Assembly (NCBI RefSeq): GCF_001895925.1
Contig: NZ_MPPI01000024.1
Span: forward strand, 1 to 64,000
Source of the DNA: Phormidesmis priestleyi ULC007
GTDB lineage: Bacteria > Cyanobacteriota > Cyanobacteriia > Leptolyngbyales > Leptolyngbyaceae
DNA: 64,000 nucleotides
Direction of reading: 5' to 3'
Shown here: in pieces, positions 1 to 64,000 of the stretch
Layout of the letters: every line of letters begins with the position of its first letter
Numbering within the stretch: the stretch's first letter is position 1
The notes under the pieces: generated by a model
The model's database searches: none
What the model was told of the DNA's origin: nothing
What the model saw: the letters and a program-made list of their open reading frames with translations, nothing else
Program-made: the position numbers and the translations under genes

Positions 1-241
1 CTGAGTTCTCAGGACGCGTAATTTTTTTGGCAACGATGACATCAAGCGGACAGCCCAACGCACGAGCCACTGGCGCTGCCACTGGCAAACCCCCACGCGG
101 CAGGGCATAGACCACAAACCTTGTAGATTCTGGGAGGGTTTGAGCTTCGGTTAGCACAGCTTGAGCCAGCTTTTCTCCGGCATCGTGGCGATCGACAAAA
201 ATCGTCGCGTTTCCACCTTGAAACAGTTGAGAAAGGGTCAT
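1..241 (-). CDS. Phosphoribosyltransferase-family protein, N-terminal part (cut by window edge)
   Basis: Only the first 80 residues are visible; the gene runs off the left edge. From the ATG the protein begins MTLSQLFQ, then shows DRHDAGEKLAQAVL and RGGLPVAAPVARALGCPLDV followed by a KKITRPEN stretch. The D-R-x-D-A-G-x-x-L-A start and the R-G-G-x-P-V-A segment are typical of the PRTase-like proteins often labelled phosphoribosyltransferase, whose substrate is usually unknown. The PRPP-binding loop would lie in the missing part, so catalytic competence cannot be judged. Confidence 0.75.
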   Translation of the reverse strand, partial: MTLSQLFQGGNATIFVDRHDAGEKLAQAVLTEAQTLPESTRFVVYALPRGGLPVAAPVARALGCPLDVIVAKKITRPENS

Positions 242-398
242 TGCGTCCTCCAGTCTGAGGCAACGGCTTTTCTTTATGATGCCATTCGTTTGATTTGATT
301 GGGTTGGATGACTCGGCTCAAAACTATTTTCTGCGATCGCCCTCAACTTTAAGGTTTCAACCTAGAATTTATAGAGAGAATGTCCTGCCTGCCAATTC

Positions 399-1112
399 AT
401 GGTTAACGAAGAACAGATTAGTTTATTTGATTTAGGAAGCTCAGAGCCAGCCGCCCTGAAGGAGATTCCAAAAGATTTTGACCCCGATTTAATTCCGACG
501 ACTGCCAAGATTCCGATTCCGATCGGCACTTATCAGACAATGGAACAGATGGGCAAACACTGCAACCATTGCCATCGCTGCGACCTGGGCGCAAATCGAA
601 CTCATGCAGTCGTCGGGCGAGGCAACCTGAATGCCCCGATTATGATTGTGGGCGAAGGCCCAGGACAAACAGAGGATGAAACCGGACTGCCGTTTGTGGG
701 CAAATCGGGACAGCTATTAGACAAAATTTTAGAATCGGTGAAGCTAACCGTTGAGGAAAATGTCTTCATCTGCAACGTGGTGAAGTGTCGCCCACCCGAA
801 AACCGGACTCCCACCACTGATGAAGCCGAAGCCTGTAAGGGCTATTTGCTCGAACAGATTCGCCTGGTTGACCCTAAAATTATTTTGCTGACCGGGGCGA
901 CGGCAATGAAGAATTTAGTGGGCATTAAGCAAGGCATCACCAAAGTTCGCGGTCAGTGGATTGAGCGAGACGGACGGATGTATATGCCGATCTTTCACCC
1001 TGCTTATTTGCTGCGAAATCAGTCGCGCGATCAGGGAAGCCCCAAATGGTTGATGTGGCAAGACATTCAGGCAGTGCGATCGAAGCTAGACGAGATTCGT
1101 GCAGAATCCTAA
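399..1112 (+). CDS. Family 4 uracil-DNA glycosylase (Fe-S type)
   Basis: Removes uracil from DNA, the first step of base-excision repair. The 237-aa protein has the family 4 active-site motif GEGPGQTEDETGLPFVG (residues about 85-101) and the second motif HPAYLLRN (about 200-207). A cysteine cluster CNHCHRC at 55-61 plus Cys130 and Cys146 fits the four-Cys iron-sulfur site of this family. The usual N-terminal extension of roughly 45 residues before the Cys cluster is variable and acidic. The ATG start gives a protein of normal family length. It stands alone, with an unrelated CLC gene downstream. Confidence 0.9.
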   Translation: MVNEEQISLFDLGSSEPAALKEIPKDFDPDLIPTTAKIPIPIGTYQTMEQMGKHCNHCHRCDLGANRTHAVVGRGNLNAPIMIVGEGPGQTEDETGLPFVGKSGQLLDKILESVKLTVEENVFICNVVKCRPPENRTPTTDEAEACKGYLLEQIRLVDPKIILLTGATAMKNLVGIKQGITKVRGQWIERDGRMYMPIFHPAYLLRNQSRDQGSPKWLMWQDIQAVRSKLDEIRAES

Positions 1113-1240
1113 CAATTCGGATCACTATTGGAGGGGAGAATTGATAGGGTTTGGATTTTCTGTTCACAATCACTCTAACGATTGCTGTTAGAACAAAATC
1201 AAACCTGATATCGTTCTAAAGCTGTTTCGAGCTTTCAAAA

Positions 1241-2551
1241 TTGCGTCCCAAACCTCAGTTACCCGGTTCCAATCAATACTCCAAACGGGTGTTTGCCCGG
1301 TTGTCAGCTTTGACAGAACGTAATCCATTAACTTTGTCCCGTTGGTTGCTTTGCTGGGTTGCAATCGGGGTTGGGAGTGGATTACTCGCTGGCATCTATT
1401 GGCATGTTCTTGAATATCTCACGCAATTTTTGAGTACCTTTCAGGGTCTTAGCCTAGTCGCAGTGATGACGATCGCAGGTTTCCTGATCGGGCTTGTGAT
1501 TCAATTTTTAGGCGATCCTGGCGAACTTAGCTTTATTGTCGATAACATTCATTCTCGCGGTGGGCGAATTGAGACGCGAGAAAATCCTGCGATGATTCTA
1601 GCTTCGTTGATTGGCATTTCGGCGGGCGGCAGTTTGGGCCCTGAAGCGCCAATGGTTCAGATCACAGGTTCTTTGGGAACATGGGTTGCTGATCGCTTGC
1701 ACCTCACAGGAGATTCGCTGAGAACCCTAAGTCTTGCAGGAATGGCAGGCGGCTTTACTGCGTTGTTTGGTTCGCCTTTGGGCGGGGCTTTTTTTGCGTT
1801 GGAAATCTTGCAGCATCAGCATGTCGTCGAATATTATGAAGCGATTCTGCCTGCTGTGGTTTCAAGTTGTGCAAGCTATGTTGTATTCGTTGTGATTACT
1901 CACTTAGGAATCAGCCCAACCTGGAATTTTCCTCAATATCAAATTGACCATGTTGATGACTATCTACTCGCGATCGTGTTTGGCTTAACAGGGGCGATCA
2001 CAGCCTGGATTTTTATTTATATTTTTAGAGGGTGTGCTTGGGTATCTGAGCAAGTTTCTATGCCGATTTATATTCGGACAACACTTGCCGGACTCATCTT
2101 AGGCGGATTGGCGTTGTTGTTTCCGCTAACGCGCTATTTCGGGCACGAACAACTCAATGAAATTGTGATGACGCAAATGAGTGTAGGTGGATTGCTTACA
2201 CTTGCGATCGCAAAAATGCTGGCAGTCAGCGTGACGGTTCAAGGAGAGTGGCGCGGTGGATTTATTATTCCGTTGTTTTTTACCGGAGCTTGTGTGGGCA
2301 AAGCGCTCTCAAGCTTTGTTCCAGGAGCGCACCCAGTTTTGGCAATGATCACCACGATGGCGGCGTTGAATGCTGCCATCACACGAACGCCCATTAGCAC
2401 GACGCTATTACTCACGAAACTCACAGGATTTGCGCCCTTTACTCCAATATTATTTGCAAGCTTAGTTGGCTATTTTCTATCACCCAAAATCCCCTTTATT
2501 AAAGCGCAGTTGAAACGCGAAGCCACCAATAATCCAACCATTCAAAATTAA
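1241..2551 (+). CDS. CLC-family chloride channel/antiporter without CBS domains
   Basis: Integral membrane anion transporter of 436 residues with about ten hydrophobic helices and no C-terminal CBS pair. The filter/gating segment reads GGSLGPEAPMVQ; its Glu aligns with the gating glutamate (E148 of E. coli ClcA). The GSGIP segment is not recognisable (local sequence DNIHSRGGRIE). In the helix carrying ClcA E202/E203 this protein reads FALEIL, so my alignment by eye puts Ile where the proton glutamate E203 would be, which could favour channel over exchanger behaviour. The reading frame opens with TTG; a GTG at codon 17 is an alternative, and no nearby in-frame ATG is available. Confidence 0.85.
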   Translation: MRPKPQLPGSNQYSKRVFARLSALTERNPLTLSRWLLCWVAIGVGSGLLAGIYWHVLEYLTQFLSTFQGLSLVAVMTIAGFLIGLVIQFLGDPGELSFIVDNIHSRGGRIETRENPAMILASLIGISAGGSLGPEAPMVQITGSLGTWVADRLHLTGDSLRTLSLAGMAGGFTALFGSPLGGAFFALEILQHQHVVEYYEAILPAVVSSCASYVVFVVITHLGISPTWNFPQYQIDHVDDYLLAIVFGLTGAITAWIFIYIFRGCAWVSEQVSMPIYIRTTLAGLILGGLALLFPLTRYFGHEQLNEIVMTQMSVGGLLTLAIAKMLAVSVTVQGEWRGGFIIPLFFTGACVGKALSSFVPGAHPVLAMITTMAALNAAITRTPISTTLLLTKLTGFAPFTPILFASLVGYFLSPKIPFIKAQLKREATNNPTIQN

Positions 2552-2583
2552 TTATTCAAATTTGACGCGATGTGCAACTAATG

Positions 2584-2655
2584 GCCCTCACCCTAGCCCT
2601 CTCCTGCTGGGAGAGGAGACAAGAATTCTAGCTCCCTTCTTCTGGGGATGAGGGC
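2584..2655. repeat. Dispersed palindromic repeat 3' of the CLC gene
   Basis: GCCCTCA at the left is mirrored by TGAGGGC at the right, enclosing an inner hairpin with arms CTCTCC and GGAGAG. This nested, C/T-rich to G/A-rich layout is the one seen in a widespread intergenic repeat of cyanobacteria. It may also end transcription of the upstream gene, although no clean T-run follows. Confidence 0.6.
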
Positions 2656-2734
2656 GATTCATACCGTCATTCAGCAACACTGCTTAAAGTATTTCATTAT
2701 GGAACACTCTGAAAGGACGGTGAGATGGTCATGA

Positions 2735-3337
2735 TTACAACGATGGTAACTTCACAGAAATATTTAACTTGTTAGACAGAAATTTTATGTGTTCAAGAAA
2801 GTCAGTGGCGTTATCGATCTGTTTGACGATCGGAAGCATCATACTCAACACCGCTAGAAAGTAAGCTTTAATTCTTTGAGGCTTGCGCCGATAAACAATT
2901 TTGATTTCGGCTTGCAGATCTTCGAGATAAACGATCGCGAGTTCACGTCTTGCTTCTGGAAGTTTCTCTACAAATTCTCGCAACAGATCTAAAGATTTAA
3001 GAATTTCAGTAATATCTTCAGCAAAGCTTTTGTCAACATCGACTTCAAGATTGTTTGGGATTTGAGCGATTTTAGGAGTTTGATCAGATTGCTTTGAGAC
3101 TGTTTGATCGAGGGCAGCTTTTCCTTGTTCGGTCAAATAGGCTCGAACGATTTGAAACTCTTTTGTCTTATTATCAAAAACTTTTGCCGCTTTTAGATAG
3201 CCATCTTCTGCCATCGTATCTAGATAATATCGAAGCATTTGCATCGAAGTTTCGAGGGCTTGCGCGATGCTGTCTCCTGTGATATTTCCATCGTCGATCG
3301 CTTGCAGAATTCTAATTTGCTTCTCGGTTAACGGCAT
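2735..3337 (-). CDS. Hypothetical protein with N-terminal winged-helix domain
   Basis: About 200 residues. The first 70 look like a winged helix: KQIRILQAIDDG, then DSIAQALETSMQMLRYYLDT as the recognition region and GYLKAAKVFDN as the wing, ending AYLTEQGKAAL, a pattern common in MarR/PadR-like helices. The middle (residues about 80-100) is polar and probably a linker. The C-terminal half is helical, with no family I can name. A TTG lies directly 5' of the ATG; the ATG is preferred. The gene is monocistronic, flanked by the repeat downstream and a secreted protein gene upstream in the same direction. Possible role: transcriptional regulator; target unknown. Confidence 0.6.
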   Translation of the reverse strand: MPLTEKQIRILQAIDDGNITGDSIAQALETSMQMLRYYLDTMAEDGYLKAAKVFDNKTKEFQIVRAYLTEQGKAALDQTVSKQSDQTPKIAQIPNNLEVDVDKSFAEDITEILKSLDLLREFVEKLPEARRELAIVYLEDLQAEIKIVYRRKPQRIKAYFLAVLSMMLPIVKQIDNATDFLEHIKFLSNKLNISVKLPSL

Positions 3338-3385
3338 CAATTTGTAACAGGTACGATCAAGACGCTAATCTTAACTGAAATTGAT

Positions 3386-3952
3386 TTAAGACCGCACTGA
3401 TCCGGCATTGCAGTCTCTGAGCCATGTCTGCACAGCTTGCCCGATCGTGCCCTGACTGCTTTCTCTCGGCGGCGTAATGATTTGCCCTGCGGAAGCCGAG
3501 CCGGTGCGGGTAAACATCAAGGCTAACCGCCAACCCCGGTCGGTTTTGGTCAAAAACAGCCAGTGAAACTGTTGAAGCTCGATCGTGGTGCCTGCCGTAC
3601 CTTGACGCTCTAAAGTTGTCATAAAAACCTGACGCAAATCCGGCGAGTTTTGGGGGGATGGAATCGTTGAGGCGATGCTAGGAGCGAGGGGCAAGGGCAC
3701 AAATTCGGGTCTGCCTGCGGTGATGATTGAGTTGAGTGAGGAGATCGCCGGGTAGCGAGTGCGCGATCGCACAATTACCCGATTGGCATAGCTTGGCAAA
3801 TCTCGCAGCATCAGCGCTACTAATGGCTCGACCTCTGCTGGACAGATACGACGCTTGACGCTCACAGGTTTTGCCGAAAGTGCATGGGAGGTTGCGATCG
3901 AGCTACCCAATGACCAAATGATACTCAGCCCGATCGTTAGAAGTTTTTTCAC
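3386..3952 (-). CDS. Secreted hypothetical protein (signal peptide)
   Basis: 188 residues beginning MKKLLTIGLSIIWSLGSS with a probable signal-peptide cleavage after SHA-LSA near residue 26. The mature part has CPAEVEPLVALMLRDLPSYANRVI near the start and a QFHWLFLTKTDRGWRLALMFTR stretch toward the end that looks like a small beta-rich domain. One Cys near each end could form a disulfide. I do not recognise the family, though proteins of this plan occur next to pyrF in other cyanobacteria in my memory (unverified). The start is GTG. It begins 3 bp after the pyrF stop, so it is probably co-transcribed with tyrS-pyrF. Confidence 0.6.
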   Translation of the reverse strand: MKKLLTIGLSIIWSLGSSIATSHALSAKPVSVKRRICPAEVEPLVALMLRDLPSYANRVIVRSRTRYPAISSLNSIITAGRPEFVPLPLAPSIASTIPSPQNSPDLRQVFMTTLERQGTAGTTIELQQFHWLFLTKTDRGWRLALMFTRTGSASAGQIITPPRESSQGTIGQAVQTWLRDCNAGSVRS

Positions 3953-3955
3953 GGT

Positions 3956-4666
3956 CTAGCTCAATTCTTCACAGATACGATCGAACGCTCTTACCGGATC
4001 ATCGGCCGCCGTAATCGGACGACCCACTACTAAATAATTAGCGCCCGCCTTGAGCGCTGCCGCAGGAGTCATGACCCGCTTCTGATCCCCAACTTCTGCC
4101 CAAGTGGGTCTGACCCCCGGACATACTAACGTAAAATCATCACCGCAGCTTTGTCGCAGTTGTGCTACTTCTTGAGGCGAACAGACCGCCCCCGACAATC
4201 CGCTTGCTTGTGCCAATAGCGCCATGTGCAGCGCATATTCTGGCAACTCTAACGGAATTTTTAACTCAAATGCCAAACTGCGGGAAGAAATGCTGGTGAG
4301 CAGTGTAATAGCAATCAGTTTCGGGACGGGTAAACCTGCTTGTTCTGCACTGGTTTGCATTGCGGATTGCGCGTGTTGCAGTCCCTCTTTTCCGCAAGTT
4401 GCATGAATCGTAATTAAATCGACTCCATATCGAGCGGCGGCGGCACAAGCTCCCGCGATCGTATTCGGAATGTCGTGAAACTTGAGGTCTAAAAAAATAC
4501 GCTTTTGTCGATCGTTGAGAATCTTTAAAATTGAGGGGCCACTACTGACAAATAATTCCAGCCCGACTTTCCAAAAAGTGACTTGCGGAAGTTTTTCGAT
4601 CAGCGCGATCGCCTCTAATTCAGAAGGAACGTCAAGCGGAACAATAATGCAATCAGAAACGGACAT
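3956..4666 (-). CDS. pyrF: Orotidine 5'-phosphate decarboxylase
   Basis: Catalyses the last step of UMP synthesis, OMP to UMP plus CO2, in the cytoplasm. The catalytic K-x-x-D-x-x tetrad motif is present as [11 protein letters not shown] (residues about 59-69), and the phosphate-binding end reads [17 protein letters not shown], both diagnostic of the group I enzyme. Length 236 aa is normal. It starts 5 bp after the tyrS stop codon, in the order tyrS, pyrF, secreted protein, which suggests one transcript. Confidence 0.95.
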
Positions 4667-4671
4667 AGAAG

Positions 4672-5880
4672 TTAAGGTACAAATCGCACAAATTTATTCT
4701 TGCCAAGCTGAAGAACTTTGCCAATCAGATCATCAGGAGACTCAAAGATCAAATCGACCTGCTCGATTTTGTTGCCATCCAATCTGACCGCACCGCCTTG
4801 AATTTGGCGACGGGCATCAGAGCTAGTTTTACACAGACCGCTGGCACTGACCAGATAGAAAACTTTGGCGGGAAACTGCGCCGATCCCAGAGAGAATTCT
4901 GGCACTACATCGGTCTTAGACGTACCGCCCTGAACCAGTTCGCTGGCTGCTTTTTGAGCTTCTAGCGCTTTTTCCCTGCCGTGATATTGGGAAGCGATTT
5001 CTAGGGCGAGAAGTTTCTGACGATCGCGCGCCCCTTCTGGCAATTGATCCAACGATAAATCGGTTAACAACTCAAAATATTGCAAAATCAGCGTATCGGG
5101 AGTTTTCTCTAGTTTCGAGTACATACTCAGCGCATCTTCCGACAACCCGACATAGTTGCCGAGCGACTTTGACATTTTTTGAACGCCATCTGTCCCAATC
5201 AAAATCGGCATCAACAGCCCAAACTGCGGCGTTTGCCCAAAGTGTTTCTGCAAATCTCGTCCGACTGCCAGGTTAAACTTCTGGTCGGTTCCGCCTAACT
5301 CAACATCAGCTTGAACGGCTACCGAATCATACCCCTGCATTAGAGGATAAAGGAACTCATGCAAATAAATCGCTGTCCCTTGTTTATAGCGTTCCGCAAA
5401 TCCTTCTTTGGCAAGCATCTGCCCGACCGTCATCGTTGCCAAGAGCGCTAGCGTTTTAGGGAGGTCAAGTTTTGATAACCACTCAGAGTTATAGCGAACC
5501 TCTAACCGTCCGGGTGTGTCAAAATCCAAAATAGGACGCACCTGCTTGAGATAGGTTTCGGCATTGGCAGCAACTTGTTCTTCGGTTAACTGTCTCCGAA
5601 CTTCTGATTTACCTGTCGGATCGCCAATTCGAGCCGTAAAGTCACCAATAATCACAACTGCCGTGTGACCCGCATCCTGAAACGATCGCAGCTTTCGGAA
5701 TAAAATACTATGACCCAGATGAATATCAGTGCCCGTCGGATCGATGCCTAACTTAATTCGTAAGGGGCGATTGCTCTGAGTCAACCGTTGCTCTAGATTT
5801 TCATTCGGGTTTTTAGACTCAGGCTGATTGGGGAAAATTTCGGGGTTGCCCCAATGTAGCCAGGGGAAGGAGTTTGACAT
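4672..5880 (-). CDS. tyrS: Tyrosyl-tRNA synthetase
   Basis: Charges tRNA-Tyr. Class I signature motifs are clear: DIHLGH (HIGH motif) and KMSKSLGN (KMSKS motif). The tyrosine pocket segment reads [26 protein letters not shown]. The C-terminal S4 RNA-binding domain occupies roughly the last 65 residues ([11 protein letters not shown] to the end). The sequence belongs to the TyrZ-like subgroup, judged from the GTDQKFN context and length near 400. An upstream in-frame TTG would add six residues; the ATG giving [11 protein letters not shown] is preferred. It heads the tyrS-pyrF transcript and is divergent from the PBP gene. Confidence 0.95.
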
Positions 5881-6171
5881 ACGGTTCGCGATCGACAAAA
5901 AATTAGGTTAACGATTTCATTCCGCTATGATATGCAGACTTGCTAGAATTCAGATTCTCATTAGTCAGCCTACTCTAGTTAAGGTCAGCTTCGACTCAGG
6001 AAACTCGCGTCTACTCTAAATCCTATTCATAAACTTGGTTCACTTTCTCAAGTGTCCACTATCCTACTAAGGTTGCTTTAGCGAAAATCTAATGTAGGCT
6101 TTACGTCTTCAAGCCTTTTCTAGAAATTAGTTCTTAAGAAATCTTTCACCCTTTTATAAAGAGAGAGCGTC

Positions 6172-8082
6172 GTGGCGGTAAACACCCTTAGACAAAATCA
6201 ACAAAAAGACCCTAATTCTGCCCTCCGGTTTGTGCAGACGGTCGGCAAGGTCACAGGAGGCAGCTTGTTAGGGCTGACCATGCTCACCAGTGCGATCGTC
6301 GCAGGCGGGTTGGTCGGTCTAGCCATCAGCTTTCGGAACCTGCCAGATGTCAGGGTGCTGCGAACCTATACGCCCAGTGAAACGACCCATATTTACGACA
6401 TTAAGGGCAAGCAGCTTGCCAGCATCCACGGCGAAGCCAACCGCGAAGTCGTGACGCTTGACAAGATTTCTCCGCACTTAAAACGAGCGGTGATTGCGAT
6501 CGAAGACAGCTATTTTTACTCGCACCAGGGTGTAAACGTAGGGGCGGTGGCACGAGCATTTAGCCAAAACTTTAACCACGGACGCACGGTTGAAGGTGGC
6601 TCAACCGTGACCATGCAGTTGGTGAAAAACCTATTTCTCTCGCCCAAACGTGCCTTTAGCCGCAAAATTGCTGAAGCTGTTTTAGCGCTGAGAATCGAGC
6701 AGATCTTCAAAAAAGACCAGATTCTAGAACTCTATCTCAATCAAGTCTATTGGGGACACAACACCTACGGCGTACAGACGGCTGCCCAAACCTATTTTTC
6801 TAAATCCGCCTCAGATTTGACTCTGGCAGAATCAGCGATGATGGCAGGGTTGATTCAGTCACCTGAAGCCCTCAGTCCTTTAGTGGACATCAAAGCCGCA
6901 ACTCGTCGCCAGCACGAAGTTTTGCACCGCATGGTAGAGCTGAAATGGATTACGCCTCAAGAAGAAGCCGCTGCCCGAAAGCAGCCGATCAAGCTTGGTA
7001 AGCGAACCTCCTTTCAGTCGAGCGAGATGCCTTATGTAACCGATGCTGTCGTGCAAGAGTTGACGAAGAAATTTGGACGTGATGCCGTTCTTAAAGGCGG
7101 AATGCGAATTCAAACCACGATCGATTCTAAACTTCAGCGCATTGGTGAAGACACGGCTCGACGCTGGATTCAGACGCTTAATTATCAAGGGGTCTATGCT
7201 GACCAGATGGCGATCGTCTCAGTTGATCCCCGCACGCACTTCATCAAAGCAATGGTCGGCGGCATCAACTACAAAAAGAGCCAATATAACCGAGCTATCC
7301 AAGCGTTAAGACAGCCAGGTTCTGCATTTAAGCCGTTTGTTTACTATGCTGCTTTTGCATCGGGCAAATATACGCCTGATTCTACTGTTTACGACTCGCC
7401 AGTCAGCTACCCAGACGGCTACGAGATGTATTCTCCGCGTAACTATGATGGCAGTTTTGCGGGAGCAATTACCATCCGCAAAGCTTTAGAAATTTCGCGC
7501 AACGTCCCTGCCGTGAAGTTGGGGCAAGAAGTGGGATTAAACAAAATTGTGGAAATTTGCCGCAGCATTGGGGTTAAGAGTCCGATCGACCCAGTGATTT
7601 CCCTGCCTTTAGGTGCCGTTGACCTGACCCCGCTAGAAATGGCAGGCGCGTATGCCACCTTCGCCAGCAACGGCTGGTATTCTGAACCCACCCTGATCGT
7701 GCAGGTCACAGACAGCAGTGGAAACATCCTGCTAGACAACACCCCTAAACCGCGACTGGTTCTCGATTCGTGGGCATCGGCTTCTCTTAACGATACGCTT
7801 CAGGGTGTGATCTCACGAGGCACTGCTACAGCCGCCCAAATCGGTCGCCCCGCCGCCGGAAAAACAGGCACCACATCCTCTGAGCGAGATATTTGGTTTG
7901 TGGGCTATGTGCCTCAGCTTGCGACTGCTGTTTGGGTCGGCAACGACGACTATAGACCGCTCGGCTATGGGGCAACGGGCGGTCACTTTGTGGCACCGAT
8001 CTGGCGTGACTATATGCAACAAGCCCTGCAAGGGGTGCCCGTTGAGAACTTTAAGTCCGCATCAGAATTCGATCGTCCTTGA
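6172..8082 (+). CDS. Class A penicillin-binding protein (PBP1A-type)
   Basis: Bifunctional peptidoglycan glycosyltransferase/transpeptidase, 636 aa, anchored by one N-terminal membrane helix (residues about 32-54). The GT51 domain shows EDSYFYSHQGVN with the catalytic Glu, GGSTVTMQLVKNLFL, and the ELYLNQVYWGHNTYGVQTAA block. The transpeptidase domain has GSAFKPF (SxxK nucleophile), SRN (ISRNVPAVK) and KTGT (AAGKTGTTSSERD). The C-terminus is short, with no PASTA domain. Start is GTG, preceded by a purine-rich AGAGAGAG ribosome-binding site. Cyanobacteria carry several such paralogues; which one this is cannot be decided here. Confidence 0.93.
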   Translation: MAVNTLRQNQQKDPNSALRFVQTVGKVTGGSLLGLTMLTSAIVAGGLVGLAISFRNLPDVRVLRTYTPSETTHIYDIKGKQLASIHGEANREVVTLDKISPHLKRAVIAIEDSYFYSHQGVNVGAVARAFSQNFNHGRTVEGGSTVTMQLVKNLFLSPKRAFSRKIAEAVLALRIEQIFKKDQILELYLNQVYWGHNTYGVQTAAQTYFSKSASDLTLAESAMMAGLIQSPEALSPLVDIKAATRRQHEVLHRMVELKWITPQEEAAARKQPIKLGKRTSFQSSEMPYVTDAVVQELTKKFGRDAVLKGGMRIQTTIDSKLQRIGEDTARRWIQTLNYQGVYADQMAIVSVDPRTHFIKAMVGGINYKKSQYNRAIQALRQPGSAFKPFVYYAAFASGKYTPDSTVYDSPVSYPDGYEMYSPRNYDGSFAGAITIRKALEISRNVPAVKLGQEVGLNKIVEICRSIGVKSPIDPVISLPLGAVDLTPLEMAGAYATFASNGWYSEPTLIVQVTDSSGNILLDNTPKPRLVLDSWASASLNDTLQGVISRGTATAAQIGRPAAGKTGTTSSERDIWFVGYVPQLATAVWVGNDDYRPLGYGATGGHFVAPIWRDYMQQALQGVPVENFKSASEFDRP

Positions 8083-8089
8083 CCTCTAG

Positions 8090-8130
8090 ACCTCCGATTT
8101 CTTAGAGAAGTCGGAGGTTTGTGTTTTATT
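8090..8130 (+). terminator. Rho-independent terminator of the PBP gene
   Basis: ACCTCCGA pairs with TCGGAGGT across a 13-nt loop and is followed by TTTGTGTTTTATT. It starts 8 bp after the stop codon. Confidence 0.8.
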
Positions 8131-8225
8131 ACCGGAACGGAGGGTTCGGGAACCGTTAAAGCCCTGCTCGTTTACGACGGGGATGAAGAATCGGGTTCCC
8201 GCGTGGCTGCTTACTCAGTCCCCTT

Positions 8226-8340
8226 CTTACTTAGTTGCCTGCGACGGGAAACCCGTCTTCAGCACTGAGCGCTACAGCGGGAACCCCGCTTTCAGGGCTA
8301 GGCGCTACGGAGGGAAACCCTCCTTCAGGTCTGAGCGCTG
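8226..8340. repeat. Three tandem 33-bp hairpin repeats
   Basis: Three 15-nt hairpins lie exactly 33 bp apart, at 8243-8257, 8276-8290 and 8309-8323. Their sequences are GACGGG-AAA-CCCGTC, AGCGGG-AAC-CCCGCT and GGAGGG-AAA-CCCTCC, so stem bases differ between copies but pairing is kept. Each is followed by an 18-nt spacer of the form TTCAGNNCTGAGCGCTAC. The first copy is led by CTTACTTAGTTGCCTGC. An open frame through the array reads as a repetitive peptide and is treated as spurious. Confidence 0.85.
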
Positions 8341-8357
8341 CTTCAGCCACAGAGTCA

Positions 8358-8501
8358 TCATTTCAGTCGTCGTTTTAGAGATCGAATGAGTTCTCTTAAA
8401 ACATCAGTTTGATTTCTTGCCGATTGTTCGCAATATTGTTTCAGCAAATCTTTCTCCTCCTGGGTGACGCGAAACGTCACAAATATTTCTGGCTTCGACA
8501 C
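8358..8501 (-). CDS. Small ribbon-helix-helix (CopG/Arc-like) protein
   Basis: 47 residues, too short for a usual length cut-off. It reads SKPEIFVTFRVTQEEKDLLK then QYCEQSARNQTDVLRELIRS and ends LKRRLK. The beta strand IFVTFRV, the helix starting TQEEKDLL, the turn S-A-R-N-Q and the helix T-D-V-L-R-E-L-I form the classic RHH DNA-binding fold of CopG-type repressors and antitoxins. The GTG start has a GAGG motif 10 nt upstream; a TTG two codons earlier is possible but crowds that site. It sits between the tandem hairpin array and further copies of the hairpin unit, next to a TnpB relic, suggesting it travelled with mobile DNA. No toxin partner is visible. Confidence 0.75.
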   Translation of the reverse strand: MSKPEIFVTFRVTQEEKDLLKQYCEQSARNQTDVLRELIRSLKRRLK

Positions 8502-8595
8502 AATCAAACTACCTCGATGTGTGGTATTTTAATTGTAGTGGAGAAGGTAATCAACCACTTAAAAAACCTTGTCGTCGAAAGACACGCTGCACCTT

Positions 8596-8643
8596 CTTAC
8601 TCAGTCCCCTACGGAGGGAAACCCTCCTACAGAGCTGAGCGCT
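8596..8643 (+). repeat. Further copy of the hairpin repeat unit
   Basis: Starts CTTACTCAGTCCCC, contains the hairpin GGAGGG-AAA-CCCTCC at 8613-8627 and ends CAGAGCTGAGCGCT. Its 48-nt layout equals the leading unit at 8226-8273. Confidence 0.8.
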
Positions 8644-8724
8644 TGACAATTAAATCTATGCGGTTCTACTGCATTGTTCTAGTTTCCACCTCGCAGCAGG
8701 TAAAAGATTTAGAGGAGCTAGACG

Positions 8725-8773
8725 AGCGCTCAGTGCGCCAGGGCGGGTTTCCCGTCGCAGGCAACTCAGTAAG
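8725..8773 (-). repeat. Inverted copy of the hairpin repeat unit
   Basis: Read on the minus strand it begins CTTACTGAGTTGCCTGCGAC, has the hairpin GACGGG-AAA-CCCGCC (one mismatch) and ends GCACTGAGCGCT. It is nearly identical to 8226-8273 but in opposite orientation, so the RHH gene is bracketed by inverted copies. Confidence 0.8.
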
Positions 8774-8957
8774 AATCAGTTTTTTTGAGGCATACGCTTC
8801 AGAACTAAACAGGACTTGCGATGGCGCAAATAGGGTAGGGCATACCCAAATTAACGCTTGGGGAGAATCCCACCTCTGGGTTAGAGACTGCAAGGAATCT
8901 AATTTAAGTGGTTTCGTTGAGCCAAGAATCCTCGTACCTTTAGGTCGAGGAGTGTCA
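8774..8957 (+). mobile_element. Decayed right end of a TnpB (IS200/IS605-type) element
   Basis: A plus-strand frame across 8774-8940 reads like a TnpB C-terminal tail (NRVGHTQINAWGE), but no zinc-ribbon or RuvC motif precedes it. It is followed by a hairpin CCTCG-(TACCTTTAGGT)-CGAGG at 8930-8950 and then AGTGTCA. Such a hairpin plus a short GTCA-like end is how TnpB elements of cyanobacteria, and their omega-RNA, usually finish. The rest of the gene is missing. The 3' end of the neighbouring DUF1825 gene overlaps the last bases. Confidence 0.55.
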
Positions 8958-9269
8958 ATCGACTTCTCTTTTCATCCGCTCCAGGGTTATGTTCATTTGG
9001 TCAAACATTTGCTGGGGCGTGATGCCAAACTGACCGAGTTGGGTTTTAAGCTGCTCGACCGTCATTTGGGCTGAGAAGTCTTCTGATAGCTCAAAACGCT
9101 TCATGAACACTTTGTAGCGATCCATCATCGTTTCCATTTGTTCGATATACATTTTTTTGCCTTCTCGATCGAACTTGCCATAACTACTCCCCAACTGGGT
9201 CAGAGATTGGTAGTCTTCAAACAATCGCTTCGCTTCTTCTTGAACAATTTCAGAATCAAAAAATCCCAT
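8955..9269 (-). CDS. DUF1825 family protein
   Basis: 104-aa helical protein starting MGFFDSEIVQEEAKRLFEDYQ, the signature start of DUF1825, a family found almost only in cyanobacteria and of unknown function. Predicted to be all alpha-helical, with many Met, Gln and Lys residues and a central KKMYIEQMETMMDRYKVFMKR helix. An ATG three codons upstream exists, but family members begin at MGFF. The 3' end abuts the TnpB relic, so the mobile insertion just spared this gene. Likely a single-gene transcript. Confidence 0.8.
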   Translation of the reverse strand: MGFFDSEIVQEEAKRLFEDYQSLTQLGSSYGKFDREGKKMYIEQMETMMDRYKVFMKRFELSEDFSAQMTVEQLKTQLGQFGITPQQMFDQMNITLERMKREVD

Positions 9270-9379
9270 CGCTCTCATTGCCTGAATGTTTCGGCTGGCT
9301 AAAAACTTTAATATCAGCTAATAACTATCATTTTAAGTCAGTGACTTGATCCAGTTAAGTAGTGTTTCCACTACCGTCT

Positions 9380-10303
9380 CTACGATTGGCGACGAAAAAT
9401 TCCAAACAGTCCTCCTCGCTTTTCTTCTTTGCTGGGAGGTTTAGAAGTTGAAGGCGAACCTGATGGGACTGATCCATCCAGTTTAAGTTTGGGTGCTAAG
9501 TTTGAGGCTAGTGGATCTTGAGGGTTAAGCTCAAGTGCCCGACGAATATGAGCTTTCGCCATGCCCATCATTTTTTGGCGGAGATATGAATAGCCCAATA
9601 AAGCGTGATATTCTGCCTTGTTGGGCTGCATTTTTACGGCATCTTTTAACTCTGAGATTGCCTGTGTCCATTCTTCTCGCTTCACATATTCCTGCGATCG
9701 CTCATAGTGACGACGAGCATAATCAGGCTGAACGAATTCAGAATTAGCAGATGGGTTAACCGATGGAGAGGGGATTTCAGGAGAAACAGCGACTACACCT
9801 TGCCGTTTTTCTGTGAAGAACACATCGCCCATCTTTAACTGTAGATAGACCAGATTTAGCTCACTGATCTGCTGGGTAATGGTTTCAAAGTGATCTAGCG
9901 GTTGATATTGAACCTCCGCTAACTTCGCGATCGCTTGTTCATAAAAGACATCAGCTTCTTGCACGGGCTTTCGCATTAACTCTCGTGCCGCTTCACTCTG
10001 AGGCACCAAAGCCGATTCTCGCACTAGTTTTCGCACTTTAAACCGCAGCATTGCCACCGCTTCGGTGCGTCCTTTTTCTTGTTTGACGGTTTGATAGGCA
10101 GGGCTGACTAACCGAGCAAACATCTGGGTCGCAAGCTCTGCGATCGCGGGATCGGTTGCCCCATAGCTGTCAGGGTGCAAAATTTTGGCAACCGATCGAT
10201 ACCGTTTTAGCACTCGTCGATCGTCTGCCACAATCGAGATTCCCAACACGGCATAGGGATCTGACAATTTGTTCAACCAGTCTGGCGAGAAGGAAGGGGT
10301 CAT
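9380..10303 (-). CDS. J-domain protein with C-terminal TPR repeats
   Basis: About 307 aa. An N-terminal DnaJ-like domain spans residues about 15-80 (DPYAVLGISIVADDRRVLKR; HPD motif in ILHPDSYGATDP), so it should stimulate an Hsp70 ATPase. The middle is helical. Two TPR-like units follow a low-complexity linker at about 205-275: YARRHYERSQEYVKREEWTQ, EYHALLGYSYLRQKMMGMAK and ALELNPQDP. The C-terminus is Ser/Pro/Lys rich and ends in GGLFGIFRR. No zinc-finger or CTD domain of classical DnaJ is present, so this is a type III J protein; client unknown. The ATG is used in place of the TTG just upstream. Confidence 0.8.
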   Translation of the reverse strand: MTPSFSPDWLNKLSDPYAVLGISIVADDRRVLKRYRSVAKILHPDSYGATDPAIAELATQMFARLVSPAYQTVKQEKGRTEAVAMLRFKVRKLVRESALVPQSEAARELMRKPVQEADVFYEQAIAKLAEVQYQPLDHFETITQQISELNLVYLQLKMGDVFFTEKRQGVVAVSPEIPSPSVNPSANSEFVQPDYARRHYERSQEYVKREEWTQAISELKDAVKMQPNKAEYHALLGYSYLRQKMMGMAKAHIRRALELNPQDPLASNLAPKLKLDGSVPSGSPSTSKPPSKEEKRGGLFGIFRRQS

Positions 10304-10559
10304 CAATCGTCAGTCCTTAACCATCAAACAAATTTATTTCAAACGTTCGTCGCACTCTAGAAGTTTAAGAAACGCCTGTATTATCTATACTGAGACAGAC
10401 CTGTTTACACAAGCGTAGACGAACGATTTTACTGACGTGCGGGTAGGTGGGTAGTCAGTGTCAATTAAAGACGTATAGATGCAGCGACCCTAATGCGAGG
10501 AACTTCTAGCAGATATCTATTGGAAGTCTAAACTCTACTGTACTCAATGTAGTCTCTCT

Positions 10560-11006
10560 ATGTCAGCAAAAGCCGGAGAATTAACGCTTGAGATGTTAAG
10601 GAAGCCGAAGAATCGAAAAGTTGCCGCAATACTAGCGCTAGCAGGAGTTGCACCGCTCCCATTTTTTGGTGTGTCGCTGCATTTAGTCGGGCTACACAAA
10701 TTTTATCTGGGGCAAAAATGGTGGGGGCTTTTATATATCTTGTTTGCAACAACTCCCATCGCTGCGATCGCCGGAGTCATCGAGGCAGTTTGGTATTTGA
10801 TTCAAGACTCCGATGAGTTTGATCAAAACTTTAATGACGAACTAGCAGAACCAGGGATGATCAGCAAAAGTGCGCCTGTGGTTGCTGAAAAAGTGGTGGC
10901 GATCGCTGATGCAATGCGCCATTTAGATCAGTTGCGGCAAGATGGATTAATTACAGAATATGAGTTTGAGCAAAAGCGGCGGCAATTGCTCGATCGCATT
11001 CATTAG
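10560..11006 (+). CDS. TM2-domain membrane protein with C-terminal SHOCT-like helix
   Basis: 148 residues. Two membrane helices (about 22-45 and 55-80) flank GLHKFYLGQKWWGLLYI, which is the G-x-H-x-F-Y-L-G-x-x-x-x-G core of TM2 domains. The C-terminal 35 residues, HLDQLRQDGLITEYEFEQKR, match the short oligomerisation/C-terminal (SHOCT) pattern. The function of such proteins is unknown. The HhH protein gene follows after 11 bp, so the two are probably co-transcribed. The 256-bp region 5' of it is free of genes and should hold the promoter. Confidence 0.8.
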   Translation: MSAKAGELTLEMLRKPKNRKVAAILALAGVAPLPFFGVSLHLVGLHKFYLGQKWWGLLYILFATTPIAAIAGVIEAVWYLIQDSDEFDQNFNDELAEPGMISKSAPVVAEKVVAIADAMRHLDQLRQDGLITEYEFEQKRRQLLDRIH

Positions 11007-11017
11007 GGCGATTTTGG

Positions 11018-11557
11018 ATGGCTTTTTTGAACTGGTTATCTGAATTGAAGTTGCAGGGGCGTTCTCTTAAATCGCGCATTCGCAACGATCCTTACTACCG
11101 CTTTCAGTCTTTAGACGAGATTCGGTTAGCGGTTTCTTTAGGCATTCATATTAACGTACAGCAAGCGACTATAGACGACTGGCTGAGGCTGCCGGGGCTA
11201 TCGATCCATCAAGCCCGAATGCTGACTCAACTCTCTAACTCAGGAGTGCAGTTTTACTGCGTTGAAGATATCGCCGCCGCGTTAGGGCTTTCAATTCAGC
11301 GGCTTAAACCTCTGGAATCAATCTTGCAATTTTGCTACTATCCACCTGAAAGCCTCTATCTAATTCAGCGAGTCAATCCTAATACCGCCTCGATCGAGAC
11401 ATTAGGACAAATTCCAGGAATAAAGCCTGTTTTAGCACGGACGATCGTTCAAAATCGTTCGACGAATGGCACCTACAAAAATTTGGCTGACTTGCAGAAA
11501 CGGTTGTCTTTGCCGAGCCAACTTACGACTAATTTAATGCACTACCTCAGCTTCTAA
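11018..11557 (+). CDS. Helix-hairpin-helix (ComEA-like) DNA-binding protein
   Basis: 179 residues with two HhH regions: one near residues 48-110 (LRLPGLSIHQARMLTQLSNS) and a ComEA-type one near 120-178 (VNPNTASIETLGQIPGIKPV, then LARTIVQNR, YKNLADLQKRL). The N-P-N-T-A-S start of the second unit is the standard ComEA opening, which binds DNA without sequence preference. There is no signal peptide, so the protein is probably cytoplasmic and not the ComEA uptake receptor itself. Its last 11 bp overlap the convergent lepB gene. Confidence 0.75.
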   Translation: MAFLNWLSELKLQGRSLKSRIRNDPYYRFQSLDEIRLAVSLGIHINVQQATIDDWLRLPGLSIHQARMLTQLSNSGVQFYCVEDIAAALGLSIQRLKPLESILQFCYYPPESLYLIQRVNPNTASIETLGQIPGIKPVLARTIVQNRSTNGTYKNLADLQKRLSLPSQLTTNLMHYLSF

Positions 11558-12134
11558 CTTTGCCCCAGCGATCGAAGGGGTAAAACCGCAGCCAAGCCCG
11601 ACCGATAATATTATCCTTTGGCAAAAATCCCCAAACGTGAGAATCGTTGCTGTTGTTACGGTTATCGCCCATCACAAAAAACGTCCCTTCAGGAACCAGT
11701 GCGGGTTTCATAATATAGCTCGGTGATTCTGCAATGTAAGGTTCTTGAAGCGGCTGATCATTAACGAAAACCTGACCGTTTTTAACCTCGATCGTTTGTC
11801 CAGGTTGCCCAATGATCCGCTTGATGAATGCTTGATCTTTCTTATATCCCTGTCGCTGTAACTGAGGGGGCGGATCAAACACCACAATGTCGCCAAACTC
11901 AGGCGGATGGAGATGATATGAAATCTTCTCAACGACTAAGCGATCGCCCACTTCCAAAGTCGGCACCATCGAATCTGACGGAATAAAACGAGGTTCTGCC
12001 ACGTATGCCCGGACTAAAAGCGCCAAAATCAGTGCAACAACCAGAATCTGGAGGTTTTCCCACAGCGCTTTTAATTTTGATGACGGTTCAGCAGCGATCG
12101 GAGTCTTTGATTCTGTCGTGGGATCAGAGGTCAT
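11547..12134 (-). CDS. lepB: Signal peptidase I
   Basis: Type I signal peptidase, membrane-bound Ser/Lys protease that removes signal peptides. One N-terminal membrane helix (LQILVVALILALLVRAYV) is followed by the catalytic Ser box PSDSMVPTL, the Lys box KRIIGQPGQTIEV and box E GDNRNNSNDSHVWGFLP. At 195 aa it is the short, single-helix bacterial form; an N-terminal T-S-D-P-T-T-E-S tail is cytoplasmic. Cyanobacteria often hold two lepB paralogues and this could be either. Its 3' end overlaps the HhH gene on the opposite strand. Confidence 0.93.
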   Translation of the reverse strand: MTSDPTTESKTPIAAEPSSKLKALWENLQILVVALILALLVRAYVAEPRFIPSDSMVPTLEVGDRLVVEKISYHLHPPEFGDIVVFDPPPQLQRQGYKKDQAFIKRIIGQPGQTIEVKNGQVFVNDQPLQEPYIAESPSYIMKPALVPEGTFFVMGDNRNNSNDSHVWGFLPKDNIIGRAWLRFYPFDRWGKVRS

Positions 12135-12194
12135 GAGTTAAAGTTGGGCGAATGACTGCAAGTTAAGAGCAATAGTAATCAGGGTAACGCTTCT

Positions 12195-13142
12195 CTAGTT
12201 CCAGTCCAATTCTCGACTGGGGTTTTGCGATCGCAGCTTGTGGTCAGAAGGATGCAACTCATCGCGATCGTCATCAATTTTCATCAACACATGCACGGGC
12301 CCATAGTGTTCTCGAATAGTGGCTTCGATCTGTTCCATGATCCACTGGGTTGCCCCGATAAATTCGGGATGCAGCACGAGCCGCATTTCAATTAACACCT
12401 GACGACCCACAATTCCACGCGATTGAATCTGGTAACAGGTGGTCACGCCCTGCACTTGTCGAACGAGTTGAGAAATTGCTTCTGGTGCGATCGCGGTTTG
12501 CCGAATCATCATCGGCAATTGCCAGTTAAATACTCGCCAGCAGCTAACCACAGCCGTCAAAACCATCGTGATCGCCATGAGTGGATCGAGCCAGCGATAG
12601 CCTCTCCAAATGCCGATTAGTCCAATCAGCACCACTAGGGTCAGCCAAGCATCTTGCAAAACGTGATTAGCATTGACTCGCAGCGCCGTACTCTCCAGAG
12701 TTTTGGCTAAACGTTTTTGAAAATATGCCAACCCTAAACTAGCTAGAAACACGATCGTCAGCAGCCCAATCAACGGCAGCGACATTTTGACAGGCAGTAA
12801 TGCGGGCAGTGCTTGAGTTGCCCCAAGCTGTTGAACCGACAGCCCCAACAGGCTAAAGCAGGCAAATCCTAAAACAGCAGATAGTAGTAGCGCTAAAGTA
12901 GTTTCGAGCTGACCATGCCCCCAGACTTCTCTACCTGAGATGCGATGAGGAGCCGCCACCGCCACCAAACTGAGAACTGTGCTGAAGCTATCAATTACAG
13001 TATGAAGAGCTTCTGCAAGGAGACTCAGCGATCGGGTTGCCCAACCTGCCCATACTTTTATGGCTAACACCAGCAGCGTTAGCCAGAGCGTAACAAATAA
13101 AACCTGACGACTCACCCCACGGGGATTTCTAACTTCAGCCAT
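12195..13142 (-). CDS. Cation diffusion facilitator (CDF) metal transporter
   Basis: About 315 aa with six membrane helices. Helix 2 carries AEALHTVIDSF and helix 5 carries NANHVLQDAW, giving the paired H-x-x-x-D metal site of Zn/Co-type CDF exporters (first ligand Glu where many have Asp). The C-terminal cytoplasmic domain (last about 80 residues) contains EMRLVLHPE and HVLMKIDDD, like the CDF dimerisation fold. It expels divalent cations, probably zinc, by proton exchange; metal choice cannot be read directly. A TTG four codons upstream exists; the ATG is favoured. Confidence 0.88.
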   Translation of the reverse strand: MAEVRNPRGVSRQVLFVTLWLTLLVLAIKVWAGWATRSLSLLAEALHTVIDSFSTVLSLVAVAAPHRISGREVWGHGQLETTLALLLSAVLGFACFSLLGLSVQQLGATQALPALLPVKMSLPLIGLLTIVFLASLGLAYFQKRLAKTLESTALRVNANHVLQDAWLTLVVLIGLIGIWRGYRWLDPLMAITMVLTAVVSCWRVFNWQLPMMIRQTAIAPEAISQLVRQVQGVTTCYQIQSRGIVGRQVLIEMRLVLHPEFIGATQWIMEQIEATIREHYGPVHVLMKIDDDRDELHPSDHKLRSQNPSRELDWN

Positions 13143-13310
13143 GACCCCCAAATTACCACGAAACCTGTTTCCTGAATCACTAATTGCGAAGATGAAAGAA
13201 AATTAATTAGGTGATTTTCTTAGGCGCTGGTTGATTGCGTTTCTAATGCAGTTTACGGGGCTGGAACGGACACCCGCATACTAGAAAAATTGAGAAAGAG
13301 AACAGTTACT

Positions 13311-14165
13311 ATGCAGCAATTTGCCTCAGACCTCGCGGGGTCAACTAAACCAGACATTCGCCTTTTGGCATTAGATATTGATGGCACGATCGCAGGCAAA
13401 TCTAATGATATCCGTGAACCTGTACTAGAGGCGATCCGCGCCGCACAAAAAAAAGGAGTGCAGGTGGCGATCGCCACCGGAAGAATGTTTCGATCGGCGT
13501 TGCGTTTTCACCAACAGGTCGGCTCGACTCTGCCATTAATTGCTTATCAAGGCGCGTGGGTGCAAAATCCTAGCTCTGAGAAGCCTGATCGTCACTGGTC
13601 AGTGCCTAGAGAACAGGTGTTGAGTTTGCTGGATTATTTCGAGCGACCAGACCTGCGATCGCTGCTCTCGGTTCACTTCTATATCAATGACGAGCTGTAT
13701 GTGCGTGAGATTACGCCCGAAACGAAAGCTTATGCAGAACGATCGGGCATTCAGCCAATTGCAGTTGGCGATCTGCGCTGTACGCTCTCGACCGAACCGA
13801 CTAAAGTTTTAGCACTCAGCGATGATATTGACTTGATTGACCAGTTGCTCGGCTCACTTCAAACTCAATACACACCTGCCGAACTCTATCTGACAAAATC
13901 GGTTGCCACATTCTTTGAAGCCACTAACCCTGCTGCCAATAAAGGAGCAGCCGTCCGCTATCTGGCCGAAAACGTGCTGGGGCTGAAAGCAGACAACGTG
14001 ATGGCGATCGGCGACAATTTCAACGATGTAGAAATGCTTGAATATGCTGGAGTCGGGGTAGCAATGGGCAACGCGCCCGAAGCGGTGCAAGCGATCGCTC
14101 AGTGGGTGGCTCCTAGTGTAGAGCTTGATGGAGCCGCCGCCGCGATTGAGGAGTTTGTGCTTTAG
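13311..14165 (+). CDS. Cof-type HAD-superfamily phosphatase
   Basis: Class IIB HAD hydrolase of about 284 aa. Motif I is LALDIDGTIAG (Asp nucleophile and acid/base Asp), motif II is AIATGRMF, and motif IV is GDNFNDVEMLEYAGVGVAMGNA with the Mg-binding Asp pair. The Lys of motif III is in NPAANKGAAVRYLAE. The cap domain lies between residues about 85 and 195. Likely substrates are sugar phosphates or other phosphorylated metabolites. A TTG 21 bp upstream is in frame, but the ATG after AGAAAGAG is the better start. Confidence 0.88.
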   Translation: MQQFASDLAGSTKPDIRLLALDIDGTIAGKSNDIREPVLEAIRAAQKKGVQVAIATGRMFRSALRFHQQVGSTLPLIAYQGAWVQNPSSEKPDRHWSVPREQVLSLLDYFERPDLRSLLSVHFYINDELYVREITPETKAYAERSGIQPIAVGDLRCTLSTEPTKVLALSDDIDLIDQLLGSLQTQYTPAELYLTKSVATFFEATNPAANKGAAVRYLAENVLGLKADNVMAIGDNFNDVEMLEYAGVGVAMGNAPEAVQAIAQWVAPSVELDGAAAAIEEFVL

Positions 14166-14349
14166 CGCTGATTGGCGAATCTATGAGCTTTAAAATCAGA
14201 AAGAGCGCCGACGACTGACCGTGTTTCGTCTCGGCACTCTTGCTGGTTCGCTCCTCACACTCCAACAATTTAGCCGAGATGTCTGAGTTTGTCATCCTAT
14301 TACTACATAAGAATAAGTTATGACGCTCTCATGACATTCCTATGTCGTT

Positions 14350-15327
14350 TTAAAGAGCAAGCGGTGCCTTGACGTTTAGTCCGACTTCAAGCAAGTGCCT
14401 CAATAACCGCTGAGTTGCCATTACTAAACCTAGTCTGCTCTGGGAGCGCTCTAGAGAAGAGGGTGACGCTAACTCAAGGATTCGACAAGCTCTATAAAAG
14501 GTTTGAAAGGCGTGACTGAGTGCAAGTGCAGACTTTAGACACGATCGCGGGTTTGTCAACAGATTAGAGAGATTATCGACGATCGTCACCAGTTGAGAAA
14601 TCAATGCCCGTTCTGCTCGATGCGTGAGGCACAACTGCCCCTGAGGCGTTAACCAGGGAATCGGATCAGGCTTAAGAACCATCCAGAAATCGTCTAGAGC
14701 GTCAGTCTCTAAGCGATTTAAAGTCATGACTGGTTCATGGGCAAGACGCAGCAGCGAACAGCAGCGAGCATGGCTATGTTGACAGACAAACAACGGTTCG
14801 CTATCTTCTAAGGCTTGAACAAATGGCTTTTTCAGTGAGGTCAAGAGCGGGATTGAGTCGCTTGAGTTGGCTGGCAATGGCGGCTTCATTAGGCACTGTA
14901 ACCAAACTGACAAGCCACGATCGCCCAACTCAAACTGAAGCAAGCCAGAAGAAAATGCCTTACCCGTAAAATCACTGAGAATACACTGAGCAATCGTTGA
15001 ATCCTCTTGACAAAAATTTACGCTTTCTTGCTGGAACTCACCTAAAATTTGATACGCTAGTTCTAAAGAATTTCTCCGTAACACTGAGGAAAGCTGGAGG
15101 GCGATCGCAGACTGGTAAACAATAGTAAACGTATTATTCTTCACCCTTTTGAGTGGGGTCGATTTCAATAAAAGGCTAACTTTAGAAGAATCAAAATCGT
15201 TTTGATTCGTAACCGCAGATACTTTTTTTACAGTAACATCTGCCTGAGGGTAGATTACTTCACAAAGTTTGACCAGTAACAATGTGCGAAACATTGGATA
15301 AGTAATCTCAGGTAAGTTACAATTCAT
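14350..15327 (-). CDS. Stand-alone DALR anticodon-binding-domain protein
   Basis: 325 aa. The last 100 residues (LSHAFQTFYRACRILELASP, then RSQSRLGLVMATQRLLRHLL) match the DALR anticodon-binding domain that ends arginyl-tRNA synthetase, but no Rossmann core, HIGH or KMSKS motif is present. The N-terminal two thirds resemble nothing I can name. It is therefore an ArgRS-tail-like protein that cannot aminoacylate. Such orphan DALR proteins occur in cyanobacteria; role unknown, tRNA or RNA binding is a guess. It is divergent from a Crp/Fnr-type regulator gene, with an operator-like palindrome between them. Confidence 0.7.
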   Translation of the reverse strand: MNCNLPEITYPMFRTLLLVKLCEVIYPQADVTVKKVSAVTNQNDFDSSKVSLLLKSTPLKRVKNNTFTIVYQSAIALQLSSVLRRNSLELAYQILGEFQQESVNFCQEDSTIAQCILSDFTGKAFSSGLLQFELGDRGLSVWLQCLMKPPLPANSSDSIPLLTSLKKPFVQALEDSEPLFVCQHSHARCCSLLRLAHEPVMTLNRLETDALDDFWMVLKPDPIPWLTPQGQLCLTHRAERALISQLVTIVDNLSNLLTNPRSCLKSALALSHAFQTFYRACRILELASPSSLERSQSRLGLVMATQRLLRHLLEVGLNVKAPLAL

Positions 15328-15414
15328 GGTATTTACGGTTGATGCTCTGAGACGAGATTAGTTTCGACTGAAAATCCTCAAGTTTTACTAGTGGTATTTA
15401 CGGTGAGTAAATAC
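15328..15414. promoter_or_regulatory. Operator-like palindrome and direct repeat between DALR and Crp-like genes
   Basis: The 13-mer TGGTATTTACGGT occurs at 15328-15340, directly against the DALR start codon, and again at 15393-15405. The second copy is part of a perfect inverted repeat GTATTTAC-GGTGA-GTAAATAC (15394-15414). Spacing and symmetry suit a dimeric regulator. The Crp-like neighbour is the obvious candidate, but the motif is not the NtcA consensus GTA-N8-TAC. Confidence 0.5.
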
Positions 15415-15614
15415 AATTACTGAGACTCTGCGAATCGGGAAAATGGGTTTCTGTTTATGGATACATCAGTGAAAATGCCAAGAAGACTATTAAAAGCATA
15501 TAAATTTCTCTTACCCTGTCTCCATCCTGGTTTGCTTGAGGATTGAGTCAATGTTCCGGTTTCGCTGACTGTTCAGCACTTGTCAAAGTCCTCACATTGT
15601 TCTCGACTAAACTT

Positions 15615-16313
15615 ATGTACTCAGTATCTCCCCAACAAAATTCTGAAGCGTCCCGTCCTTTTCTAACCTGGCAACGGATTATCGATTGGGCACAAGAACA
15701 TTATCGGGTGCGCTCTTTCAGCAAAGATGAAAAAATTCCAACCCGTCCAGGGTTGCTTTACCTGGTTCAAAAAGGTGCTGTTCGATTGGTCGGCACTGCC
15801 CAAGTCAATGCAACCAGTGCTACGCGGTTGGCTCGCATCAGTCCAGAGGAAGCCTTCTTGGGCTTTGTGGGCACAGGTCAACCCTTTGAGATTGTGGCAC
15901 AGTCTCCATTTACTTTGCAGAGCTATGCTCACGTCGATCAAACCTCAGTAGTGTGGATGTATTGGCACGATTTAGACAACTGGCCTCACTTCCGCCGCGA
16001 AGTGTTAGATGCATTCCGCTATCAGCACCAGCGTAAACTCCTTTGGTTAAGCACTCTGGGGCAGCGTCGCACGATCGACCGTCTCCTGGGCTTCCTCACC
16101 TTGCTGATCGAAGAGTATGGTGAGCCAACCGATGAAGGCTATTGTTTACCCTTTCCGCTCACCCACGCTCAGATTGGCAGCGCGATCGGGTCTACGCGAG
16201 TTACGGTAACTCGACTGATGGGCAAACTGCGTCAAAAAGGCATGATTCGCACTCAGGGCGATAATTTGCTCTGCTTGCCCACTGACTCGGTTTTAACCAC
16301 TGGGAATGCTTAG
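15615..16313 (+). CDS. Crp/Fnr-family transcriptional regulator
   Basis: About 232 aa. An N-terminal cNMP-binding-like beta barrel (residues about 35-140) lacks the Arg-Glu phosphate cassette of true cAMP receptors, and no Cys cluster for an Fe-S centre is seen. The C-terminal helix-turn-helix reads FPLTHAQIGSAIGSTRVTVT, the same recognition core as NtcA (G-S-T-R-V-T-V-T-R). The rest of the protein differs from NtcA, so it is a paralogue. A TTG start 24 codons upstream is possible; the ATG at MYSVSPQQN is preferred. Divergent from the DALR gene; perhaps autoregulated through the palindrome between them. Confidence 0.85.
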   Translation: MYSVSPQQNSEASRPFLTWQRIIDWAQEHYRVRSFSKDEKIPTRPGLLYLVQKGAVRLVGTAQVNATSATRLARISPEEAFLGFVGTGQPFEIVAQSPFTLQSYAHVDQTSVVWMYWHDLDNWPHFRREVLDAFRYQHQRKLLWLSTLGQRRTIDRLLGFLTLLIEEYGEPTDEGYCLPFPLTHAQIGSAIGSTRVTVTRLMGKLRQKGMIRTQGDNLLCLPTDSVLTTGNA

Positions 16314-16319
16314 AAAACA

Positions 16320-16355
16320 GGGGCACGGCGTGCCATGCCCCTACGGGAATTTATG
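16320..16355. repeat. Dispersed GGGGCACGGC/GTGCCATGCCCC repeat, copy 1
   Basis: GGGGCA pairs with TGCCCC around CGGCGTGCCA, and a tail CTACGGGAATTTATG follows. The same plan recurs at 56009-56046 and 62648-62686, always directly 3' of genes. Confidence 0.7.
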
Positions 16356-16358
16356 ATC

Positions 16359-16404
16359 AACAAAGAAGGCAGGAGGTAAATGAATACTTCCTGCCTTCTT
16401 TGTT
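16359..16404. terminator. Bidirectional terminator between Crp-like gene and ndhD
   Basis: Perfect 16-bp stem: AACAAAGAAGGCAGGA (16359-16374) pairs with TCCTGCCTTCTTTGTT (16389-16404), 14-nt loop. It lies between two convergent genes and can serve both. Confidence 0.8.
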
Positions 16405-16420
16405 GGGATTTTGTTAAGGT

Positions 16421-18010
16421 CTAGCGAATGGCTGGTGCCTGAACAGGTTCGCTGAAATTCATTGCAACAGGTTTCTGGCTTTGCTGAAGCGCCAGTGTGG
16501 GCACCTGATCTCGAAGCCGAGCGGTTAATTGGATCGTTTTAGAATCGTAGATCTGAGTTAATAGCTTAGGATATAAGCCGATTCCGATGATAGGAATCAG
16601 CAAACTAGCGATGATGAAGACCTCACGCGGCTCTGCGTCTACTAAAACTTCGTGAGAAGTCAGTTCTTTGTTTTCAGGTCCGTAGAAGATTTCTCGCAGC
16701 ATTGAGAGCAGATAAATCGGGGTTAGAATCACGCCGATCGCCGCTAAACAAACAATGATGATGCGGAAAGTAAGGCTATAAGCATCACTGGTTGCGAAGC
16801 CTACAAACACCATTAATTCAGCTACAAATCCGCTCATTCCCGGCAGTGCCAGAGACGCGAGAGAACAGGCCGTAAACATCGAGAAAATTTTGGGCATTTG
16901 TTTGCCGACTCCGCCCATTTCATCCAGCATTAGGGTGTGAGTGCGATCGTAAGTCGCGCCGACTAAGAAGAATAGACTCGCTCCAATCAAGCCATGAGAA
17001 ACCATTTGCAGCACCGCACCGCTCAAGCCTAAATCGGTAAATGAAGCGATCCCAATCAGCACAAATCCCATATGAGAGATTGAAGAGTAGGCAATTTTAC
17101 GCTTCAGATTACGTTGAGCAAAAGAGGTTAGCGCGGCATAAATAATGTTCACAACGCCTAAAACCACCAGGGCTGGGGCAAAGGTTGCATGAGCCGCCGG
17201 AAGCATTTCGGCATTCATCCGAATCAGGGCATAACCGCCCATTTTGAGCAAAATTCCCGCCAGCAACATATGAACGGGTGCCGTTGCCTCTCCATGAGCA
17301 TCAGGAAGCCAGGTGTGTAGGGGAATGATCGGCAACTTGACCGCATAGGCAATTAAGAACGCGGCGTAGATCCAAAGCTGGAAAACCAGGGGATAGTCTT
17401 TTGCGGCGAGCGATCGAAAGTCAAACGTCACCTCTCCGCCATAGAATGCCATTGCCAGTCCAGCAACTAAAATAAACAGCGATCCCCCCGCTGTGTAGAG
17501 AATAAACTTTGTGGCGGCATAGAGACGCTTTTTCCCGCCCCAAATCGACAGCAAAAAGTAGATCGGAACTAGCTCCAACTCCCATGACAGAAAGAACAGC
17601 AGCATATCTTGCACCGCGAACACCGCAATTTGTCCGCCATACATAACCAGCATCAAAAAATAGAACAGCTTTGACTTAAAAGTCACGGGCCAAGCCGCCA
17701 AAATTGCCAGCGTAGTGATAAACCCCGTCAAAATAATCAGAGGCATCGATAAACCATCTGCCCCGACTGACCAGTTCAAATCGAGTGGCGGCACCCAAGG
17801 GTAGCTCTCAACAAGCTGCAAATCTGGGTTAGAAAAATCGTATTGGGTATAGAACGCATAGACGATCAGGGCAAAGTCGAGCAACCCTACCGTTAAGGCG
17901 TACCAGCGAACAGTTTTGCCGTCTTTATCTGGAATGATCGGAATCAAGAGAGAGGCTGCGATCGGAAACAAAATGATCGTGGTCAGCCAGGGAAAATCTG
18001 CCGTTAGCAT
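16421..18010 (-). CDS. ndhD: NAD(P)H-quinone oxidoreductase subunit 4 (NdhD)
   Basis: 529 aa, about 14 membrane helices; one of the antiporter-like proton-pumping subunits of the cyanobacterial NDH-1 complex in the thylakoid membrane. Typical stretches are [40 protein letters not shown] (the conserved Pro-Leu-His-x-W-L-P-D-A-H) and [13 protein letters not shown] with the Lys of the proton path. Because it follows ndhF it is likely the respiratory/cyclic-flow isoform (NdhD1), not the CO2-uptake ones. The C-terminal 60 residues are variable. Confidence 0.92.
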
Positions 18011-18075
18011 TCTAGTTTTTAAGGTTTAGTGATGACTGGTTCAAGAATTTCGCTAATTGTTCTTTGATATAGGTT

Positions 18076-18112
18076 GAGGGATCAGCGAACCGTTATCGAT
18101 CGCCGATCCCTC
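18076..18112 (-). other. Intercistronic hairpin between ndhF and ndhD
   Basis: GAGGGATC (18076-18083) and GATCCCTC (18105-18112) are perfect inverted repeats with a 21-nt loop. No T-run follows on either strand, so it looks like an mRNA processing or stability element rather than a terminator. Confidence 0.45.
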
Positions 18113-18121
18113 AATCCGTCT

Positions 18122-20197
18122 TTAAGTTATGCCAGAGAAGACGACCAAACCCAGCACCGCAACGAAGATAATCAGCGCATAAAATTGGGCGCGACCATTT
18201 TCAAGATACTTTAGACCTTCACCCGTCAGCAGTGTAGCCAGACCTGCCAAATTGACCACTCCATCTACCACCTTGGAATCGACTTCTAAAACTTGGCGGG
18301 CCAAGCGACGACTGCCCTTGACAAAGAGTTCGTTGTAGATCTCGTCGATATACCACTTGTTCTTTGAGAGCTGATAGAGAGAGGGAATTTTCGCAGCGAT
18401 CGCGCCAGGGTCAATCTTGTGCCGCAAGTACATTAGCGTGGCGATCGAGATCCCAATCAGCGAAATGCCGACTGAGCTACCTGCCATCACATAAAACTCA
18501 GATAGCGTTTCTTGTCCGGCTTCTGCGGCAAGCTGCACGGTCTCACCCGGCGCGTGAATAAACGCCTCAAAATAATTGTGGAATGGGGTGCCAACCAGAC
18601 CAATCAAGGTTGAAGGAACTGCCAAAATCAACAACGGCAGCGTCATGGTCAGGGGTGATTCGTGAGGGTCATGACCGTGATGATCGTCACTGTGAACCTC
18701 CTCCTCGTGAGCAGCTTCCATTGTCAACTCTCTAGGGTCCATCGCTCCGGGACCGAATGCCAACCCCATCGCCTGAAGTTGCTCGTTGCGAATCGTCTGC
18801 TTGACTGCGGCATCATTGCCCCGAAACTTGCCTTCAAAGGTCATGAAGTACATTCGGAACATATAAAAGGCGGTGATCCCAGCCGTTAGATAGCCAATCA
18901 GCCAAAGCACTGGGTTTGCGGCGAATGTGGCTCCTAAAACCTCGTCTTTAGACCAAAAGCCTGCAAACGGCGGAATTCCAGAAATTGCCAGAGTTCCCAC
19001 TAAAAAGGTTAGAGAGGTGATCGGCATATACTTTCGCAATCCGCCCATCATTCTCATGTCTTGAGCATAAGCAGCATCATGACCTACGGCGCTTTCCATG
19101 CCGTGGATCACAGAGCCAGAACCCAAGAACAGCATAGCTTTGAAGTAAGCGTGAGTCATCAGGTGAAATAAACCCGCACTGTAAGCGCCCACGCCCATTG
19201 CCATCACCATATAGCCCAGTTGGGACATGGTGGAGTAGGCCAAGCCTTTCTTGATGTCATTTTGGGTGATGGCGATCGAGGCTCCCAAAAATGCCGTAAA
19301 CGCTCCCGTCCAGGCAATCACCGTCATTGAAGACGGAATGCCTTCAAACATCGGGAACATTCGAGCAATCAGGAAGACTCCAGCCGCCACCATCGTTGCA
19401 GCGTGAATCAGAGCCGAAATGGGGGTCGGACCTTCCATCGCATCAGGAAGCCAGACGTGCAAGGGAAACTGCGCCGATTTTGCGACCGGGCCCAAAAAGA
19501 CCAAAATTGCGAGTAGGGCGGCGATCGCTCCAGGAATGGCACCAGATGCCACCAGATCTTGGAGCCGCGTTCCGACTACATCAAACTCAAAGCTGCGGGT
19601 TGCCCAATAAAGTCCCAAAATGCCGAGCAGTAGACCAAAGTCACCGACTCGGTTTGTGACGAACGCTTTTTGACAGGCATCTGCCGCAGCTTTGCGGTTA
19701 AACCAGAAGCCAATCAGCAAATAAGAACACATGCCCACCAGTTCCCAGAAGATGTAAACCTGCACCAGATTTGGACTGATCACCAACCCTAGCATTGAGG
19801 AACTAAATAGGCTCAGATACGCATAAAAACGAACATAACCGGGATCATGCGCCATGTAGCCATCGGTGTAGACCATCACCAAAAACGCTACAGTTGTCAC
19901 GATCACGAGCATTAGCGATGCCAAGGGGTCAATGACATAACCCATTGACAAATGAAAATCTCCGGCGGCTGCCCACTCAAACATCTGAGTGTAGGGTTCG
20001 TGCCCGTGGAGTTGGCTCCAAAACAAGGCAAAAGAGAGGGTCATCGCGGCACCCAAAAGCGACACGATGAAAATGGAGTTTGCCTGTCGGAGACGGTTGG
20101 TGTCTTTGTTAAATGAGATCAGCCCAAGACCAACAATCATCGCGCCTGCTAGGGGCAAGGCGGGAATTAGCCAGGCATACTGATAAATCGGTTCCAT
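18122..20197 (-). CDS. ndhF: NAD(P)H-quinone oxidoreductase subunit 5 (NdhF)
   Basis: About 691 aa, the largest antiporter-like subunit of NDH-1, with a long C-terminal amphipathic helix region. Motifs: FWELVGMCSYLLIGFWFNRK, QFPLHVWLPDAMEGPTPISA and SALIHAATMVAAGVFLIARM. A His-rich insert, HSDDHHGHDPHES, sits on a loop at about residue 495. Start ATG (MEPIYQYAW) is preferred to the GTG just before it. ndhF is followed by ndhD after 111 bp in the same direction, the usual ndhF1-ndhD1 pair for cyclic electron flow and respiration. Confidence 0.93.
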   Translation of the reverse strand: MEPIYQYAWLIPALPLAGAMIVGLGLISFNKDTNRLRQANSIFIVSLLGAAMTLSFALFWSQLHGHEPYTQMFEWAAAGDFHLSMGYVIDPLASLMLVIVTTVAFLVMVYTDGYMAHDPGYVRFYAYLSLFSSSMLGLVISPNLVQVYIFWELVGMCSYLLIGFWFNRKAAADACQKAFVTNRVGDFGLLLGILGLYWATRSFEFDVVGTRLQDLVASGAIPGAIAALLAILVFLGPVAKSAQFPLHVWLPDAMEGPTPISALIHAATMVAAGVFLIARMFPMFEGIPSSMTVIAWTGAFTAFLGASIAITQNDIKKGLAYSTMSQLGYMVMAMGVGAYSAGLFHLMTHAYFKAMLFLGSGSVIHGMESAVGHDAAYAQDMRMMGGLRKYMPITSLTFLVGTLAISGIPPFAGFWSKDEVLGATFAANPVLWLIGYLTAGITAFYMFRMYFMTFEGKFRGNDAAVKQTIRNEQLQAMGLAFGPGAMDPRELTMEAAHEEEVHSDDHHGHDPHESPLTMTLPLLILAVPSTLIGLVGTPFHNYFEAFIHAPGETVQLAAEAGQETLSEFYVMAGSSVGISLIGISIATLMYLRHKIDPGAIAAKIPSLYQLSKNKWYIDEIYNELFVKGSRRLARQVLEVDSKVVDGVVNLAGLATLLTGEGLKYLENGRAQFYALIIFVAVLGLVVFSGIT

Positions 20198-20432
20198 CAC
20201 TCACGCCTAGTTTAAGGTTCTTTACTATCCAGGGTAGTCAATTTAGGAGAAAATGATAAACCCTTCGCCCAAACTTGTAAGGCTGGGTTATGACTCAAGC
20301 CTTTACGGGATAGTATTTCCAATTTGTTTATAGACACATCTACAGGAAGACAGGCAAAAGAGTCGGGTTGTCTTAAGAATCTAAAGCGAATTGAACAGAA
20401 AAATCTCTGCCGATCGTCGCAGAGTCCCCATA

Positions 20433-20470
20433 AAAGAGAAGGGAGATCGCGGGTGATCTCCCTTCTCTTT
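20433..20470 (-). terminator. Strong terminator 3' of the thioredoxin-like gene
   Basis: Perfect 16-bp stem AAAGAGAAGGGAGATC / GATCTCCCTTCTCTTT with a 6-nt loop, with T-rich sequence at both outer ends (TTTTAT on the minus strand). It separates the thioredoxin-like gene from ndhF. A 94-codon open frame running through it is judged spurious. Confidence 0.8.
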
Positions 20471-20492
20471 AAAAAATAGTCATCCAATCGAC

Positions 20493-20831
20493 TCAAGTAT
20501 TGGCTTGTGTCGGAATGACCTCCTGAAGGACGGTTCGCAACTCTTCACGGTTTTGATAGCTGTCTAGCCGATGTAAAAGCTTACCTCCCTGAAACAGTAA
20601 AACAGTTGGCAGGGTGGTAATTCTATAGCTGCTTGCTAATTTTAGATTCTCATCTGCATTGATTCCGATGAGCTTAACCTGCTCACCCGAATCCGATCGC
20701 AGTTTTGCTAACGCTGGCTCAATTAAACGACACACGCTGCACCAAGGTGCCCAAAAATGAACGAGGACAGGCGATGAGGATTCCAGAACTTCCTCTACAA
20801 ATACCTGCTCACCAATGACAGATCGCATCAT
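20493..20831 (-). CDS. Thioredoxin-family protein with WCSVC active site
   Basis: 112-aa single thioredoxin fold. The active site reads FWAPWCSVCRLIEPAL instead of the canonical WCGPC, so Gly-Pro is replaced by Ser-Val. The cis-Pro loop TTLPTVLLFQGG is intact, as is the second-half motif. Both redox Cys are present, so thiol-disulfide activity is expected, but the altered dipeptide should shift redox potential and partner choice. Two ATG codons in a row mark the start. A strong terminator follows, and the gene looks monocistronic. Confidence 0.85.
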   Translation of the reverse strand: MMRSVIGEQVFVEEVLESSSPVLVHFWAPWCSVCRLIEPALAKLRSDSGEQVKLIGINADENLKLASSYRITTLPTVLLFQGGKLLHRLDSYQNREELRTVLQEVIPTQANT

Positions 20832-20873
20832 TGTTTAATTAAATAAGTGTTTACTATTGCTTTGGGATCAATC

Positions 20874-21587
20874 CTACCAGGCTACACGGCTAGTTGCATC
20901 AATTAAAGTTGGGTGCGCCCACCAAAGTAGAAAAATAAATGCGGTGACTCCTAAATAAGAAGGGCGAAAAAATTCCTTCCCCTCAAAAGTTTGACGTTTT
21001 TGCAGAATTGCCAAGAAAGGAATCGTTGATGTCCGTTCTTTTGCCGCTTCAAAGGCATCACCATAACGGAGCTGCAACCGCCGATCGCCGTGCCAAACCC
21101 CAAATAAATGATGCAGGATTAGTCCGATCGAAGTCACGAGTGTAAAAGTCGTTCCCAACCATAGAGTGTGAGCAACGCACCAAATCACCTGCCCAACCAT
21201 TTGGGGATGTCGAGTCACGCGAATGATTCCCGACTCATAAAGATGGACTTCGGGCTTTTGAATCGCGGCAATTTCTAAAAGGTTGAACGTCGCCGGATAG
21301 AGGAAAAAGAACGAGATCGCCGAGAGAACCCACACGATCGCTTCAACACCCGGAACGCCTTTCACATTCCAGAGCGTTAACCCGTCATAGCGATGATTAA
21401 AGAAGTAGATAATCATGGGAACGGCGATGCCCAGGCTAACCACAGCAAACACCACTCGATAGAGGCGGGCACCGATGCGTTTTTCAGCCCAGGGACGCAA
21501 CGCTGCTAGACCACTGTGGGCGATCGCAAACCCAGCTAGCAGCCCAAAGATAATAAAGTGGCTAGGAGTAAGCCAGTCGTAAAACAT
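20874..21587 (-). CDS. NnrU family membrane protein, 15-cis-zeta-carotene isomerase-like
   Basis: 237 aa with about six membrane helices. The start FGLLAGFAIAHSGLAALRPW and the block ESGIIRVTRHPQMVGQVIWC, then HTLWLGTTF, are characteristic of the NnrU/Z-ISO family. Z-ISO uses haem with two His ligands; candidate His residues are in AHSGL, RHPQM and HHLFG. In plants and cyanobacteria this family isomerises 15-cis-zeta-carotene in carotenoid synthesis; some members of the family work elsewhere, so the label is by similarity. Start ATG; the gene lies 43 bp upstream of the thioredoxin-like gene. Confidence 0.75.
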   Translation of the reverse strand: MFYDWLTPSHFIIFGLLAGFAIAHSGLAALRPWAEKRIGARLYRVVFAVVSLGIAVPMIIYFFNHRYDGLTLWNVKGVPGVEAIVWVLSAISFFFLYPATFNLLEIAAIQKPEVHLYESGIIRVTRHPQMVGQVIWCVAHTLWLGTTFTLVTSIGLILHHLFGVWHGDRRLQLRYGDAFEAAKERTSTIPFLAILQKRQTFEGKEFFRPSYLGVTAFIFLLWWAHPTLIDATSRVAW

Positions 21588-22009
21588 GGGAAGACAATAG
21601 AAACTAGAGTGCTCACTATCAGCTTACAGGCTGCTTAGAGAGGTTTCGGGCTTCAGGAAATCCTTCGATCTCAGAGATTGGTTGAAAATCGATGGTGCAG
21701 AGATTTCCTAGCTCTAAAGAACCTGGCTTTCCAGCCTATTCACTAATCTCGCGATCGCACAATATGAAAGGCTTCCTGCAACTAAGTAGACGTTATATTG
21801 CATAATTGCGTAGTTTACGTTCCGCATTACTAGGCAAATGCCCAAAGCAATCCAGCCATATTGATGCAGCTTACTGATTCGTTGTCTGAATCTTGGGTTA
21901 AAACCTCCGAGGTTTGCGTAAGTCCTAAAAGTATGGTTTTGGCTTTAATGCGATCGTTCGAGCCAAGTTGAAGCTGTTAAATCGACTGAAACAAAGAGAA
22001 AATCTCAAG
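21588..22009. other. 422-bp gene-free stretch
   Basis: Intergenic sequence between the minus-strand NnrU gene and the plus-strand hypothetical gene. I see only ordinary AT-rich DNA with one GCGATCGC at about 21751; no hairpin terminator, tRNA or riboswitch core stands out. It must hold two divergent promoters. Confidence 0.6.
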
Positions 22010-22546
22010 ATGAATAGTAGGTCTGAGGAAAGAACTGACGAGATTGTCAGTCACATGATCCAATATTTAGAATCCGTTCTAGAGAAACCCCACTCAATAT
22101 TTGGAGGACTGCCCATTTGCCCTTTCGCCAAAAGAGCTAGGCTCCAGAACAAAATCCTCTATCAAGTGCTGCCGCTTCGAGCCGTTGAACTAGCGTTTAA
22201 CGCTGAACTGATGTACATAATTGAAGAATTTTATACTAAAGATTGCCATGAAGTAATGCTGGTTATCTCCCCAGACGTTGCAGCGTTGAGTGTTAATCAG
22301 GTTGCTCAGTTGGTTGCAAATCTCAATGAGAGGCTTGCTCCCTTAAAGCTAGTCGTGTTTGGTGGGCATCCCGCAGATGATTTCAACGTTCAGGGAGTTC
22401 GGACGCGGCAAGAACCTTACATCAATTTAACGGTGCAGCCAATTAAAGGGTTGAGGGTTGCCTCCAGGCAGTTGAAAGAAACAAACTACTACCAGAACTG
22501 GTCTTTAGAAAATCTACAACACGTTGGGTTTGAGAACCGAGATTAG
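22010..22546 (+). CDS. Hypothetical protein with GGLPICPFAK motif
   Basis: 178 residues, soluble, no signal peptide. The most striking part is KPHSIFGGLPICPFAKRARL near residue 28, a Cys-Pro-Phe motif seen in several uncharacterised bacterial families. The second half (HEVMLVISPDVAALSVNQVA, then LKLVVFGGHPADDFNVQGV) looks like an alternating beta-alpha fold. The frame is also open from a TTG 14 codons upstream; the ATG at MNSRSEERTDE is preferred because AGAGAAAA lies 5' of it. No family assigned; a metal-binding or redox role for the Cys is a guess. Confidence 0.6.
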   Translation: MNSRSEERTDEIVSHMIQYLESVLEKPHSIFGGLPICPFAKRARLQNKILYQVLPLRAVELAFNAELMYIIEEFYTKDCHEVMLVISPDVAALSVNQVAQLVANLNERLAPLKLVVFGGHPADDFNVQGVRTRQEPYINLTVQPIKGLRVASRQLKETNYYQNWSLENLQHVGFENRD

Positions 22547-22882
22547 GATTTCCGCAACCGCATTCTAAATATTCACTTTACCGAAAATTAAAGCGCAACG
22601 GATGTCACTCAGGAAAGATCGCGATCGCCCATCCATTAGGGCAACGCCCGCAATTCCTGGTAAATTCAGGAAGTATCTGATTTCCTGCTGTTTCATAAAT
22701 TCTTCACGTTACGTTTTTGTACGATCTGGGTCACATCTTGCATTTAAGGAGATTCTATAAATCGTAACGGTCTGTGCCGTGTACTGACCGCTTCCACGTT
22801 CTCTTGACAGTTTGCTCTCTAATCGTTTGCTTTACTGAGCTAATTTTTACTTGAAGCTCTTACACATTTTAGGTTTAGCCGT
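22547..22882. promoter_or_regulatory. 336-bp region upstream of rbcR
   Basis: Holds the rbcR promoter. I note overlapping GCGATCGC-type sites near 22620 and a GATCTGGGTCACATC stretch near 22726, but no clear terminator or palindromic operator; LysR sites (T-N11-A) cannot be assigned by eye with confidence. Confidence 0.4.
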
Positions 22883-23911
22883 ATGTCTGACCTTCCGTTT
22901 ACTTTGGATCAGTTACGCATTCTTAAAGCGATTTCCAGCGAAGGAAGCTTTAAGCGTGCGGCTGATAGCCTCTACGTCTCGCAGCCTGCCGTGAGCTTGC
23001 AAGTTCAAAATCTAGAACGGCAGCTAGATGTGCCGCTGTTCGATCGTGGCGGACGACGAGCGCAATTGACCGAAGCTGGACATCTGCTCCTCAATTATGG
23101 AGAGAAGATTCTCACCCTCTGTCAAGAAACGTGCCGAGCGTTAGAAGATTTGCAAAACCTTCAGGGTGGCTCTCTGATCGTCGGCGCAAGTCAGACGACC
23201 GGAACCTATTTGCTGCCGCGCATGATTGGCATGTTCCGGCAACAATATCCTGACGTAGCCGTGCAGTTGCATGTGCATTCGACGCGGCGCACCTCTTGGA
23301 GCGTGGCAAATGGTCAGATTGATCTGGCAATCATCGGCGGCGAGATTTCTCCCGAACTGCAAGATTCCTTAGAGATTATTCCTTACGCGGAGGATGAACT
23401 CGCCCTGATTCTACCCACGTTGCATCCGTTAGCGCGAACTGAAGTGATTCAAAAAGATGATTTATATCGGCTGCAATTCATCGCTTTAGATTCTCAATCA
23501 ACGATCCGCAAGGTGATCGATCAGGTGCTGACTCGCTGTGGAATTGAAACCCGCCGCCTCAAGATTGAGATGGAACTCAACTCGATCGAAGCCATCAAAA
23601 ATGCAGTGCAAGCCGGGTTAGGCGCGTCTTTTGTGTCGGTTTCAGCGATCGAGAAAGAGTTGCAAATGGGAATGCTGCATCGGGCAAAAATTAACGATGT
23701 GGTGGTGAAACGCATGCTGTCAGTGATCATTAACCCAAATCGCTATCGATCAAAGGCTGCTGAGGCGTTTTGTCGAGAGATCTTGCCTCGCTTTACCAAT
23801 CAGCCCGTGAGTTTTGAGCGCAAACAGGCACCCAACCACGTCGAGCCACAAAACCTGAGAGCGCTGCTGCATGCGTCAAACAATCATCGAGTCACCCCTG
23901 AAGTTGAGTAG
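22883..23911 (+). CDS. rbcR: LysR-type regulator RbcR (Ycf30)
   Basis: 342-aa LysR-type transcription factor. The N-terminal helix-turn-helix runs [20 protein letters not shown] then [20 protein letters not shown], followed by [16 protein letters not shown]. The effector domain starts [20 protein letters not shown] and contains [20 protein letters not shown]. This sequence is almost residue-for-residue what I know as RbcR/Ycf30, activator of RuBisCO and CO2-fixation genes in cyanobacteria and red-lineage plastids. The last 35 residues are a polar tail. Next gene on the same strand is the Ser/Thr kinase, 72 bp away. Confidence 0.92.
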
Positions 23912-23983
23912 GAATCTCGAAAAATAGCCTGAGTCGGGTAATCATAGGCTAATTTAGATATTAAATGCCCCTCGATCGTATGT

Positions 23984-25411
23984 ATGCAGCTTTATTGCAC
24001 CCGTCCGGGTTGCTCAAAACCGACTAATTTCTTCACCGATCTAGATAACCTCACCACGCTAAAAACGATCAAGCAGAAGTTTTGCACAAACTGCGGCATG
24101 TCGTTAATTTTAGCTGACCGCTATTTGCCCACAAAACTGCTGGGTCAAGGCGGGTTTGGAGCCGCCTTTTTAGCTCGCGATCGCTACACTCCCGGTTTGC
24201 GGCAATGCGTAGTGAAGCAGTTTCAGCCGTCGGGTCGGCTCACGCCTGATCAGTTGCAGATGGCTCAAGATCTGTTTGAGCGGGAGGCAGAAGCACTCGA
24301 ACAGTTGGGCAGACAGCATTCCCAAATTCCTGATTTGTTTGCCTTTTTTGAACTGTCGATTCCTAGCCCTCATCAAGCGACAGAAGACAAATTCTTTTAT
24401 CTCGTTCAAGAATTTATTGATGGAGAGACGTTAGAAGAAAGGCTGATCCGTCAAGGCAAATTTTCTGAATCAGAGGTGCTAGAAGTGCTGAAAGAAGCGC
24501 TCAAGATTCTGCAATTTGTTCATGAAAACGGCTCGATTCATCGCGATATCAAGCCTTCTAACATCATGTGGAATCTCAATAGACGGCTTTATCTACTCGA
24601 TTTTGGAGCAGTCAAATACGCCACCAAAGCCGCAGGCGGATCGAAAGTCTCCACGAGTATCTATTCGTTAGGGTTTGCTCCCCCAGAGCAGGTTTCGGGC
24701 GATGAAGTCTATCCGTCTACCGATTTGTATGCGTTGGCTGTCACCTGCATTATGCTACTGACTGGCAAGCAGCCCCCAGAGCTTTTTAACGCTTACAACA
24801 ACTCTTGGAAATGGCAGAGCTATGTGCAGACGAGCCAGCTCCTAGCCGATGTGCTTGATAAAATGCTGCTGCCAGTTCCCGATCAACGATTTCAGTCTGC
24901 TACAGACGTGTTGGAGGCTCTCGTCGTTCGTTCACCGCTACCACAGCCGTCGTCTCAGCCATTACCCAGCAGCAATACGTCTCCTCCCCCGCCTGTCTCG
25001 GTTTCAGGCTCTCAACCGATTCGTCAACGGGCATCTGTGCAGCCGTTTTCTATTTTAGAACTATTGGGTAATGCGGCATTTACAGGATGTGAGGGGGCAT
25101 TGTTGGCGATCGCGCTCTTCAGTCTACCGATTCCCTCCCCAATCAGTGCAGGGCTTTGGCTCGTGATTGCCTTGGGCTTAGTCGTGGCTCAGTCTCGCCG
25201 CATTATCGAGAAAGTTGATCTGGTAATTTTGGCAGGTATCACGTTCGTCGTGATTGGATTTCTTCCGGTGCTTCACGCAGTGGTTGTAGGGCTGTCTTTA
25301 GGAAACGGATTCTTGGCGGTTGCAATCTTGGCGGGTTTTGGGGCACTGAGCGCGATCGCCATTACGGCTTTGTTTCGTCTGATTTACAAACTCCTCACCA
25401 ACCTTCTTTAG
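23984..25411 (+). CDS. Zinc-ribbon Ser/Thr protein kinase with four C-terminal membrane helices
   Basis: 475 aa. An N-terminal zinc ribbon (CTRPGCSKPTN and FCTNCG, residues about 4-38) precedes a Hanks-type kinase: glycine loop LGQGGFGAAFLARD, VVKQF with the invariant Lys, catalytic HRDIKPSNIMW, LLDFGAVK (D-F-G) and APPEQ. A Ser/Pro-rich linker leads to about four membrane helices at residues 360-475, so the kinase is anchored with its tail in the membrane. The Cys motif and layout are like SpkB-type cyanobacterial kinases. Three membrane-anchored solute-binding proteins follow on the same strand, which suggests a sensing link. Confidence 0.88.
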   Translation: MQLYCTRPGCSKPTNFFTDLDNLTTLKTIKQKFCTNCGMSLILADRYLPTKLLGQGGFGAAFLARDRYTPGLRQCVVKQFQPSGRLTPDQLQMAQDLFEREAEALEQLGRQHSQIPDLFAFFELSIPSPHQATEDKFFYLVQEFIDGETLEERLIRQGKFSESEVLEVLKEALKILQFVHENGSIHRDIKPSNIMWNLNRRLYLLDFGAVKYATKAAGGSKVSTSIYSLGFAPPEQVSGDEVYPSTDLYALAVTCIMLLTGKQPPELFNAYNNSWKWQSYVQTSQLLADVLDKMLLPVPDQRFQSATDVLEALVVRSPLPQPSSQPLPSSNTSPPPPVSVSGSQPIRQRASVQPFSILELLGNAAFTGCEGALLAIALFSLPIPSPISAGLWLVIALGLVVAQSRRIIEKVDLVILAGITFVVIGFLPVLHAVVVGLSLGNGFLAVAILAGFGALSAIAITALFRLIYKLLTNLL

Positions 25412-25490
25412 AGTCCGCAAATTCCGCAAACAGTCTTGAGGAATTTACGCATAAGCCCGTGAAGTCGTAGTCTATAAGCATTTAGTTAAT

Positions 25491-25658
25491 GTGAGTTCGA
25501 CAGAAGTGATTGGCTACGATTGTGAATTCGGGAAGCCCCCTAAATCCCCCATTCCGGGGGACTTTGAACCGGAAATCTTGGCTCAAAGTCCCCCAATTTT
25601 GGGGGATTTAGGGGGCTGAAGCCGCTCAAAACGAAACGAAAAGCCTCGTCGAACTCAC
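25491..25658. mobile_element. MITE-like palindromic element with 8-bp target duplication
   Basis: Terminal inverted repeats GTGAGTTCGAC (25491-25501) and GTCGAACTCAC (25648-25658) enclose nested inverted repeats: AGCCCCCTAAATCCCCC (25534-25550) with GGGGGATTTAGGGGGCT (25601-25617), and GGGGGACTTTGA (25556-25567) with TCAAAGTCCCCC (25583-25594). TTTAGTTA occurs on both sides (25481-25488 and 25660-25667), like a target-site duplication. It has no coding capacity. It lies between the kinase and the first binding-protein gene. Confidence 0.75.
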
Positions 25659-25731
25659 GTTTAGTTAGCAAGGTTGCGATCGCAGCTAAAAACTCAAGTC
25701 ATAGCTCGCTTCAAAAGGTGGCATCGGCTGT

Positions 25732-27120
25732 ATGGCTAAACGAAATGAATTGCTCGTGCTGGTCTTGGCGCTCCTGATCACAGGGGCACTTTTATTTATG
25801 GGTCTGCATTGGGTAGTCGGACAATTTACACCGCAAAATCAAGGCGTTCAACCTGCACAGATGGCGATCGGCGATCGTATTAGTTCAGGCAATCGAGGAC
25901 TGATCATCGCCAATGAAAGTCAGGCAAAACAAACTGGAATTGAGGCGTTTGCGGCTAAAGATTTTAATCGGGCGATCGAGCAATTCAAAGTGGCAATGCA
26001 AGGCAATCGCAACGATCCTGAAGCCTTGATTTATTTGAATAATGCTCAACTCATGCAGAACGCGCGATCGTCGGTGAAGATTGCAGTCAGCGTCCCGATC
26101 GGCAGCAATCTGAATGTGGCGCAAGAAATTTTGCGCGGTGTGGCACAAGCCCAAGATGAGGTTAATCGCCGCAGCAACGAAAAGCCTTTAGAAGTCACGA
26201 TCGCCAATGATGACAACGATCCTGAAATTGCCAAACAAGTGGCGGCTGAATTTGTCAAAGACGGCAAAATTTTAGCGGTGGTTGGGCACAACGCTAGCGA
26301 TGCCTCGATCGCGGCGGCTCCCATTTATCAAAAAGGGCAGTTGCCGATGATTACGCCAACCAGTTCGGCAGATACGCTGTCTAACGCGGGTAGCTATATC
26401 TATCGGGTCGTGCCTAGCACTCGATATACGGCAGATGTGCTGTCTCGCTATGTGGTTAAACGCCTGAATCAAAAGAGTATTGCGATTTGTTTAGACGCAA
26501 AATCTCCTGACAGTCAATCGTTTGCAAACAACTTTATCTCTGCTCTTTCATCCGAGGGCGGTCGGTTTATCAACATTGGGTGCGATTTTTCTGCTCCTGA
26601 CTTTAACCCTGGCACCGTGATTTCTAAAGCGGTAAGCAGTGGGGCAGAGGGGTTGTTATTATCGCCGCAAGTAGACCGAGCAAATTCTGCGATCGACGTT
26701 GCCCGCACCAACCAAGGCAAGCTGCAATTGATGGGCAATCAAACGCTCTACACTATCAACACTCTCAAGCTGGGGCAAGCCGACGCAAATGGGTTACTGT
26801 TGCCTGTCGTGTGGCATCCGAGTGCGATCGCAAACAATCCTTTTGCCAACAATGCCTCTAACTATTGGGGCGGGCGAGTCAATTGGCGAACCGCGATGGC
26901 GTATGATGCGGTGCAGGCGATTTTGACCGGGTTGAAGCAAAACGAAAGCCGAGACGGACTGCAAAAAGCGTTTTCTAACCCAGAGTTTGCCGCAAAAGGG
27001 GCAACGGGCACCATCCAATTTTTGCCGTCGGGTGATCGCAATGGGTCAGCGATTCTCGTCCGGGTTCAGCCCAGTTCTCAAGCTGGAATCGGTTATGATT
27101 TTGTCCCCGTCTCTCCGTAA
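25732..27120 (+). CDS. Membrane-anchored amino-acid-type solute-binding protein, copy 1
   Basis: 462 aa. One N-terminal membrane helix (LLVLVLALLITGALLFMGL) is not followed by a lipobox, so the protein stays anchored with most of it in the periplasm. Residues about 60-105 look like a TPR-type unit (GIEAFAAKDFNRAIEQFKVA, EALIYLNNAQL). From residue 115 on it is a branched-chain-amino-acid-type binding protein (Peripla_BP_6): VKIAVSVPIGSNLNVAQEIL, VGHNASDASIAAAPIYQKG, MAYDAVQAILTGL. No permease or ATPase gene is nearby, so a sensing role is as likely as transport. The next gene is a clear paralogue. Confidence 0.8.
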   Translation: MAKRNELLVLVLALLITGALLFMGLHWVVGQFTPQNQGVQPAQMAIGDRISSGNRGLIIANESQAKQTGIEAFAAKDFNRAIEQFKVAMQGNRNDPEALIYLNNAQLMQNARSSVKIAVSVPIGSNLNVAQEILRGVAQAQDEVNRRSNEKPLEVTIANDDNDPEIAKQVAAEFVKDGKILAVVGHNASDASIAAAPIYQKGQLPMITPTSSADTLSNAGSYIYRVVPSTRYTADVLSRYVVKRLNQKSIAICLDAKSPDSQSFANNFISALSSEGGRFINIGCDFSAPDFNPGTVISKAVSSGAEGLLLSPQVDRANSAIDVARTNQGKLQLMGNQTLYTINTLKLGQADANGLLLPVVWHPSAIANNPFANNASNYWGGRVNWRTAMAYDAVQAILTGLKQNESRDGLQKAFSNPEFAAKGATGTIQFLPSGDRNGSAILVRVQPSSQAGIGYDFVPVSP

Positions 27121-27141
27121 GTCTTTTCACCTGGCTGCTTT

Positions 27142-28554
27142 ATGTCTCAGAAAAATGAAACTCCGGTTCTGATTCTGTCACTCTTGATCACGGCTGCACT
27201 ATTGGGGACAGGCTTTTGGCTGCTGATGCCGCGATCGCCCGTCAAGCCTGATCCGTTAGCCACAACGAGCCAGAATTTATCGACCAACGATCGCCTCAGT
27301 CAAGGTGAACGAATTTTAGTTCCTGTAGAAAGTAGGGCAGACAATCCAGCGTTTGCTCAGGCAAAGCAGGCGGGAGTCGCGGCGATCGTGGCTCAACAAT
27401 ATGGTCAAGCTGTGACCCAGTTTGAGTCAGCCCTGCAAAAGTCTCGCAATTCGCCCGAAACGCTGATCTATCTCAACAACGCTCGAATTGGAAGTAACAA
27501 ATCTTATACGATCGCCGTTGCCGTTCCAGTCAGCGCTGATCCTAACGGCAGCTTAGAGATTTTGCGAGGGGTGGCTCAGGCACAGAGCGAAGTCAATCAG
27601 GCAGGCGGCGTAAAAGGTCTTCCGTTAAAGGTGGCGATCGTCAGTGATGATAATAATCCTGAAATCGCTCAACAATTGGCGAATACATTGGTGCAAAAGC
27701 CTGAAGTGCTGGGAGTCGTGGGACACTATGCCAGCGATGTGACTCTTGCCGCCGGGAGTGTCTATAACACTGGCGGGCTGGTGTGCATCTCTCCGATTAG
27801 CACAACCGTCAAGCTCTCTGGCTTCGGGAAGTATATTTTTCGTACAGTGCCGAGTGACTATATCGCGGCGGGAGCTTTGGCAGACTACACCGTCAAAACC
27901 TTACAACAGAAGAATGTAGCGGTATTTTTCAATTCTCAAAGCGCTTACAGTCAATCGCTCAAATCGGAATTTAGTCGCGCGATCGCTCTAACCGGAGGAC
28001 AGGTGTCAGGCGAATATGATTTGTCGGCCCCCGATTTTAGTGCAGCGACGGCGGTCGATCAGTCGTTAAAACAAGGCGTAAAAGCGCTGATGCTGGCACC
28101 TAACACAGGCACCCTCGATAAAGCGCTTCAGGTAGTGCAGGTTAATCAGCGACGGATGACTCTGTTGGCAGGTGATGATGTTTATGCGCCCAAGACTTTA
28201 GAGGTTGGCGGACAGCAAGCCGTCGATATGGTGATTTCGGTGCCATGGCATATTAATGGCAATCCCGGTTCTGTCTTTGCCAAGAAGTCGCGATCGCTGT
28301 GGGGCGGCGATGTCAACTGGCGCACGGCGATTTCTTACGATGCGGTTCAGGCGCTGGTGGCGGCGCTTCAGCGTGACCCGACTCGATCGGGCGTTCAGCA
28401 AGCGCTTTTGTCTCCAGATTTTTCGGCAATGGGTGCAGCAGAGACGGTGCGATTTTTGCCATCGGGCGATCGCAATGTGGGCATTCAGCTTGTGAAAGTG
28501 TCGCGGGGCGATCGATTCGGTTCAGGCTTTGATTTTGTTCCAGTCCAACGATGA
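27142..28554 (+). CDS. Membrane-anchored amino-acid-type solute-binding protein, copy 2
   Basis: 470 aa, paralogue of the preceding gene with the same order of parts: N-terminal MSQKNETPVLILSLLITAAL membrane anchor, short TPR-like stretch (GVAAIVAQQYGQAVTQFESA, ETLIYLNNARI), then a Peripla_BP_6 domain (YTIAVAVPVSADPNGSLEIL, VGHYASDVTLAAGSVYNTGG, ISYDAVQALVAAL). Both end in DFVPV. The two coding regions clearly arose by tandem duplication and have diverged. The gene starts 21 bp after the first one's stop and 10 bp before the third gene, consistent with a single transcript. Confidence 0.8.
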   Translation: MSQKNETPVLILSLLITAALLGTGFWLLMPRSPVKPDPLATTSQNLSTNDRLSQGERILVPVESRADNPAFAQAKQAGVAAIVAQQYGQAVTQFESALQKSRNSPETLIYLNNARIGSNKSYTIAVAVPVSADPNGSLEILRGVAQAQSEVNQAGGVKGLPLKVAIVSDDNNPEIAQQLANTLVQKPEVLGVVGHYASDVTLAAGSVYNTGGLVCISPISTTVKLSGFGKYIFRTVPSDYIAAGALADYTVKTLQQKNVAVFFNSQSAYSQSLKSEFSRAIALTGGQVSGEYDLSAPDFSAATAVDQSLKQGVKALMLAPNTGTLDKALQVVQVNQRRMTLLAGDDVYAPKTLEVGGQQAVDMVISVPWHINGNPGSVFAKKSRSLWGGDVNWRTAISYDAVQALVAALQRDPTRSGVQQALLSPDFSAMGAAETVRFLPSGDRNVGIQLVKVSRGDRFGSGFDFVPVQR

Positions 28555-28564
28555 GAATTATTTT

Positions 28565-29611
28565 ATGTCTCAAAAAAACGAAACGCCCGCGCTGATTCTT
28601 TCGCTTTTGGTGACATCTGGATTGTTAGGCGGTGGGTTTTGGTGGTTTACTCAGCGGTCTGGTTTTGATGCAAGCAAGGTAGCTCTGCCCAATCCACAAA
28701 ATAGCGCTACTCCTTCAGCCAATTCGTCAAGCCAGCCCAATCCGTCGGCAACTAATCTTACTCAACAACCGCTACCTTCTGGACGGTTTAGCTATGGAGG
28801 CAGCACGTCTTGGGCAACGATTCGGCTGTCGGTTGACCCAGTTTTGCAAGCGGCTCATCCAGAGTTTCAATTGCGCTATGTCAATCCGATCGGAAGTCCA
28901 CCGAGTTCGGGTGCTGGCATCAAGATGCTGTTAGACGGGCAGATTGCCTTTGCTCAATCGTCGCGTCCGGTTTCGGATCAAGAATATCAACAAGCGCAGC
29001 AGCGAGGATTTAGCCTCAAGCAGATTGCAGTCGCGATCGATGGGTTGGCAGTGGCGGTCAATCCTGGTCTTAACGTTGCCGGGTTAACGATCGACCAGTT
29101 AAAAGCCATTTACAGTGGTCAAGTCAAAAATTGGCAAGAAGTCGGCGGATCTAATGTGCCGATCGTGCCGCTGTTTCGATCTTCAAGTACTCAGAATGTA
29201 TTTGGCGAAACCGTTCTCGCGGGGCAGCAGCCAGGGGGAAACGTGCAAATTGTTTCGACGACGACTCAAGCGCTGCAAAAACTCGCTGCCACTCCTGGAG
29301 GAGTTTATTTTGCGTCCGCGCCAGAAGTGGTGCCTCAATGCACCGTCAAGCCGTTAGCGATCGGAAAATCGCCCGGTCAGTTTGTGCCTCCTTATCAAGC
29401 GCCTTTAGTGACGAATTGCCCGACTCAACGCAATCAGTTAAATATTCAGGCGTTTCAGAATGGCAGCTACCCGATCACCCGCAATTTGTTTGTAGTGGTG
29501 AAGCAAAACGGCGGCACTGAACAACAGGCAGGAGAGGCGTATGCGAATTTGCTGCTGTCAGATCAGGGGCAGGATGCGATCGCTAAAGCAGGGTTTGTGA
29601 GAGTTCGGTAA
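28565..29611 (+). CDS. Membrane-anchored PstS-like substrate-binding protein
   Basis: About 348 aa. The N-terminus MSQKNETPALILSLLVTSGL is nearly the same as that of the preceding gene, but the rest belongs to a different fold: a PstS-type (PBP-like) domain with GAGIKMLLDGQIAFAQSSRP, IDQLKAIYSGQVKNWQEVGG and VPLFRSSSTQNVFG. This kind binds phosphate or related oxyanions. An earlier in-frame ATG would add 12 residues that overlap the previous gene; the one at MSQKNETP is chosen because of the shared leader. So the leader was shuffled onto an unrelated binding domain. No pstCAB genes are near. Confidence 0.8.
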   Translation: MSQKNETPALILSLLVTSGLLGGGFWWFTQRSGFDASKVALPNPQNSATPSANSSSQPNPSATNLTQQPLPSGRFSYGGSTSWATIRLSVDPVLQAAHPEFQLRYVNPIGSPPSSGAGIKMLLDGQIAFAQSSRPVSDQEYQQAQQRGFSLKQIAVAIDGLAVAVNPGLNVAGLTIDQLKAIYSGQVKNWQEVGGSNVPIVPLFRSSSTQNVFGETVLAGQQPGGNVQIVSTTTQALQKLAATPGGVYFASAPEVVPQCTVKPLAIGKSPGQFVPPYQAPLVTNCPTQRNQLNIQAFQNGSYPITRNLFVVVKQNGGTEQQAGEAYANLLLSDQGQDAIAKAGFVRVR

Positions 29612-29619
29612 ACGTAGGT

Positions 29620-32600
29620 TTAAGCTTTGTGCAAAGTGCTAATTGCATCAACGAGTTGCTCTAGATCAATCGGTTTTGACAGATGGAGTTGAAAGCCTGC
29701 TGCCAACGCCTGCTGCTGATTGGAGTCTCCCGCGTAAGCAGTCAGGGCGATCGCTGGAACATTCCCCCCTTGCTCTGATAACCGCGATCGAATCTGCTGC
29801 ATCAGTTTATAGCCGTCCATTTCGGGCATACCAATGTCACTGATTAACACATCGGGTTGAAACGATTCCAGGCAGGCTAACCCTTCAGCAGCGGAGGCAG
29901 CGGCCAAAACCTCTGCGCCATATTGAGTCAGTACTGCTGTGAGCAATTCACGAGTATCCGGTTCATCATCCACAATCAGGACGTGAATGCCCGTCAGATC
30001 GAGTTCCGGCGCGGGTGATTTATCGGACTGGCTCCCTTCTGGCTCAGCATCCAGCAAAGGCAACCAAACGGTAAACGTTGCTCCTTGCCCTTCACCCTGG
30101 CTATCAGCAGCGATCGTGCCACCGTGCGCCTCAACCAACTGACGAACGATCGCTAACCCTAACCCCAGTCCGCCATACTGACGAGTTGTTGAAGCATCTT
30201 CCTGGCGAAATGAGTCAAAGACATGCGGCAGAAAGTCGGGGTTGATGCCTTTGCCCGTATCGCTGACTGTTATTTGTGCCTGGTTAGCGCTGCGCTCTAG
30301 CCGAATGTCTACCCGTCCATGATTAGAAGTGAATTTGATCGCGTTAGACAGTAGATTCCAAACAATTTGCTGGAGCCGCCCTGAATCGCCCGACACTCGC
30401 CCAATCTGAGGTAGCACCGAATGTAACAAAATTGATTTGGCAACGGCGGCGGTTCTAACCGTCTCGATCGCCGACTCAATGACAAACACCAGATCGACGG
30501 GAGCGACATTCATATTGAGCTTGCCGCGAAGGATTTTTGCGATATCAAGCAGGTCATCAATCAGTTGACACTGCAATTTGGCATTGCGTTCAATGGTTGC
30601 CAGAGCCTCAGATGTTCTAGCCGCATCCCATTTTCGGCTTTGCATCAGTTTTGCCCAGCCCAAAATCGGGTTGAGGGGCGATCGCAACTCATGCGAGAGA
30701 ACTGCCAGGAATTCATCTTTGAGCCGATTGGCACGTTCAGCTTCGACTCTGGCGAAGCGCTCTTGTTCTAGCAAGCGTTTGCGATCGGTGATGTCTTGCA
30801 CGTTGCCCAGCATTCGGACTGCATTACCCGCCGCATCATAAAACACCTGACCTCTAGACGCGATCCAGCGATCGCCCTCCGGATGCAGAATTCGATAATC
30901 CGACTCATAGTAACCTTGCTGCTGCTGGACAGCACAACTCACTGCTTCGGTAGCGGCGGCGAGATCGTCCGGGTGCAAATAAGTTTTCCACTGCTCATAG
31001 CTGGCTTCTGGGGTGGCTGGGTCAAGTCCAAACAGTTGGCAGTACTCTTCCGATACCTGTGCCTTATTTTGGATCATGTCCCAATCCCACAGACCTGAGC
31101 GCGTTGCTTTGTGCGCTAACCTCAAGCGGTTAGTACTCTCCTGCAAGGCTTGTTCTGCCTGTTTGCGATCGGTAATGTCTTCGGCAATCCCAGCAAACCG
31201 ATAGATCTCACCAGCTTCATTTTGCAAGGGAAAACACCGATCGTGCACCCAGCAAATGCGACCGTCGTCTAAAACAATCCGGTACTCTTCGTCAAATTGC
31301 CCCGCCGCCGCTTTTGCTGCAAACGCTTTGTCAACCCATTCGCGATCAGCGGGATGAATATAACTGACCCAGACTTGTTGATCGGCGTATATCGCTTGCG
31401 GGTTAAGCCCCCACAGGCGATCATAGGCAGGGCTGACGTAAGAAACTCGGTTAGCGGGCATCTCTTTGATCCAGAAGACTGCATCAATATTTTCGGCAAG
31501 CTGGCGGAAGCGGGTTTCACTCTCTTGCAACGCTTCCACGTCTCGTTTACGTTCGGTGATATCGAGATCAATCCCCGCCATCCGCACGGGCTGACCGTTT
31601 AGATCATAAAAGACTCTGGCCTGAGTCAAGGCCCAGCGCACCCCCCCCTGCGGATGCAGTGCCCGAAATTCGAGGTTATAGTCTTCTCCGGTCGTGATTG
31701 CCCGATCGATCGCGGACAGCACTCGCTCACGATCGTCTGGGTGCAGGAGGGAGTTAAACATCTCAAAGGAGCCGTCAAACCCGCCGGGTTCTAACCCAAA
31801 CAGGGCTTCCAGGTTATCAGACCAGGTAATTGTTCCAGTCTGAATATCCCAGTCCCAGGTGCCCATACACGAGGCTTGCATCGCCAACCGCAAGCGTTCT
31901 TCGCTCTTTCGCAGTTCCGCTTCGACCTGGTTGCGTTCCGCCAACTCATCTTGTGCCTGCTGATATAGTTCTGCCTGTCGCAAGGCAATGCTGACCTGAA
32001 TTGCCAGTTCTTTGAGCAGATCGACTTCTAAGGCTTGCCACGATCGCGGTGCCGCACAGTGATGTGCAATCAGCAAGCCCCAAAAATGGTCGTCGTGCAA
32101 AATCGGCACTACCAAGTTTGCCTGCACTTGAAACTGAGCCAACAATCTAATGTGGCACGGGTCAATATTGCTGCTGTGAATATCTGGGATCGCCGTTACA
32201 TTTCCTTGGCGATAGCGTTTGACGTAATCCTCGGCAAAGGCGACATCGTGAGTCACCGATTCGGGGCGGCTAAAGCGAAGGTAGTTTTCGGCAAGGCAGG
32301 GATCATATATGGACAAGTCCAGCAGCGATCGCCACTCTGCCACCACCGATTCGGCAACCACAGTGCCGTTGCCATCGGGTTGCAACTGAAAAATCAGCAC
32401 GCGATCGGTATGCAGAAATTGCCGCACCGTGGCGGCCGTGGTTTGGAGGATCTCATCCAGATTGAGGGATTGATGAATTTTCTGGGTAATCTGCCAGACG
32501 ACCTGTTCTCGTTCGATCCGCTGTTGCAGTTGGGTGTGTAGCCGCACCGTGGCGATCGCTCCATTCACCGCCAGATACAAGCCTTCGGGGGTAATTTGCT

Positions 32601-32934
32601 CCTTCACCAGATAATCTTGAGCGCCCGCTTTCATTGCTCGCACCGCGATCGCCTCATTCCCCTGCCCCGTCACTACAACCACTGGCAGACAAGGTTGGGG
32701 CGTGGGGGAGGGCAATTGCGCCAGAAACTCCAGCCCATCGAGATCGGGCAAGCGATAATCGAGCAATACCGCATCCGGTCGGTGCTGCCGCCAAAGCTCC
32801 AGCCCTTGCTGCCCTAGCGATGCTTCTAGAATGGTGTAGGAATAGTCCGGGTCGTGCAGCAAATAGCGCTGGTAGAGTTCTCGATCTTCCGGCGAGTCAT
32901 CGACAATTAGAATCGTGCGCGAGATCACATTCAT
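29620..32934 (-). CDS. Hybrid sensor histidine kinase: REC-GAF-PAS-PAS-PAS-HisKA-HATPase-REC
   Basis: 1104 aa, no membrane helix. Order: receiver (residues about 8-125, DAVLLDYRLPD with acceptor Asp), GAF (about 150-320), three PAS/PAC units each ending in a D-I-T-E/D-R-K motif (about 345-465, 475-595, 600-720), dimerisation/phospho-acceptor helix FLAVLSHELRSPLNPILGWA, HATPase (NLLSNAIKFTSN; DTGKGI; GGLGLGLAIVRQL), and a C-terminal receiver (DVLISDIGMPEMDGY). It starts 15 bp after the response-regulator gene, so it is the last gene of the phytochrome operon. The N-terminal receiver may take phosphate from the phytochrome branch. Confidence 0.9.
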   Translation of the reverse strand: MNVISRTILIVDDSPEDRELYQRYLLHDPDYSYTILEASLGQQGLELWRQHRPDAVLLDYRLPDLDGLEFLAQLPSPTPQPCLPVVVVTGQGNEAIAVRAMKAGAQDYLVKEQITPEGLYLAVNGAIATVRLHTQLQQRIEREQVVWQITQKIHQSLNLDEILQTTAATVRQFLHTDRVLIFQLQPDGNGTVVAESVVAEWRSLLDLSIYDPCLAENYLRFSRPESVTHDVAFAEDYVKRYRQGNVTAIPDIHSSNIDPCHIRLLAQFQVQANLVVPILHDDHFWGLLIAHHCAAPRSWQALEVDLLKELAIQVSIALRQAELYQQAQDELAERNQVEAELRKSEERLRLAMQASCMGTWDWDIQTGTITWSDNLEALFGLEPGGFDGSFEMFNSLLHPDDRERVLSAIDRAITTGEDYNLEFRALHPQGGVRWALTQARVFYDLNGQPVRMAGIDLDITERKRDVEALQESETRFRQLAENIDAVFWIKEMPANRVSYVSPAYDRLWGLNPQAIYADQQVWVSYIHPADREWVDKAFAAKAAAGQFDEEYRIVLDDGRICWVHDRCFPLQNEAGEIYRFAGIAEDITDRKQAEQALQESTNRLRLAHKATRSGLWDWDMIQNKAQVSEEYCQLFGLDPATPEASYEQWKTYLHPDDLAAATEAVSCAVQQQQGYYESDYRILHPEGDRWIASRGQVFYDAAGNAVRMLGNVQDITDRKRLLEQERFARVEAERANRLKDEFLAVLSHELRSPLNPILGWAKLMQSRKWDAARTSEALATIERNAKLQCQLIDDLLDIAKILRGKLNMNVAPVDLVFVIESAIETVRTAAVAKSILLHSVLPQIGRVSGDSGRLQQIVWNLLSNAIKFTSNHGRVDIRLERSANQAQITVSDTGKGINPDFLPHVFDSFRQEDASTTRQYGGLGLGLAIVRQLVEAHGGTIAADSQGEGQGATFTVWLPLLDAEPEGSQSDKSPAPELDLTGIHVLIVDDEPDTRELLTAVLTQYGAEVLAAASAAEGLACLESFQPDVLISDIGMPEMDGYKLMQQIRSRLSEQGGNVPAIALTAYAGDSNQQQALAAGFQLHLSKPIDLEQLVDAISTLHKA

Positions 32935-32949
32935 GGTTTAATCTTCAAA

Positions 32950-33387
32950 TCAATTGGGGAGCGTGGTCACTTCAAACCAGTAATCAACCAGCAGTTGCAC
33001 ATCTCGCTTTAGTTGAGCAAAATTAATTGGCTTAACGATGTAGCTATTGACTCCAAATTGATAGCAGTCTTCAATGTCTTTTGGGTTGCTAGACGTGGTG
33101 AACACGACAACCGGAATGCTTTTCAGGTTTTTATTTTGTTTAATTTGGCGTAACACTTCTCGTCCATCGGTTCCCGGCAGATTCAAATCCAGCACAATTA
33201 GACCAGGACGGGGGGTAATTTGATCGATATAATCGCCTGTTCGATTGAGGAACGCAAGTGCCTGTTCGCCGCTGATACAGCGCTGAATGGAAATTGGAGT
33301 GGACGATCGGCGCAAAAATCGTTGCAGTGCCTCAAAATCTTCATTGCTGTCTTCCACAATTAACAACGGGGTGGGTCTGGCAATCAT
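32950..33387 (-). CDS. Single-domain response regulator (Rcp1-like)
   Basis: 145 aa, receiver domain only, with no output domain. Acidic pair at the start (LIVEDSNEDFEAL), acceptor Asp in LIVLDLNLPGTDGREVLRQI, Thr in VVVFTTSSNP and Lys in YIVKPINF. The longer loop and CYQFGVNSYIVKP segment are like Rcp1, the regulator paired with cyanobacterial phytochromes. Its ATG overlaps the phytochrome stop codon (ATGA), so translation is coupled. It is thus very likely the phosphorylation partner of that phytochrome, working with the downstream hybrid kinase. Confidence 0.9.
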   Translation of the reverse strand: MIARPTPLLIVEDSNEDFEALQRFLRRSSTPISIQRCISGEQALAFLNRTGDYIDQITPRPGLIVLDLNLPGTDGREVLRQIKQNKNLKSIPVVVFTTSSNPKDIEDCYQFGVNSYIVKPINFAQLKRDVQLLVDYWFEVTTLPN

Positions 33388-35661
33388 GCGTCTGCCTCCG
33401 CTGCCAGGGTGAAGTAAAACGTGCTGCCTTCAGCCGGAATTGATTTTACCCAAATTCTGCCGCCGTGCCGTTCCGCGATTTTGCGGGCGATCGTCAGCCC
33501 TGCCCCTGTGCCGCCGCCAAAGTCGTCCCGTCCATGCAGACGGCGAAAGATCTGGAAGATTTTGTCGAGGTGCTCTGGCGGAATGCCAATGCCGTTATCA
33601 CCCACATAAAATGTGATCGGAGAAACGTTTCCTGCCCCTGCAATTTCTCCTTCCTGTCCTGCCAGATAGCCAATTTCTATCCATTTTTCTGCTTTGTTGT
33701 TGTATTTAATCGCGTTGCTAATCAAGTTGGTGAACAGTTCATTCACCTGAGCGCGATCGCATTTAACCTCCGGCAGGAAACGAGGAATGCGAAACTCGAC
33801 TTCATTTTGCGGTCGGGCGATTGTCAGGGTGGCGATCGTTTGATGGACTAACTCATCGAGGTTCACCGTTTGGCGCATCAATTCGGCGCGTCCCAATCGA
33901 GAGAAATGCAGCAGCGAATTGATCAGGTCTTCCATACGTTGCGTCAGCCGCACCATCGTTTGCAGTTTTGCAACGCCATCGCCATCTAATGCCGTTGCAT
34001 AATCTTCCATCAAGAAGTTGGCATAGTTGTGAATGCCCCGCAGTGGTTCTTTCAAATCGTGGGAGGCGATGTAAGCAAACGAATCGAGTTCTTCATTGCT
34101 CCGCTGCAATTCAAAATTCATTAGCGCCAATTCGTCTGCCTGCCGCAACACCACGCCCACCAGCAAACTTCGCAGTTCAATCACGGCTTCAATTTCGCAA
34201 GGTTTCCAGGGCAGCGCAGAAGCCCGCACTGTTTCCTGCCACAAATCAAACGATCGCCGCGGAGACATTCGCAAACTGTTGTCTGCTAAAACTTCGACGG
34301 GTTTGTTGGGGTTGCCGCCCCAATTTACGGTTTGAACCACCTCCGGGCGAAACCAGAGAATGTAGTTGTGGTGAACTTTGGAAATTTCCAGCGCTAGCAC
34401 CCCACTGGCGATCGCCTTGAACGACTCGGCAGCGGGATAATTTTGGGAGAGCGATCGCGTTTCAAATAAGCTTTGATGAAAGTGAGGTTTCATCCAGTTG
34501 AGTAAGGCACGAACGTCCGCTTCAGCAGGGGTTTCACCCACGCAGATGCATTGGCTGGCGCTACAGATCACGGCTCCGGTTGCATTCACCAGTTGCAAAA
34601 GTTCAGGTTCCAGTTGCACCATGCCATCCAGGAAATACTCAGTCTGAGATAACGCTTCAATGAACTGGGCTTGTAATGTCTTTAACTGCACTTTGTAGGC
34701 TGTGTCTTCGTTGGTGACTTTATTTGCCAGTTCTGCCGACATCACCTGCCCAATAAACTCGCAAACTGTGCGGATATTGTAGGAAACATATTTGGGAGAC
34801 AAATGATGGCAGGCAATCAATCCCCACAGCTTTTGATCCTGCATCAGCGAAATGGACATGGAAGCAGTCACGCCCATATTTTGCAGATATTCCAGGTGAA
34901 GGGGAGACACACTTCGCAACACGGACAAACTCAGATCAAGCGGTTGCTGAGTGACAGGATTGTTTGTCGGAGTTAACGCGACAGGCTGGTAGCTGACATC
35001 GGGAATTAGCCGCAGCCAGTTAAGGGTATACAGGTGTCGAGCTTGCTGGGGAATGTCGGAAGACGGATAGCGTAAGCCCAGAAGGCGTTTTCTGGTTGGT
35101 ATCTTCTGCGATCACGCTGCCTGATTCCTCCGCATCAAACTGATAGACCATGACGCGATCGAAGCCAGTAATTCGCCGGACTTCTTTGACAACCTCTTGA
35201 CACATTTCCAGCAGCGTCGGTGCTTTTTGAATGCGGGTAATCGTGCCTTTCACTTGATGATAAAAGTCGAAAAAGTTGGCATGACTCTCGATGGTATTCG
35301 GCTCTAATTCCAGCACAATGAACGAATCTAGGCGATGCACAATGCCATCAAACGCGATGGATTGATGCTGCCGCTCGATCGATAAATTGAGCGGATTAAC
35401 GCTCTCAAAATCCTCTGTCAAACATTGCTGAATTAGCTTAACCTGCTCGTCACCCAATAAATCTGCCAACGGCTGACCTAGCAATTCCTCGGCAGAGCGA
35501 TTGAGCAGTTCAAACGTGTTGCGGCTTACCTGAAGGATTTCTAGATTGGAACCGTGCAAAACTAGCAGCACCCCATGAGGTTGAACCAGTCCTGGAATGT
35601 GGATCGGTTCGCGATCGCAGTTAGTTAAATCGATTGTCAAATCCAGCGTTTCGTCAGACAT
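33384..35661 (-). pseudogene. Bacteriophytochrome histidine kinase, frameshifted in the GAF domain
   Basis: Two reading frames make one phytochrome. The first (35020-35661) has the PAS start LTNCDREPIHIPGLVQPHG, with Cys15 at the biliverdin-binding position, and the GAF part up to SGSVIAED; it then falls out of frame and stops. The second frame starts in the bilin pocket, LGLRYPSSDIPQQARHLYTL, and continues through GAF (SVSPLHLEYLQNMG, no Cys where Cph1 has one), PHY, HisKA (FAYIASHDLKEPLRGIHNYA) and HATPase (GGTGAGLTIARKI). The total, 2278 bp, is 1 modulo 3, so one base too many or two too few occur near 35080-35086. About 758 aa if restored, the family's usual size. A sequencing error is the alternative. 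Confidence 0.85.
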
Positions 35662-35672
35662 TATTTAGATTC

Positions 35673-35948
35673 TTAAATTTCTCGTTGATTTGGCAGTGCT
35701 TCTGGAAAATGGCGATCGAGTAACTGTTGACACTGCTGCGATCGCTCTGCTTCAAGAGTGGTGCTTATCTCTTTCAGCATGGCTTTAATCTGTTTTAGTG
35801 CCAGGGGAGAGGGTTGCATATGGGTATTTTCCCATCGATTAACGGTGCTGTAAGTCACACCTAAAGCAGCGGCAAATTGTTCTTGGGTCAATCCAGTTAA
35901 TTGCCGAAGTTCACGAATTAACCGACTAATTTCAGGTTGCTTCAGCAT
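35673..35948 (-). CDS. XRE-family helix-turn-helix protein upstream of the phytochrome
   Basis: About 91 aa. A Cro/CI-type domain spans residues 8-60: LIRELRQLTGLTQEQFAAAL and GVTYSTVNRWENTHMQPSPL. The remaining 30 residues are a Glu/Gln-rich helix. An upstream GTG exists, but AAGG stands 5 nt before the ATG and settles the start. The gene ends 11 bp before the phytochrome gene, so it is the first cistron of the operon and could autoregulate it. The usual partner type for this fold (toxin) is absent. Confidence 0.82.
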   Translation of the reverse strand: MLKQPEISRLIRELRQLTGLTQEQFAAALGVTYSTVNRWENTHMQPSPLALKQIKAMLKEISTTLEAERSQQCQQLLDRHFPEALPNQREI

Positions 35949-36130
35949 ATTTACCTTCAGCACGAAATTCTAGTGTTTTTTGTGTAAAGCACTATGGCAA
36001 ACGCTACAGAAAATTGTACCTTAGCCTATGAATTCACTTCTTTGTCTTCTAAAAGATTTAATAAGTTGGGTTTTAACGCAATGGTTGAAACTGAGATCGG
36101 AGCGGTTGGGTTGAATCGACATGATCAGTA

Positions 36131-37090
36131 TTAGATGCTCATTTCTAGCATTCTTTGAATTGGACGTAGGGCAGCGAGGCGAGTCTGTTCAGGCAAGGTG
36201 ATTTCTGGCGATCGAGTCTTCATTGCCAGATACAACTTTTCTAATGTGTTGAGTCGCATATGAGGACACTCGTTGCAAGCACAGTTGTTCACTGGCGGAG
36301 CGGCGATGAATTGCTTGTTAGGGGCAGCTTTCTGCATTTGATGAAGAATCCCCGCTTCGGTTGCCACAATAAAAGACTCGCTTGAGCTTTTCTGGCAATA
36401 GTTCAACAAAGCCGTTGTCGAACCGATGTAGTCGGCGTGGCGCAACACCGCAGGTTCACATTCTGGGTGAGCGATCACCTCAGCTTCAGGATGCTGAATC
36501 TTGAGTTGCACCATTTTCTTCTCAGAAAACGTTTCGTGCACCATGCAGCTTCCTTGCCAGAGCACCATTTCTCGCCCAGTTTGTTCGCTGACATACTTAC
36601 CGAGGTTGCGATCGGGCGCAAAAATAATTGGCTGATCGGCAGGAATTTGACGGACGATCGACACTGCATTCGCGCTGGTGCAAATAATGTCACTCATTGC
36701 CTTAATGTCTGCTGTGCAATTTATGTAAGAAATTACCAAATGATCGGGATGTTTTGCCTTAAATTGGGCAAAGGCATCGGGCGGACAACTATCGGCAAGA
36801 GAACAACCCGCGTCTAAGTCTGGCAGCAACACCAGTTTGTTAGGATTGAGAATCTTCGCGGTTTCTGCCATAAAATGCACGCCTGCGAAAACAATTACGT
36901 CGGCCTCAGTTTTAGCAGCTTGTTGCGAAAGCCCCAAAGAGTCGCCTAAATAATCGGCAACGTCTTGAATATCAGGATCTTGGTAGTAGTGCGCCAAAAC
37001 CACCGCATTGAGTTCGCGCTTGAGGTCAGCGATCGCACCAAACAAATCACGAGGCAAGCCGACTTTGGGAGAAGAAAGAGTAGTAAACAC
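36131..37090 (-). CDS. nadA: Quinolinate synthase
   Basis: Condenses iminoaspartate with dihydroxyacetone phosphate to quinolinate in NAD synthesis. 319 aa with all three Fe-S ligands in sight: Cys in [14 protein letters not shown], Cys in [14 protein letters not shown] and Cys in [19 protein letters not shown]. The segments [20 protein letters not shown] and [19 protein letters not shown] are the classical NadA blocks. Start is GTG. Divergent from mutS2; the 190 bp between holds both promoters. Confidence 0.94.
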
Positions 37091-37280
37091 AATGGCAACC
37101 CGAAAACGATGAACCTCTATTCTAGTATTTATAGTTTAATTTACCAAAAATATCAAGACAAGTTTTAGCAGAAGCTACCACTTAAAAAATGAGATCTATC
37201 CCTTGTCAGATTCACTCCCCATTCTTCCTCCCGCATCCTTCTAGAATGGGATTAGTAGCCTTTACCGAAACTTTCAAGCT

Positions 37281-39722
37281 TTGATCCAATCGGAGACTTT
37301 AGAACTATTGGAGTGGTCGCGCCTTTGTCAGCACTTAGCGACATTTGCAGCGACGAAATTAGGTGCGATCGCCGCCCGTCGGCTCAAAATTCCGGCTCGT
37401 CAAGCAGACACGCTGACGCTGTTAGCGCAAACTCAAGAAGTCTATAGCTTAGAGAGTCGGTTGCCCAGTGGGTTGCGCTTTGACGGCATTGACGATATTG
37501 GTGAAGCGATCGAACGTGCCGCCCTGCAAGGCATTTTGTCAGGAGCCGAACTGCTGGCGATCGCCAAGACATTATCAGGTGCTAGAACGCTGCGACGGAC
37601 GATCGACAACCAAGACGAGATTCCCGTCTTGAGTGTTCTCGTGTCTGAGCTACGAACCTATCCTGAAATTGAGCAGGAAATTTATCGCTGTATTAACGAC
37701 GACGGTAAGGTGAGTGAGCGGGCGAGTCCTAAACTGGCTGAGATTCGGGCAAAGCAGAAACAACTGCGCGATCGCATTTACGATTTGCTGCAACGACTTA
37801 TGCAGCGTCAGGCAAACGCCATTCAAGAGCAACTGATCACACAACGCGACGGGCGATATGTTGTTCCGGTGAAAGCGCCTCAAAAAGATGCCGTTCCGGG
37901 CATTGTTCACGATACGTCGATGAGCGGGGCAACGCTTTATGTCGAGCCAAACTCAACGATTCAGTTCAACAATCAACTTCGACAGCTCCAGCGTCAAGAA
38001 CAGGTTGAAGAAGAAGCCGTTCGACGAGTCTTGACAGAACAGGTTGCTGCGGTTCAAGACGACTTAGAAAGACTGCTCGTGATCTGCACCACGCTGGATC
38101 TGGCGACGGCTCGGGCCCGCTATAGCCTTTGGTTAGAAGCCAATCCGCCGCGGTTTATCAACTATGTGGCTAGAGAAAATGTGTCTCCTGAAGTCGTGAC
38201 GCTGCGTCAACTTCGCCATCCGCTGCTCGTTTGGCAACAGCGGCATGAACAGGGTCGATCGGTGATTCCGATCGATTTGTTCATTCAGCCTCAGATTAAA
38301 GTTGTGGCGATTACAGGGCCCAATACTGGAGGAAAAACCGTCACGCTCAAGACTTTCGGATTAGCGATTTTGATGGCAAAAGTCGGATTGTTTATCCCGG
38401 CTCGTGAGCCTGTAGAGTTGCCCTGGTTTGATCAAGTTCTTGCCGATATTGGCGATGAGCAATCGTTAGAGCAAAGCCTTTCAACGTTTTCGGGTCATAT
38501 CCGGCGGATTAGTCGCATCTTGAATGCGCTGACAGTTGATGAAGACTCAACGCAGTCAGAGAATTCTGATTTAAAACTCGTCTCAAATTCTCTCGTTTTA
38601 TTAGATGAAGTCGGAGCCGGAACCGATCCGACCGAAGGTAGTGCGCTTGCGATCGCGCTGCTCAAATATCTCGCCGATCACGCAGCACTGACGATCGCCA
38701 CAACCCACTTTGGCGAACTTAAAGCGCTTAAATATGAAGACGATCGCTTTGAGAATGCCTCGGTTGAGTTTGATGATGTCTCTTTGTCTCCCACTTATCG
38801 CTTGCTGTGGGGCATTCCTGGACGATCGAATGCGCTGACGATCGCGCGTCGCCTCGGACTCAAAGAAGACATCATTCAAAGCGCTCAAGAACAGGTAGGC
38901 GGTGCCTCTGAAGATGTCAACCAGGTAATTGCAGGATTAGAATCTCAACGGCGACGACAAGAAACCAAAGCCCAAGAAGCGGCAAAAATCCTGGAGAGTG
39001 CCGAAAAACTGTATCGGCAAGTCTCCGACAAAGCTGCCAATCTCCAAGAACGGGAGCGATCGCTGCAACAGGCGCAAGAAAAAGCTGTTCAGGACGCGAT
39101 CGTTGAGGCAAAGTCTGAAATTGCGAAAGTCATTCGCCAACTGCAAAAGGGCAATGTCACCGCTCAAGATGCCCAACAAGCCACTGATGCCTTAAACCGC
39201 ATTGCTGAAAAACAGCTTCCTTCTCGCCAACCTGCCAAACCTAAACCGGGATTTCGTCCGCAGGTGGGTGATAAAGTCCGCATTCCTCGATTGGGGCAAA
39301 CTGCGGAAGTGATCAGTGTTTCAGACGATGAAGAACTGGTCGTGCGGTTTGGTTTAATGAAGATGACCGTTCCTTTGCAGGATGTTGAGTCTTTGACGGG
39401 CGAAAAACCTGCCAAGCGAGAAGAGCGCAAATCCGACGATCGTAAATCTGAGGAAAAAACTCCGCCACCTCCCACGCCAGCAATTCGCACGTCTCGCAAC
39501 ACCATTGACATTCGTGGCAATCGGGTTGCCGATGCTGAAATTTTGCTCGATCGAGCGATTTCTGAAGTCGGTGGAGCGATTTGGATTATTCACGGTCACG
39601 GCACGGGGAAACTGCGGCAAGGCGTTCATGCATTCTTGCAGCAACATCCGCGCATCCAGCGATTTGAGTTGGCTCCTCCAGAAGACGGTGGTTCTGGAGT
39701 AACGATCGCCTATCCGATTTAG
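37281..39722 (+). CDS. mutS2: Endonuclease MutS2
   Basis: 813 aa. MutS core with Walker A GPNTGGKT, the LLDEVGAGTDPTEGSALA Walker B, and a coiled-coil arm (about residues 500-640, rich in Q, E and K). The C-terminal Smr nuclease domain starts at IDIRGNRVADAEILLDRAIS and includes IIHGHGTGKLRQGV. There is no mismatch-recognition domain, which distinguishes MutS2 from MutS. It acts on branched DNA to restrain recombination, and the Smr domain also cuts RNA/ribosome collisions in some bacteria. The start is TTG, matching the conserved opening IQSETLELLEWSRLCQHL. Confidence 0.93.
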   Translation: MIQSETLELLEWSRLCQHLATFAATKLGAIAARRLKIPARQADTLTLLAQTQEVYSLESRLPSGLRFDGIDDIGEAIERAALQGILSGAELLAIAKTLSGARTLRRTIDNQDEIPVLSVLVSELRTYPEIEQEIYRCINDDGKVSERASPKLAEIRAKQKQLRDRIYDLLQRLMQRQANAIQEQLITQRDGRYVVPVKAPQKDAVPGIVHDTSMSGATLYVEPNSTIQFNNQLRQLQRQEQVEEEAVRRVLTEQVAAVQDDLERLLVICTTLDLATARARYSLWLEANPPRFINYVARENVSPEVVTLRQLRHPLLVWQQRHEQGRSVIPIDLFIQPQIKVVAITGPNTGGKTVTLKTFGLAILMAKVGLFIPAREPVELPWFDQVLADIGDEQSLEQSLSTFSGHIRRISRILNALTVDEDSTQSENSDLKLVSNSLVLLDEVGAGTDPTEGSALAIALLKYLADHAALTIATTHFGELKALKYEDDRFENASVEFDDVSLSPTYRLLWGIPGRSNALTIARRLGLKEDIIQSAQEQVGGASEDVNQVIAGLESQRRRQETKAQEAAKILESAEKLYRQVSDKAANLQERERSLQQAQEKAVQDAIVEAKSEIAKVIRQLQKGNVTAQDAQQATDALNRIAEKQLPSRQPAKPKPGFRPQVGDKVRIPRLGQTAEVISVSDDEELVVRFGLMKMTVPLQDVESLTGEKPAKREERKSDDRKSEEKTPPPPTPAIRTSRNTIDIRGNRVADAEILLDRAISEVGGAIWIIHGHGTGKLRQGVHAFLQQHPRIQRFELAPPEDGGSGVTIAYPI

Positions 39723-39775
39723 TGAAGTTTTACAGAAATCTCAGTTCAACAGATTTACGGATAATGACTAGACGC

Positions 39776-40294
39776 TCAAACTTTAGCTTCCAGTGATTTG
39801 AGAAATTCGGTATTAACGCCTGATTCACGGGTCAGCGCGATTTTGCCTGTGCGAGCGATTTCGCGGATTCCAAACTTATTTAGCACCTGAACGATCGCGA
39901 CCATCTTCCCTGGATCGCCTACTACTTCCAACGTCAGCGAGTCTTCTGACACATCCACAACTCGTGCGCGGAAAATTTTAGCGAGTTCGACAATTTCCGA
40001 CCGATTCGTGCTTCCGGCGTTCACTTTCAGCAACATCAACTCCCGCTCCACACAGGGAACTTCGGTAATGTCTTGCACCTTGATCACATTAATCAGCTTG
40101 TAGAGTTGTTTGGTCAACTGCTCAATGGTGCGATCGTCTCCCGGCACCACCATTGTGATTCGTGAAACGCCCATTTGCTCGGCTGGGCCTACCGCGAGAC
40201 TTTCGATATTAAACCCCCGACGGGCAAACAATCCAGCAATCCGAGTCAAAACCCCGGCTTCGTCTTCAACCAGAACAGAAAGGGTGTGCTTCAT
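39776..40294 (-). CDS. ilvH: Acetolactate synthase small (regulatory) subunit
   Basis: 172 aa from [20 protein letters not shown]. Two ACT domains in tandem: the first binds valine ([20 protein letters not shown]), the second (about residues 85-165) ends in [17 protein letters not shown], the IlvH hallmark. It activates and confers valine inhibition on the catalytic subunit IlvB/IlvX, which lies elsewhere. The nine codons from an upstream TTG are not family-like, so the ATG is used. Convergent with mutS2. Confidence 0.93.
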
Positions 40295-40481
40295 CGCCGT
40301 ATTGGTCAACAGAAAAATCAAGTTTTCCTATTCTATCGTGCAACTTCACGAATACTATTGTGTTTGCCCAAACAGCTTTATATCCTCTCGATCGGATATT
40401 ATTCTCGCTGTAGGTAGATGCGCTGTGGTGCTCTAACCGTTCTAATTAATTGTGTAGATTTTACGTGGAGCAAAGGCTTTT

Positions 40482-40853
40482 ATGGGTTGGTTACAAAGAC
40501 TGTTCGGGCAAGAAAAACCCCCAGATCCTCAGCAGGCAATTAGTGGGCAGCCAGTGGCTCAAGCCCCAATGGATGCCTCTGCTGGTTCCCCGGCTGCTGA
40601 AGCAATTCCGCCTGAAAGAGTCGGTTTAAATGGCGAATATGACCAAAGCGGGTTAGCAAAACGAGTTGCTCTGGCGTTTGATCAAGATTCTGAAGTCGCT
40701 GACCTAGATCACGTTTATGTGGCTCAAACAGGCACCACTGTGGTGCTTAAAGGTAAAGCACCCAGCCAAGAAATCGTCAATAAGCTGGTTGAAATTGCCA
40801 ACAATGTCAACGGTGCATCGGCGGTTAGTACCGATCAGGTTGAGATTGGCTAA
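40482..40853 (+). CDS. BON-domain protein
   Basis: 123 aa. N-terminal 45 residues are Pro/Ala/Gln-rich (MGWLQRLFGQEKPPDPQQAI), then a BON domain: LAKRVALAFDQDSEVADLDH, VYVAQTGTTVVLKGKAPSQE, IVNKLVEIANNVNGASAVST. BON folds bind membranes or protect against osmotic stress; this one has no LysM and no signal peptide, so it is probably cytoplasmic. A terminator follows. Function in cyanobacteria is unknown. Confidence 0.8.
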   Translation: MGWLQRLFGQEKPPDPQQAISGQPVAQAPMDASAGSPAAEAIPPERVGLNGEYDQSGLAKRVALAFDQDSEVADLDHVYVAQTGTTVVLKGKAPSQEIVNKLVEIANNVNGASAVSTDQVEIG

Positions 40854-40879
40854 TTCACCAAGCTTTTCTAATCTCGATA

Positions 40880-40910
40880 TGTAGCTTGTGCAAACGGGCT
40901 ACATTTTTTT
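40880..40910 (+). terminator. Terminator of the BON gene
   Basis: TGTAGC pairs with GCTACA over a 12-nt loop and is followed by seven T. Confidence 0.8.
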
Positions 40911-40958
40911 GACTTGCTCTACCGCCCTGGTACAGGGTATCGAGCGAATGCCAATCGC

Positions 40959-41798
40959 TTAAACCCGAAACTGAAAGGTTGGCGCGATCGCGGTCGGTGA
41001 GCCACCTACTAAGGATGGTTTATCGCCCACGGCTCTCGATACTTCTATGCCGTTCTGTTCTAAAATCACGACCGGATCAGAGCCACCGTTGACTTCAATT
41101 CGCTTGACCAAAATTTGTCCGTTTGAGAGACGTTGACCTGCTCTGACATAGCGGGTCGTTGCCTCATTCGGCGCTTTGACGATCGCTTGTGGAACACCCC
41201 CTACTACCACAACCCCTGAAACTTCTACGGCTCTCGCTAGAGTTGGTTCTGGGAGCGGCGGTAGGGCAGTAATGGTGGGCGTAGAGGGTTTAGACGCAAC
41301 GGAGGGAGTAGACGATCGAGAAATCTGTCTTCGAGAAATTGATCTTTGAGCGGGGGGAGTAGGCGACCTTCCAGAAGCGACTGACTGAGGAGCCTGACGA
41401 GAACTCGGGAGTTGAGGAGGGCTTGCAGTTTGATCGCCTGTTCCTGACCCGGATGTGTCATTTCCTGCGGGTGTGCCAGAGGTTCCCGCAGGGGTCTTAA
41501 AAGTGATTAGTGGAGCTAGACTTGCAAAGGGATCATTCTGGTTTTTCTTGACGTTAATCCCAGCTTGAACTTGACGTGCGCGCTCAGCTGGATCGGTCGA
41601 TTGCAGCAGACCTGGGATTCGAGCGGCCGCTAGATTTGCTTTCTTGTCACCCGCCTTTTCAGAAACCAAAGGCCTTGAGAAGGGCTGCACCGCTGCTGGA
41701 GACGGACTTGCAGGAGGATTATTCGATTGCTCTGAGGCACAACCGCCAACCAATATAGAGAACGCTCCCACACAGGCAATCAAAGACTTCTTCTGCAT
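40959..41798 (-). CDS. Putative lipoprotein, Pro/Ser-rich
   Basis: 279 aa. Signal sequence with lipobox LVGGC (Cys at residue 20) suggests an acylated, membrane-bound protein. The middle third (residues about 100-190) is low-complexity S/P/T/Q, with RQISRSSTPSVASKPSTPTI as an example. The C-terminal third is folded: VSGVVVVGGVPQAIVKAPNE, RYVRAGQRLSNGQILVKRIE and DPVVILEQNGIEVSRAVGD look like a PilP-like or secretin-associated beta domain, but I cannot confirm that. Possibly linked to type IV pilus or envelope assembly; otherwise unknown. Confidence 0.65.
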   Translation of the reverse strand: MQKKSLIACVGAFSILVGGCASEQSNNPPASPSPAAVQPFSRPLVSEKAGDKKANLAAARIPGLLQSTDPAERARQVQAGINVKKNQNDPFASLAPLITFKTPAGTSGTPAGNDTSGSGTGDQTASPPQLPSSRQAPQSVASGRSPTPPAQRSISRRQISRSSTPSVASKPSTPTITALPPLPEPTLARAVEVSGVVVVGGVPQAIVKAPNEATTRYVRAGQRLSNGQILVKRIEVNGGSDPVVILEQNGIEVSRAVGDKPSLVGGSPTAIAPTFQFRV

Positions 41799-42036
41799 TT
41801 CCTCTCCTCAAGAATTCCGCGCCGATAGGTTTCCAGCCCTGCCTGTTAAATAAAATTAAGTCAATCGCATCTACAAATGATTTTGTACTTCTGCAAAATG
41901 CTTAGTTTTGACTTTAACGGGAGAAACTTTGAATATCCCTAGTATGCCCTAAACTTTTGGCGATCGATACACTTTGTTTCACCCAAATAAAGCTGTTCGC
42001 TCGGAAGAATTGAAACGGCTGATGATGAAATACTCT

Positions 42037-42813
42037 CTAGTCTTCAAGTCCTACCATCAATTTTTGAAGTGATTCCAAGCCTTTTTTCACGCGACGGGAG
42101 ACGGTGACAGCACTGATGCCCATGCGTTCTGCCGTTTCTTTTTGAGTCAAATCATGTAAAAAGACAAACTCTAGAACTTGTCGGGTTCTCATTTCTAGTT
42201 GAACAAGCGCCTGCTGCAAACGAATTTGATCTTCTTGAGCAAGTTGAAAGCTTCGATATTGATTATCCGGCACCAAATCACCGATCGTAGCGTTGCCGTT
42301 GTCTTCATCTCGAATAGGCGCATCTAAACTCAAAAGTGCCCGGTTTTGACAAGCTACTTTGATTTCTTGCCACTCATTCAAAGGGATTTCTAAGACGGCT
42401 GCCAATTCGGCATCAGTAGGATTGCGATGTAAGGTCGCTTGCAGATCGCGAATCACCCATACTGACTGACGCTGAAGCGCTTGCCATCGTCGCGGAATCC
42501 GCATTGAGGGGCTTTTGTCGCGTAAATAGTGCTGAATTTCGCCTCGGATATAGGGAATCGCAAATGAGCTAAAGGCGTGACCTTTAGACATATCAAATCG
42601 CTCGATCGACCGGATCAAACCAATGCAACCGACTTGCAGCAAATCTTCATAGCTTTCAGTGCATTGGTTGATCCAATGATGGGCTTCTTTTCTAACCAGT
42701 CCAAAATTTAGCTCGACAAGCTGATTGCGGGTTTGTGAAGAAGGAGACTTCTGATACTCCCGCAAAAGTTGCAAGCTTTCACTCCTCAGTTCATTGGCGA
42801 TGAGAGTTGACAT
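42037..42813 (-). CDS. sigF: Group 3 RNA polymerase sigma factor (SigF-like)
   Basis: 258 aa if started at MSTLIANELRSESLQLLREY. Region 2 reads NFGLVRKEAHHWINQCTESY and EDLLQVGCIGLIRSIERFDM, then HAFSSFAIPYIRGEIQHYLR; region 3 follows (MRIPRRWQALQRQ), and region 4 is RTRQVLEFVFLHDLTQKETA with AERMGISAVTVSRRVKKGLE. This is the cyanobacterial SigF pattern, the factor for pilus, motility and stress genes in Synechocystis. An upstream ATG would add 26 residues (MTAVSKEIL). The shorter form equals the size usually seen for SigF. Confidence 0.85.
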   Translation of the reverse strand: MSTLIANELRSESLQLLREYQKSPSSQTRNQLVELNFGLVRKEAHHWINQCTESYEDLLQVGCIGLIRSIERFDMSKGHAFSSFAIPYIRGEIQHYLRDKSPSMRIPRRWQALQRQSVWVIRDLQATLHRNPTDAELAAVLEIPLNEWQEIKVACQNRALLSLDAPIRDEDNGNATIGDLVPDNQYRSFQLAQEDQIRLQQALVQLEMRTRQVLEFVFLHDLTQKETAERMGISAVTVSRRVKKGLESLQKLMVGLED

Positions 42814-43300
42814 GACGAAGTTCAGTTGGTAGAGCGGGTCAATAAATACGCTAGACTCAGTTCTCAGAATTTCTTTAGAAACTGCTGTCATCGTTAACAC
42901 CACTTTCAGAAGGCTACAGGAATTTGAAAGCGTTGAAAAGATCTAACCTGACGGAGTGATAAACCTTTAACTTCTCTATTTAGCGGACAAGGGTTGTCTA
43001 CTAATTCCCTAACACGTACTTTCTGAAGTGATGGATTAAACCTATTCTTTATGTCTGATTACTTACTAGAGCATTTCTACTGAATCTAGTTTTTTGGATT
43101 TTTTCTCATTACTGCTAACCCTGTCATATCGGAGCGGGAATTTTTTTTGTAAACACGTAGTGGTTTTTTTGACTTATGGAGAGTTCCCTAAAAAGATTGT
43201 TTGCAATAAAAAAGGGGCATAGCCCCTCGAAATTAGTGATTTTAAGGCTGGGTCAGAATTAGGAACTTCATAGAAGCTTTATAAAATCTGACCCATTGAA
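42814..43300. other. Gene-free region between sigF-like gene and psbO, with psbO terminator
   Basis: Apart from the possible longer start of the sigma factor, no gene is seen. A perfect hairpin AGGGGC-ATA/TAT-GCCCCT at 43213-43227 has six or more A to its left, i.e. a T-run on the minus strand, so it is the psbO terminator. The rest is AT-rich and must contain the sigma-factor promoter. Confidence 0.7.
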
Positions 43301-44128
43301 TTACGCATTAGGTGCAACTCGTGCGTAGAAAAGTCCACGAATCTTTACCTCACTCGGTTCGCGGGAACCCATGTCTGTATCAGAGGGCTGTAAGCTCTCA
43401 AAAGTTCCTGCAATTTCGCCCGTCGTGCCGTCAATTTTGGCAACGCTGAGAGCAATTTTGCCTTTGTCTAGCTGGAATTGCTTGACGTTTTCCTTCCGAA
43501 GTTCTTCACTATCCGCCTGACCCGGTAGACCAACCGCGTTGTCATAACCTGTGGTTAGACCGCGACCCTTAGGATCTAAAAAGTTAGAAGTCCGGTAGGA
43601 TGGAACGCGGAACTCGCCTACTAAGTCAGTAGAGGTGCTGACGCTGTTCTGCCCCGGTTGGCTGTTGGCAACGAGTCCTTTAATGGTGAACAGGAAAGGC
43701 ACCCGTTCGCCACCCGGAAGCTGGACGGTGGTTGCCTGAAAGTCAATGCCATCTTCTTCTTTAAAGGTCAGGCTGCCGTCTGCATTTGCAGTGAGCGCGC
43801 CTGAAACAGCATCGATCGAAGACGTATAGCGAGTCATGAGCTTGGTTGGCACAAACTCGGCTTCCTTGCGCTTGTTGGTCGGCTCTTCTTTGACAAAGAA
43901 AGCAGTCGGCTGCAAGCAAAGGCTATTGATAGAGTAGGATTTGCCGTTTTCGAGGGGAATGACTCCACGAGACGTTTCTTCAAGCTGAGGGCAACTGTTA
44001 GCTAAACCAGTTCCTACAATTTGGTCATAAGTCAGGGCTTCAGTGCTGCTGGCCGGAGCCTCACTGCAAGCGGTTAACACACTCATGCATAGTGCCAAAA
44101 GTGTGACGATTAAAGCGCGATACCTCAT
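43301..44128 (-). CDS. psbO: Photosystem II manganese-stabilising protein PsbO
   Basis: 275 aa extrinsic protein of the oxygen-evolving complex, exported to the thylakoid lumen. Signal peptide ends in SVLTAC, a Cys like a lipobox, as seen in other cyanobacterial PsbO. Mature start: LTYDQIVGTGLANSCPQLEE; two Cys (in SCPQ and SLCLQP) form the conserved disulfide. VQLPGGERVPFLFTIKGLVA and GEFRVPSYRTSNFLDPKGRG are the canonical PsbO blocks. Monocistronic with its own terminator; the photosystem II genes psbM and psbB lie 0.8-1.8 kb away. Confidence 0.95.
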   Translation of the reverse strand: MRYRALIVTLLALCMSVLTACSEAPASSTEALTYDQIVGTGLANSCPQLEETSRGVIPLENGKSYSINSLCLQPTAFFVKEEPTNKRKEAEFVPTKLMTRYTSSIDAVSGALTANADGSLTFKEEDGIDFQATTVQLPGGERVPFLFTIKGLVANSQPGQNSVSTSTDLVGEFRVPSYRTSNFLDPKGRGLTTGYDNAVGLPGQADSEELRKENVKQFQLDKGKIALSVAKIDGTTGEIAGTFESLQPSDTDMGSREPSEVKIRGLFYARVAPNA

Positions 44129-44491
44129 GTCAACCTCAAAGTCAATGTAAAAAATCCTGCCAGCGCAATTTCAAATTGACTAGCGTGGAAGACTGCTCTG
44201 AGAGCTAACTGCCACAACGGTCAAGAAAGCGCGCTGAACTGCTGCCACGTCAAATCGAAATTTCTATAATTTCTGGAGTGGTTCGGGCGGAACCTCTCAG
44301 AGTATTTTACAGACTTTAGTTAACTTTTTAAGAATCCTCTAAGGGATAGATCTTAGTTAAGTCAAAAATTACTGCATCTGAATTGATTAGGAGGGGCGAT
44401 CGTGAAGCTGAAATGATATCTCCTGATTAAGCTGTTAAGAGTGGGTATGCTTGACCAGGCAGCGTGTGGAGTTTTGAGGGATAGGATTGGG
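44129..44491. promoter_or_regulatory. Divergent promoter region psbO / hypothetical gene
   Basis: 363 bp without a gene. A short hairpin GGTTC-GGGCG-GAACC stands at 44280-44294. Otherwise AT-rich; I cannot place a promoter with certainty. Confidence 0.4.
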
Positions 44492-44842
44492 ATGGGTAGT
44501 GATGTGAATTTTGAGTCAGAATCGCCTGAGTTTGAGCAGATTGCAAATTCAATTAAGAAGCTGGCTGAAGCGTCAAAAGGAGATAGCGTCGGGCTTCTTG
44601 CCTTGCTCAGGCTGCTAGAAAGCTTGCACCGAGAAGTTTGTGAGGGGCTTTTTCAAGAGTCTTTGCCAGACAATCGACAGGCACTTTATGCACTCTTGAG
44701 AGACATCGAAGCGAAGGGTGGTTGGCCCTATATTCGACGGATGGGGCTGCAATCTTTTCTGATCAATTTGTGTCCAGATGCTTTTGATGGAGATTCCGAG
44801 GCTACGGTTTCTGAAACAAATTCTGAGACTGAAGCTTCATAA
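44492..44842 (+). CDS. Conserved hypothetical protein next to psbO
   Basis: 116 aa if begun at ATG MGSDVNFESESPE; an ATG 15 codons earlier and a GTG 17 codons earlier are in frame, but AGGATTGGG right before this ATG looks like the true ribosome-binding site. The protein is helical: FEQIANSIKKLAEASKGDSV, LLALLRLLESLHREVCEGLF, LPDNRQALYALLRDIEAKGG. The tail is acidic (ATVSETNSETEAS). No motif for enzyme activity is visible. I recall similar proteins only in cyanobacteria; function unknown. Confidence 0.6.
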   Translation: MGSDVNFESESPEFEQIANSIKKLAEASKGDSVGLLALLRLLESLHREVCEGLFQESLPDNRQALYALLRDIEAKGGWPYIRRMGLQSFLINLCPDAFDGDSEATVSETNSETEAS

Positions 44843-44875
44843 ATCGTAATAGTTGAGCTACGTTCTCATAATTTT

Positions 44876-44911
44876 AAGAAAGGCGCAGAACGATCGTTCT
44901 GCGCCTTTCTT
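44876..44911. terminator. 36-bp perfect palindrome, bidirectional terminator
   Basis: AAGAAAGGCGCAGAACGA is followed by its exact reverse complement, centred on CGATCG. It lies between convergent genes (hypothetical and psbM). Confidence 0.75.
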
Positions 44912-44941
44912 AAAATGGACATAACCAATTGAAACTTGCTG

Positions 44942-45052
44942 TTATTTATCCGACTGACGGCTGGCGGTTTGGATATAAAGAATCAGCAAAAACACGCTGG
45001 GAACCAGCACAAACAGAAGGCTTGCAATAAACCCCAAATCATTAACTTGCAT
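44942..45052 (-). CDS. psbM: Photosystem II reaction centre protein M
   Basis: 36-residue one-helix membrane protein, too short for normal cut-offs. Sequence begins [20 protein letters not shown], continues with a helix [10 protein letters not shown] and ends SRQSDK. The [11 protein letters not shown] start is diagnostic of PsbM, which sits at the photosystem II dimer interface. It follows the ferredoxin gene on the same strand (50 bp). Confidence 0.95.
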
Positions 45053-45102
45053 AAAGCCCAGTTCCTATATCAATCTCGGCATTAACACTCTTTAGAATAC
45101 CA

Positions 45103-45516
45103 CTAAGGCTTAGTTTTAACGCTGACAGCCCCGTGAACTAAAGCTTGGCAAGCCAGCCGATAGGTGGCGGGCTTTTTTTTAAGTTTGCGGTTCTCAAAAT
45201 CAGTGCGAGGAGAGAGATTGTCTGCGCCTTCTACAATCTCTACAATGCAGGTTCCACACTGACCGTAGCCTCCACAGTTCATCATTTTTCCGCCGAAGGT
45301 GTAGAGGTCGATACCCGTCTCGATCGCCTTAATTCTTAAATTTGCCCCGTCGGATGCGATCGCCTCTTTACCTTCCTTAACAAACGTAATGCTGACTGAT
45401 TGAAACAGTGGCTTTGCGGGGTTGCTCACTGTTTCTGGCTCAATGGCTGGACTCTCATTGGGGTTGATCGACTGGATATTTTCTGCTGGCTGGATATCTG
45501 TGTCTGCTGACTGCAT
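45103..45516 (-). CDS. [2Fe-2S] ferredoxin with N-terminal extension
   Basis: 137 aa. The last 95 residues are a plant-type ferredoxin fold: cluster Cys in [20 protein letters not shown] (C-x5-C-x2-C) and a fourth in [11 protein letters not shown]. The first 40 residues are a Pro/Glu/Asn-rich tail without a signal sequence. Such a ferredoxin between psbM and psbB is a frequent cyanobacterial arrangement and hints at a role in photosystem II biogenesis or electron transfer, though this is not shown. It is divergent from psbB. Confidence 0.88.
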
Positions 45517-45883
45517 GGCTTCTACGCTCCTAACTGAATTCTTTGCGGCTGATTTAGTTTGAAAAACTGCCCATTTGATCTGTAACTTAATCTATCAACA
45601 AATTAAGAATTGTTAACGGTCTCTAGCTGAGAATTTGTCCTCTTCTCAGGTATCTGTAATTTGCTTGCAATAGGCTCTAACACTGGTTACACTTCGTTAT
45701 ACACTTTCATTTTTACAGTAACAGTTGTCAAACTATCCACGCTCTTCTTTTTAGGGGTTGCGGGGCATGATTGCAAAGTGAGAAGTCGCCCTTAATCTGG
45801 TAGATTTACCAGTACATGGCACTTTAACAAAATGCTGAAAAGAGCGTTGCAGTAGACACAATTTATTAGGAGGAGCGTAGTCA
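45517..45883 (+). promoter_or_regulatory. psbB upstream region
   Basis: 367 bp between the divergent ferredoxin and psbB genes. A short palindrome CTGGTA-GATT-TACCAG lies at 45797-45812, in the likely 5' untranslated region. The psbB ribosome-binding site AGGAGGAG is at 45868-45875, eight bases before the ATG. Confidence 0.5.
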
Positions 45884-47416
45884 ATGGGACTACCCTGGTA
45901 TAGAGTCCATACCGTCTTGGTGAACGATCCAGGGCGGTTAATCGCTACTCACCTGATGCACACTGCCTTAGTTGCAGGCTGGGCGGGTTCAATGGCGCTG
46001 TATGAACTGGCGATCTTTGACCCAAGCGATCCAATCTTGAATCCGATGTGGCGACAAGGCATGTTTGTGTTGCCCTTCATGACCCGCTTAGGCGTATCTT
46101 CTTCGTGGGCAGGTTGGAGCATCACGGGCGAGTCAGGCATCGACCCCGGTTTTTGGTCGTTTGAGGGCGTTGCGATCGCCCACATCGTGCTATCTGGTTT
46201 GCTATTTTTAGCAGCTTGCTGGCACTGGGTTTATTGGGATTTAGAACTGTTTAGAGATCCTCGCACGGGCGAGCCTGCTCTAGACTTGCCGAAAATGTTC
46301 GGGATTCACTTGTTTTTATCTGGCTTACTTTGCTTTGGCTTTGGTGCTTTCCACCTCACAGGGCTATTTGGTCCTGGGATGTGGGTATCTGATGCCTACG
46401 GGATTACAGGCAGCGTTCAACCCGTTGCGCCAGAATGGGGGCCAGCAGGATTCAACCCGTTTAATCCGGGTGGAATTGTTGCTCACCACATTGCAGCGGG
46501 CATCGTCGGCATTATTGCAGGTCTGTTTCACTTAAGTGTTCGTCCACCTGAGCGACTTTATAAGGCGCTGCGGATGGGCAACATTGAAACCGTTCTAGCC
46601 AGTAGTATCGCGGCGGTGTTCTTTGCGGCGTTTATCGTGGCAGGAACCATGTGGTATGGAAATGCGACGACCCCGATCGAGCTATTTGGCCCCACTCGCT
46701 ATCAGTGGGATGCGGGCTATTTTAAGCAAGAGATCAATCGTCGCGTTCAGACCAGCATCGCCAACGGCACCAGCCCTGAAGCGGCTTGGGGAGAAATTCC
46801 TGAGAAGCTGGCGTTCTATGACTATGTAGGTAACAGCCCTGCGAAAGGTGGCTTGTTCCGCACGGGTCAGATGGACAAGGGTGATGGCATCGCTCAAGCT
46901 TGGTTAGGGCACCCGGTCTTTAAAGACAGCGAAGGCAGAGAACTCTCAGTTCGTCGCTTGCCCAACTTCTTTGAGAACTTCCCGGTGGTGCTGGCAGATG
47001 CCGATGGCGTGGTTCGAGCCGACATTCCGTTTAGAAAGGCTGAATCTAGATACAGCTTTGAACAAGCAGGTGTCACGGCTACCTTCTATGGCGGTATGTT
47101 GGGTGGTCAAACCATCACTGACCCTGCTCAGGTGAAGCGCTATGCGCGGGCGGCTCAGTTGGGCGAACCCTTTGAGTTCGATCGGGCAACGCTAAACTCT
47201 GACGGGGTGTTCCGCACCAGTCCTAGAGGCTGGTTTACCTTTGGTCATGCAGTCTTCGCTCTGCTGTTCTTCTTTGGTCACATCTGGCACGGCTCTCGCA
47301 CCATCTTTCGGGATGTGTTTGCAGGGGTTGACCCAGATCTGGCTGAAGAGCAAGTCGAGTGGGGGTTCTTCCAGAAGGTGGGTGACAAGAGCACTCGCAA
47401 CCAGACTCAGACTTAA
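45884..47416 (+). CDS. psbB: Photosystem II CP47 chlorophyll apoprotein
   Basis: 510 aa core antenna protein with six thylakoid membrane helices and a large lumenal loop between helices 5 and 6. Start [20 protein letters not shown] with [20 protein letters not shown] is diagnostic. Several His in the helices serve as chlorophyll ligands ([39 protein letters not shown]). C-terminus is [19 protein letters not shown]. psbT follows after 96 bp, probably on the same transcript. Confidence 0.97.
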
Positions 47417-47417
47417 G

Positions 47418-47467
47418 CAATTTGGGTTTGGCGGTTTCCGATTTAGAGAATTGTCAAACCCAAATTG
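47418..47467 (+). other. 13-bp perfect inverted repeat between psbB and psbT
   Basis: CAATTTGGGTTTG (47418-47430) pairs with CAAACCCAAATTG (47455-47467), loop 24 nt, one base after the psbB stop. No T-run follows, so the RNA hairpin may process or stabilise the psbB message. Confidence 0.65.
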
Positions 47468-47512
47468 TCGCTTGATTCGCTGGAATACACTCACAACTCA
47501 GGACATTCAGAT

Positions 47513-47608
47513 ATGGAAAGCGTCGCTTACATTTTGATTCTTGCTCTCGCGATCGGTGTGCTATTTTTTGCGATCGCCTTCCGCGAACCTCCTCGGATTG
47601 GCAAATAG
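47513..47608 (+). CDS. psbT: Photosystem II reaction centre protein T
   Basis: 31-residue one-helix protein, [20 protein letters not shown] then [11 protein letters not shown]. The MESVAY start and the FREPPR end are diagnostic of PsbT. It lies at the photosystem II dimer interface near CP47 and D1. Part of the psbB-psbT unit. Confidence 0.95.
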
Positions 47609-47630
47609 CACCCAAAATTCTTGAACCGAC

Positions 47631-47670
47631 ACCTGTCTAGCGCTTTACCTTTGGCTAGGCAGGTATTTTT
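47631..47670 (+). terminator. Terminator of psbB-psbT
   Basis: ACCTGTCTAGC pairs with GCTAGGCAGGT (one G-U pair), followed by ATTTTTATG. Confidence 0.8.
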
Positions 47671-47772
47671 ATGTCAAAAAAGCACCCATCTGGTTGAGAC
47701 AAATTGTGCGACTCAACTCTAGCTACTCTTCAAGCATTCTAGAAAAATCTCTAAATCTGCTAGAATCATAGA

Positions 47773-48962
47773 GTGTTGAGCCTGACCTACACCTACCGAA
47801 TCTACCCAGACCTGAACCAGGAACTCGAAATGTTGTTCTGGTTGGAGCAATGCCGCAAGGTCTATAACTATGCTTTGCGCGAACGCAAGGACTGGATTAA
47901 CTCACGTAAATGTGCCGTCAATGCTTGTAGCCTCAGCCAGGAATACATCATTCCAGCAGACGTACTGTACCCCGACTACTACACTCAAAAGAAAGCCCTG
48001 ACTCAAGCCAAGAAAGACCTTCCAGACCTTCAGCGCGTCGATGCCCAAGTGTTGCAAGACACGCTGAAACGACTGGACAGATCCTTTAAGTTTATGAAAG
48101 AGCGACAATTTGGGTTTCCAAGGTTCAAGAAGTTTGGGCAGATTCGATCGGTTGTGTTTCCGCAATTCAAGGCAAGTCCCCTCAGAGGCACTCAAATCAA
48201 GTTGCCGAAAGTGGGGTTGATGCCGATTAACCTGCATCGTCCTGTCCCAGAAGGATTTGACATCAAGCAAGTGCGGGTGGTTCGTAAAGCATCGGGCTGG
48301 TATGCTCAACTGATTCTGCAATGTGATGTCTTGGTGCCCGATATCTTGCCGCACGGGGAAGCCATCGGCATTGATTTGGGACTGGAAAAGTTCCTGGCGG
48401 TTTCGACCGGACAGTTGATTCAACGACCCCGCTTTTTGTAGACTTGCAAGGCAAGCTGAAATGGCTGCAACGCAAACTGAGAAACAAAAAGAAAGGGTCT
48501 GCCAACTACCGGACAGTGCAAGCTAAGATTCGACTGCTGCATGAACGCATTCACACGATTCGCAGAGAGTTTCACTTTCAAACGGCTCATCAACTTTGTA
48601 ATGACGTTGGTATGATCTTCGCCGAAGACCTCAACCTCAAAATGATGAGTCGCGGGATGTTGGCAAAGCATTGTCTTGATGCCGCGTGGGGTAACTTTCT
48701 GGATATCCTGAAATGGGTCTGTTGGAAGCGCGGAGTGTTTTTTGCCAAGGTAGACCCAAACGGGACAAGTCAAACTTGCCCGCAGTGCGGAGCGCATACC
48801 GGAAAGAAAGAACTGAGTCAGCGTGTGCATGAATGCGATGAATGTGGCTATATCACAGATAGAGATGTGGCTGCTGCCCAAGTGGTGATGCAGCGTGGAC
48901 TTGTAGCGGTGGGACACACCGTGATACTGCCTGTGGAGGAAGGTTGCTTGGCACCCCGATGA
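47773..48962 (+). pseudogene. tnpB: RNA-guided endonuclease TnpB, split by a one-base frameshift
   Basis: Two frames (47773-48441 and 48444-48962) make one TnpB of about 396 aa. The first ends GIDLGLEKFLAVSTGQLIQR then PRFL-stop; the second resumes DLQGKLKWLQRKLRNKKKGS. In the poly-T run CGC-TTTTT-G one more T would restore PRFFVDLQGKL, the usual join. All catalytic features remain: RuvC Asp (GIDLGLEKF), Glu (FAEDLNLKMM), zinc ribbon CPQC/CDEC, and last Asp (DRDVAAAQVV). A sequencing miscount of T or a real slip are equally possible; a programmed shift is less likely. Start GTG. Confidence 0.85.
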
Positions 48963-48972
48963 AGCAGGAAAC

Positions 48973-49034
48973 CTCAAAGGCGACTTTGAGAAGCCCACTT
49001 CATATCGCCTAGCGGTTGGTGTGGGAAGATGTCA
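48973..49034 (+). ncRNA. Probable omega-RNA (guide scaffold) end of the tnpB element
   Basis: Just after the tnpB stop are two hairpins: CTCAAAG-GCGA-CTTTGAG (48973-48990, perfect) and a longer one closed by CCCAC (48994-48998) and GTGGG (49021-49025). TnpB guide RNAs start inside the gene's 3' end and finish at the element's right end, so this is where the scaffold should be; the guide would be the first bases beyond it. Confidence 0.55.
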
Positions 49035-49676
49035 CGATGGTCTGTATTGCCTAACCGATTGGTTGTGAACACACCCTCTTCACCTCGCGAAAAAGACCCA
49101 TCAGGGCAGTCATCAGGTTCTCCACGCTTTCTGATTCGTCCTGTCGAGCAGCAAGACTTATCTGAAATTGCTGGGATTTTGGCTAAAAGTTTTCATCTGC
49201 AACCAGAGTTTATGCGCTGGCTGATTCCCGTGATGAGAATGGGAATTTATGAAGATTTGCGGAACAGATTGAAGTCGGCTCCTCCGCACTATAGCTGTCT
49301 GGTGGCGCTCGATCAGGATGACCTGATAGGCACTGTGGAAGTTGGGCTGCGATCGTTCAACCCGTGGCAGCCGCGCACCAGTCAATATGCTTATTTATCA
49401 AATCTAGCGGTCAGATCAGAGTGTCGGCGCAAGGGAGCCGCGATGCAGTTATTAGAAGCTTGCGATCGCGTCGTCTTGTCTTGGGGATTTGAAGATATTT
49501 ATCTGCATGTGTTGGAGAATAACCAGTCGGCAAAGCACCTTTATGAAAAAAGTGGGTATCGGCTGCAAGACACGGATGCGGGCTTGACGACTTGGCTATT
49601 AGGTCAGCCTAGACGACTCTTTTTGCACAAGCGTTTGGCATCGATTTCTAAAGCGAATATTCTGACTAATCAGTAA
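49029..49676 (+). CDS. GNAT-family acetyltransferase
   Basis: 215 aa N-acetyltransferase fold. The acetyl-CoA loop is LSNLAVRSECRRKGAAMQLL (R/Q-x-x-G/A), with HVLENNQSAKHLYEKSGYRL, the typical N-x-x-A-x-x-x-Y-E-K-x-G-Y end. Substrate unknown; could be a protein N-terminal or small-molecule acetyltransferase. The first 30 residues are atypical (MSRWSVLPNRLVVNTPSSPR) and the start codon falls inside the right end of the IS element, so the original N-terminus may have been replaced; a GTG at codon 12 is an alternative. Confidence 0.8.
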   Translation: MSRWSVLPNRLVVNTPSSPREKDPSGQSSGSPRFLIRPVEQQDLSEIAGILAKSFHLQPEFMRWLIPVMRMGIYEDLRNRLKSAPPHYSCLVALDQDDLIGTVEVGLRSFNPWQPRTSQYAYLSNLAVRSECRRKGAAMQLLEACDRVVLSWGFEDIYLHVLENNQSAKHLYEKSGYRLQDTDAGLTTWLLGQPRRLFLHKRLASISKANILTNQ

Positions 49677-49727
49677 CGTTACTGTAAGTTAGGACTAAAG
49701 TTTGATCGCGAATGGTCGATCGTTCCT

Positions 49728-51038
49728 ATGCTGTTTGACTCTAATCACTATTGGCTGATAAATGCCCACATTCCGCCCTCTTTGATTGTGAGCGGAGCGA
49801 AGTGGACTAGCAAAAATGCCGACGATCCGCTGCTTGCCGTCGATCTAGAGATTATAGATGGCATGATTGCGACGATCGTCGCTTCGGGAACCTATGACAC
49901 TTACCGCGATCCCTCGATCGATCTGAAAGGTGGCATGGTGTGGTCGTGCTTTGTGGATATGCACACTCATTTGGATAAAGGACACATCTGGAACCGCGCC
50001 CCAAACCCAGACGGAACCTTTAATAGCGCACTCACCGCCGTTCAAACAGACGCGGCTAAACATTGGGACGAGACAGATGTCTACCGTCGCATGGAGTTTG
50101 GACTTAAATGTAGCTATGCCCACGGGACAAAAGCCATTCGGACTCATATTGATGCGTTTGGTGAGCAGGGAGAAATTGGCTTTCAGGTTTTTAAAGAGTT
50201 GCGCGATCGCTGGGCAAACAAACTGATTCTTCAAGCCGTCTCGCTCGTGACTTTAGACTACTTTCTGACACCTGAAGGAGAGAGATTAGCAGACTTAGTG
50301 GCAGATGTGGGTGGAGTGTTAGGCGGCGTTGTTTATACGAACCCGGACATCGACGCTCAACTCGATCGCGTCTTTGCTCTCGCCAAGGAACGCAAGTTAA
50401 ATTTAGACTTCCACACTGACGAAAACGACGATCCTACTTCCATGACACTGAGGCACGTTGCCCAAGCCGCGATTCGGCAGAAATATAAAGGGCGCATTGT
50501 TTGTGGGCACTGCTGTAGTTTGTCAGTGCAGGAAGAAACCGAAGCCAATAAAACCATTCGACTCGTTAAAAAAGCGGGCATTGGCGTAGTCAGTCTGCCG
50601 ATGTGCAATCTTTATCTGCAAGGTCGAAAATCGGGTGCAACTCCTCGGTGGCGCGGAGTGACCCTACTGCACGAATTGAAGCGGCAACGGGTGTCGGTGG
50701 CGATCGCCAGTGATAATTGCCGCGATCCGTTCTTTGCGTTTGGCGATCACGATGCGATGGAAGTCTTTAATCTCTCCGTTCGCATCGCTCATCTCGATCA
50801 TCCCTACAGCGATTGGGCAAACGCTATTACACTCACGCCTGCCGATCTGATGGGTTTGCCCCAAGTCGGCAGAATTGGCGTTGGACTTCCCGCCGATCTC
50901 GTTTTATTCAAGGCACGAAGTTATAGCGAATTGTTATCTCGCTCACAGCACGATCGGATTGTTCTACGAGACGGTCAATCGATTGATACAACCTTACCCG
51001 ATTATGCTGAGTTGGATGATCTCTTCTGCTCGTCCTAA
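49728..51038 (+). CDS. Cytosine deaminase-like amidohydrolase
   Basis: 436 aa metal-dependent amidohydrolase (CodA-type). Metal and substrate residues are clear: FVDMHTHLDKGHIWNR, RTHIDAFGEQGEIGF, LDFHTDENDD, GHCCSLSVQEE and IASDNCRDPFFAFGDHDAME. These are the motifs of CodA and relatives that deaminate cytosine or isocytosine-like rings. The substrate is not proven; the neighbour is an FAD-linked oxidoreductase 105 bp downstream, which hints at a broader breakdown pathway. Start ATG. Confidence 0.8.
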   Translation: MLFDSNHYWLINAHIPPSLIVSGAKWTSKNADDPLLAVDLEIIDGMIATIVASGTYDTYRDPSIDLKGGMVWSCFVDMHTHLDKGHIWNRAPNPDGTFNSALTAVQTDAAKHWDETDVYRRMEFGLKCSYAHGTKAIRTHIDAFGEQGEIGFQVFKELRDRWANKLILQAVSLVTLDYFLTPEGERLADLVADVGGVLGGVVYTNPDIDAQLDRVFALAKERKLNLDFHTDENDDPTSMTLRHVAQAAIRQKYKGRIVCGHCCSLSVQEETEANKTIRLVKKAGIGVVSLPMCNLYLQGRKSGATPRWRGVTLLHELKRQRVSVAIASDNCRDPFFAFGDHDAMEVFNLSVRIAHLDHPYSDWANAITLTPADLMGLPQVGRIGVGLPADLVLFKARSYSELLSRSQHDRIVLRDGQSIDTTLPDYAELDDLFCSS

Positions 51039-51143
51039 ACAGTTGTCAATTCTGACTTAGGATATTGCTACGGAAAGTTTTGATACTAATTTCCCTTCAG
51101 AATCGACCTAAGATGCAGAAGAAATGTTCACACAGAACGTCTG

Positions 51144-52505
51144 ATGACTTCGACAAAATCTAGACCTACTAATCTGAATCCGTTGATCACCGATCTAGCA
51201 GGACTAGACCTGATCACGGATGCGAATCAGATCGCCAAATTATCTCAAGACTATTACACCTTTAGTCCGGTGCTACAGCCTTTGTTAGCAGACAAAACGG
51301 GTGATTTAGTCGTGCGTCCCGTCAACGAAGCCGAAGTTCTCAAAGTGGCAGCAGCGTGTGTGAAATTTAAAGTGCCCCTCACCGTGCGCGGAGCCGGAAC
51401 CGGAAATTATGGGCAGTGTGTGCCCCTCGAAGGCGGTGTCATTCTTGATATGACTCGAATGAACGCCATTCACTGGGTCAAACCCGGACTCGCCTGTGTC
51501 GAACCGGGACTCAAAATGGCGGCAATGGACAAGCAAACGCGCGAAACTGGCTGGGAAGTTCGCATGGCTCCCTCGACTTATCGCACCGCGACGATCGGCG
51601 GCTTTATCGGCGGTGGCAGTGGAGGCATCGGCTCAGTCACTTATGGACAACTGCGCGATCGTGGCAACCTTCAAGCAGTTCGCGTCGTGACGATGGAAGA
51701 TCAGCCGCGCGTGATTGAACTTCGAGGCGACGATGTTTATAAAGTTGCTCACGCTTACGGCACCAACGGCATTATCACCGAATTAGAAATTCCGCTTGCT
51801 CCGGTTTATCCCTGGGCAGAAGTCATTGTCACGTTTTCAGACTTTATGACGGCTGCCAGATTTGGACTCGCTCTCAGCAATTCTGACGGATTGATCAAAA
51901 AACTGGTCTGTGGGTGCGCTGCGCCCATCCCTACTTACTTTGCCGCCCTGCGTAGCTACATCCCCGATGGCGCTCACTGTGTTCTGCTGATGATCGCTGA
52001 AAGCAGTTTAGAACCCTTGGGCGAATTGATTAAAGAATTTGGCGGCACGATCGGCTATCAAAAAACCGCTCAAGAAGCCAGCAAAGGCATCACCCTCGCT
52101 GAGTATTCTTGGAATCACACAACGCTTCACGCTCGCAGTGTTGATTCGTCGCTGACTTACTTACAAACGCTACTGCCTGACGACAATCTTGCCTTGCTTG
52201 AGCATCTCTATCACCACTTTAAAGACGAAGTGATGCTGCACTTAGAATTTTTGCGCGTAGCTGGCTCTGCCCGTCCTGCGGCTTTGCAAGTCGTCCGCTA
52301 TACGACCGAAGAACGTCTCAACCAGATCATTGCCTATCACGAATCTAAAGGCGCTTTCATCTTTAATCCGCACACATACATTCTTGAAGATGGCGGCATG
52401 AAAGCGATCGACATTGAGCAACTCAAATTTAAAGAAATGGTTGATCCTTATGGGTTGCTCAACCCTGGCAAAATGAGAGCTTGGCTAGAGCGATCAAGGC
52501 TATAG
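51144..52505 (+). CDS. FAD-binding oxidoreductase (GlcD/vanillyl-alcohol oxidase superfamily)
   Basis: 453 aa. The FAD-binding type 4 domain spans residues about 50-240: VRPVNEAEVLKVAAACVKFK, VPLTVRGAGTGNYGQCVPLE, VILDMTRMN, and TIGGFIGGGSGGIGSVTYGQ. The C-terminal half is the substrate domain, ending NPHTYILEDGGMK and DPYGLLNPGKMRAW, the usual D-P-x-x-L-L-N-P-G-K finish. Members oxidise hydroxy acids, alcohols or related compounds. Follows the amidohydrolase gene in the same direction; probably one unit. Not glycolate oxidase by simple inspection (no GlcE/GlcF). Confidence 0.82.
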   Translation: MTSTKSRPTNLNPLITDLAGLDLITDANQIAKLSQDYYTFSPVLQPLLADKTGDLVVRPVNEAEVLKVAAACVKFKVPLTVRGAGTGNYGQCVPLEGGVILDMTRMNAIHWVKPGLACVEPGLKMAAMDKQTRETGWEVRMAPSTYRTATIGGFIGGGSGGIGSVTYGQLRDRGNLQAVRVVTMEDQPRVIELRGDDVYKVAHAYGTNGIITELEIPLAPVYPWAEVIVTFSDFMTAARFGLALSNSDGLIKKLVCGCAAPIPTYFAALRSYIPDGAHCVLLMIAESSLEPLGELIKEFGGTIGYQKTAQEASKGITLAEYSWNHTTLHARSVDSSLTYLQTLLPDDNLALLEHLYHHFKDEVMLHLEFLRVAGSARPAALQVVRYTTEERLNQIIAYHESKGAFIFNPHTYILEDGGMKAIDIEQLKFKEMVDPYGLLNPGKMRAWLERSRL

Positions 52506-52693
52506 TTTCACAAACACTTCATAGTCAAGCATTCGATCCTACAAAAGGCTATAACACTAAAGAACTGTCCTCAAATAACATCCAGCAGATTTGGCAGAGG
52601 CTTGATGAGGATCGCTTAAATAGTGCTGATTTTTAGCAACAACCTCTGTAGTGAACAAGGAACGCACAAGTTAGGGAGTGAAATTTCAGCCTG

Positions 52694-53818
52694 ATGTTTG
52701 ATTGTATTATCGTAGGTGCCGGGCCCGCCGGGGGAACTGCTGCCTATCATTTAGCAAAACGTGGGCGCTCAGTATTAGTGCTGGAACGAGAAGCCCTGCC
52801 TCGGTATAAAGCCTGTAGCGGTGGGGTGTCTCCTGCGATCGCCCAATGGTTTGATTTTGACTTTTCCCCCGCTATTTCGCTCAAGGTCGATTCGATCCGT
52901 TACACCTGGAAGCTCGGCGATCCGGTCGAGGCAACGCTCAACACTCCAGAGCCGATGTGGATGGTCAAACGGGATGTGTTTGATCACTTCCTGATTCAAC
53001 AAGCCCAGCAAAAAGGGGCAGAACTGCGCGATCAAACGGCGGTTACAGGGATTGAATTTAAGGGCGATCACTGGATAGTCAACACGTCCAGTGGTGCGTT
53101 AGAAGCCCGCTATTTGATTGCCGCAGACGGGGCAAAAGGCCCGATGGCTAAATGGTTAGGCTTTAAGGAACGCAAAACTCGGATGGGTGCTGTGATGGAA
53201 GCCCCGCGATCGAACTCCGATGATCGAGCCCAATTCGATTTTGGCATCGTCAAAAACGGCTTTATCTGGAATCTTCCTAAAGCTGACGGTTACTCGATCG
53301 GAACCAGCACTTTTAGAGGTGGAGACTCTGAAGATCTGAAGGCTGACTTAGCTGAATATGCCGCTCTCGCTGGCATTGATGCCAAAAACAGCCAGGTCTA
53401 TCTCCATCCAATCTGCACCTGGGACGGCGATCAAACACTGCACACCCAAAACGCGGTGCTGGCTGGAGAAACGGCTTGTGTCGTTGATCCCTTTACCGGA
53501 GAAGGTATTCGTCCTTCAGTGTTTAGTGGCATGAAGGCAGCAGAGGCGATCGATCAGGCATTATCTGGCGATCGCGCTGCCCTAGCAAACTACACCTCAG
53601 TCATTCAGAAAGAATGGGGGGTGGATATGGTCTGGGCACAGCGGCTAGCAGGCGTGTTCTACCGCATTCCGGGCATTGGCTATAAAGTTGGCGTGAAGCG
53701 ACCTACTGCCACCGATCGCTTGGGCAAAATTATGTGCGGCGAAATGCGCTATGCCGACGTAGCAACTCGTGCATTAAAACGTTTAAGCGGCAGCTTGATT
53801 CCGGGGATGGGGGGTTAG
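52694..53818 (+). CDS. Geranylgeranyl reductase-family FAD protein
   Basis: 374 aa. N-terminal dinucleotide motif FDCIIVGAGPAGGTAAYHLA, then VLEREALPRYKACSGGVSPA with the R-Y-K-x-C-x-G-G motif of the geranylgeranyl reductase family. The middle has DGAKGPMAKWLGF, and GETACVVDPFTGEGIRPSVF is the second FAD contact. ChlP reduces the geranylgeranyl tail of chlorophyll; this sequence is shorter and different from typical ChlP, so it may work on another isoprenoid. It sits 445 bp upstream of apcA. Confidence 0.82.
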   Translation: MFDCIIVGAGPAGGTAAYHLAKRGRSVLVLEREALPRYKACSGGVSPAIAQWFDFDFSPAISLKVDSIRYTWKLGDPVEATLNTPEPMWMVKRDVFDHFLIQQAQQKGAELRDQTAVTGIEFKGDHWIVNTSSGALEARYLIAADGAKGPMAKWLGFKERKTRMGAVMEAPRSNSDDRAQFDFGIVKNGFIWNLPKADGYSIGTSTFRGGDSEDLKADLAEYAALAGIDAKNSQVYLHPICTWDGDQTLHTQNAVLAGETACVVDPFTGEGIRPSVFSGMKAAEAIDQALSGDRAALANYTSVIQKEWGVDMVWAQRLAGVFYRIPGIGYKVGVKRPTATDRLGKIMCGEMRYADVATRALKRLSGSLIPGMGG

Positions 53819-54263
53819 ACTGTCTTCTCAAATCGATACAAACCAGCCTTTGACTTCAATACGCTATCAGCCTTAATATGCTGAGACGGGTTTTTATTAA
53901 GGTCAGTGTGGTCAGCGCCTAGCGGTCTGTGGTGTAATTTCAACCCAGCACAGATCGTTGAAAAATAGTCACATCTTCAACAAAAAACAAACATGAGGAC
54001 AACATTACAAAATGTTGCGAACTGACTAGGATGGTGAACACAATGCCGCAAAATAATTGCGGAAGGCAGTTAAGTCAAACCGCCTGCGTAGCTAGGATTA
54101 CCGATCGGTGCCTTGGATTTATTCAACCATTTCCAGCCCAGATGTCAGATTCAAAGATTCCCATCAATGAACTGAGCAACTAGCTCCAAGCAGACTTAAC
54201 CCAACCCTGACGGAACTCTCGTTTAAACATATTCGGTTACGTTACTTTTGGAGGAATCCATCA
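53819..54263 (+). promoter_or_regulatory. apcA upstream region
   Basis: 445 bp without a gene. It must contain the apc promoters and a long untranslated leader. The ribosome-binding site GGAGGA at 54250-54255 lies eight bases before the apcA ATG. No riboswitch core is recognised. Confidence 0.5.
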
Positions 54264-54749
54264 ATGAGTATTGTCACGAAGTCAATCGTGAATGCTGACG
54301 CTGAAGCTCGTTACCTCAGCCCCGGCGAACTAGATCGGATCAAAGGCTTTGTCACCACTGGTGAGCGTCGCCTCCGCATCGCTCAAACCCTGACCGATTC
54401 TCGCGAGCGCATCGTCAAGCAGGCTGGCGATCAACTGTTCCAAAAGCGCCCTGACGTGGTTTCCCCTGGTGGAAATGCTTACGGCGAAGAAATGACCGCA
54501 ACTTGCCTGCGTGACCTCGACTATTACCTCCGCCTCGTGACCTACGGAGTGGTTGCAGGGGATGTGACTCCGATCGAAGAAATCGGCATCGTCGGCGTTC
54601 GTGAGATGTACAACTCCCTAGGCACCCCGATTCCTGCGGTTGCTGAAGGCGTTCGTGCGATGAAGAGCGTCGCTGCTTCCTTGCTGTCTTCTGAAGATGC
54701 CTCTGAAGCTGGCTCCTACTTCGACTATGTAATCGGTGCAATGCAGTAA
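54264..54749 (+). CDS. apcA: Allophycocyanin alpha subunit
   Basis: 161-aa globin-fold phycobiliprotein of the phycobilisome core. Start [20 protein letters not shown]; the phycocyanobilin-binding Cys is in [21 protein letters not shown]-terminus is [17 protein letters not shown]. Pairs with ApcB as trimeric discs. First gene of apcABC. Confidence 0.97.
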
Positions 54750-54810
54750 TCACTGCCTCCGATTTCTCACGCATTCACATTAAGCTCACGCGACTTACGG
54801 GAATTAAATC

Positions 54811-55296
54811 ATGCAAGACGCAATTACCTCGGTTATCAACACTTCTGACGTTCAGGGCAAATACCTGGATACTTCTTCACTCGAAAAGCTCAAAGGCTAC
54901 TTTGCAACTGGTGAACTGCGCGTTCGTGCAGCAACTGCGATCAGCGCTAACGCGGCAGCGATCGTTAAAGAAGCAGTCGCTAAGTCCTTGCTCTATTCGG
55001 ACATCACCCGTCCCGGCGGCAATATGTACACGACTCGTCGTTACGCTGCTTGCATCCGTGACCTCGACTACTACCTGCGTTACTCCACCTACGCAATGTT
55101 GGCTGGCGACCCTTCCATTCTCGACGAGCGCGTGCTCAACGGCTTGAAGGAAACCTACAACTCTTTGGGCGTACCTGTGGGTGCAACTGTGCAAGCCATC
55201 CAAGCGATGAAAGAAGTCACTGCTGGTTTGGTCGGTGCTGACGCTGGTAAAGAAATGGGCGTTTACTTCGACTATATTTCCTCTGGCTTAAGCTAG
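54811..55296 (+). CDS. apcB: Allophycocyanin beta subunit
   Basis: 161 aa, start [20 protein letters not shown]. Bilin-binding Cys is in [20 protein letters not shown]; the Asn that is methylated in phycobiliprotein beta chains is in RPGGNMYTT. End is [14 protein letters not shown]. Follows apcA by 61 bp; apcC follows after 392 bp. Confidence 0.97.
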
Positions 55297-55688
55297 TTCT
55301 GAAAGGTGTCAGGGATAGGGTGACTCAGTTCAGATCTTTCTGAAACCTGAAACCCGAAACCTAAAACCTCTTTTGTGAGGCGTTGGAAGTCTGGAATGAG
55401 TGTTAGCTCGTCAAAGGCTAGTCTGAGAAATGGTTTTAGCGATCTAACATTGATTCTCGACTTCCAACCTTCCCACTATCAATCTTTGTTTACTATTCAA
55501 AAGATTTGCGATCGCTCTCTAAGGTCTGCACCTGCGCCGATCGGCGTTGACATCAAGAGATGCTGGGTCGCTAGCTTTTTGAGAATTTCTCACAGCCCAC
55601 TAGAGTTTTGAATTGTGATATGAGTTCGTGAACTCAAAACTCAAAACTCAACACCCATCCTCAGCCTACTCAGGAGATTATAAGACCC
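55297..55688 (+). repeat. apcB-apcC spacer with heptanucleotide (STRR) tracts
   Basis: 392 bp with no credible gene. Four 7-mers (CTGAAAC, CTGAAAC, CCGAAAC, CTAAAAC) stand in tandem at 55340-55367, and three copies of AACTCAA at 55631-55651. Such short tandemly repeated heptamers (STRRs) are known from filamentous cyanobacteria. A short palindrome TGAGTTC-GT-GAACTCA at 55621-55636 overlaps the second tract. A 78-codon frame in the middle is spurious. Confidence 0.75.
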
Positions 55689-55892
55689 ATGAGAATGTTC
55701 AAGGTTACTGCCTGCGTTCCTAGTTTGACCCGCACCCGCACTCAACGGGAACTGCAAAATACTTATTTCACCAAGCTGGTTCCTTATGACAACTGGTTCC
55801 GTGAGCAGCAACGGATTCAAAAGATGGGTGGCAAGATTGTCAAGGTTGAATTGGCGACAGGCAAAGCTGGCGCGAACACGGGCATCGCATAA
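55689..55892 (+). CDS. apcC: Phycobilisome core linker, 7.8 kDa (ApcC)
   Basis: 67 aa basic linker, start MRMFKVTACVPSLTRTRTQR, end KVELATGKAGANTGIA. The FTKLVPYDNWFREQQRIQKM part is the standard Lc core. It caps and stabilises allophycocyanin trimers. Third gene of the apc cluster; the long spacer before it may tune its lower amount. Confidence 0.96.
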   Translation: MRMFKVTACVPSLTRTRTQRELQNTYFTKLVPYDNWFREQQRIQKMGGKIVKVELATGKAGANTGIA

Positions 55893-55949
55893 AGCCTGAG
55901 TTGAGTCTGATTAAATCTTCAATGTTTGCTAACTCTGAGCATTAGCTGT

Positions 55950-55978
55950 GGAGGTCAATAAGACCTCCTTTTTATTAT
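55950..55978 (+). terminator. Terminator of the apc operon
   Basis: GGAGGTC-AATAA-GACCTCC followed by TTTTTATTAT. Confidence 0.88.
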
Positions 55979-56008
55979 CTAAATACAATCTTTTAATACC
56001 AGTTAAGA

Positions 56009-56046
56009 GGGCCTGGCAGTGCCGTGCCCCTACGAGGATCTGTCGC
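56009..56046. repeat. Dispersed repeat, copy 2
   Basis: GGGCCTGGCAGTGCCGTGCC then CCTACGAGGATCTGTCGC. Same plan as the repeats at 16320 and 62648. Confidence 0.7.
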
Positions 56047-56084
56047 ATTCATTGATGAAATTGATATAAATCAATTTATCCCTG

Positions 56085-56417
56085 CTATACGCCAGAAAAA
56101 ATACTTTTCACGGTGGCGGAAATGCGATCGAGGTCTTCATTCAGCAACGGCGGACAGTCTGACTGTTGCTCAAGCCTCGCTTCAAACAGTCGTCTGCCTT
56201 CGCTAGAGATTAGATAAAGTGCGTAGGAGAGATCACGATCAAGAACTTTTTTTCCTTTCAACGCCTCAAATATGACTTTAAGTGACAGCAAAATCGATGT
56301 GACCTGACCCGGAATTGGCGGTTGACCTTGCTGCAATCGCACCAAAAAGGTATCAGAATTTAGGGTTGTTTCGCTGCTTTGATCGATTAGCAAGCGGCGA
56401 GCCGTTTCATAATCCAC
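56085..56417 (-). CDS. Conserved hypothetical protein
   Basis: 110 aa, all helical. Start is GTG (MDYETARRLLIDQSSETTLN). The middle reads FLVRLQQGQPPIPGQVTSIL and LSLKVIFEALKGKKVLDRDL; the rest SYALYLISSEGRRLFEARLE. No known domain recognised; I believe related proteins are confined to cyanobacteria (unverified). Same direction as, but downstream of, the basic small protein gene. Confidence 0.6.
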   Translation of the reverse strand: MDYETARRLLIDQSSETTLNSDTFLVRLQQGQPPIPGQVTSILLSLKVIFEALKGKKVLDRDLSYALYLISSEGRRLFEARLEQQSDCPPLLNEDLDRISATVKSIFSGV

Positions 56418-56429
56418 GATCGAGACGTT

Positions 56430-56684
56430 CTAGAAATGTTGACTGTTAAACTCTAGCCTAATCTTTGAAAACGACAACTGTTTCCAGGTTCTTCTCAAAA
56501 AAAAGGGAGAGAACTGAAATTTGTTCTCTCCCTGATTGCCTTCAGGCTCTAAGCCTTCTTGGAGTTTTTTGCGTAGCATTTGAGTTTGCTTTTTGAGTTG
56601 TCGTTGACGGGCAGAGCCGCCTTTGCCTTTGTGGTTGCGCCCCTCACGGCGAGGAGACTCCCAGCGTTTGAGCATACGCGCCAT
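56430..56684 (-). CDS. Small basic protein of unknown function
   Basis: 84 aa as read. The first 45 residues are strongly basic: MARMLKRWESPRREGRNHKG, KGGSARQRQLKKQTQMLRKK. They look like an RNA- or ribosome-associated tail. Residues past about 55 are coded by a terminator hairpin and its T-run (see next entry), which real genes avoid, so the true C-terminus may be shorter or a frameshift may have removed the stop. Lies in the gap between gyrA and the 110-aa gene. Confidence 0.55.
   Translation of the reverse strand: MARMLKRWESPRREGRNHKGKGGSARQRQLKKQTQMLRKKLQEGLEPEGNQGENKFQFSPFFLRRTWKQLSFSKIRLEFNSQHF
56497..56533 (-). terminator. Terminator hairpin inside the basic small ORF
   Basis: AGGGAGAGAAC (56504-56514) pairs with GTTCTCTCCCT (56523-56533), preceded on the plus strand by eight A, i.e. 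an eight-T run on the minus strand. Confidence 0.75.
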
Positions 56685-56734
56685 ATTTAGTTTCCTCGTG
56701 GTCTGATCTTATTGAACCAATTTGTCTTTGAAGT

Positions 56735-56758
56735 GAGGGCAGAAGTATTCCTGCCCTC
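56735..56758 (-). terminator. Hairpin 3' of gyrA
   Basis: GAGGGCAG-AAGTATTC-CTGCCCTC, perfect 8-bp stem, begins 6 bp beyond the gyrA stop; no T-run on the minus side, so termination efficiency is doubtful. Confidence 0.55.
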
Positions 56759-56764
56759 GTTGAC

Positions 56765-59506
56765 TTATTCTACTTCGGCAGTCTCATCATTGTCATCAAC
56801 GTCATTAACATCATCAATGTCAGCAGCGATCGTATCCTCATCTTCTAGAGCCGCCTCGGTTGCCACGACCTCGATCGTGTCGTCTCCAGGAACGCCAGCC
56901 GGAACCACTTCTTCTTCACCTGTGAGCGGCACGATCGCAACGGCAGCGATCGCGTCGTCTTCATCGAGTCGCTGAACTCGCACTCCCGTTGCCGTACGCG
57001 ACTGAGATGAAATCGCATCGACCGCTTGCCGAATGATGATGCCTCGGTTGGTGATCATCATCAACTCAGCCCCTTCGTTGACAATGTGCAAAGCCGCCAG
57101 CGTGTCGCCTTTCTTGCGGAACTTTGTCACCACAATGCCCATTCCGGCACGATTTTGGAGGCGGAACTGAGTTACCGGAACGCGCTTTCCATAGCCGCCT
57201 GTCGTGACGACCAAAATCCAAGGACCTTCGGGAGTTTTGAGTTCTGAAGCGTCGAGTTCAGATGACTCTTCGTTGAGAATGACCTCTTCATCATTGAGTT
57301 CGACATCTTCATCGATCAATCCGGCTGCTTGTGCTTGGGCAACGTTTTCCACAATTTGACCAGGCAGAATTGCCATGCCGACCAGACTGTCACCTTTGCG
57401 GAGCGCCATCGATCGCACCCCACGAGTCGCCCTTCCTAACGGACGCAGTTGCTCATGGTTGACGCGGAAGTGAATCGATCGACCCAAACTTGAGCCGATG
57501 ATGATGCTGTCTTCAACACACGCCAACCGCACCCAACGCAGTTGATCGCCTTCTTCGAGCGAGATCGCAATTAGCCCGTTTGAGCGAATGTTGCCAAATG
57601 CCGAGAGCGCTGTTTTTTTGATGTAGCCTTTGTTGGTCAACATCACCAAAAACACATTGTCACTGAATTCTGAAACGGGAATAATCGACGTGATTTTCTC
57701 ATTGTGAGGAATCGGTAGCAGTTGCACGATCGGCATTCCTCGTGCCGTTCTGGATGCAGTGTGAATCTGGTAGGCTTTAGCGTGATAGACAACGCCGCGA
57801 TCGCTAAAAAATAGAATACTGTCGTGATCACAGCAGGTGAGGAAGTGCTCGACGGCATCATCTTCTTTGATGCGCGCACCCGATTTGCCACGAGTGGCTC
57901 GACTTTGCGAATCAAACGCATCCACGGGCATCCGCTTGATATAACCCTGCTCGGTGAGCAAAATTACGGCTTTTTCATTCGCGATCAAATCGATGTCGCC
58001 GAGTTCGTCTTCAGACTGCTCGATCACCGTGCGGCGAGGAGTCGCTTGAGTGGCGCGTAGCTCTGTGATTTCGGTTTGAATGATTTCGAGAACCCGCTCA
58101 CGTCGAGCCAGAATATCTTGAAGATCAGCGATCTGAATCTGTAAGTCTTCGTGCTCTTGCTGAATTTTTTCGGCTTCTAGAGCCGTGAGTCGGCGCAGTT
58201 GCATTTGCAAAATTGCGTCGGCTTGTGACTCTGATAACTCATAGGATTCAATCAGTTCTTGCTTGGCGGTCGGTGCATCGGCTGCTCCGCGAATGGTCGC
58301 GATGATGCGATCGAGATGAGACAGCGCAATCAGCAGACCTTGCAGCAGATGATCGCGTTCTTCGGCTTTGCGAAGCTGATAGCGAGTCCGGCGTTCGATC
58401 GTCTCAATGCGGAAGTTTAAGAAAACTTCGAGAAAATATTTAATGGTCAACAACTGTGGCTCGTTGTTCACCAGTGCCAACATATTCGCCCCAAAGTTTG
58501 CCTGAATCGGGGTTTGCTTGTAGAGGTTGTTGAGCACCACACGCGGATAAGCATCGCGCCGCAGCTCGATCACGATTCGCATTCCGTCGCGATCGCTCTC
58601 ATCGCGCACGTCAGAAATGCCGTCAATCTTGTGGTCATTAACCAGTTCGGCAATCTTCTCGATCAGCGATGCTTTATTGGTTTGATAAGGTAGCTCGGTG
58701 ATGATAATGGCTTCGCGATCGGGTCTGCCGCGATGCTCGATGGTTTCGATCGAGGCGACTCCGCGCATGGTGATCGAGCCGCGCCCGGTCAGGTAGGCAT
58801 CGCGAATACCCGTTCGTCCCAAGATCTGTCCACCCGTAGGAAAGTCAGGGCCGGGGATATATTGCATCAACTCCAGTTCGGTCAGATCTGGGTTGTGAAT
58901 CAGCGCCGTTAACCCGTCGATCAATTCGCCCAGATTATGCGGCGGAATGTTGGTAGCCATGCCAACCGCGATCCCCGATGAGCCGTTGAGCAATAGCTGA
59001 GGAAGCCGCGCGGGTAAAACGGTTGGCTCTTGCTGAGAACCATCAAAGTTATCGGCAAAATCAACGGTTTCAGATTCAATGTCTCGCAGCAGAGCATTGC
59101 TGGTGAGCGTGGTCAAGCGACATTCGGTATATCGCATAGCGGCAGGCGGATCGTTGTCGATCGAGCCAAAGTTGCCGTGACCATTGATCAGGGGCGATCG
59201 CATTGAGAAGTCTTGTGCCATTCGCACCAGGGCATCATAGACTGCGGTGTCGCCGTGAGGGTGATATTTACCTAGCACTTCGCCGACCACACGCGCACAT
59301 TTACGGAAGGGACGCTCAGGGGTTAAGCCTAATTCGTGCATGGCATAGAGAATGCGACGATGCACTGGCTTTAAGCCATCTCTGGCATCTGGCAGTGCCC
59401 GACCCACGATCACGCTCATGGCGTATTCCAGGTACGATCGCTGCATCTCGCCTCGGAGATCGGTGGGAACGATCCGTTCTGTAGGTATCTCCTGGGAGAA
59501 GGTCAT
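56765..59506 (-). CDS. gyrA: DNA gyrase subunit A
   Basis: 913 aa. Breakage-reunion domain: [40 protein letters not shown] (quinolone region with Thr at the Ser83 position and Asp at 87) and active Tyr in [10 protein letters not shown]. The C-terminal beta-pinwheel starts at about residue 510 and includes [15 protein letters not shown] as the GyrA-box-like motif. The last 70 residues are very acidic ([20 protein letters not shown]), an unusual long tail. Introduces negative supercoils with GyrB, which lies elsewhere. Confidence 0.97.
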
Positions 59507-59935
59507 AGGGTGAAAAACTCCGAAAATGCAAGCATGGATTTGACGATCGACACAGATAGCTAAAACTCAATAATTAAGCGCTTTAAACTAGTGTCGATTA
59601 TTACTAGGATTTTAACATATCGTGGCATTGGTCGGAGTAGCTGAGTATCATCAGATACATAGAACTATCTCTGGTCGAAAGATTCGATTCTAGAGGCTAA
59701 AATTCGGTTTGAAAAAGTTATTTTTGTACAGAGATTCAGTCCTCAGAATAAAGCCTGTATCCTTTTTCTATCAAGCGATTGCTCAATTGGATGATCAGGA
59801 GTTGTGTGGTTACTAATTCAATCCACAAGATTTACTAGAATATATTTTTTGATCGACGACCGATTCAAGAGTTTCAACGGTCAAAATAGAAAGGATTTTT
59901 AGCCCTTATTTTAGCGATCGCTCGACCCAAATTTT
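59507..59935. promoter_or_regulatory. Divergent promoter region gyrA / HDAC-like gene
   Basis: 429 bp without a gene; AT-rich. Contains a GCGATCGC site at about 59914 near the plus-strand start. No hairpin or RNA gene recognised. Confidence 0.45.
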
Positions 59936-60853
59936 ATGACGTTCCCTATCATTTACTCCGATCAATTCTTGCTCCATGAAACGGGCTATTTTCACCCCGA
60001 AAAACCGGAGCGGTTGAGGGCAATTCAGCAGGCGCTTAAAGCAGCACCTTGGGCAGATCTGTTGGACTGGCGAAAACCGACTTCAGTTGAGGCACGATCG
60101 CCGCTGGCTTTTGTGCATCAAGCTCACGATCGCCGCTATATAGAAGCCGTTCGGCAGTTAGCAAATCGGGGTGGCGGTCACATTGATGGTGATACGCCTG
60201 TCTCTCCGCGCAGTTTTGAAGTGGCGCTGCTGGCAGTCAACGCTTGGATCGATGGGGTAATTTTAACCCTGACCACAGGAGAGCCGAGCTTTGTGTTAAT
60301 GCGCCCGCCCGGCCATCATGCCGTTTCTGATTTGGGTATGGGATTTTGTTTGTTGAGCAATGCTGCGATCGCGGCGCTCTATGCTCTCGATCATGGCGCA
60401 AATCGCGTTGCCATTCTCGATTGGGATGTGCATCACGGCAATGGCACTCAAGCGATCGTCGAAACTAATCCCAATATCGCCTTTTGTTCACTACACGAGT
60501 CGCCACAATACCCTGGCACGGGCAGCGCGAACGAGCGAGGGTTTCACGACAACGTGCTAAATTTGCCGATGGCAGCGGGGAGTACGATCGTCGATTATCA
60601 GCCCCTATTTGAGTCGAAAATTATGCCGTTTTTAACTGACTTTCAGCCTGATTTGCTGATTGTTAGTGCAGGTTACGATGCCAATCACGACGACCCGTTA
60701 GCCAATATTTCGCTGAAGCCTCAAGACTATGGCGTGTTTACAGATTATTGCTTGGCGCTAACTCGGCGAATTGTCTTTGGGTTAGAGGGAGGCTATGACT
60801 TAGATGCGCTGGCGCGATCGGTGGTGGCAACCGTCGATCGGTGCCTGATCTAG
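59936..60853 (+). CDS. Histone-deacetylase-like (class II) zinc deacetylase
   Basis: 305 aa HDAC/acetoin-utilisation superfamily. Motifs: RPPGHHAVSDLGMGFCLLSN (catalytic His pair), DWDVHHGNGTQAI (zinc Asp and His), SAGYDANHDDPLA (second zinc Asp) and FGLEGGYD at the end (catalytic Tyr of the family is within GYD). Bacterial members remove acetyl groups from polyamines or lysines of proteins; substrate unknown. Monocistronic. Confidence 0.88.
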   Translation: MTFPIIYSDQFLLHETGYFHPEKPERLRAIQQALKAAPWADLLDWRKPTSVEARSPLAFVHQAHDRRYIEAVRQLANRGGGHIDGDTPVSPRSFEVALLAVNAWIDGVILTLTTGEPSFVLMRPPGHHAVSDLGMGFCLLSNAAIAALYALDHGANRVAILDWDVHHGNGTQAIVETNPNIAFCSLHESPQYPGTGSANERGFHDNVLNLPMAAGSTIVDYQPLFESKIMPFLTDFQPDLLIVSAGYDANHDDPLANISLKPQDYGVFTDYCLALTRRIVFGLEGGYDLDALARSVVATVDRCLI

Positions 60854-60975
60854 AGACAAATTTATGAGCAATACCTTGATCTTGAGATAGACGCGTAGAA
60901 GCAGAATTGGAACTAAGCTACTAACACCAACGACAAAGATCTTTGAATGCTAAAAAGTCCAGCAGAATAAATATT

Positions 60976-61230
60976 ATGCAACTCCAAATTGAATGCAATA
61001 ACCTGCTCCACAGCCAGGAACTCTGCTGTCTATGTGAACAATCTTTTGAATGCAAAGAAGCACGAGTGATTGTTTGCAACGATCAAGGATCAGGATGTGG
61101 AAATGCCTGCCCTGAGTGCATTAGTCAAGGCTTTAGCTGGATTAAAACTCAGTTTGAGCAATCGAACCGCTCTCAGAGAACAGGGCGGGATTATCAGAGA
61201 AAGACACAAGGAGTTGCGATCGGTGCATAG
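60976..61230 (+). CDS. Small Cys-rich (zinc-binding type) protein
   Basis: 84 aa from MQLQIECNNLLHSQELCCLC. Cys residues at CCLCEQSFECKEA, VIVCND, SGCGNACPECISQG could bind zinc or iron-sulfur; the CPEC pair is followed by ISQGFSWI. An earlier TTG would add 11 residues. The C-terminus is Arg/Gln-rich. Function unknown. It is convergent with the PAS-Crp gene. Confidence 0.6.
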   Translation: MQLQIECNNLLHSQELCCLCEQSFECKEARVIVCNDQGSGCGNACPECISQGFSWIKTQFEQSNRSQRTGRDYQRKTQGVAIGA

Positions 61231-61278
61231 TCACAAATTCTATCAATCAAGGATTAACCTGACACTCAAAACCTGTCT

Positions 61279-62436
61279 TCACTCTTTGATGATCAGATGG
61301 TTTTGAGCGTCTACCACGATCGTTCCTTGCTGCTGAAGTTTGCCTAAAAGACGAGTGACTGTGACTCGCGTTGTGCAGCAAGCACTGGCAAAATCTTGAT
61401 GAGTTAGCCGCACTCTTAGTCGGGTTCCTTGGGCGACGGGTTGCCCGATTTCCTGCTTGAGCAGTGACAGCAACCGATTCAAACGGTCTTGCACCCGAAG
61501 CTGCCCATAAATTGTCAAAAAGCTCTCTGTTTGTCTGAGACGCTGATTCATTGACGGCAGCAGCGCTTGAGCGAGACGAGGTGATTGAGAAACCTCGGTC
61601 AGGGGAATTGACACAAGTTGCACGGTGGCCAGCGCGATCGCTTGATAAGTCTGAAGTGAGGTAAAGCTCGACCCAAACACCATGCCATCGGTGGCCAGCC
61701 CCACCAGCATCTCATCGCCACTGTCAGATAACGTCGTCAGTTTCACCAAGCCTTGCGCCACCAGCCATAAGGCTTGCGTATCTAGCGGAATCACTTCGCC
61801 CTTTGTGTAAGTCTGCATCGGTCGGTCTTGAAAGGGCGTATAGTCACCTTGTTCTAAGGCAGCTTCTGCTCGCTTGCGTTCGGTGATGTCGCGCACGAGC
61901 CAGCGCAAAAGAGGTGCATTTTCGGGGTAGCGAATTACGTCAACGGTGAGCATCGCATCAAACACTTCATTTGAGTGCCGTTGCAGCCGCACATAAGCAT
62001 CTACATGGTCACGCTGTGCAAGCTGAGAGAGTTTGGCTCTAAACAACGGACGATCGTCGATCGCGACTACACTAACTAGAAGTTTGCCGACTAAAAACCG
62101 CTGCTGTCTCGAAAGCAGTGCCACCGCAGCGCGGTTTGCCTCGCGGATGTTGCCCCCCAAGTCGGTGACGAGATAAGCATCAGGCGCAAACTCAAACAAG
62201 TTTTGATAGCGCTGGCGTTCAGCTTCGGTGCGATTGCGGGCGACTAGAAGTTCTTCATTTTGGCGAGTTAGCTCCTCCATTGCAACTTGCAATTCTTCGG
62301 AGGCGACTCCTAATTCTTTGAGAGCAACAGGCAATAATTCGGGTGATGGAATCGGAGTCGCGTTTGCATCGTGACAGAGAATCGACAAACGACCATACAT
62401 CGTCTCAACTTGCTGGCTCAAGAGATTGATGTTCAT
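61279..62436 (-). CDS. PAS-domain Crp/Fnr fusion transcriptional regulator
   Basis: 385 aa from MNINLLSQQVETMYGRLSIL. A coiled coil at 45-78 (EELQVAMEELTRQNEELLVA) leads into one PAS/PAC unit at about 78-190 (NLFEFAPDAYLVTDLGGNIR, RDITERKRAEAALE). Then a cNMP-binding-like barrel (about 200-300) and a Crp-type HTH: TRVTVTRLLGKLQQQGTIVV. The PAS pocket is sensory; the C-terminal half is a DNA-binding regulator. Fusion of a PAS sensor straight onto a Crp/Fnr module is uncommon. A TTG 13 codons upstream is in frame; ATG preferred. Confidence 0.85.
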   Translation of the reverse strand: MNINLLSQQVETMYGRLSILCHDANATPIPSPELLPVALKELGVASEELQVAMEELTRQNEELLVARNRTEAERQRYQNLFEFAPDAYLVTDLGGNIREANRAAVALLSRQQRFLVGKLLVSVVAIDDRPLFRAKLSQLAQRDHVDAYVRLQRHSNEVFDAMLTVDVIRYPENAPLLRWLVRDITERKRAEAALEQGDYTPFQDRPMQTYTKGEVIPLDTQALWLVAQGLVKLTTLSDSGDEMLVGLATDGMVFGSSFTSLQTYQAIALATVQLVSIPLTEVSQSPRLAQALLPSMNQRLRQTESFLTIYGQLRVQDRLNRLLSLLKQEIGQPVAQGTRLRVRLTHQDFASACCTTRVTVTRLLGKLQQQGTIVVDAQNHLIIKE

Positions 62437-62803
62437 TCTTGCCTGCTCAACTTTTAATCTTGGTAGGATAGACAACTTGAACTAGCGACACAAGTAACCG
62501 AAATGATGATCTTAAGAATCTTTGTGTTGGAAATCACACTCTGACTTCATAAGAATTTTGCCGCTATTTCACGACTGACTCCTCGAAATTAACACCAATT
62601 TTAAAAACAATTGCGATCGTTCCAAACGATCGCGTCAGGGCGGTTTTGGGGGTGTGGCATCGCCGTGCCCTCTTGCAGGATTTGTGTAAATAAAAACCTC
62701 TAGAGGTTTAGCGCTAGAGGTCGGACAGTTAAATGCTGAATCCTAGATACACAGCCGATTGTTTCGATTTCGGAAAAGTTCAAATATTTGTTTTGCAGCT
62801 TGG
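62437..62803. repeat. Gene-free stretch with palindrome, dispersed repeat copy 3 and topoisomerase terminator
   Basis: Three features: perfect palindrome GCGATCGTT-CCA-AACGATCGC (62613-62633); dispersed repeat copy 3 at 62648-62686 (GGGGGTGTGGCATCGCCGTG, then CCCTCTTGCAGGATTTGTG); and hairpin ACCTCTAG (62696-62703) / CTAGAGGT (62714-62721), with a T-run on the minus strand, which should terminate the topoisomerase transcript. Confidence 0.7.
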
Positions 62804-63922
62804 TTAGTCAGCATCGCAAGGCTTGACTTTCTCTAGCAGTGCAATCACGGCTAACTCTTCCGATCGCAGCGCATACGCATCTTCTGCCACTACATCGACA
62901 AATTGCTGCATCACCTCATGCAAAGACGCATCCATATAAGCCTCTAAAACGGCGGGATGCACATAATATTTTCGACAGGTTGCCGGACGGTTGCCTAAGT
63001 GAGCCGCGACGGTTTTAAGCGCTTGTGTGATGTTCTTTTTGGCAGCCGTTTGCGAGGTGAAGATCCCGATTTCGACCAGGTGGGATGCTGCTAAAACGGT
63101 GCCTGCCCAGGTGCGAAAGTCTTTTGCTGTAAAGTCATGACCCGTGATTTCTCGCAGATAATCATTGACATCGGTTGACGTAATGTCTTGAGGGTGCCCG
63201 TCTTCGGCGATGTATTGAAACAACTCTTGACCCGGAATTTCTTGACAGCGCTTGACGATTTTTGCCAGCCGTCGATCGCTCACTTCAATGTCATGATCAA
63301 CGCCACTCTTACCCCGAAACTGAAACTGAATTTTAGACCCATGAATCTGCACATGCTCATCGTGCAGCGTCGTCATGCCATAAGAATGATTGGTCTTGGC
63401 ATACTCTTCGTTGCCCACGCGAATGCGAGTTAGCTCCATCAACTTCACGATCGCCGCCAGCACTTTAGATTTAGGCAACCCCGACTGCGATAAATCGTGA
63501 TCCAATCGTCTGCGAATCTCAGGCAACGATTGGCTAAACGCAATCATGCGCGTAAATTTTGTCTGATCGCGAACCGATCGCCACAAAGGATGATAGCGAT
63601 ATTGCTTGCGTCCTTTTGCGTCGCGCCCCGTCGCCTGCAAGTGACCATTCTTAAACGGACAAATCCACACATGATGGTAGGCAGGCGGAATTGCCAGCGA
63701 TTCAATCCGCCGGATTTCGTCAGGGTCACGCACCGTCTTGCCATCTGCCCCCACATAAGTGAAGCCTTTTTTGCCCGATCGCTTCCGTTCAATTCCAGGA
63801 ATGTCATCTGTGACATACCGCAACCCGACCGCCTCAGCCGACTCTATGGGGTTGGTCAGAATCTCAGCAGAAATCGCGATTTCGCGCTCGTCTTCTACAT
63901 GCTGATTAAGTTTAAGCTGCAT
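62804..63922 (-). CDS. DNA topoisomerase IB
   Basis: 372 aa, poxvirus/bacterial type. DIPGIERKRSGKKGFTYVGA (N-terminal domain), RRIESLAIPPAYHHVWICPF, MELTRIRVGNEEYAKTNHSY (catalytic Arg), FQFRGKSGVDHDIEV (catalytic Lys), DFRTWAGTVLAASHL (Arg) and CRKYYVHPAVLEAYM with the Tyr nucleophile. It relaxes both positive and negative supercoils without Mg. Bacterial TopIB is scattered and thought to spread by transfer. It is the last gene seen on the minus strand. Confidence 0.9.
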   Translation of the reverse strand: MQLKLNQHVEDEREIAISAEILTNPIESAEAVGLRYVTDDIPGIERKRSGKKGFTYVGADGKTVRDPDEIRRIESLAIPPAYHHVWICPFKNGHLQATGRDAKGRKQYRYHPLWRSVRDQTKFTRMIAFSQSLPEIRRRLDHDLSQSGLPKSKVLAAIVKLMELTRIRVGNEEYAKTNHSYGMTTLHDEHVQIHGSKIQFQFRGKSGVDHDIEVSDRRLAKIVKRCQEIPGQELFQYIAEDGHPQDITSTDVNDYLREITGHDFTAKDFRTWAGTVLAASHLVEIGIFTSQTAAKKNITQALKTVAAHLGNRPATCRKYYVHPAVLEAYMDASLHEVMQQFVDVVAEDAYALRSEELAVIALLEKVKPCDAD

Positions 63923-64000
63923 GAATGGTTTAGTTAAGAAACTATAGTGCCCTATACATTCACCCTAAGCAATCTGAGATAATCTAAAATCTGCACAGCA
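63923..64000. other. Right edge, no gene seen
   Basis: 78 bp of AT-rich sequence upstream of the topoisomerase gene; likely contains its promoter. Confidence 0.5.

Follow-up and report, generated by a model that had tools for sequence, protein, structure and literature searches.

A candidate NtcA/DevH-type box overlapping a genome-specific palindrome upstream of a likely devH orthologue in Phormidesmis priestleyi

Expression of the CRP-family gene devH, listed as alr3952, has been linked to NtcA in Anabaena (PMC7699953), where DevH is essential and has a regulon that strongly overlaps that of NtcA (PMC13075795). The LysR-type gene pacR is all3953 (PMC12052932). The main text of a ChIP study of NtcA in Anabaena names neither devH nor alr3952 (PMC3898017), and we found no paper on the devH promoter with NtcA in the limited set of literature searched. 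A canonical NtcA-activated promoter combines a site centred near -41.5 with a TAN3T -10 box. The classical CRP operator has the consensus TGTGA-N6-TCACA. Here, we analyse a window of 64,000 nucleotides from the cyanobacterium Phormidesmis priestleyi ULC007 (contig NZ_MPPI01000024.1, positions 1 to 64,000), in which a sequence-only reading had placed a palindromic operator candidate between a DALR gene and a Crp-like gene. Our analysis corrects this lead, as the pattern of interest is a GTA-N8-TAC box rather than the palindrome (Table 1).

Table 1. Coordinates of the two divergent genes and of the elements between them in the window.
Feature	Position	Strand	Remarks
DALR-domain gene	14350-15327	-	325 aa; transcribed away from the Crp-like gene; Pfam DALR_1, 42.3 bits (cut-off 22.3)
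26-bp block TTACAATTCAYNGTANTTACGGTTGA	15317-15342		Spans the DALR start codon; kept in near relatives of the family
TGGTATTTACGGT, copy 1	15327-15339	+	At the DALR start codon, within the block conserved among near relatives
TGGTATTTACGGT, copy 2	15392-15404	+	Not conserved: 7/13 identical in G008, 6/13 in G001
Perfect palindrome GTATTTAC-GGTGA-GTAAATAC	15394-15414		8+8 bp inverted repeat with 5-nt spacer; genome-specific
Candidate box GTAAATACAATTAC	15407-15420		Perfect GTA-N8-TAC (NtcA/DevH-type); palindrome right arm plus six bases; most likely functional element
Crp-family regulator gene, likely devH (alr3952) orthologue	15615-16313	+	Pfam HTH_Crp_2 and Crp; protein comparison

Both gene labels of that reading were right, as the Pfam domains indicate. 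The DALR-domain protein scores far under the argS equivalog cut-off (37.1 bits vs 261.65). The Crp-like protein lies below the curated cut-offs of the NtcA profile TIGR03697 (54.8 of 244.95 bits) and of the PtrA profile NF053664 (92 of 300 bits), and the genome encodes its own NtcA elsewhere, which reaches 390.4 bits on the NtcA profile. A protein of Nostoc parmelioides (L100), encoded between a DALR gene and a pacR-like LysR gene, is identical to the Crp-like protein at 190 of 228 aligned residues, and the LysR proteins of the two genomes share 265 of 333 residues. Taken together, this identity and the shared neighbourhood indicate that the window gene is likely the orthologue of devH, the comparison having been made through Nostoc parmelioides and not through PCC 7120. 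The window and Nostoc share the divergent DALR gene and, further out, a HAD-like gene, whereas in the window additional genes, among which we presume ndhD and ndhF, separate the devH orthologue from the LysR gene.

For comparison, regulator loci were drawn from two collections, one comprising the best 80 of 334 relatives and the other the loci for 30 matches, and they therefore represent a sample of near relatives. In total, 111 loci were analysed with duplicates kept, which arise because several genomes recur under second records; removing duplicates left 90 distinct upstream regions with a length of 300 bp or more. The DALR gene is divergent from the regulator gene in 99 of the 111 loci (duplicates counted), and in five of the 12 loci without this arrangement less than 900 bp of upstream sequence is available. 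The stand-alone DALR protein keeps this position while diverging fast, with 57% identity within the genus vs 96% for devH.

The Crp-like protein had been credited with an NtcA-type recognition helix, and this was borne out: this protein, the NtcA of the same genome and solved NtcA chains all have the helix AIGSTRVTVTRL, and the helix stretch HAQIGSAIGSTRVTVTRLMG is invariant in all 111 loci. A further Crp-type domain with an NtcA-like helix (TTRVTVTRLLGKL) lies on the minus strand at 61288-61815, where it closes an open frame of roughly 400 aa; the beginning of this frame looks PAS-like by eye.

The sequence-only reading stated that the palindrome differs from GTA-N8-TAC. This was incomplete, as it overlooked the overlapping candidate box, in which GTA and TAC match exactly and enclose eight bases, as in NtcA-dependent promoters. 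Like those sites, it stands upstream of the likely orthologue of a gene linked to NtcA in Anabaena (PMC7699953). It differs from them in the -10 element: neither strand has a TAN3T at a distance of 17-25 nt, and the box is thus not part of a canonical NtcA-activated promoter. A promoter scan returned one sigma-70-like site, with 0.9 in shuffled sequences. A genome-wide search for a box combined with TAN3T at a distance of 20-24 nt does not recover this site, and its matches (36 forward and 30 reverse) are fewer than those of a backward control pattern (101 and 98), making the pattern unusable as a regulon test.

At the aligned place, G008 carries GTAGTTACAATTAC, in which the consensus is kept, and G001, of the same genus, carries GTGGTTATCATTAC, with a single core change (GTG for GTA). 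The right half of the box, ATTACTGA, is identical in these two genomes and the window genome, whereas the left arm of the palindrome differs, matching at four of eight positions in each relative. Two other genera of the same family (g3 and g6) have no box at this place. G008 retains 12 of 14 box bases vs 60 of 75 just upstream, and G001 retains 9 of 14 vs 18 of 30 downstream. Conservation of the box barely exceeds that of its flanks and gives modest support.

The stronger argument for the box is its recurrence upstream of devH orthologues. Among 42 Nostocales regions, classed by record titles and sequence likeness (L080 by likeness), all 42 have it, between -190 and -165 relative to the reference codon. 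In 40 of them TATAAC follows 19-21 nt after the box, unlike in the window. This TATAAC departs from TAN3T, and a strict TAN3T was found in range of the box in 0 of the 42. The combination resembles the NtcA-activated promoters of PMC3898017, although not letter for letter. Outside Nostocales, the box occurs in 12 of 48 regions, with 4.8 expected by shuffling, and TAN3T lies 17-25 nt downstream in seven of these 12 loci, five of which look related. Among 35 mutually dissimilar 300-bp upstream regions from outside Nostocales, there are eight boxes, counting the window's own site, where control non-coding DNA predicts 2.3 (Poisson p 0.002). The position of the box relative to the gene varies between lineages. 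Its spacing is not cleanly specific, as counts were also raised for N7 (5 vs 1.5) and N10 (4 vs 0.8), but not for N6 and N9. The pattern TAC-N8-GTA is present in 48 of the 90 regions, with two vs 3.8 expected outside Nostocales.

From these observations, we tentatively prefer a control site of the ordinary NtcA/DevH type whose left half carries a palindrome peculiar to this genome. The stretch would be the divergent control region of the devH orthologue, and the predicted box its functional element. We infer that a dimer of a CRP-family protein carrying the NtcA recognition helix may bind the box; this protein could be NtcA, DevH itself or both, and the box may control one or the other of the divergent genes. 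The left arm of the palindrome would be a genome-specific feature adjoining the box, and may have arisen as a copy of the older repeat at the DALR start or by convergence on it.

It is possible, if on balance doubtful, that the whole cluster is neutral and consists of local intergenic repeats, generated by duplication or template switching, together with a chance GTA-N8-TAC. When the region was simulated 3000 times with a first-order Markov model, the repeats looked exceptional: 8-bp arms facing each other across a loop of 3-8 appeared in 2.9% of runs, while a direct repeat of 13 bp and a palindrome accompanied by a third copy of its arm each arose in 0.1%. Actual non-coding sequence from these loci is more repetitive and is the better yardstick. 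Among 143 such segments, which total 46,955 bases or some 165 units of 285 bp, five contained a nearby 13-bp repeat and six a palindrome whose arm recurred a third time, so that similar clusters affect 3-4% of control units. As the non-coding DNA of the window amounts to 5,573 bases (segments of at least 120), or about 20 units, 0.6-0.7 such clusters are expected per window and a single one is unsurprising. Inverted repeats with arms of at least 8 and loops of 3-15 are even sparser upstream of the regulator gene (0.70/kb, 10 in 14.35 kb) than in control non-coding DNA (1.10/kb, 46 in 41.7 kb). Taken alone, the palindrome proves little. The neutral explanation is also consistent with the lack of the palindrome in front of the regulator gene of any relative and with a box hardly better kept than its flanks. 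Against it stand the recurrence of the box in G008, and nearly so in G001, and its enrichment upstream of the regulator gene.

The same yardstick disposed of a recurring dyad of differing sequence beside the box, which some lineages show (L068, L070 and L079). Arms of at least 8 were present in 10 of 41 representatives, where Markov shuffles predicted 3.2, but this excess was gone against real non-coding DNA and the candidate was dropped.

We consider it unlikely that the palindrome is itself a true, recent operator, in which all three GTATTTAC arms, together with the box, would support cooperative binding by DevH or NtcA dimers and the divergent pair would be autoregulated. The perfect palindrome and the further copy at the DALR start are present as the sequence-only reading described them, and its idea of an operator survives in part: a regulatory site is still plausible here because of the overlapping box, but the palindrome fails the conservation test. 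In favour of such an operator, GTATTTAC, searched on both strands, occurs three times within 86 bp here and nowhere else in the window, the direct copies are 65 bp apart (about six helical turns), and the adjacent gene encodes a regulator whose helix equals that of NtcA, the half-sites of which are GTA. Dyad symmetry and an adjoining CRP-family regulator are also features of the classical CRP operator, although its TGTGA-N6-TCACA pattern was found in 0 of the 90 upstream regions. TTACA-N6-TGTAA occurs in four of these regions (L012, L013, L041 and L044), inside their DALR-start block.

The distribution of the palindrome argues against this operator. When as much as 700 bp in front of the regulator was scanned in the 111 loci, only the two loci of the window genome itself matched; the other 109 have at least four mismatches of 16 (L032 with just 28 bp of upstream sequence). 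In G001, whose regulator is 96-97% identical, the best place has six mismatches and corresponds to the DALR start. Conservation in related genomes, a check named with the original proposal, thus turned out negative, the palindrome being absent from this place in relatives. A scan of 42 genomes of the family (own counted) at no more than one mismatch found it in two, the other being G022, where it lies far from devH. By contrast, the repeat copy at the DALR start lies in the 26-bp block, which shows 0-2 mismatches in 12 of the regions listed (own counted), six in G001/L008 and at least nine in the remaining ones. The genome scan that had also been proposed found the palindrome once, with the next-best matches at three mismatches, and the exact 13-mer TGGTATTTACGGT twice, both at this locus; a dispersed repeat or regulon site was therefore rejected. 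Nor was TAC-N5-GTA enriched upstream of the regulator (six loci vs six for the backward control).

A composite DevH/NtcA operator, recently built around the older box with a conserved half-site copied from the DALR start, is quite improbable. If true, it would represent the gain of an autoregulatory site caught in progress, outside the heterocyst formers. Finally, we regard it as very unlikely that the inverted repeat works as a hairpin in the RNA of a leader transcript. In its favour, a 41-nt stretch folded in isolation reaches -9.6 kcal/mol (plus strand) and -6.4 kcal/mol (minus strand), with z of -2.64 and -2.68. Against it, z is -0.06 and -1.39 in two longer folded stretches, no terminator-like site was found, and the palindrome is not conserved.

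Other symmetrical elements were noticed during the analysis. A perfect palindrome of 46 bp at 44871-44916 of the window, single in the genome, lies between convergent open frames and is probably a two-way terminator or hairpin. In genus g6 (L012-L015, L041-L044), a dyad GATCAC-C-GTGATC is located about 180 nt upstream of devH in six of eight aligned loci and is followed by a TATGAT/TATAAT-like element; both of its sides are changed in L015, giving AATCAC-C-GTGATT, and it is broken in L042. The devH leaders of Nostocales (L100 2930-2970 and others) are strongly conserved, and CAAAGAC faces GTCTTTG shortly before the devH start, possibly as an RNA stem.

The preferred reading, an NtcA/DevH-type control site at the likely devH orthologue of P. 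priestleyi, suggests that NtcA-type control of devH, a gene linked to NtcA in Anabaena, may extend to cyanobacteria outside Nostocales.

Follow-up and report, generated by a model that had tools for sequence, protein, structure and literature searches.

Four consecutive genes on one strand are considered here: that for a Ser/Thr kinase with a membrane domain and, downstream, those for three binding proteins, two of which (BP_6-A and BP_6-B) have a Peripla_BP_6 domain while the third is PstS-like (Table 1). The window, i.e. the whole stretch of DNA analysed, is 64 kb long. A preliminary description, made from the sequence alone, had proposed a kinase and three binding proteins on the same strand, and all four genes are present with the coordinates it gave. 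The start of the PstS-like gene is corrected to the ATG at 28565; the TTG at 28529 merely lengthens the frame. The LysR gene is 72 bp upstream of the kinase gene, and the closest solved relative of its product is 5y2v, the 'Rubisco operon transcriptional regulator' (E=7e-34). The PstS-like gene is followed immediately by a convergent cluster at 29620-34928, which encodes a response regulator and two histidine kinases, the first of them a hybrid.

Table 1. Features of the locus, with positions counted from the start of the window
Feature	Position	Strand	Remarks
LysR-type regulator, RbcR/NdhR (CcmR) class	22883..23911	+	Pfam HTH_1 + LysR_substrate
Membrane Ser/Thr kinase	23984..25411	+	4-Cys prefix, kinase domain, Pro-rich linker, four C-terminal TM helices
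Gap with repeated element and hairpin	25412..25731	.	320 bp, kinase to BP_6-A
BP_6-A	25732..27120	+	leader MAKRNELL..., TPR-like linker, Peripla_BP_6 domain
BP_6-B	27142..28554	+	leader MSQKNETP..., TPR-like linker 53-117, Peripla_BP_6 domain
Leader of BP_6-B	27142..27224	+	short cytosolic KNE motif + one TM helix
PstS-like binding protein	28565..29611	+	PBP_like_2, leader common with BP_6-B
Leader of PstS-like protein	28565..28647	+	
Hybrid histidine kinase, 1104 aa	29620-32934		convergent to PstS-like gene

The gap between the kinase and BP_6-A genes contains a MITE-like repeat of ~205 bp, ~79% identical to a genomic copy elsewhere (copies are at L164:10883-11081 and other places in the genome). 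At 25534-25617 it has a hairpin of -70 kcal/mol (z -8.4) without a U-tract. Possibly this element lowers co-transcription, and then only in this strain.

The kinase and its neighbours across cyanobacteria

The kinase matches Pkinase (Pfam, E=1e-32) and its prefix matches the 4-Cys prefix model NF045510 (NCBIfam) at 40.7 bits against a cut-off of 24. The prefix, which is zinc-ribbon-like, occupies residues 1-41, the kinase domain 42-313 and the TM part 357-474. The catalytic residues (K78, HRDIKPSN and DFG) are all in place and are invariant among 32 relatives, so that the protein has what NF045510 requires of a 4-Cys prefix Ser/Thr kinase, the prefix followed by a kinase domain with its catalytic residues. 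An AlphaFold model (pLDDT 76) has C-terminal helices at 357-379, 385-404, 411-435 and 442-474; the zinc-ribbon Ser/Thr kinase with four C-terminal membrane helices that had been proposed is upheld by model, prefix and kinase matches alike. The loops between the four helices are short and the kinase is therefore predicted to have essentially no domain on the outside. Foldseek with the model gave kinase domains only in its best 50 and no solved relative of the four-TM domain.

A profile of the TM domain has matches in 128 of 242 cyanobacterial genomes. In 126 of the 128 there is just one match per genome (in the other two it is in two pieces at one place), and divergent copies of the four-TM kinase are in 19 further genomes. 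The four-TM kinases are a single-copy subfamily of the 4-Cys prefix Ser/Thr kinases, a subfamily defined in the present analysis.

A BP_6 or PstS-like gene is downstream of the kinase gene and on its strand in at least 76 of the 128 kinase genomes, within ~320 bp in 75 of them and at 2.65 kb in the other. Across genomes, the first binding-protein gene starts a median of 50 bp after the kinase TM domain ends. The occupant of this downstream slot is BP_6 alone in 34, PstS-like alone in 24 and a combination in the remainder. These gene-order counts are lower bounds (at L312 a kinase gene is followed by a PstS-like gene though its genome was scored 'none'). Eighty loci were named (from Nostoc, Fischerella, Leptolyngbya, Phormidesmis and others), 76 of them with stand-alone binding proteins. 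In 56 of these 76 loci a 4-Cys kinase is no more than four genes upstream of the stand-alone binding protein; the rest of the named loci include contig fragments and lineages in which the genes are separated. In many families the 4-Cys kinase gene is again immediately preceded by a LysR gene of the RbcR/NdhR class, often beside ndhF, and carbon control may possibly be tied to this kinase.

Kinase and sensor also occur as one protein. The present genome encodes, on another contig, an 809-aa kinase-TM-linker-BP_6 protein, the same type is found in other genomes, and many of the BP_6 frames in the genome survey are 750-880 aa long. At L177 (G162) a 4-Cys kinase directly behind the same LysR gene lacks the four-TM domain and instead carries a single TM and a PstS domain, and L176 (G200) has a kinase-TM-PstS fusion. 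Kinase-ANF-receptor fusions were listed for Nostoc in 2005 (PMC1262709). The fusions had not been foreseen in the preliminary description and give direct backing to its reading of the kinase and binding proteins as kinase and sensors.

Two long PstS-like frames of the present genome (L165:3686-5629 and L166:3720-6734) are not kinases but PBP_like_2 proteins with a C-terminal DUF4912. A fusion of another sort, CHAT domain-TM-PstS-like, is encoded at L172:4390-6522 and joins a PstS-like sensor to a caspase-like protease domain.

Binding domains and the search for transporter genes

Peripla_BP_6 is matched by BP_6-A (Pfam, E=7e-30) and BP_6-B (E=7e-33), and PBP_like_2 by the PstS-like protein (Pfam, E=3e-33), whose relatives are PstS proteins, confirming the binding-protein fold. 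An AlphaFold model of BP_6-B (pLDDT 87) runs from a leader helix through a disordered spacer and TPR-like helices to the binding domain, which is nearest to Liv-type amino-acid receptors (Foldseek, TMt 0.77-0.89 for the best eight). The earlier fold claims, two Peripla_BP_6 proteins with a TPR-like linker and one PstS-like protein, held, the linker being seen in the BP_6-B model.

The guide for pocket comparison was E. coli LivJ (sequence from NC_000913), with its ligand-contact residues S79, T102, Y150 and E226. Their counterparts in BP_6-B are S198, T221, Y269 and D345, and all four LivJ-type contact residues are also present in BP_6-B orthologues. BP_6-A is a paralogue of BP_6-B with two pocket changes, Y to D and E/D to Q, and it is therefore inferred that its ligand is probably different or that it has none. 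The PstS-like family keeps a glycine/serine-rich first loop, an SSRP motif and a conserved R with a serine/threonine motif after it. These fit an oxyanion such as phosphate, an inference from sequence alone that falls short of proof. The ligands initially suggested, amino acids and phosphate, remain inference, with the BP_6-B pocket matching that of LivJ and BP_6-A lacking two of the contacts.

A motif/phmmer scan found no ABC ATPase or LivHM-type permease ORF in the window. A second scan, of the 76 named loci with stand-alone binding proteins, found none within four genes on the same strand (0/76). As a positive control, this second scan picks up the ABC genes that accompany true PstS and Liv-type genes in the present genome (four transporter loci). 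PstC/PstA-type permeases are outside its profile; an accompanying ATPase would have been detected. The claim that no permease or ATPase gene is near held, and relatives adjoining such genes, which were to have refuted a sensing role, were not found in the 76 loci. A role of the binding proteins in a transporter encoded close by was rejected, given no ABC genes in the window or the 76 loci versus working controls. Of the features of an ABC importer (HAAT/Liv or Pst type), the binding-protein fold is present and the permease and ATPase are not. A fused kinase-BP_6 gene on contig C39 has two LivHM-like permeases 2.7-5 kb away, on the opposite strand and with other genes intervening.

A rival explanation is that the binding proteins are orphan transport receptors feeding ABC permeases encoded elsewhere, with the kinase adjacent for regulation and phosphorylating the transporter. 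In its favour, the binding folds are of transporter type, and the genome has 13 BPD_transp_2 permease matches, of which several have no BP_6 match next to them. The genes of cyanobacterial Nat-type transporters can be dispersed. A distant permease for the binding proteins is possible and not excluded. However, the kinase fusions, the 0/76 loci with ABC genes, a sequence-specific TM leader and fusions without that leader would all be unexpected, and orphan transport is considered unlikely.

The shared leader and its association with the kinase

The leader consensus is MSQKNETPVLVLSLLITLGLLGGGFWWF on BP_6 proteins (118 distinct leaders) and MSQKNETPILVLSLLITAGLIGGGFWWF on PstS-like proteins (101 distinct leaders), i.e. 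it is the same on both binding folds. The polar or small positions N5, E6, T17 and G24 are conserved on both, and the spacing of L10, T17 and G24 places all three on one helix face. Entropy is 1.02 bits in the leader, 2.40 in the next 25 residues (the linker) and 1.03 in the binding domain, the leader thus matching the binding domain in conservation. A common anchor leader had been claimed for the three proteins, and this held; 'MSQKNETP' is on BP_6-B and the PstS-like protein, whereas BP_6-A reads MAKRNELL.

A DNA pattern for M-x-QKNET has 54 matches in 232 genomes, whereas the same pattern reversed, as a control, has 2. About 44 of the 54 mark the beginning of a BP_6 or PstS-like gene. A leader-profile search found mostly BP_6 proteins, PstS-like proteins and a second PstS-like subfamily. 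On these pattern and profile results, a chance match was rejected as the source of the leader. The pattern matches in L214, L215, L216 and L220 are not leader proteins. A KNE motif before the TM was absent from all 10 of the 10 distinct fusions checked. The MSQKNET/MPQKNET leader is also on WD40 propeller and GUN4-type proteins (L213:4238-5287, L218:4587-5267 and L219:5462-5737), each of these cases resting on one or two genomes and the L219 frame being short. WD40 and GUN4 folds are known fused to cyanobacterial Ser/Thr kinases, as their C-terminal domains (PMC1262709). In some lineages, BP_6 proteins have other leaders (MANNKKE..., ...SPPPIV...).

The second PstS-like subfamily (IDGSTTMV..., L294-L310) has the variant leader MSQGKETTVLVLSLLVTAG and is from genomes with kinase and sensor unlinked.

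At E<=1e-13 the leader profile matches 85 genomes with the kinase and 0 of the other 114. At E<=1e-6, 25 leader genomes, mostly of family f23, were at first without a kinase match. Use of the divergent f23 kinase as query found it in 19 of these 25, while the 11 control genomes, which have no leader match, all lacked it. That f23 is an exception, with the leader and without the kinase, was rejected, as 19 of its 20 genomes here carry the divergent kinase. With it included, 122 of the 128 genomes with the leader at this threshold have a kinase, and the six without are largely fragmented or incomplete assemblies. The f23 leader genes examined do not adjoin the kinase gene and so the match there is not explained by gene linkage. 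Leader and kinase are together in 21 families, though the counts are not phylogeny-corrected. There are 25 kinase genomes without a leader match at E<=1e-6, some with diverged-leader binding proteins or kinase fusions, and some binding proteins are present without a detected four-TM kinase. Since the leader is almost never without the kinase across the surveyed cyanobacteria, the set has the look of a modular receptor rather than of a nutrient pump. Failure of kinase and binding proteins to co-occur in other genomes, the other outcome named in advance as refuting, was not borne out by gene order (76/128) or by the leader genomes (122/128).

It is possible that the leader is merely a good membrane anchor, copied among neighbours by duplication or gene conversion and without docking, with any sensing by the kinase being via other contacts. 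Leaders could share descent within an operon, and the other leaders on BP_6 proteins and the 25 kinase genomes lacking a good leader match also favour this. Against it are the conservation of N5, E6, T17 and G24 on two folds, the tracking of the kinase by the leader in 21 families even where the genes are unlinked, and the occurrence of the leader on WD40 and GUN4 proteins. A further rival is that the leader proteins dimerise through the leader helix as a periplasmic scaffold or ligand buffer, with the kinase being mainly redox-responsive through its 4-Cys domain. The L10/T17/G24 face is inferred to be typical of helix-helix packing, and SpkB of Synechocystis is linked to carbon/nitrogen balance, with PstS accumulation in its mutant (PMC10651672). 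SpkB carries a redox-active Cys motif. However, the kinase-BP_6 and kinase-PstS fusions and the leader-kinase co-occurrence are left unexplained, and this rival is judged very unlikely.

A putative split receptor kinase and known systems

The best reading, and a likely one, is that of a split transmembrane receptor kinase, with sensors that plug into a single kinase. The domains, gene order and fusions on which it rests are shown, as are the conservation of the leader and its co-occurrence with the kinase at genome level. It is the simplest model to cover the fusions, the common downstream slot and the lack of a transporter, as well as the leader and its link with the kinase. The Ser/Thr kinase would be in the cytoplasm on its four-helix membrane domain, without a sensor outside, and the BP_6 (amino-acid-type) and PstS-like (oxyanion) proteins would be periplasmic sensors held to the membrane through an uncleaved leader. 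The cytosolic KNE motif of the leader and its TM helix would dock on the four-TM domain, taking the place of the covalent connection present in the fusions. On binding its ligand the binding domain would close, and this change would be relayed through linker and leader helix to the kinase, which would phosphorylate cytosolic targets. One kinase would serve several exchangeable sensors. Docking, the ligands, co-transcription, the direction of signalling and the phosphorylation targets are inferred. Counting against this reading are the strong hairpin element between the kinase and binding-protein genes in the window, the two contact residues that BP_6-A lacks, the kinase genomes without a leader match, the binding proteins without a detected four-TM kinase and the possibility of a distant permease.

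The proposal from which the analysis started, sensing for a membrane kinase instead of import, is supported and largely holds in the 242 genomes, the absence of import being itself inferred. As to its suggestion that the leader is a functional docking part, conservation and a tie to the kinase were found; physical docking on the kinase is inferred. A bolder reading, which could as readily prove wrong as right, makes the KNE leader a portable docking code: its TM plug would fit the four-helix membrane socket of one dedicated kinase and so allow any of several sensor folds (BP_6 and PstS-like, on occasion also WD40 and GUN4) to be read out. If so, there would be an interchangeable-sensor Ser/Thr receptor system across much of the cyanobacteria.

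How bacterial Ser/Thr kinases are activated is, according to PMC6069109, still unsettled. A sensor-less kinase, candidate sensors and a candidate docking motif are now named together. If the split receptor is real, cyanobacteria could sense amino acids and phosphate in their surroundings with no need to take them up, beside an RbcR/NdhR-class regulator and the ndhF region, and a plug-and-socket principle would be added to receptor construction. Annotation would also be corrected, because such proteins are likely labelled ABC transporter substrate-binding proteins. No paper describing this gene set was found in the open-access literature searched.

The binding-domain folds are like those of the ABC receptors LivJ/LivK and PstS, as are the contact residues in the case of BP_6-B, but the present proteins are without permease or ATPase and have a TM leader, a TPR-like linker and a kinase neighbour. 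SpkB of Synechocystis is also a cyanobacterial Ser/Thr kinase tied to carbon/nitrogen balance, with PstS accumulation in the mutant (PMC10651672). The Cys-rich prefix of SpkB resembles that of the present kinase. Fusions of kinases to solute-binding or ANF-receptor domains in Nostoc sp. PCC 7120 and Streptomyces coelicolor (PMC1262709) are alike in logic, and the genome has its own BP_6 fusion of that kind. However, these are one chain with one TM, whereas the present module is split and combines a four-TM kinase with sensors that are interchangeable.

In the GlnH-GlnX-PknG system of Mycobacterium and Corynebacterium, an amino-acid-sensing binding protein signals across the membrane to a Ser/Thr kinase (PMC6069109, PMC9769921). 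There too, one operon encodes both a transporter-type binding protein and a Ser/Thr kinase, the latter bearing a Cys metal-binding rubredoxin domain in mycobacteria, and the present module shares the feature of a kinase and binding protein in a conserved cluster without a transporter. The known system has a separate GlnX relay with periplasmic four-helix bundles, whereas here there is no such gene and the TM helices are in the kinase. PknG is soluble with its own C-terminal TPR domain, but the present kinase ends in four TM helices and the TPR-like part is on a binding protein. GlnH is a lipoprotein, whereas the present sensors are of two unrelated folds, all with a common TM leader. With two hallmarks missing (a separate GlnX and TPR on the kinase), the module is therefore not classed as a member. 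By analogy, it would resemble GlnH-GlnX-PknG in its working but differ in its build.
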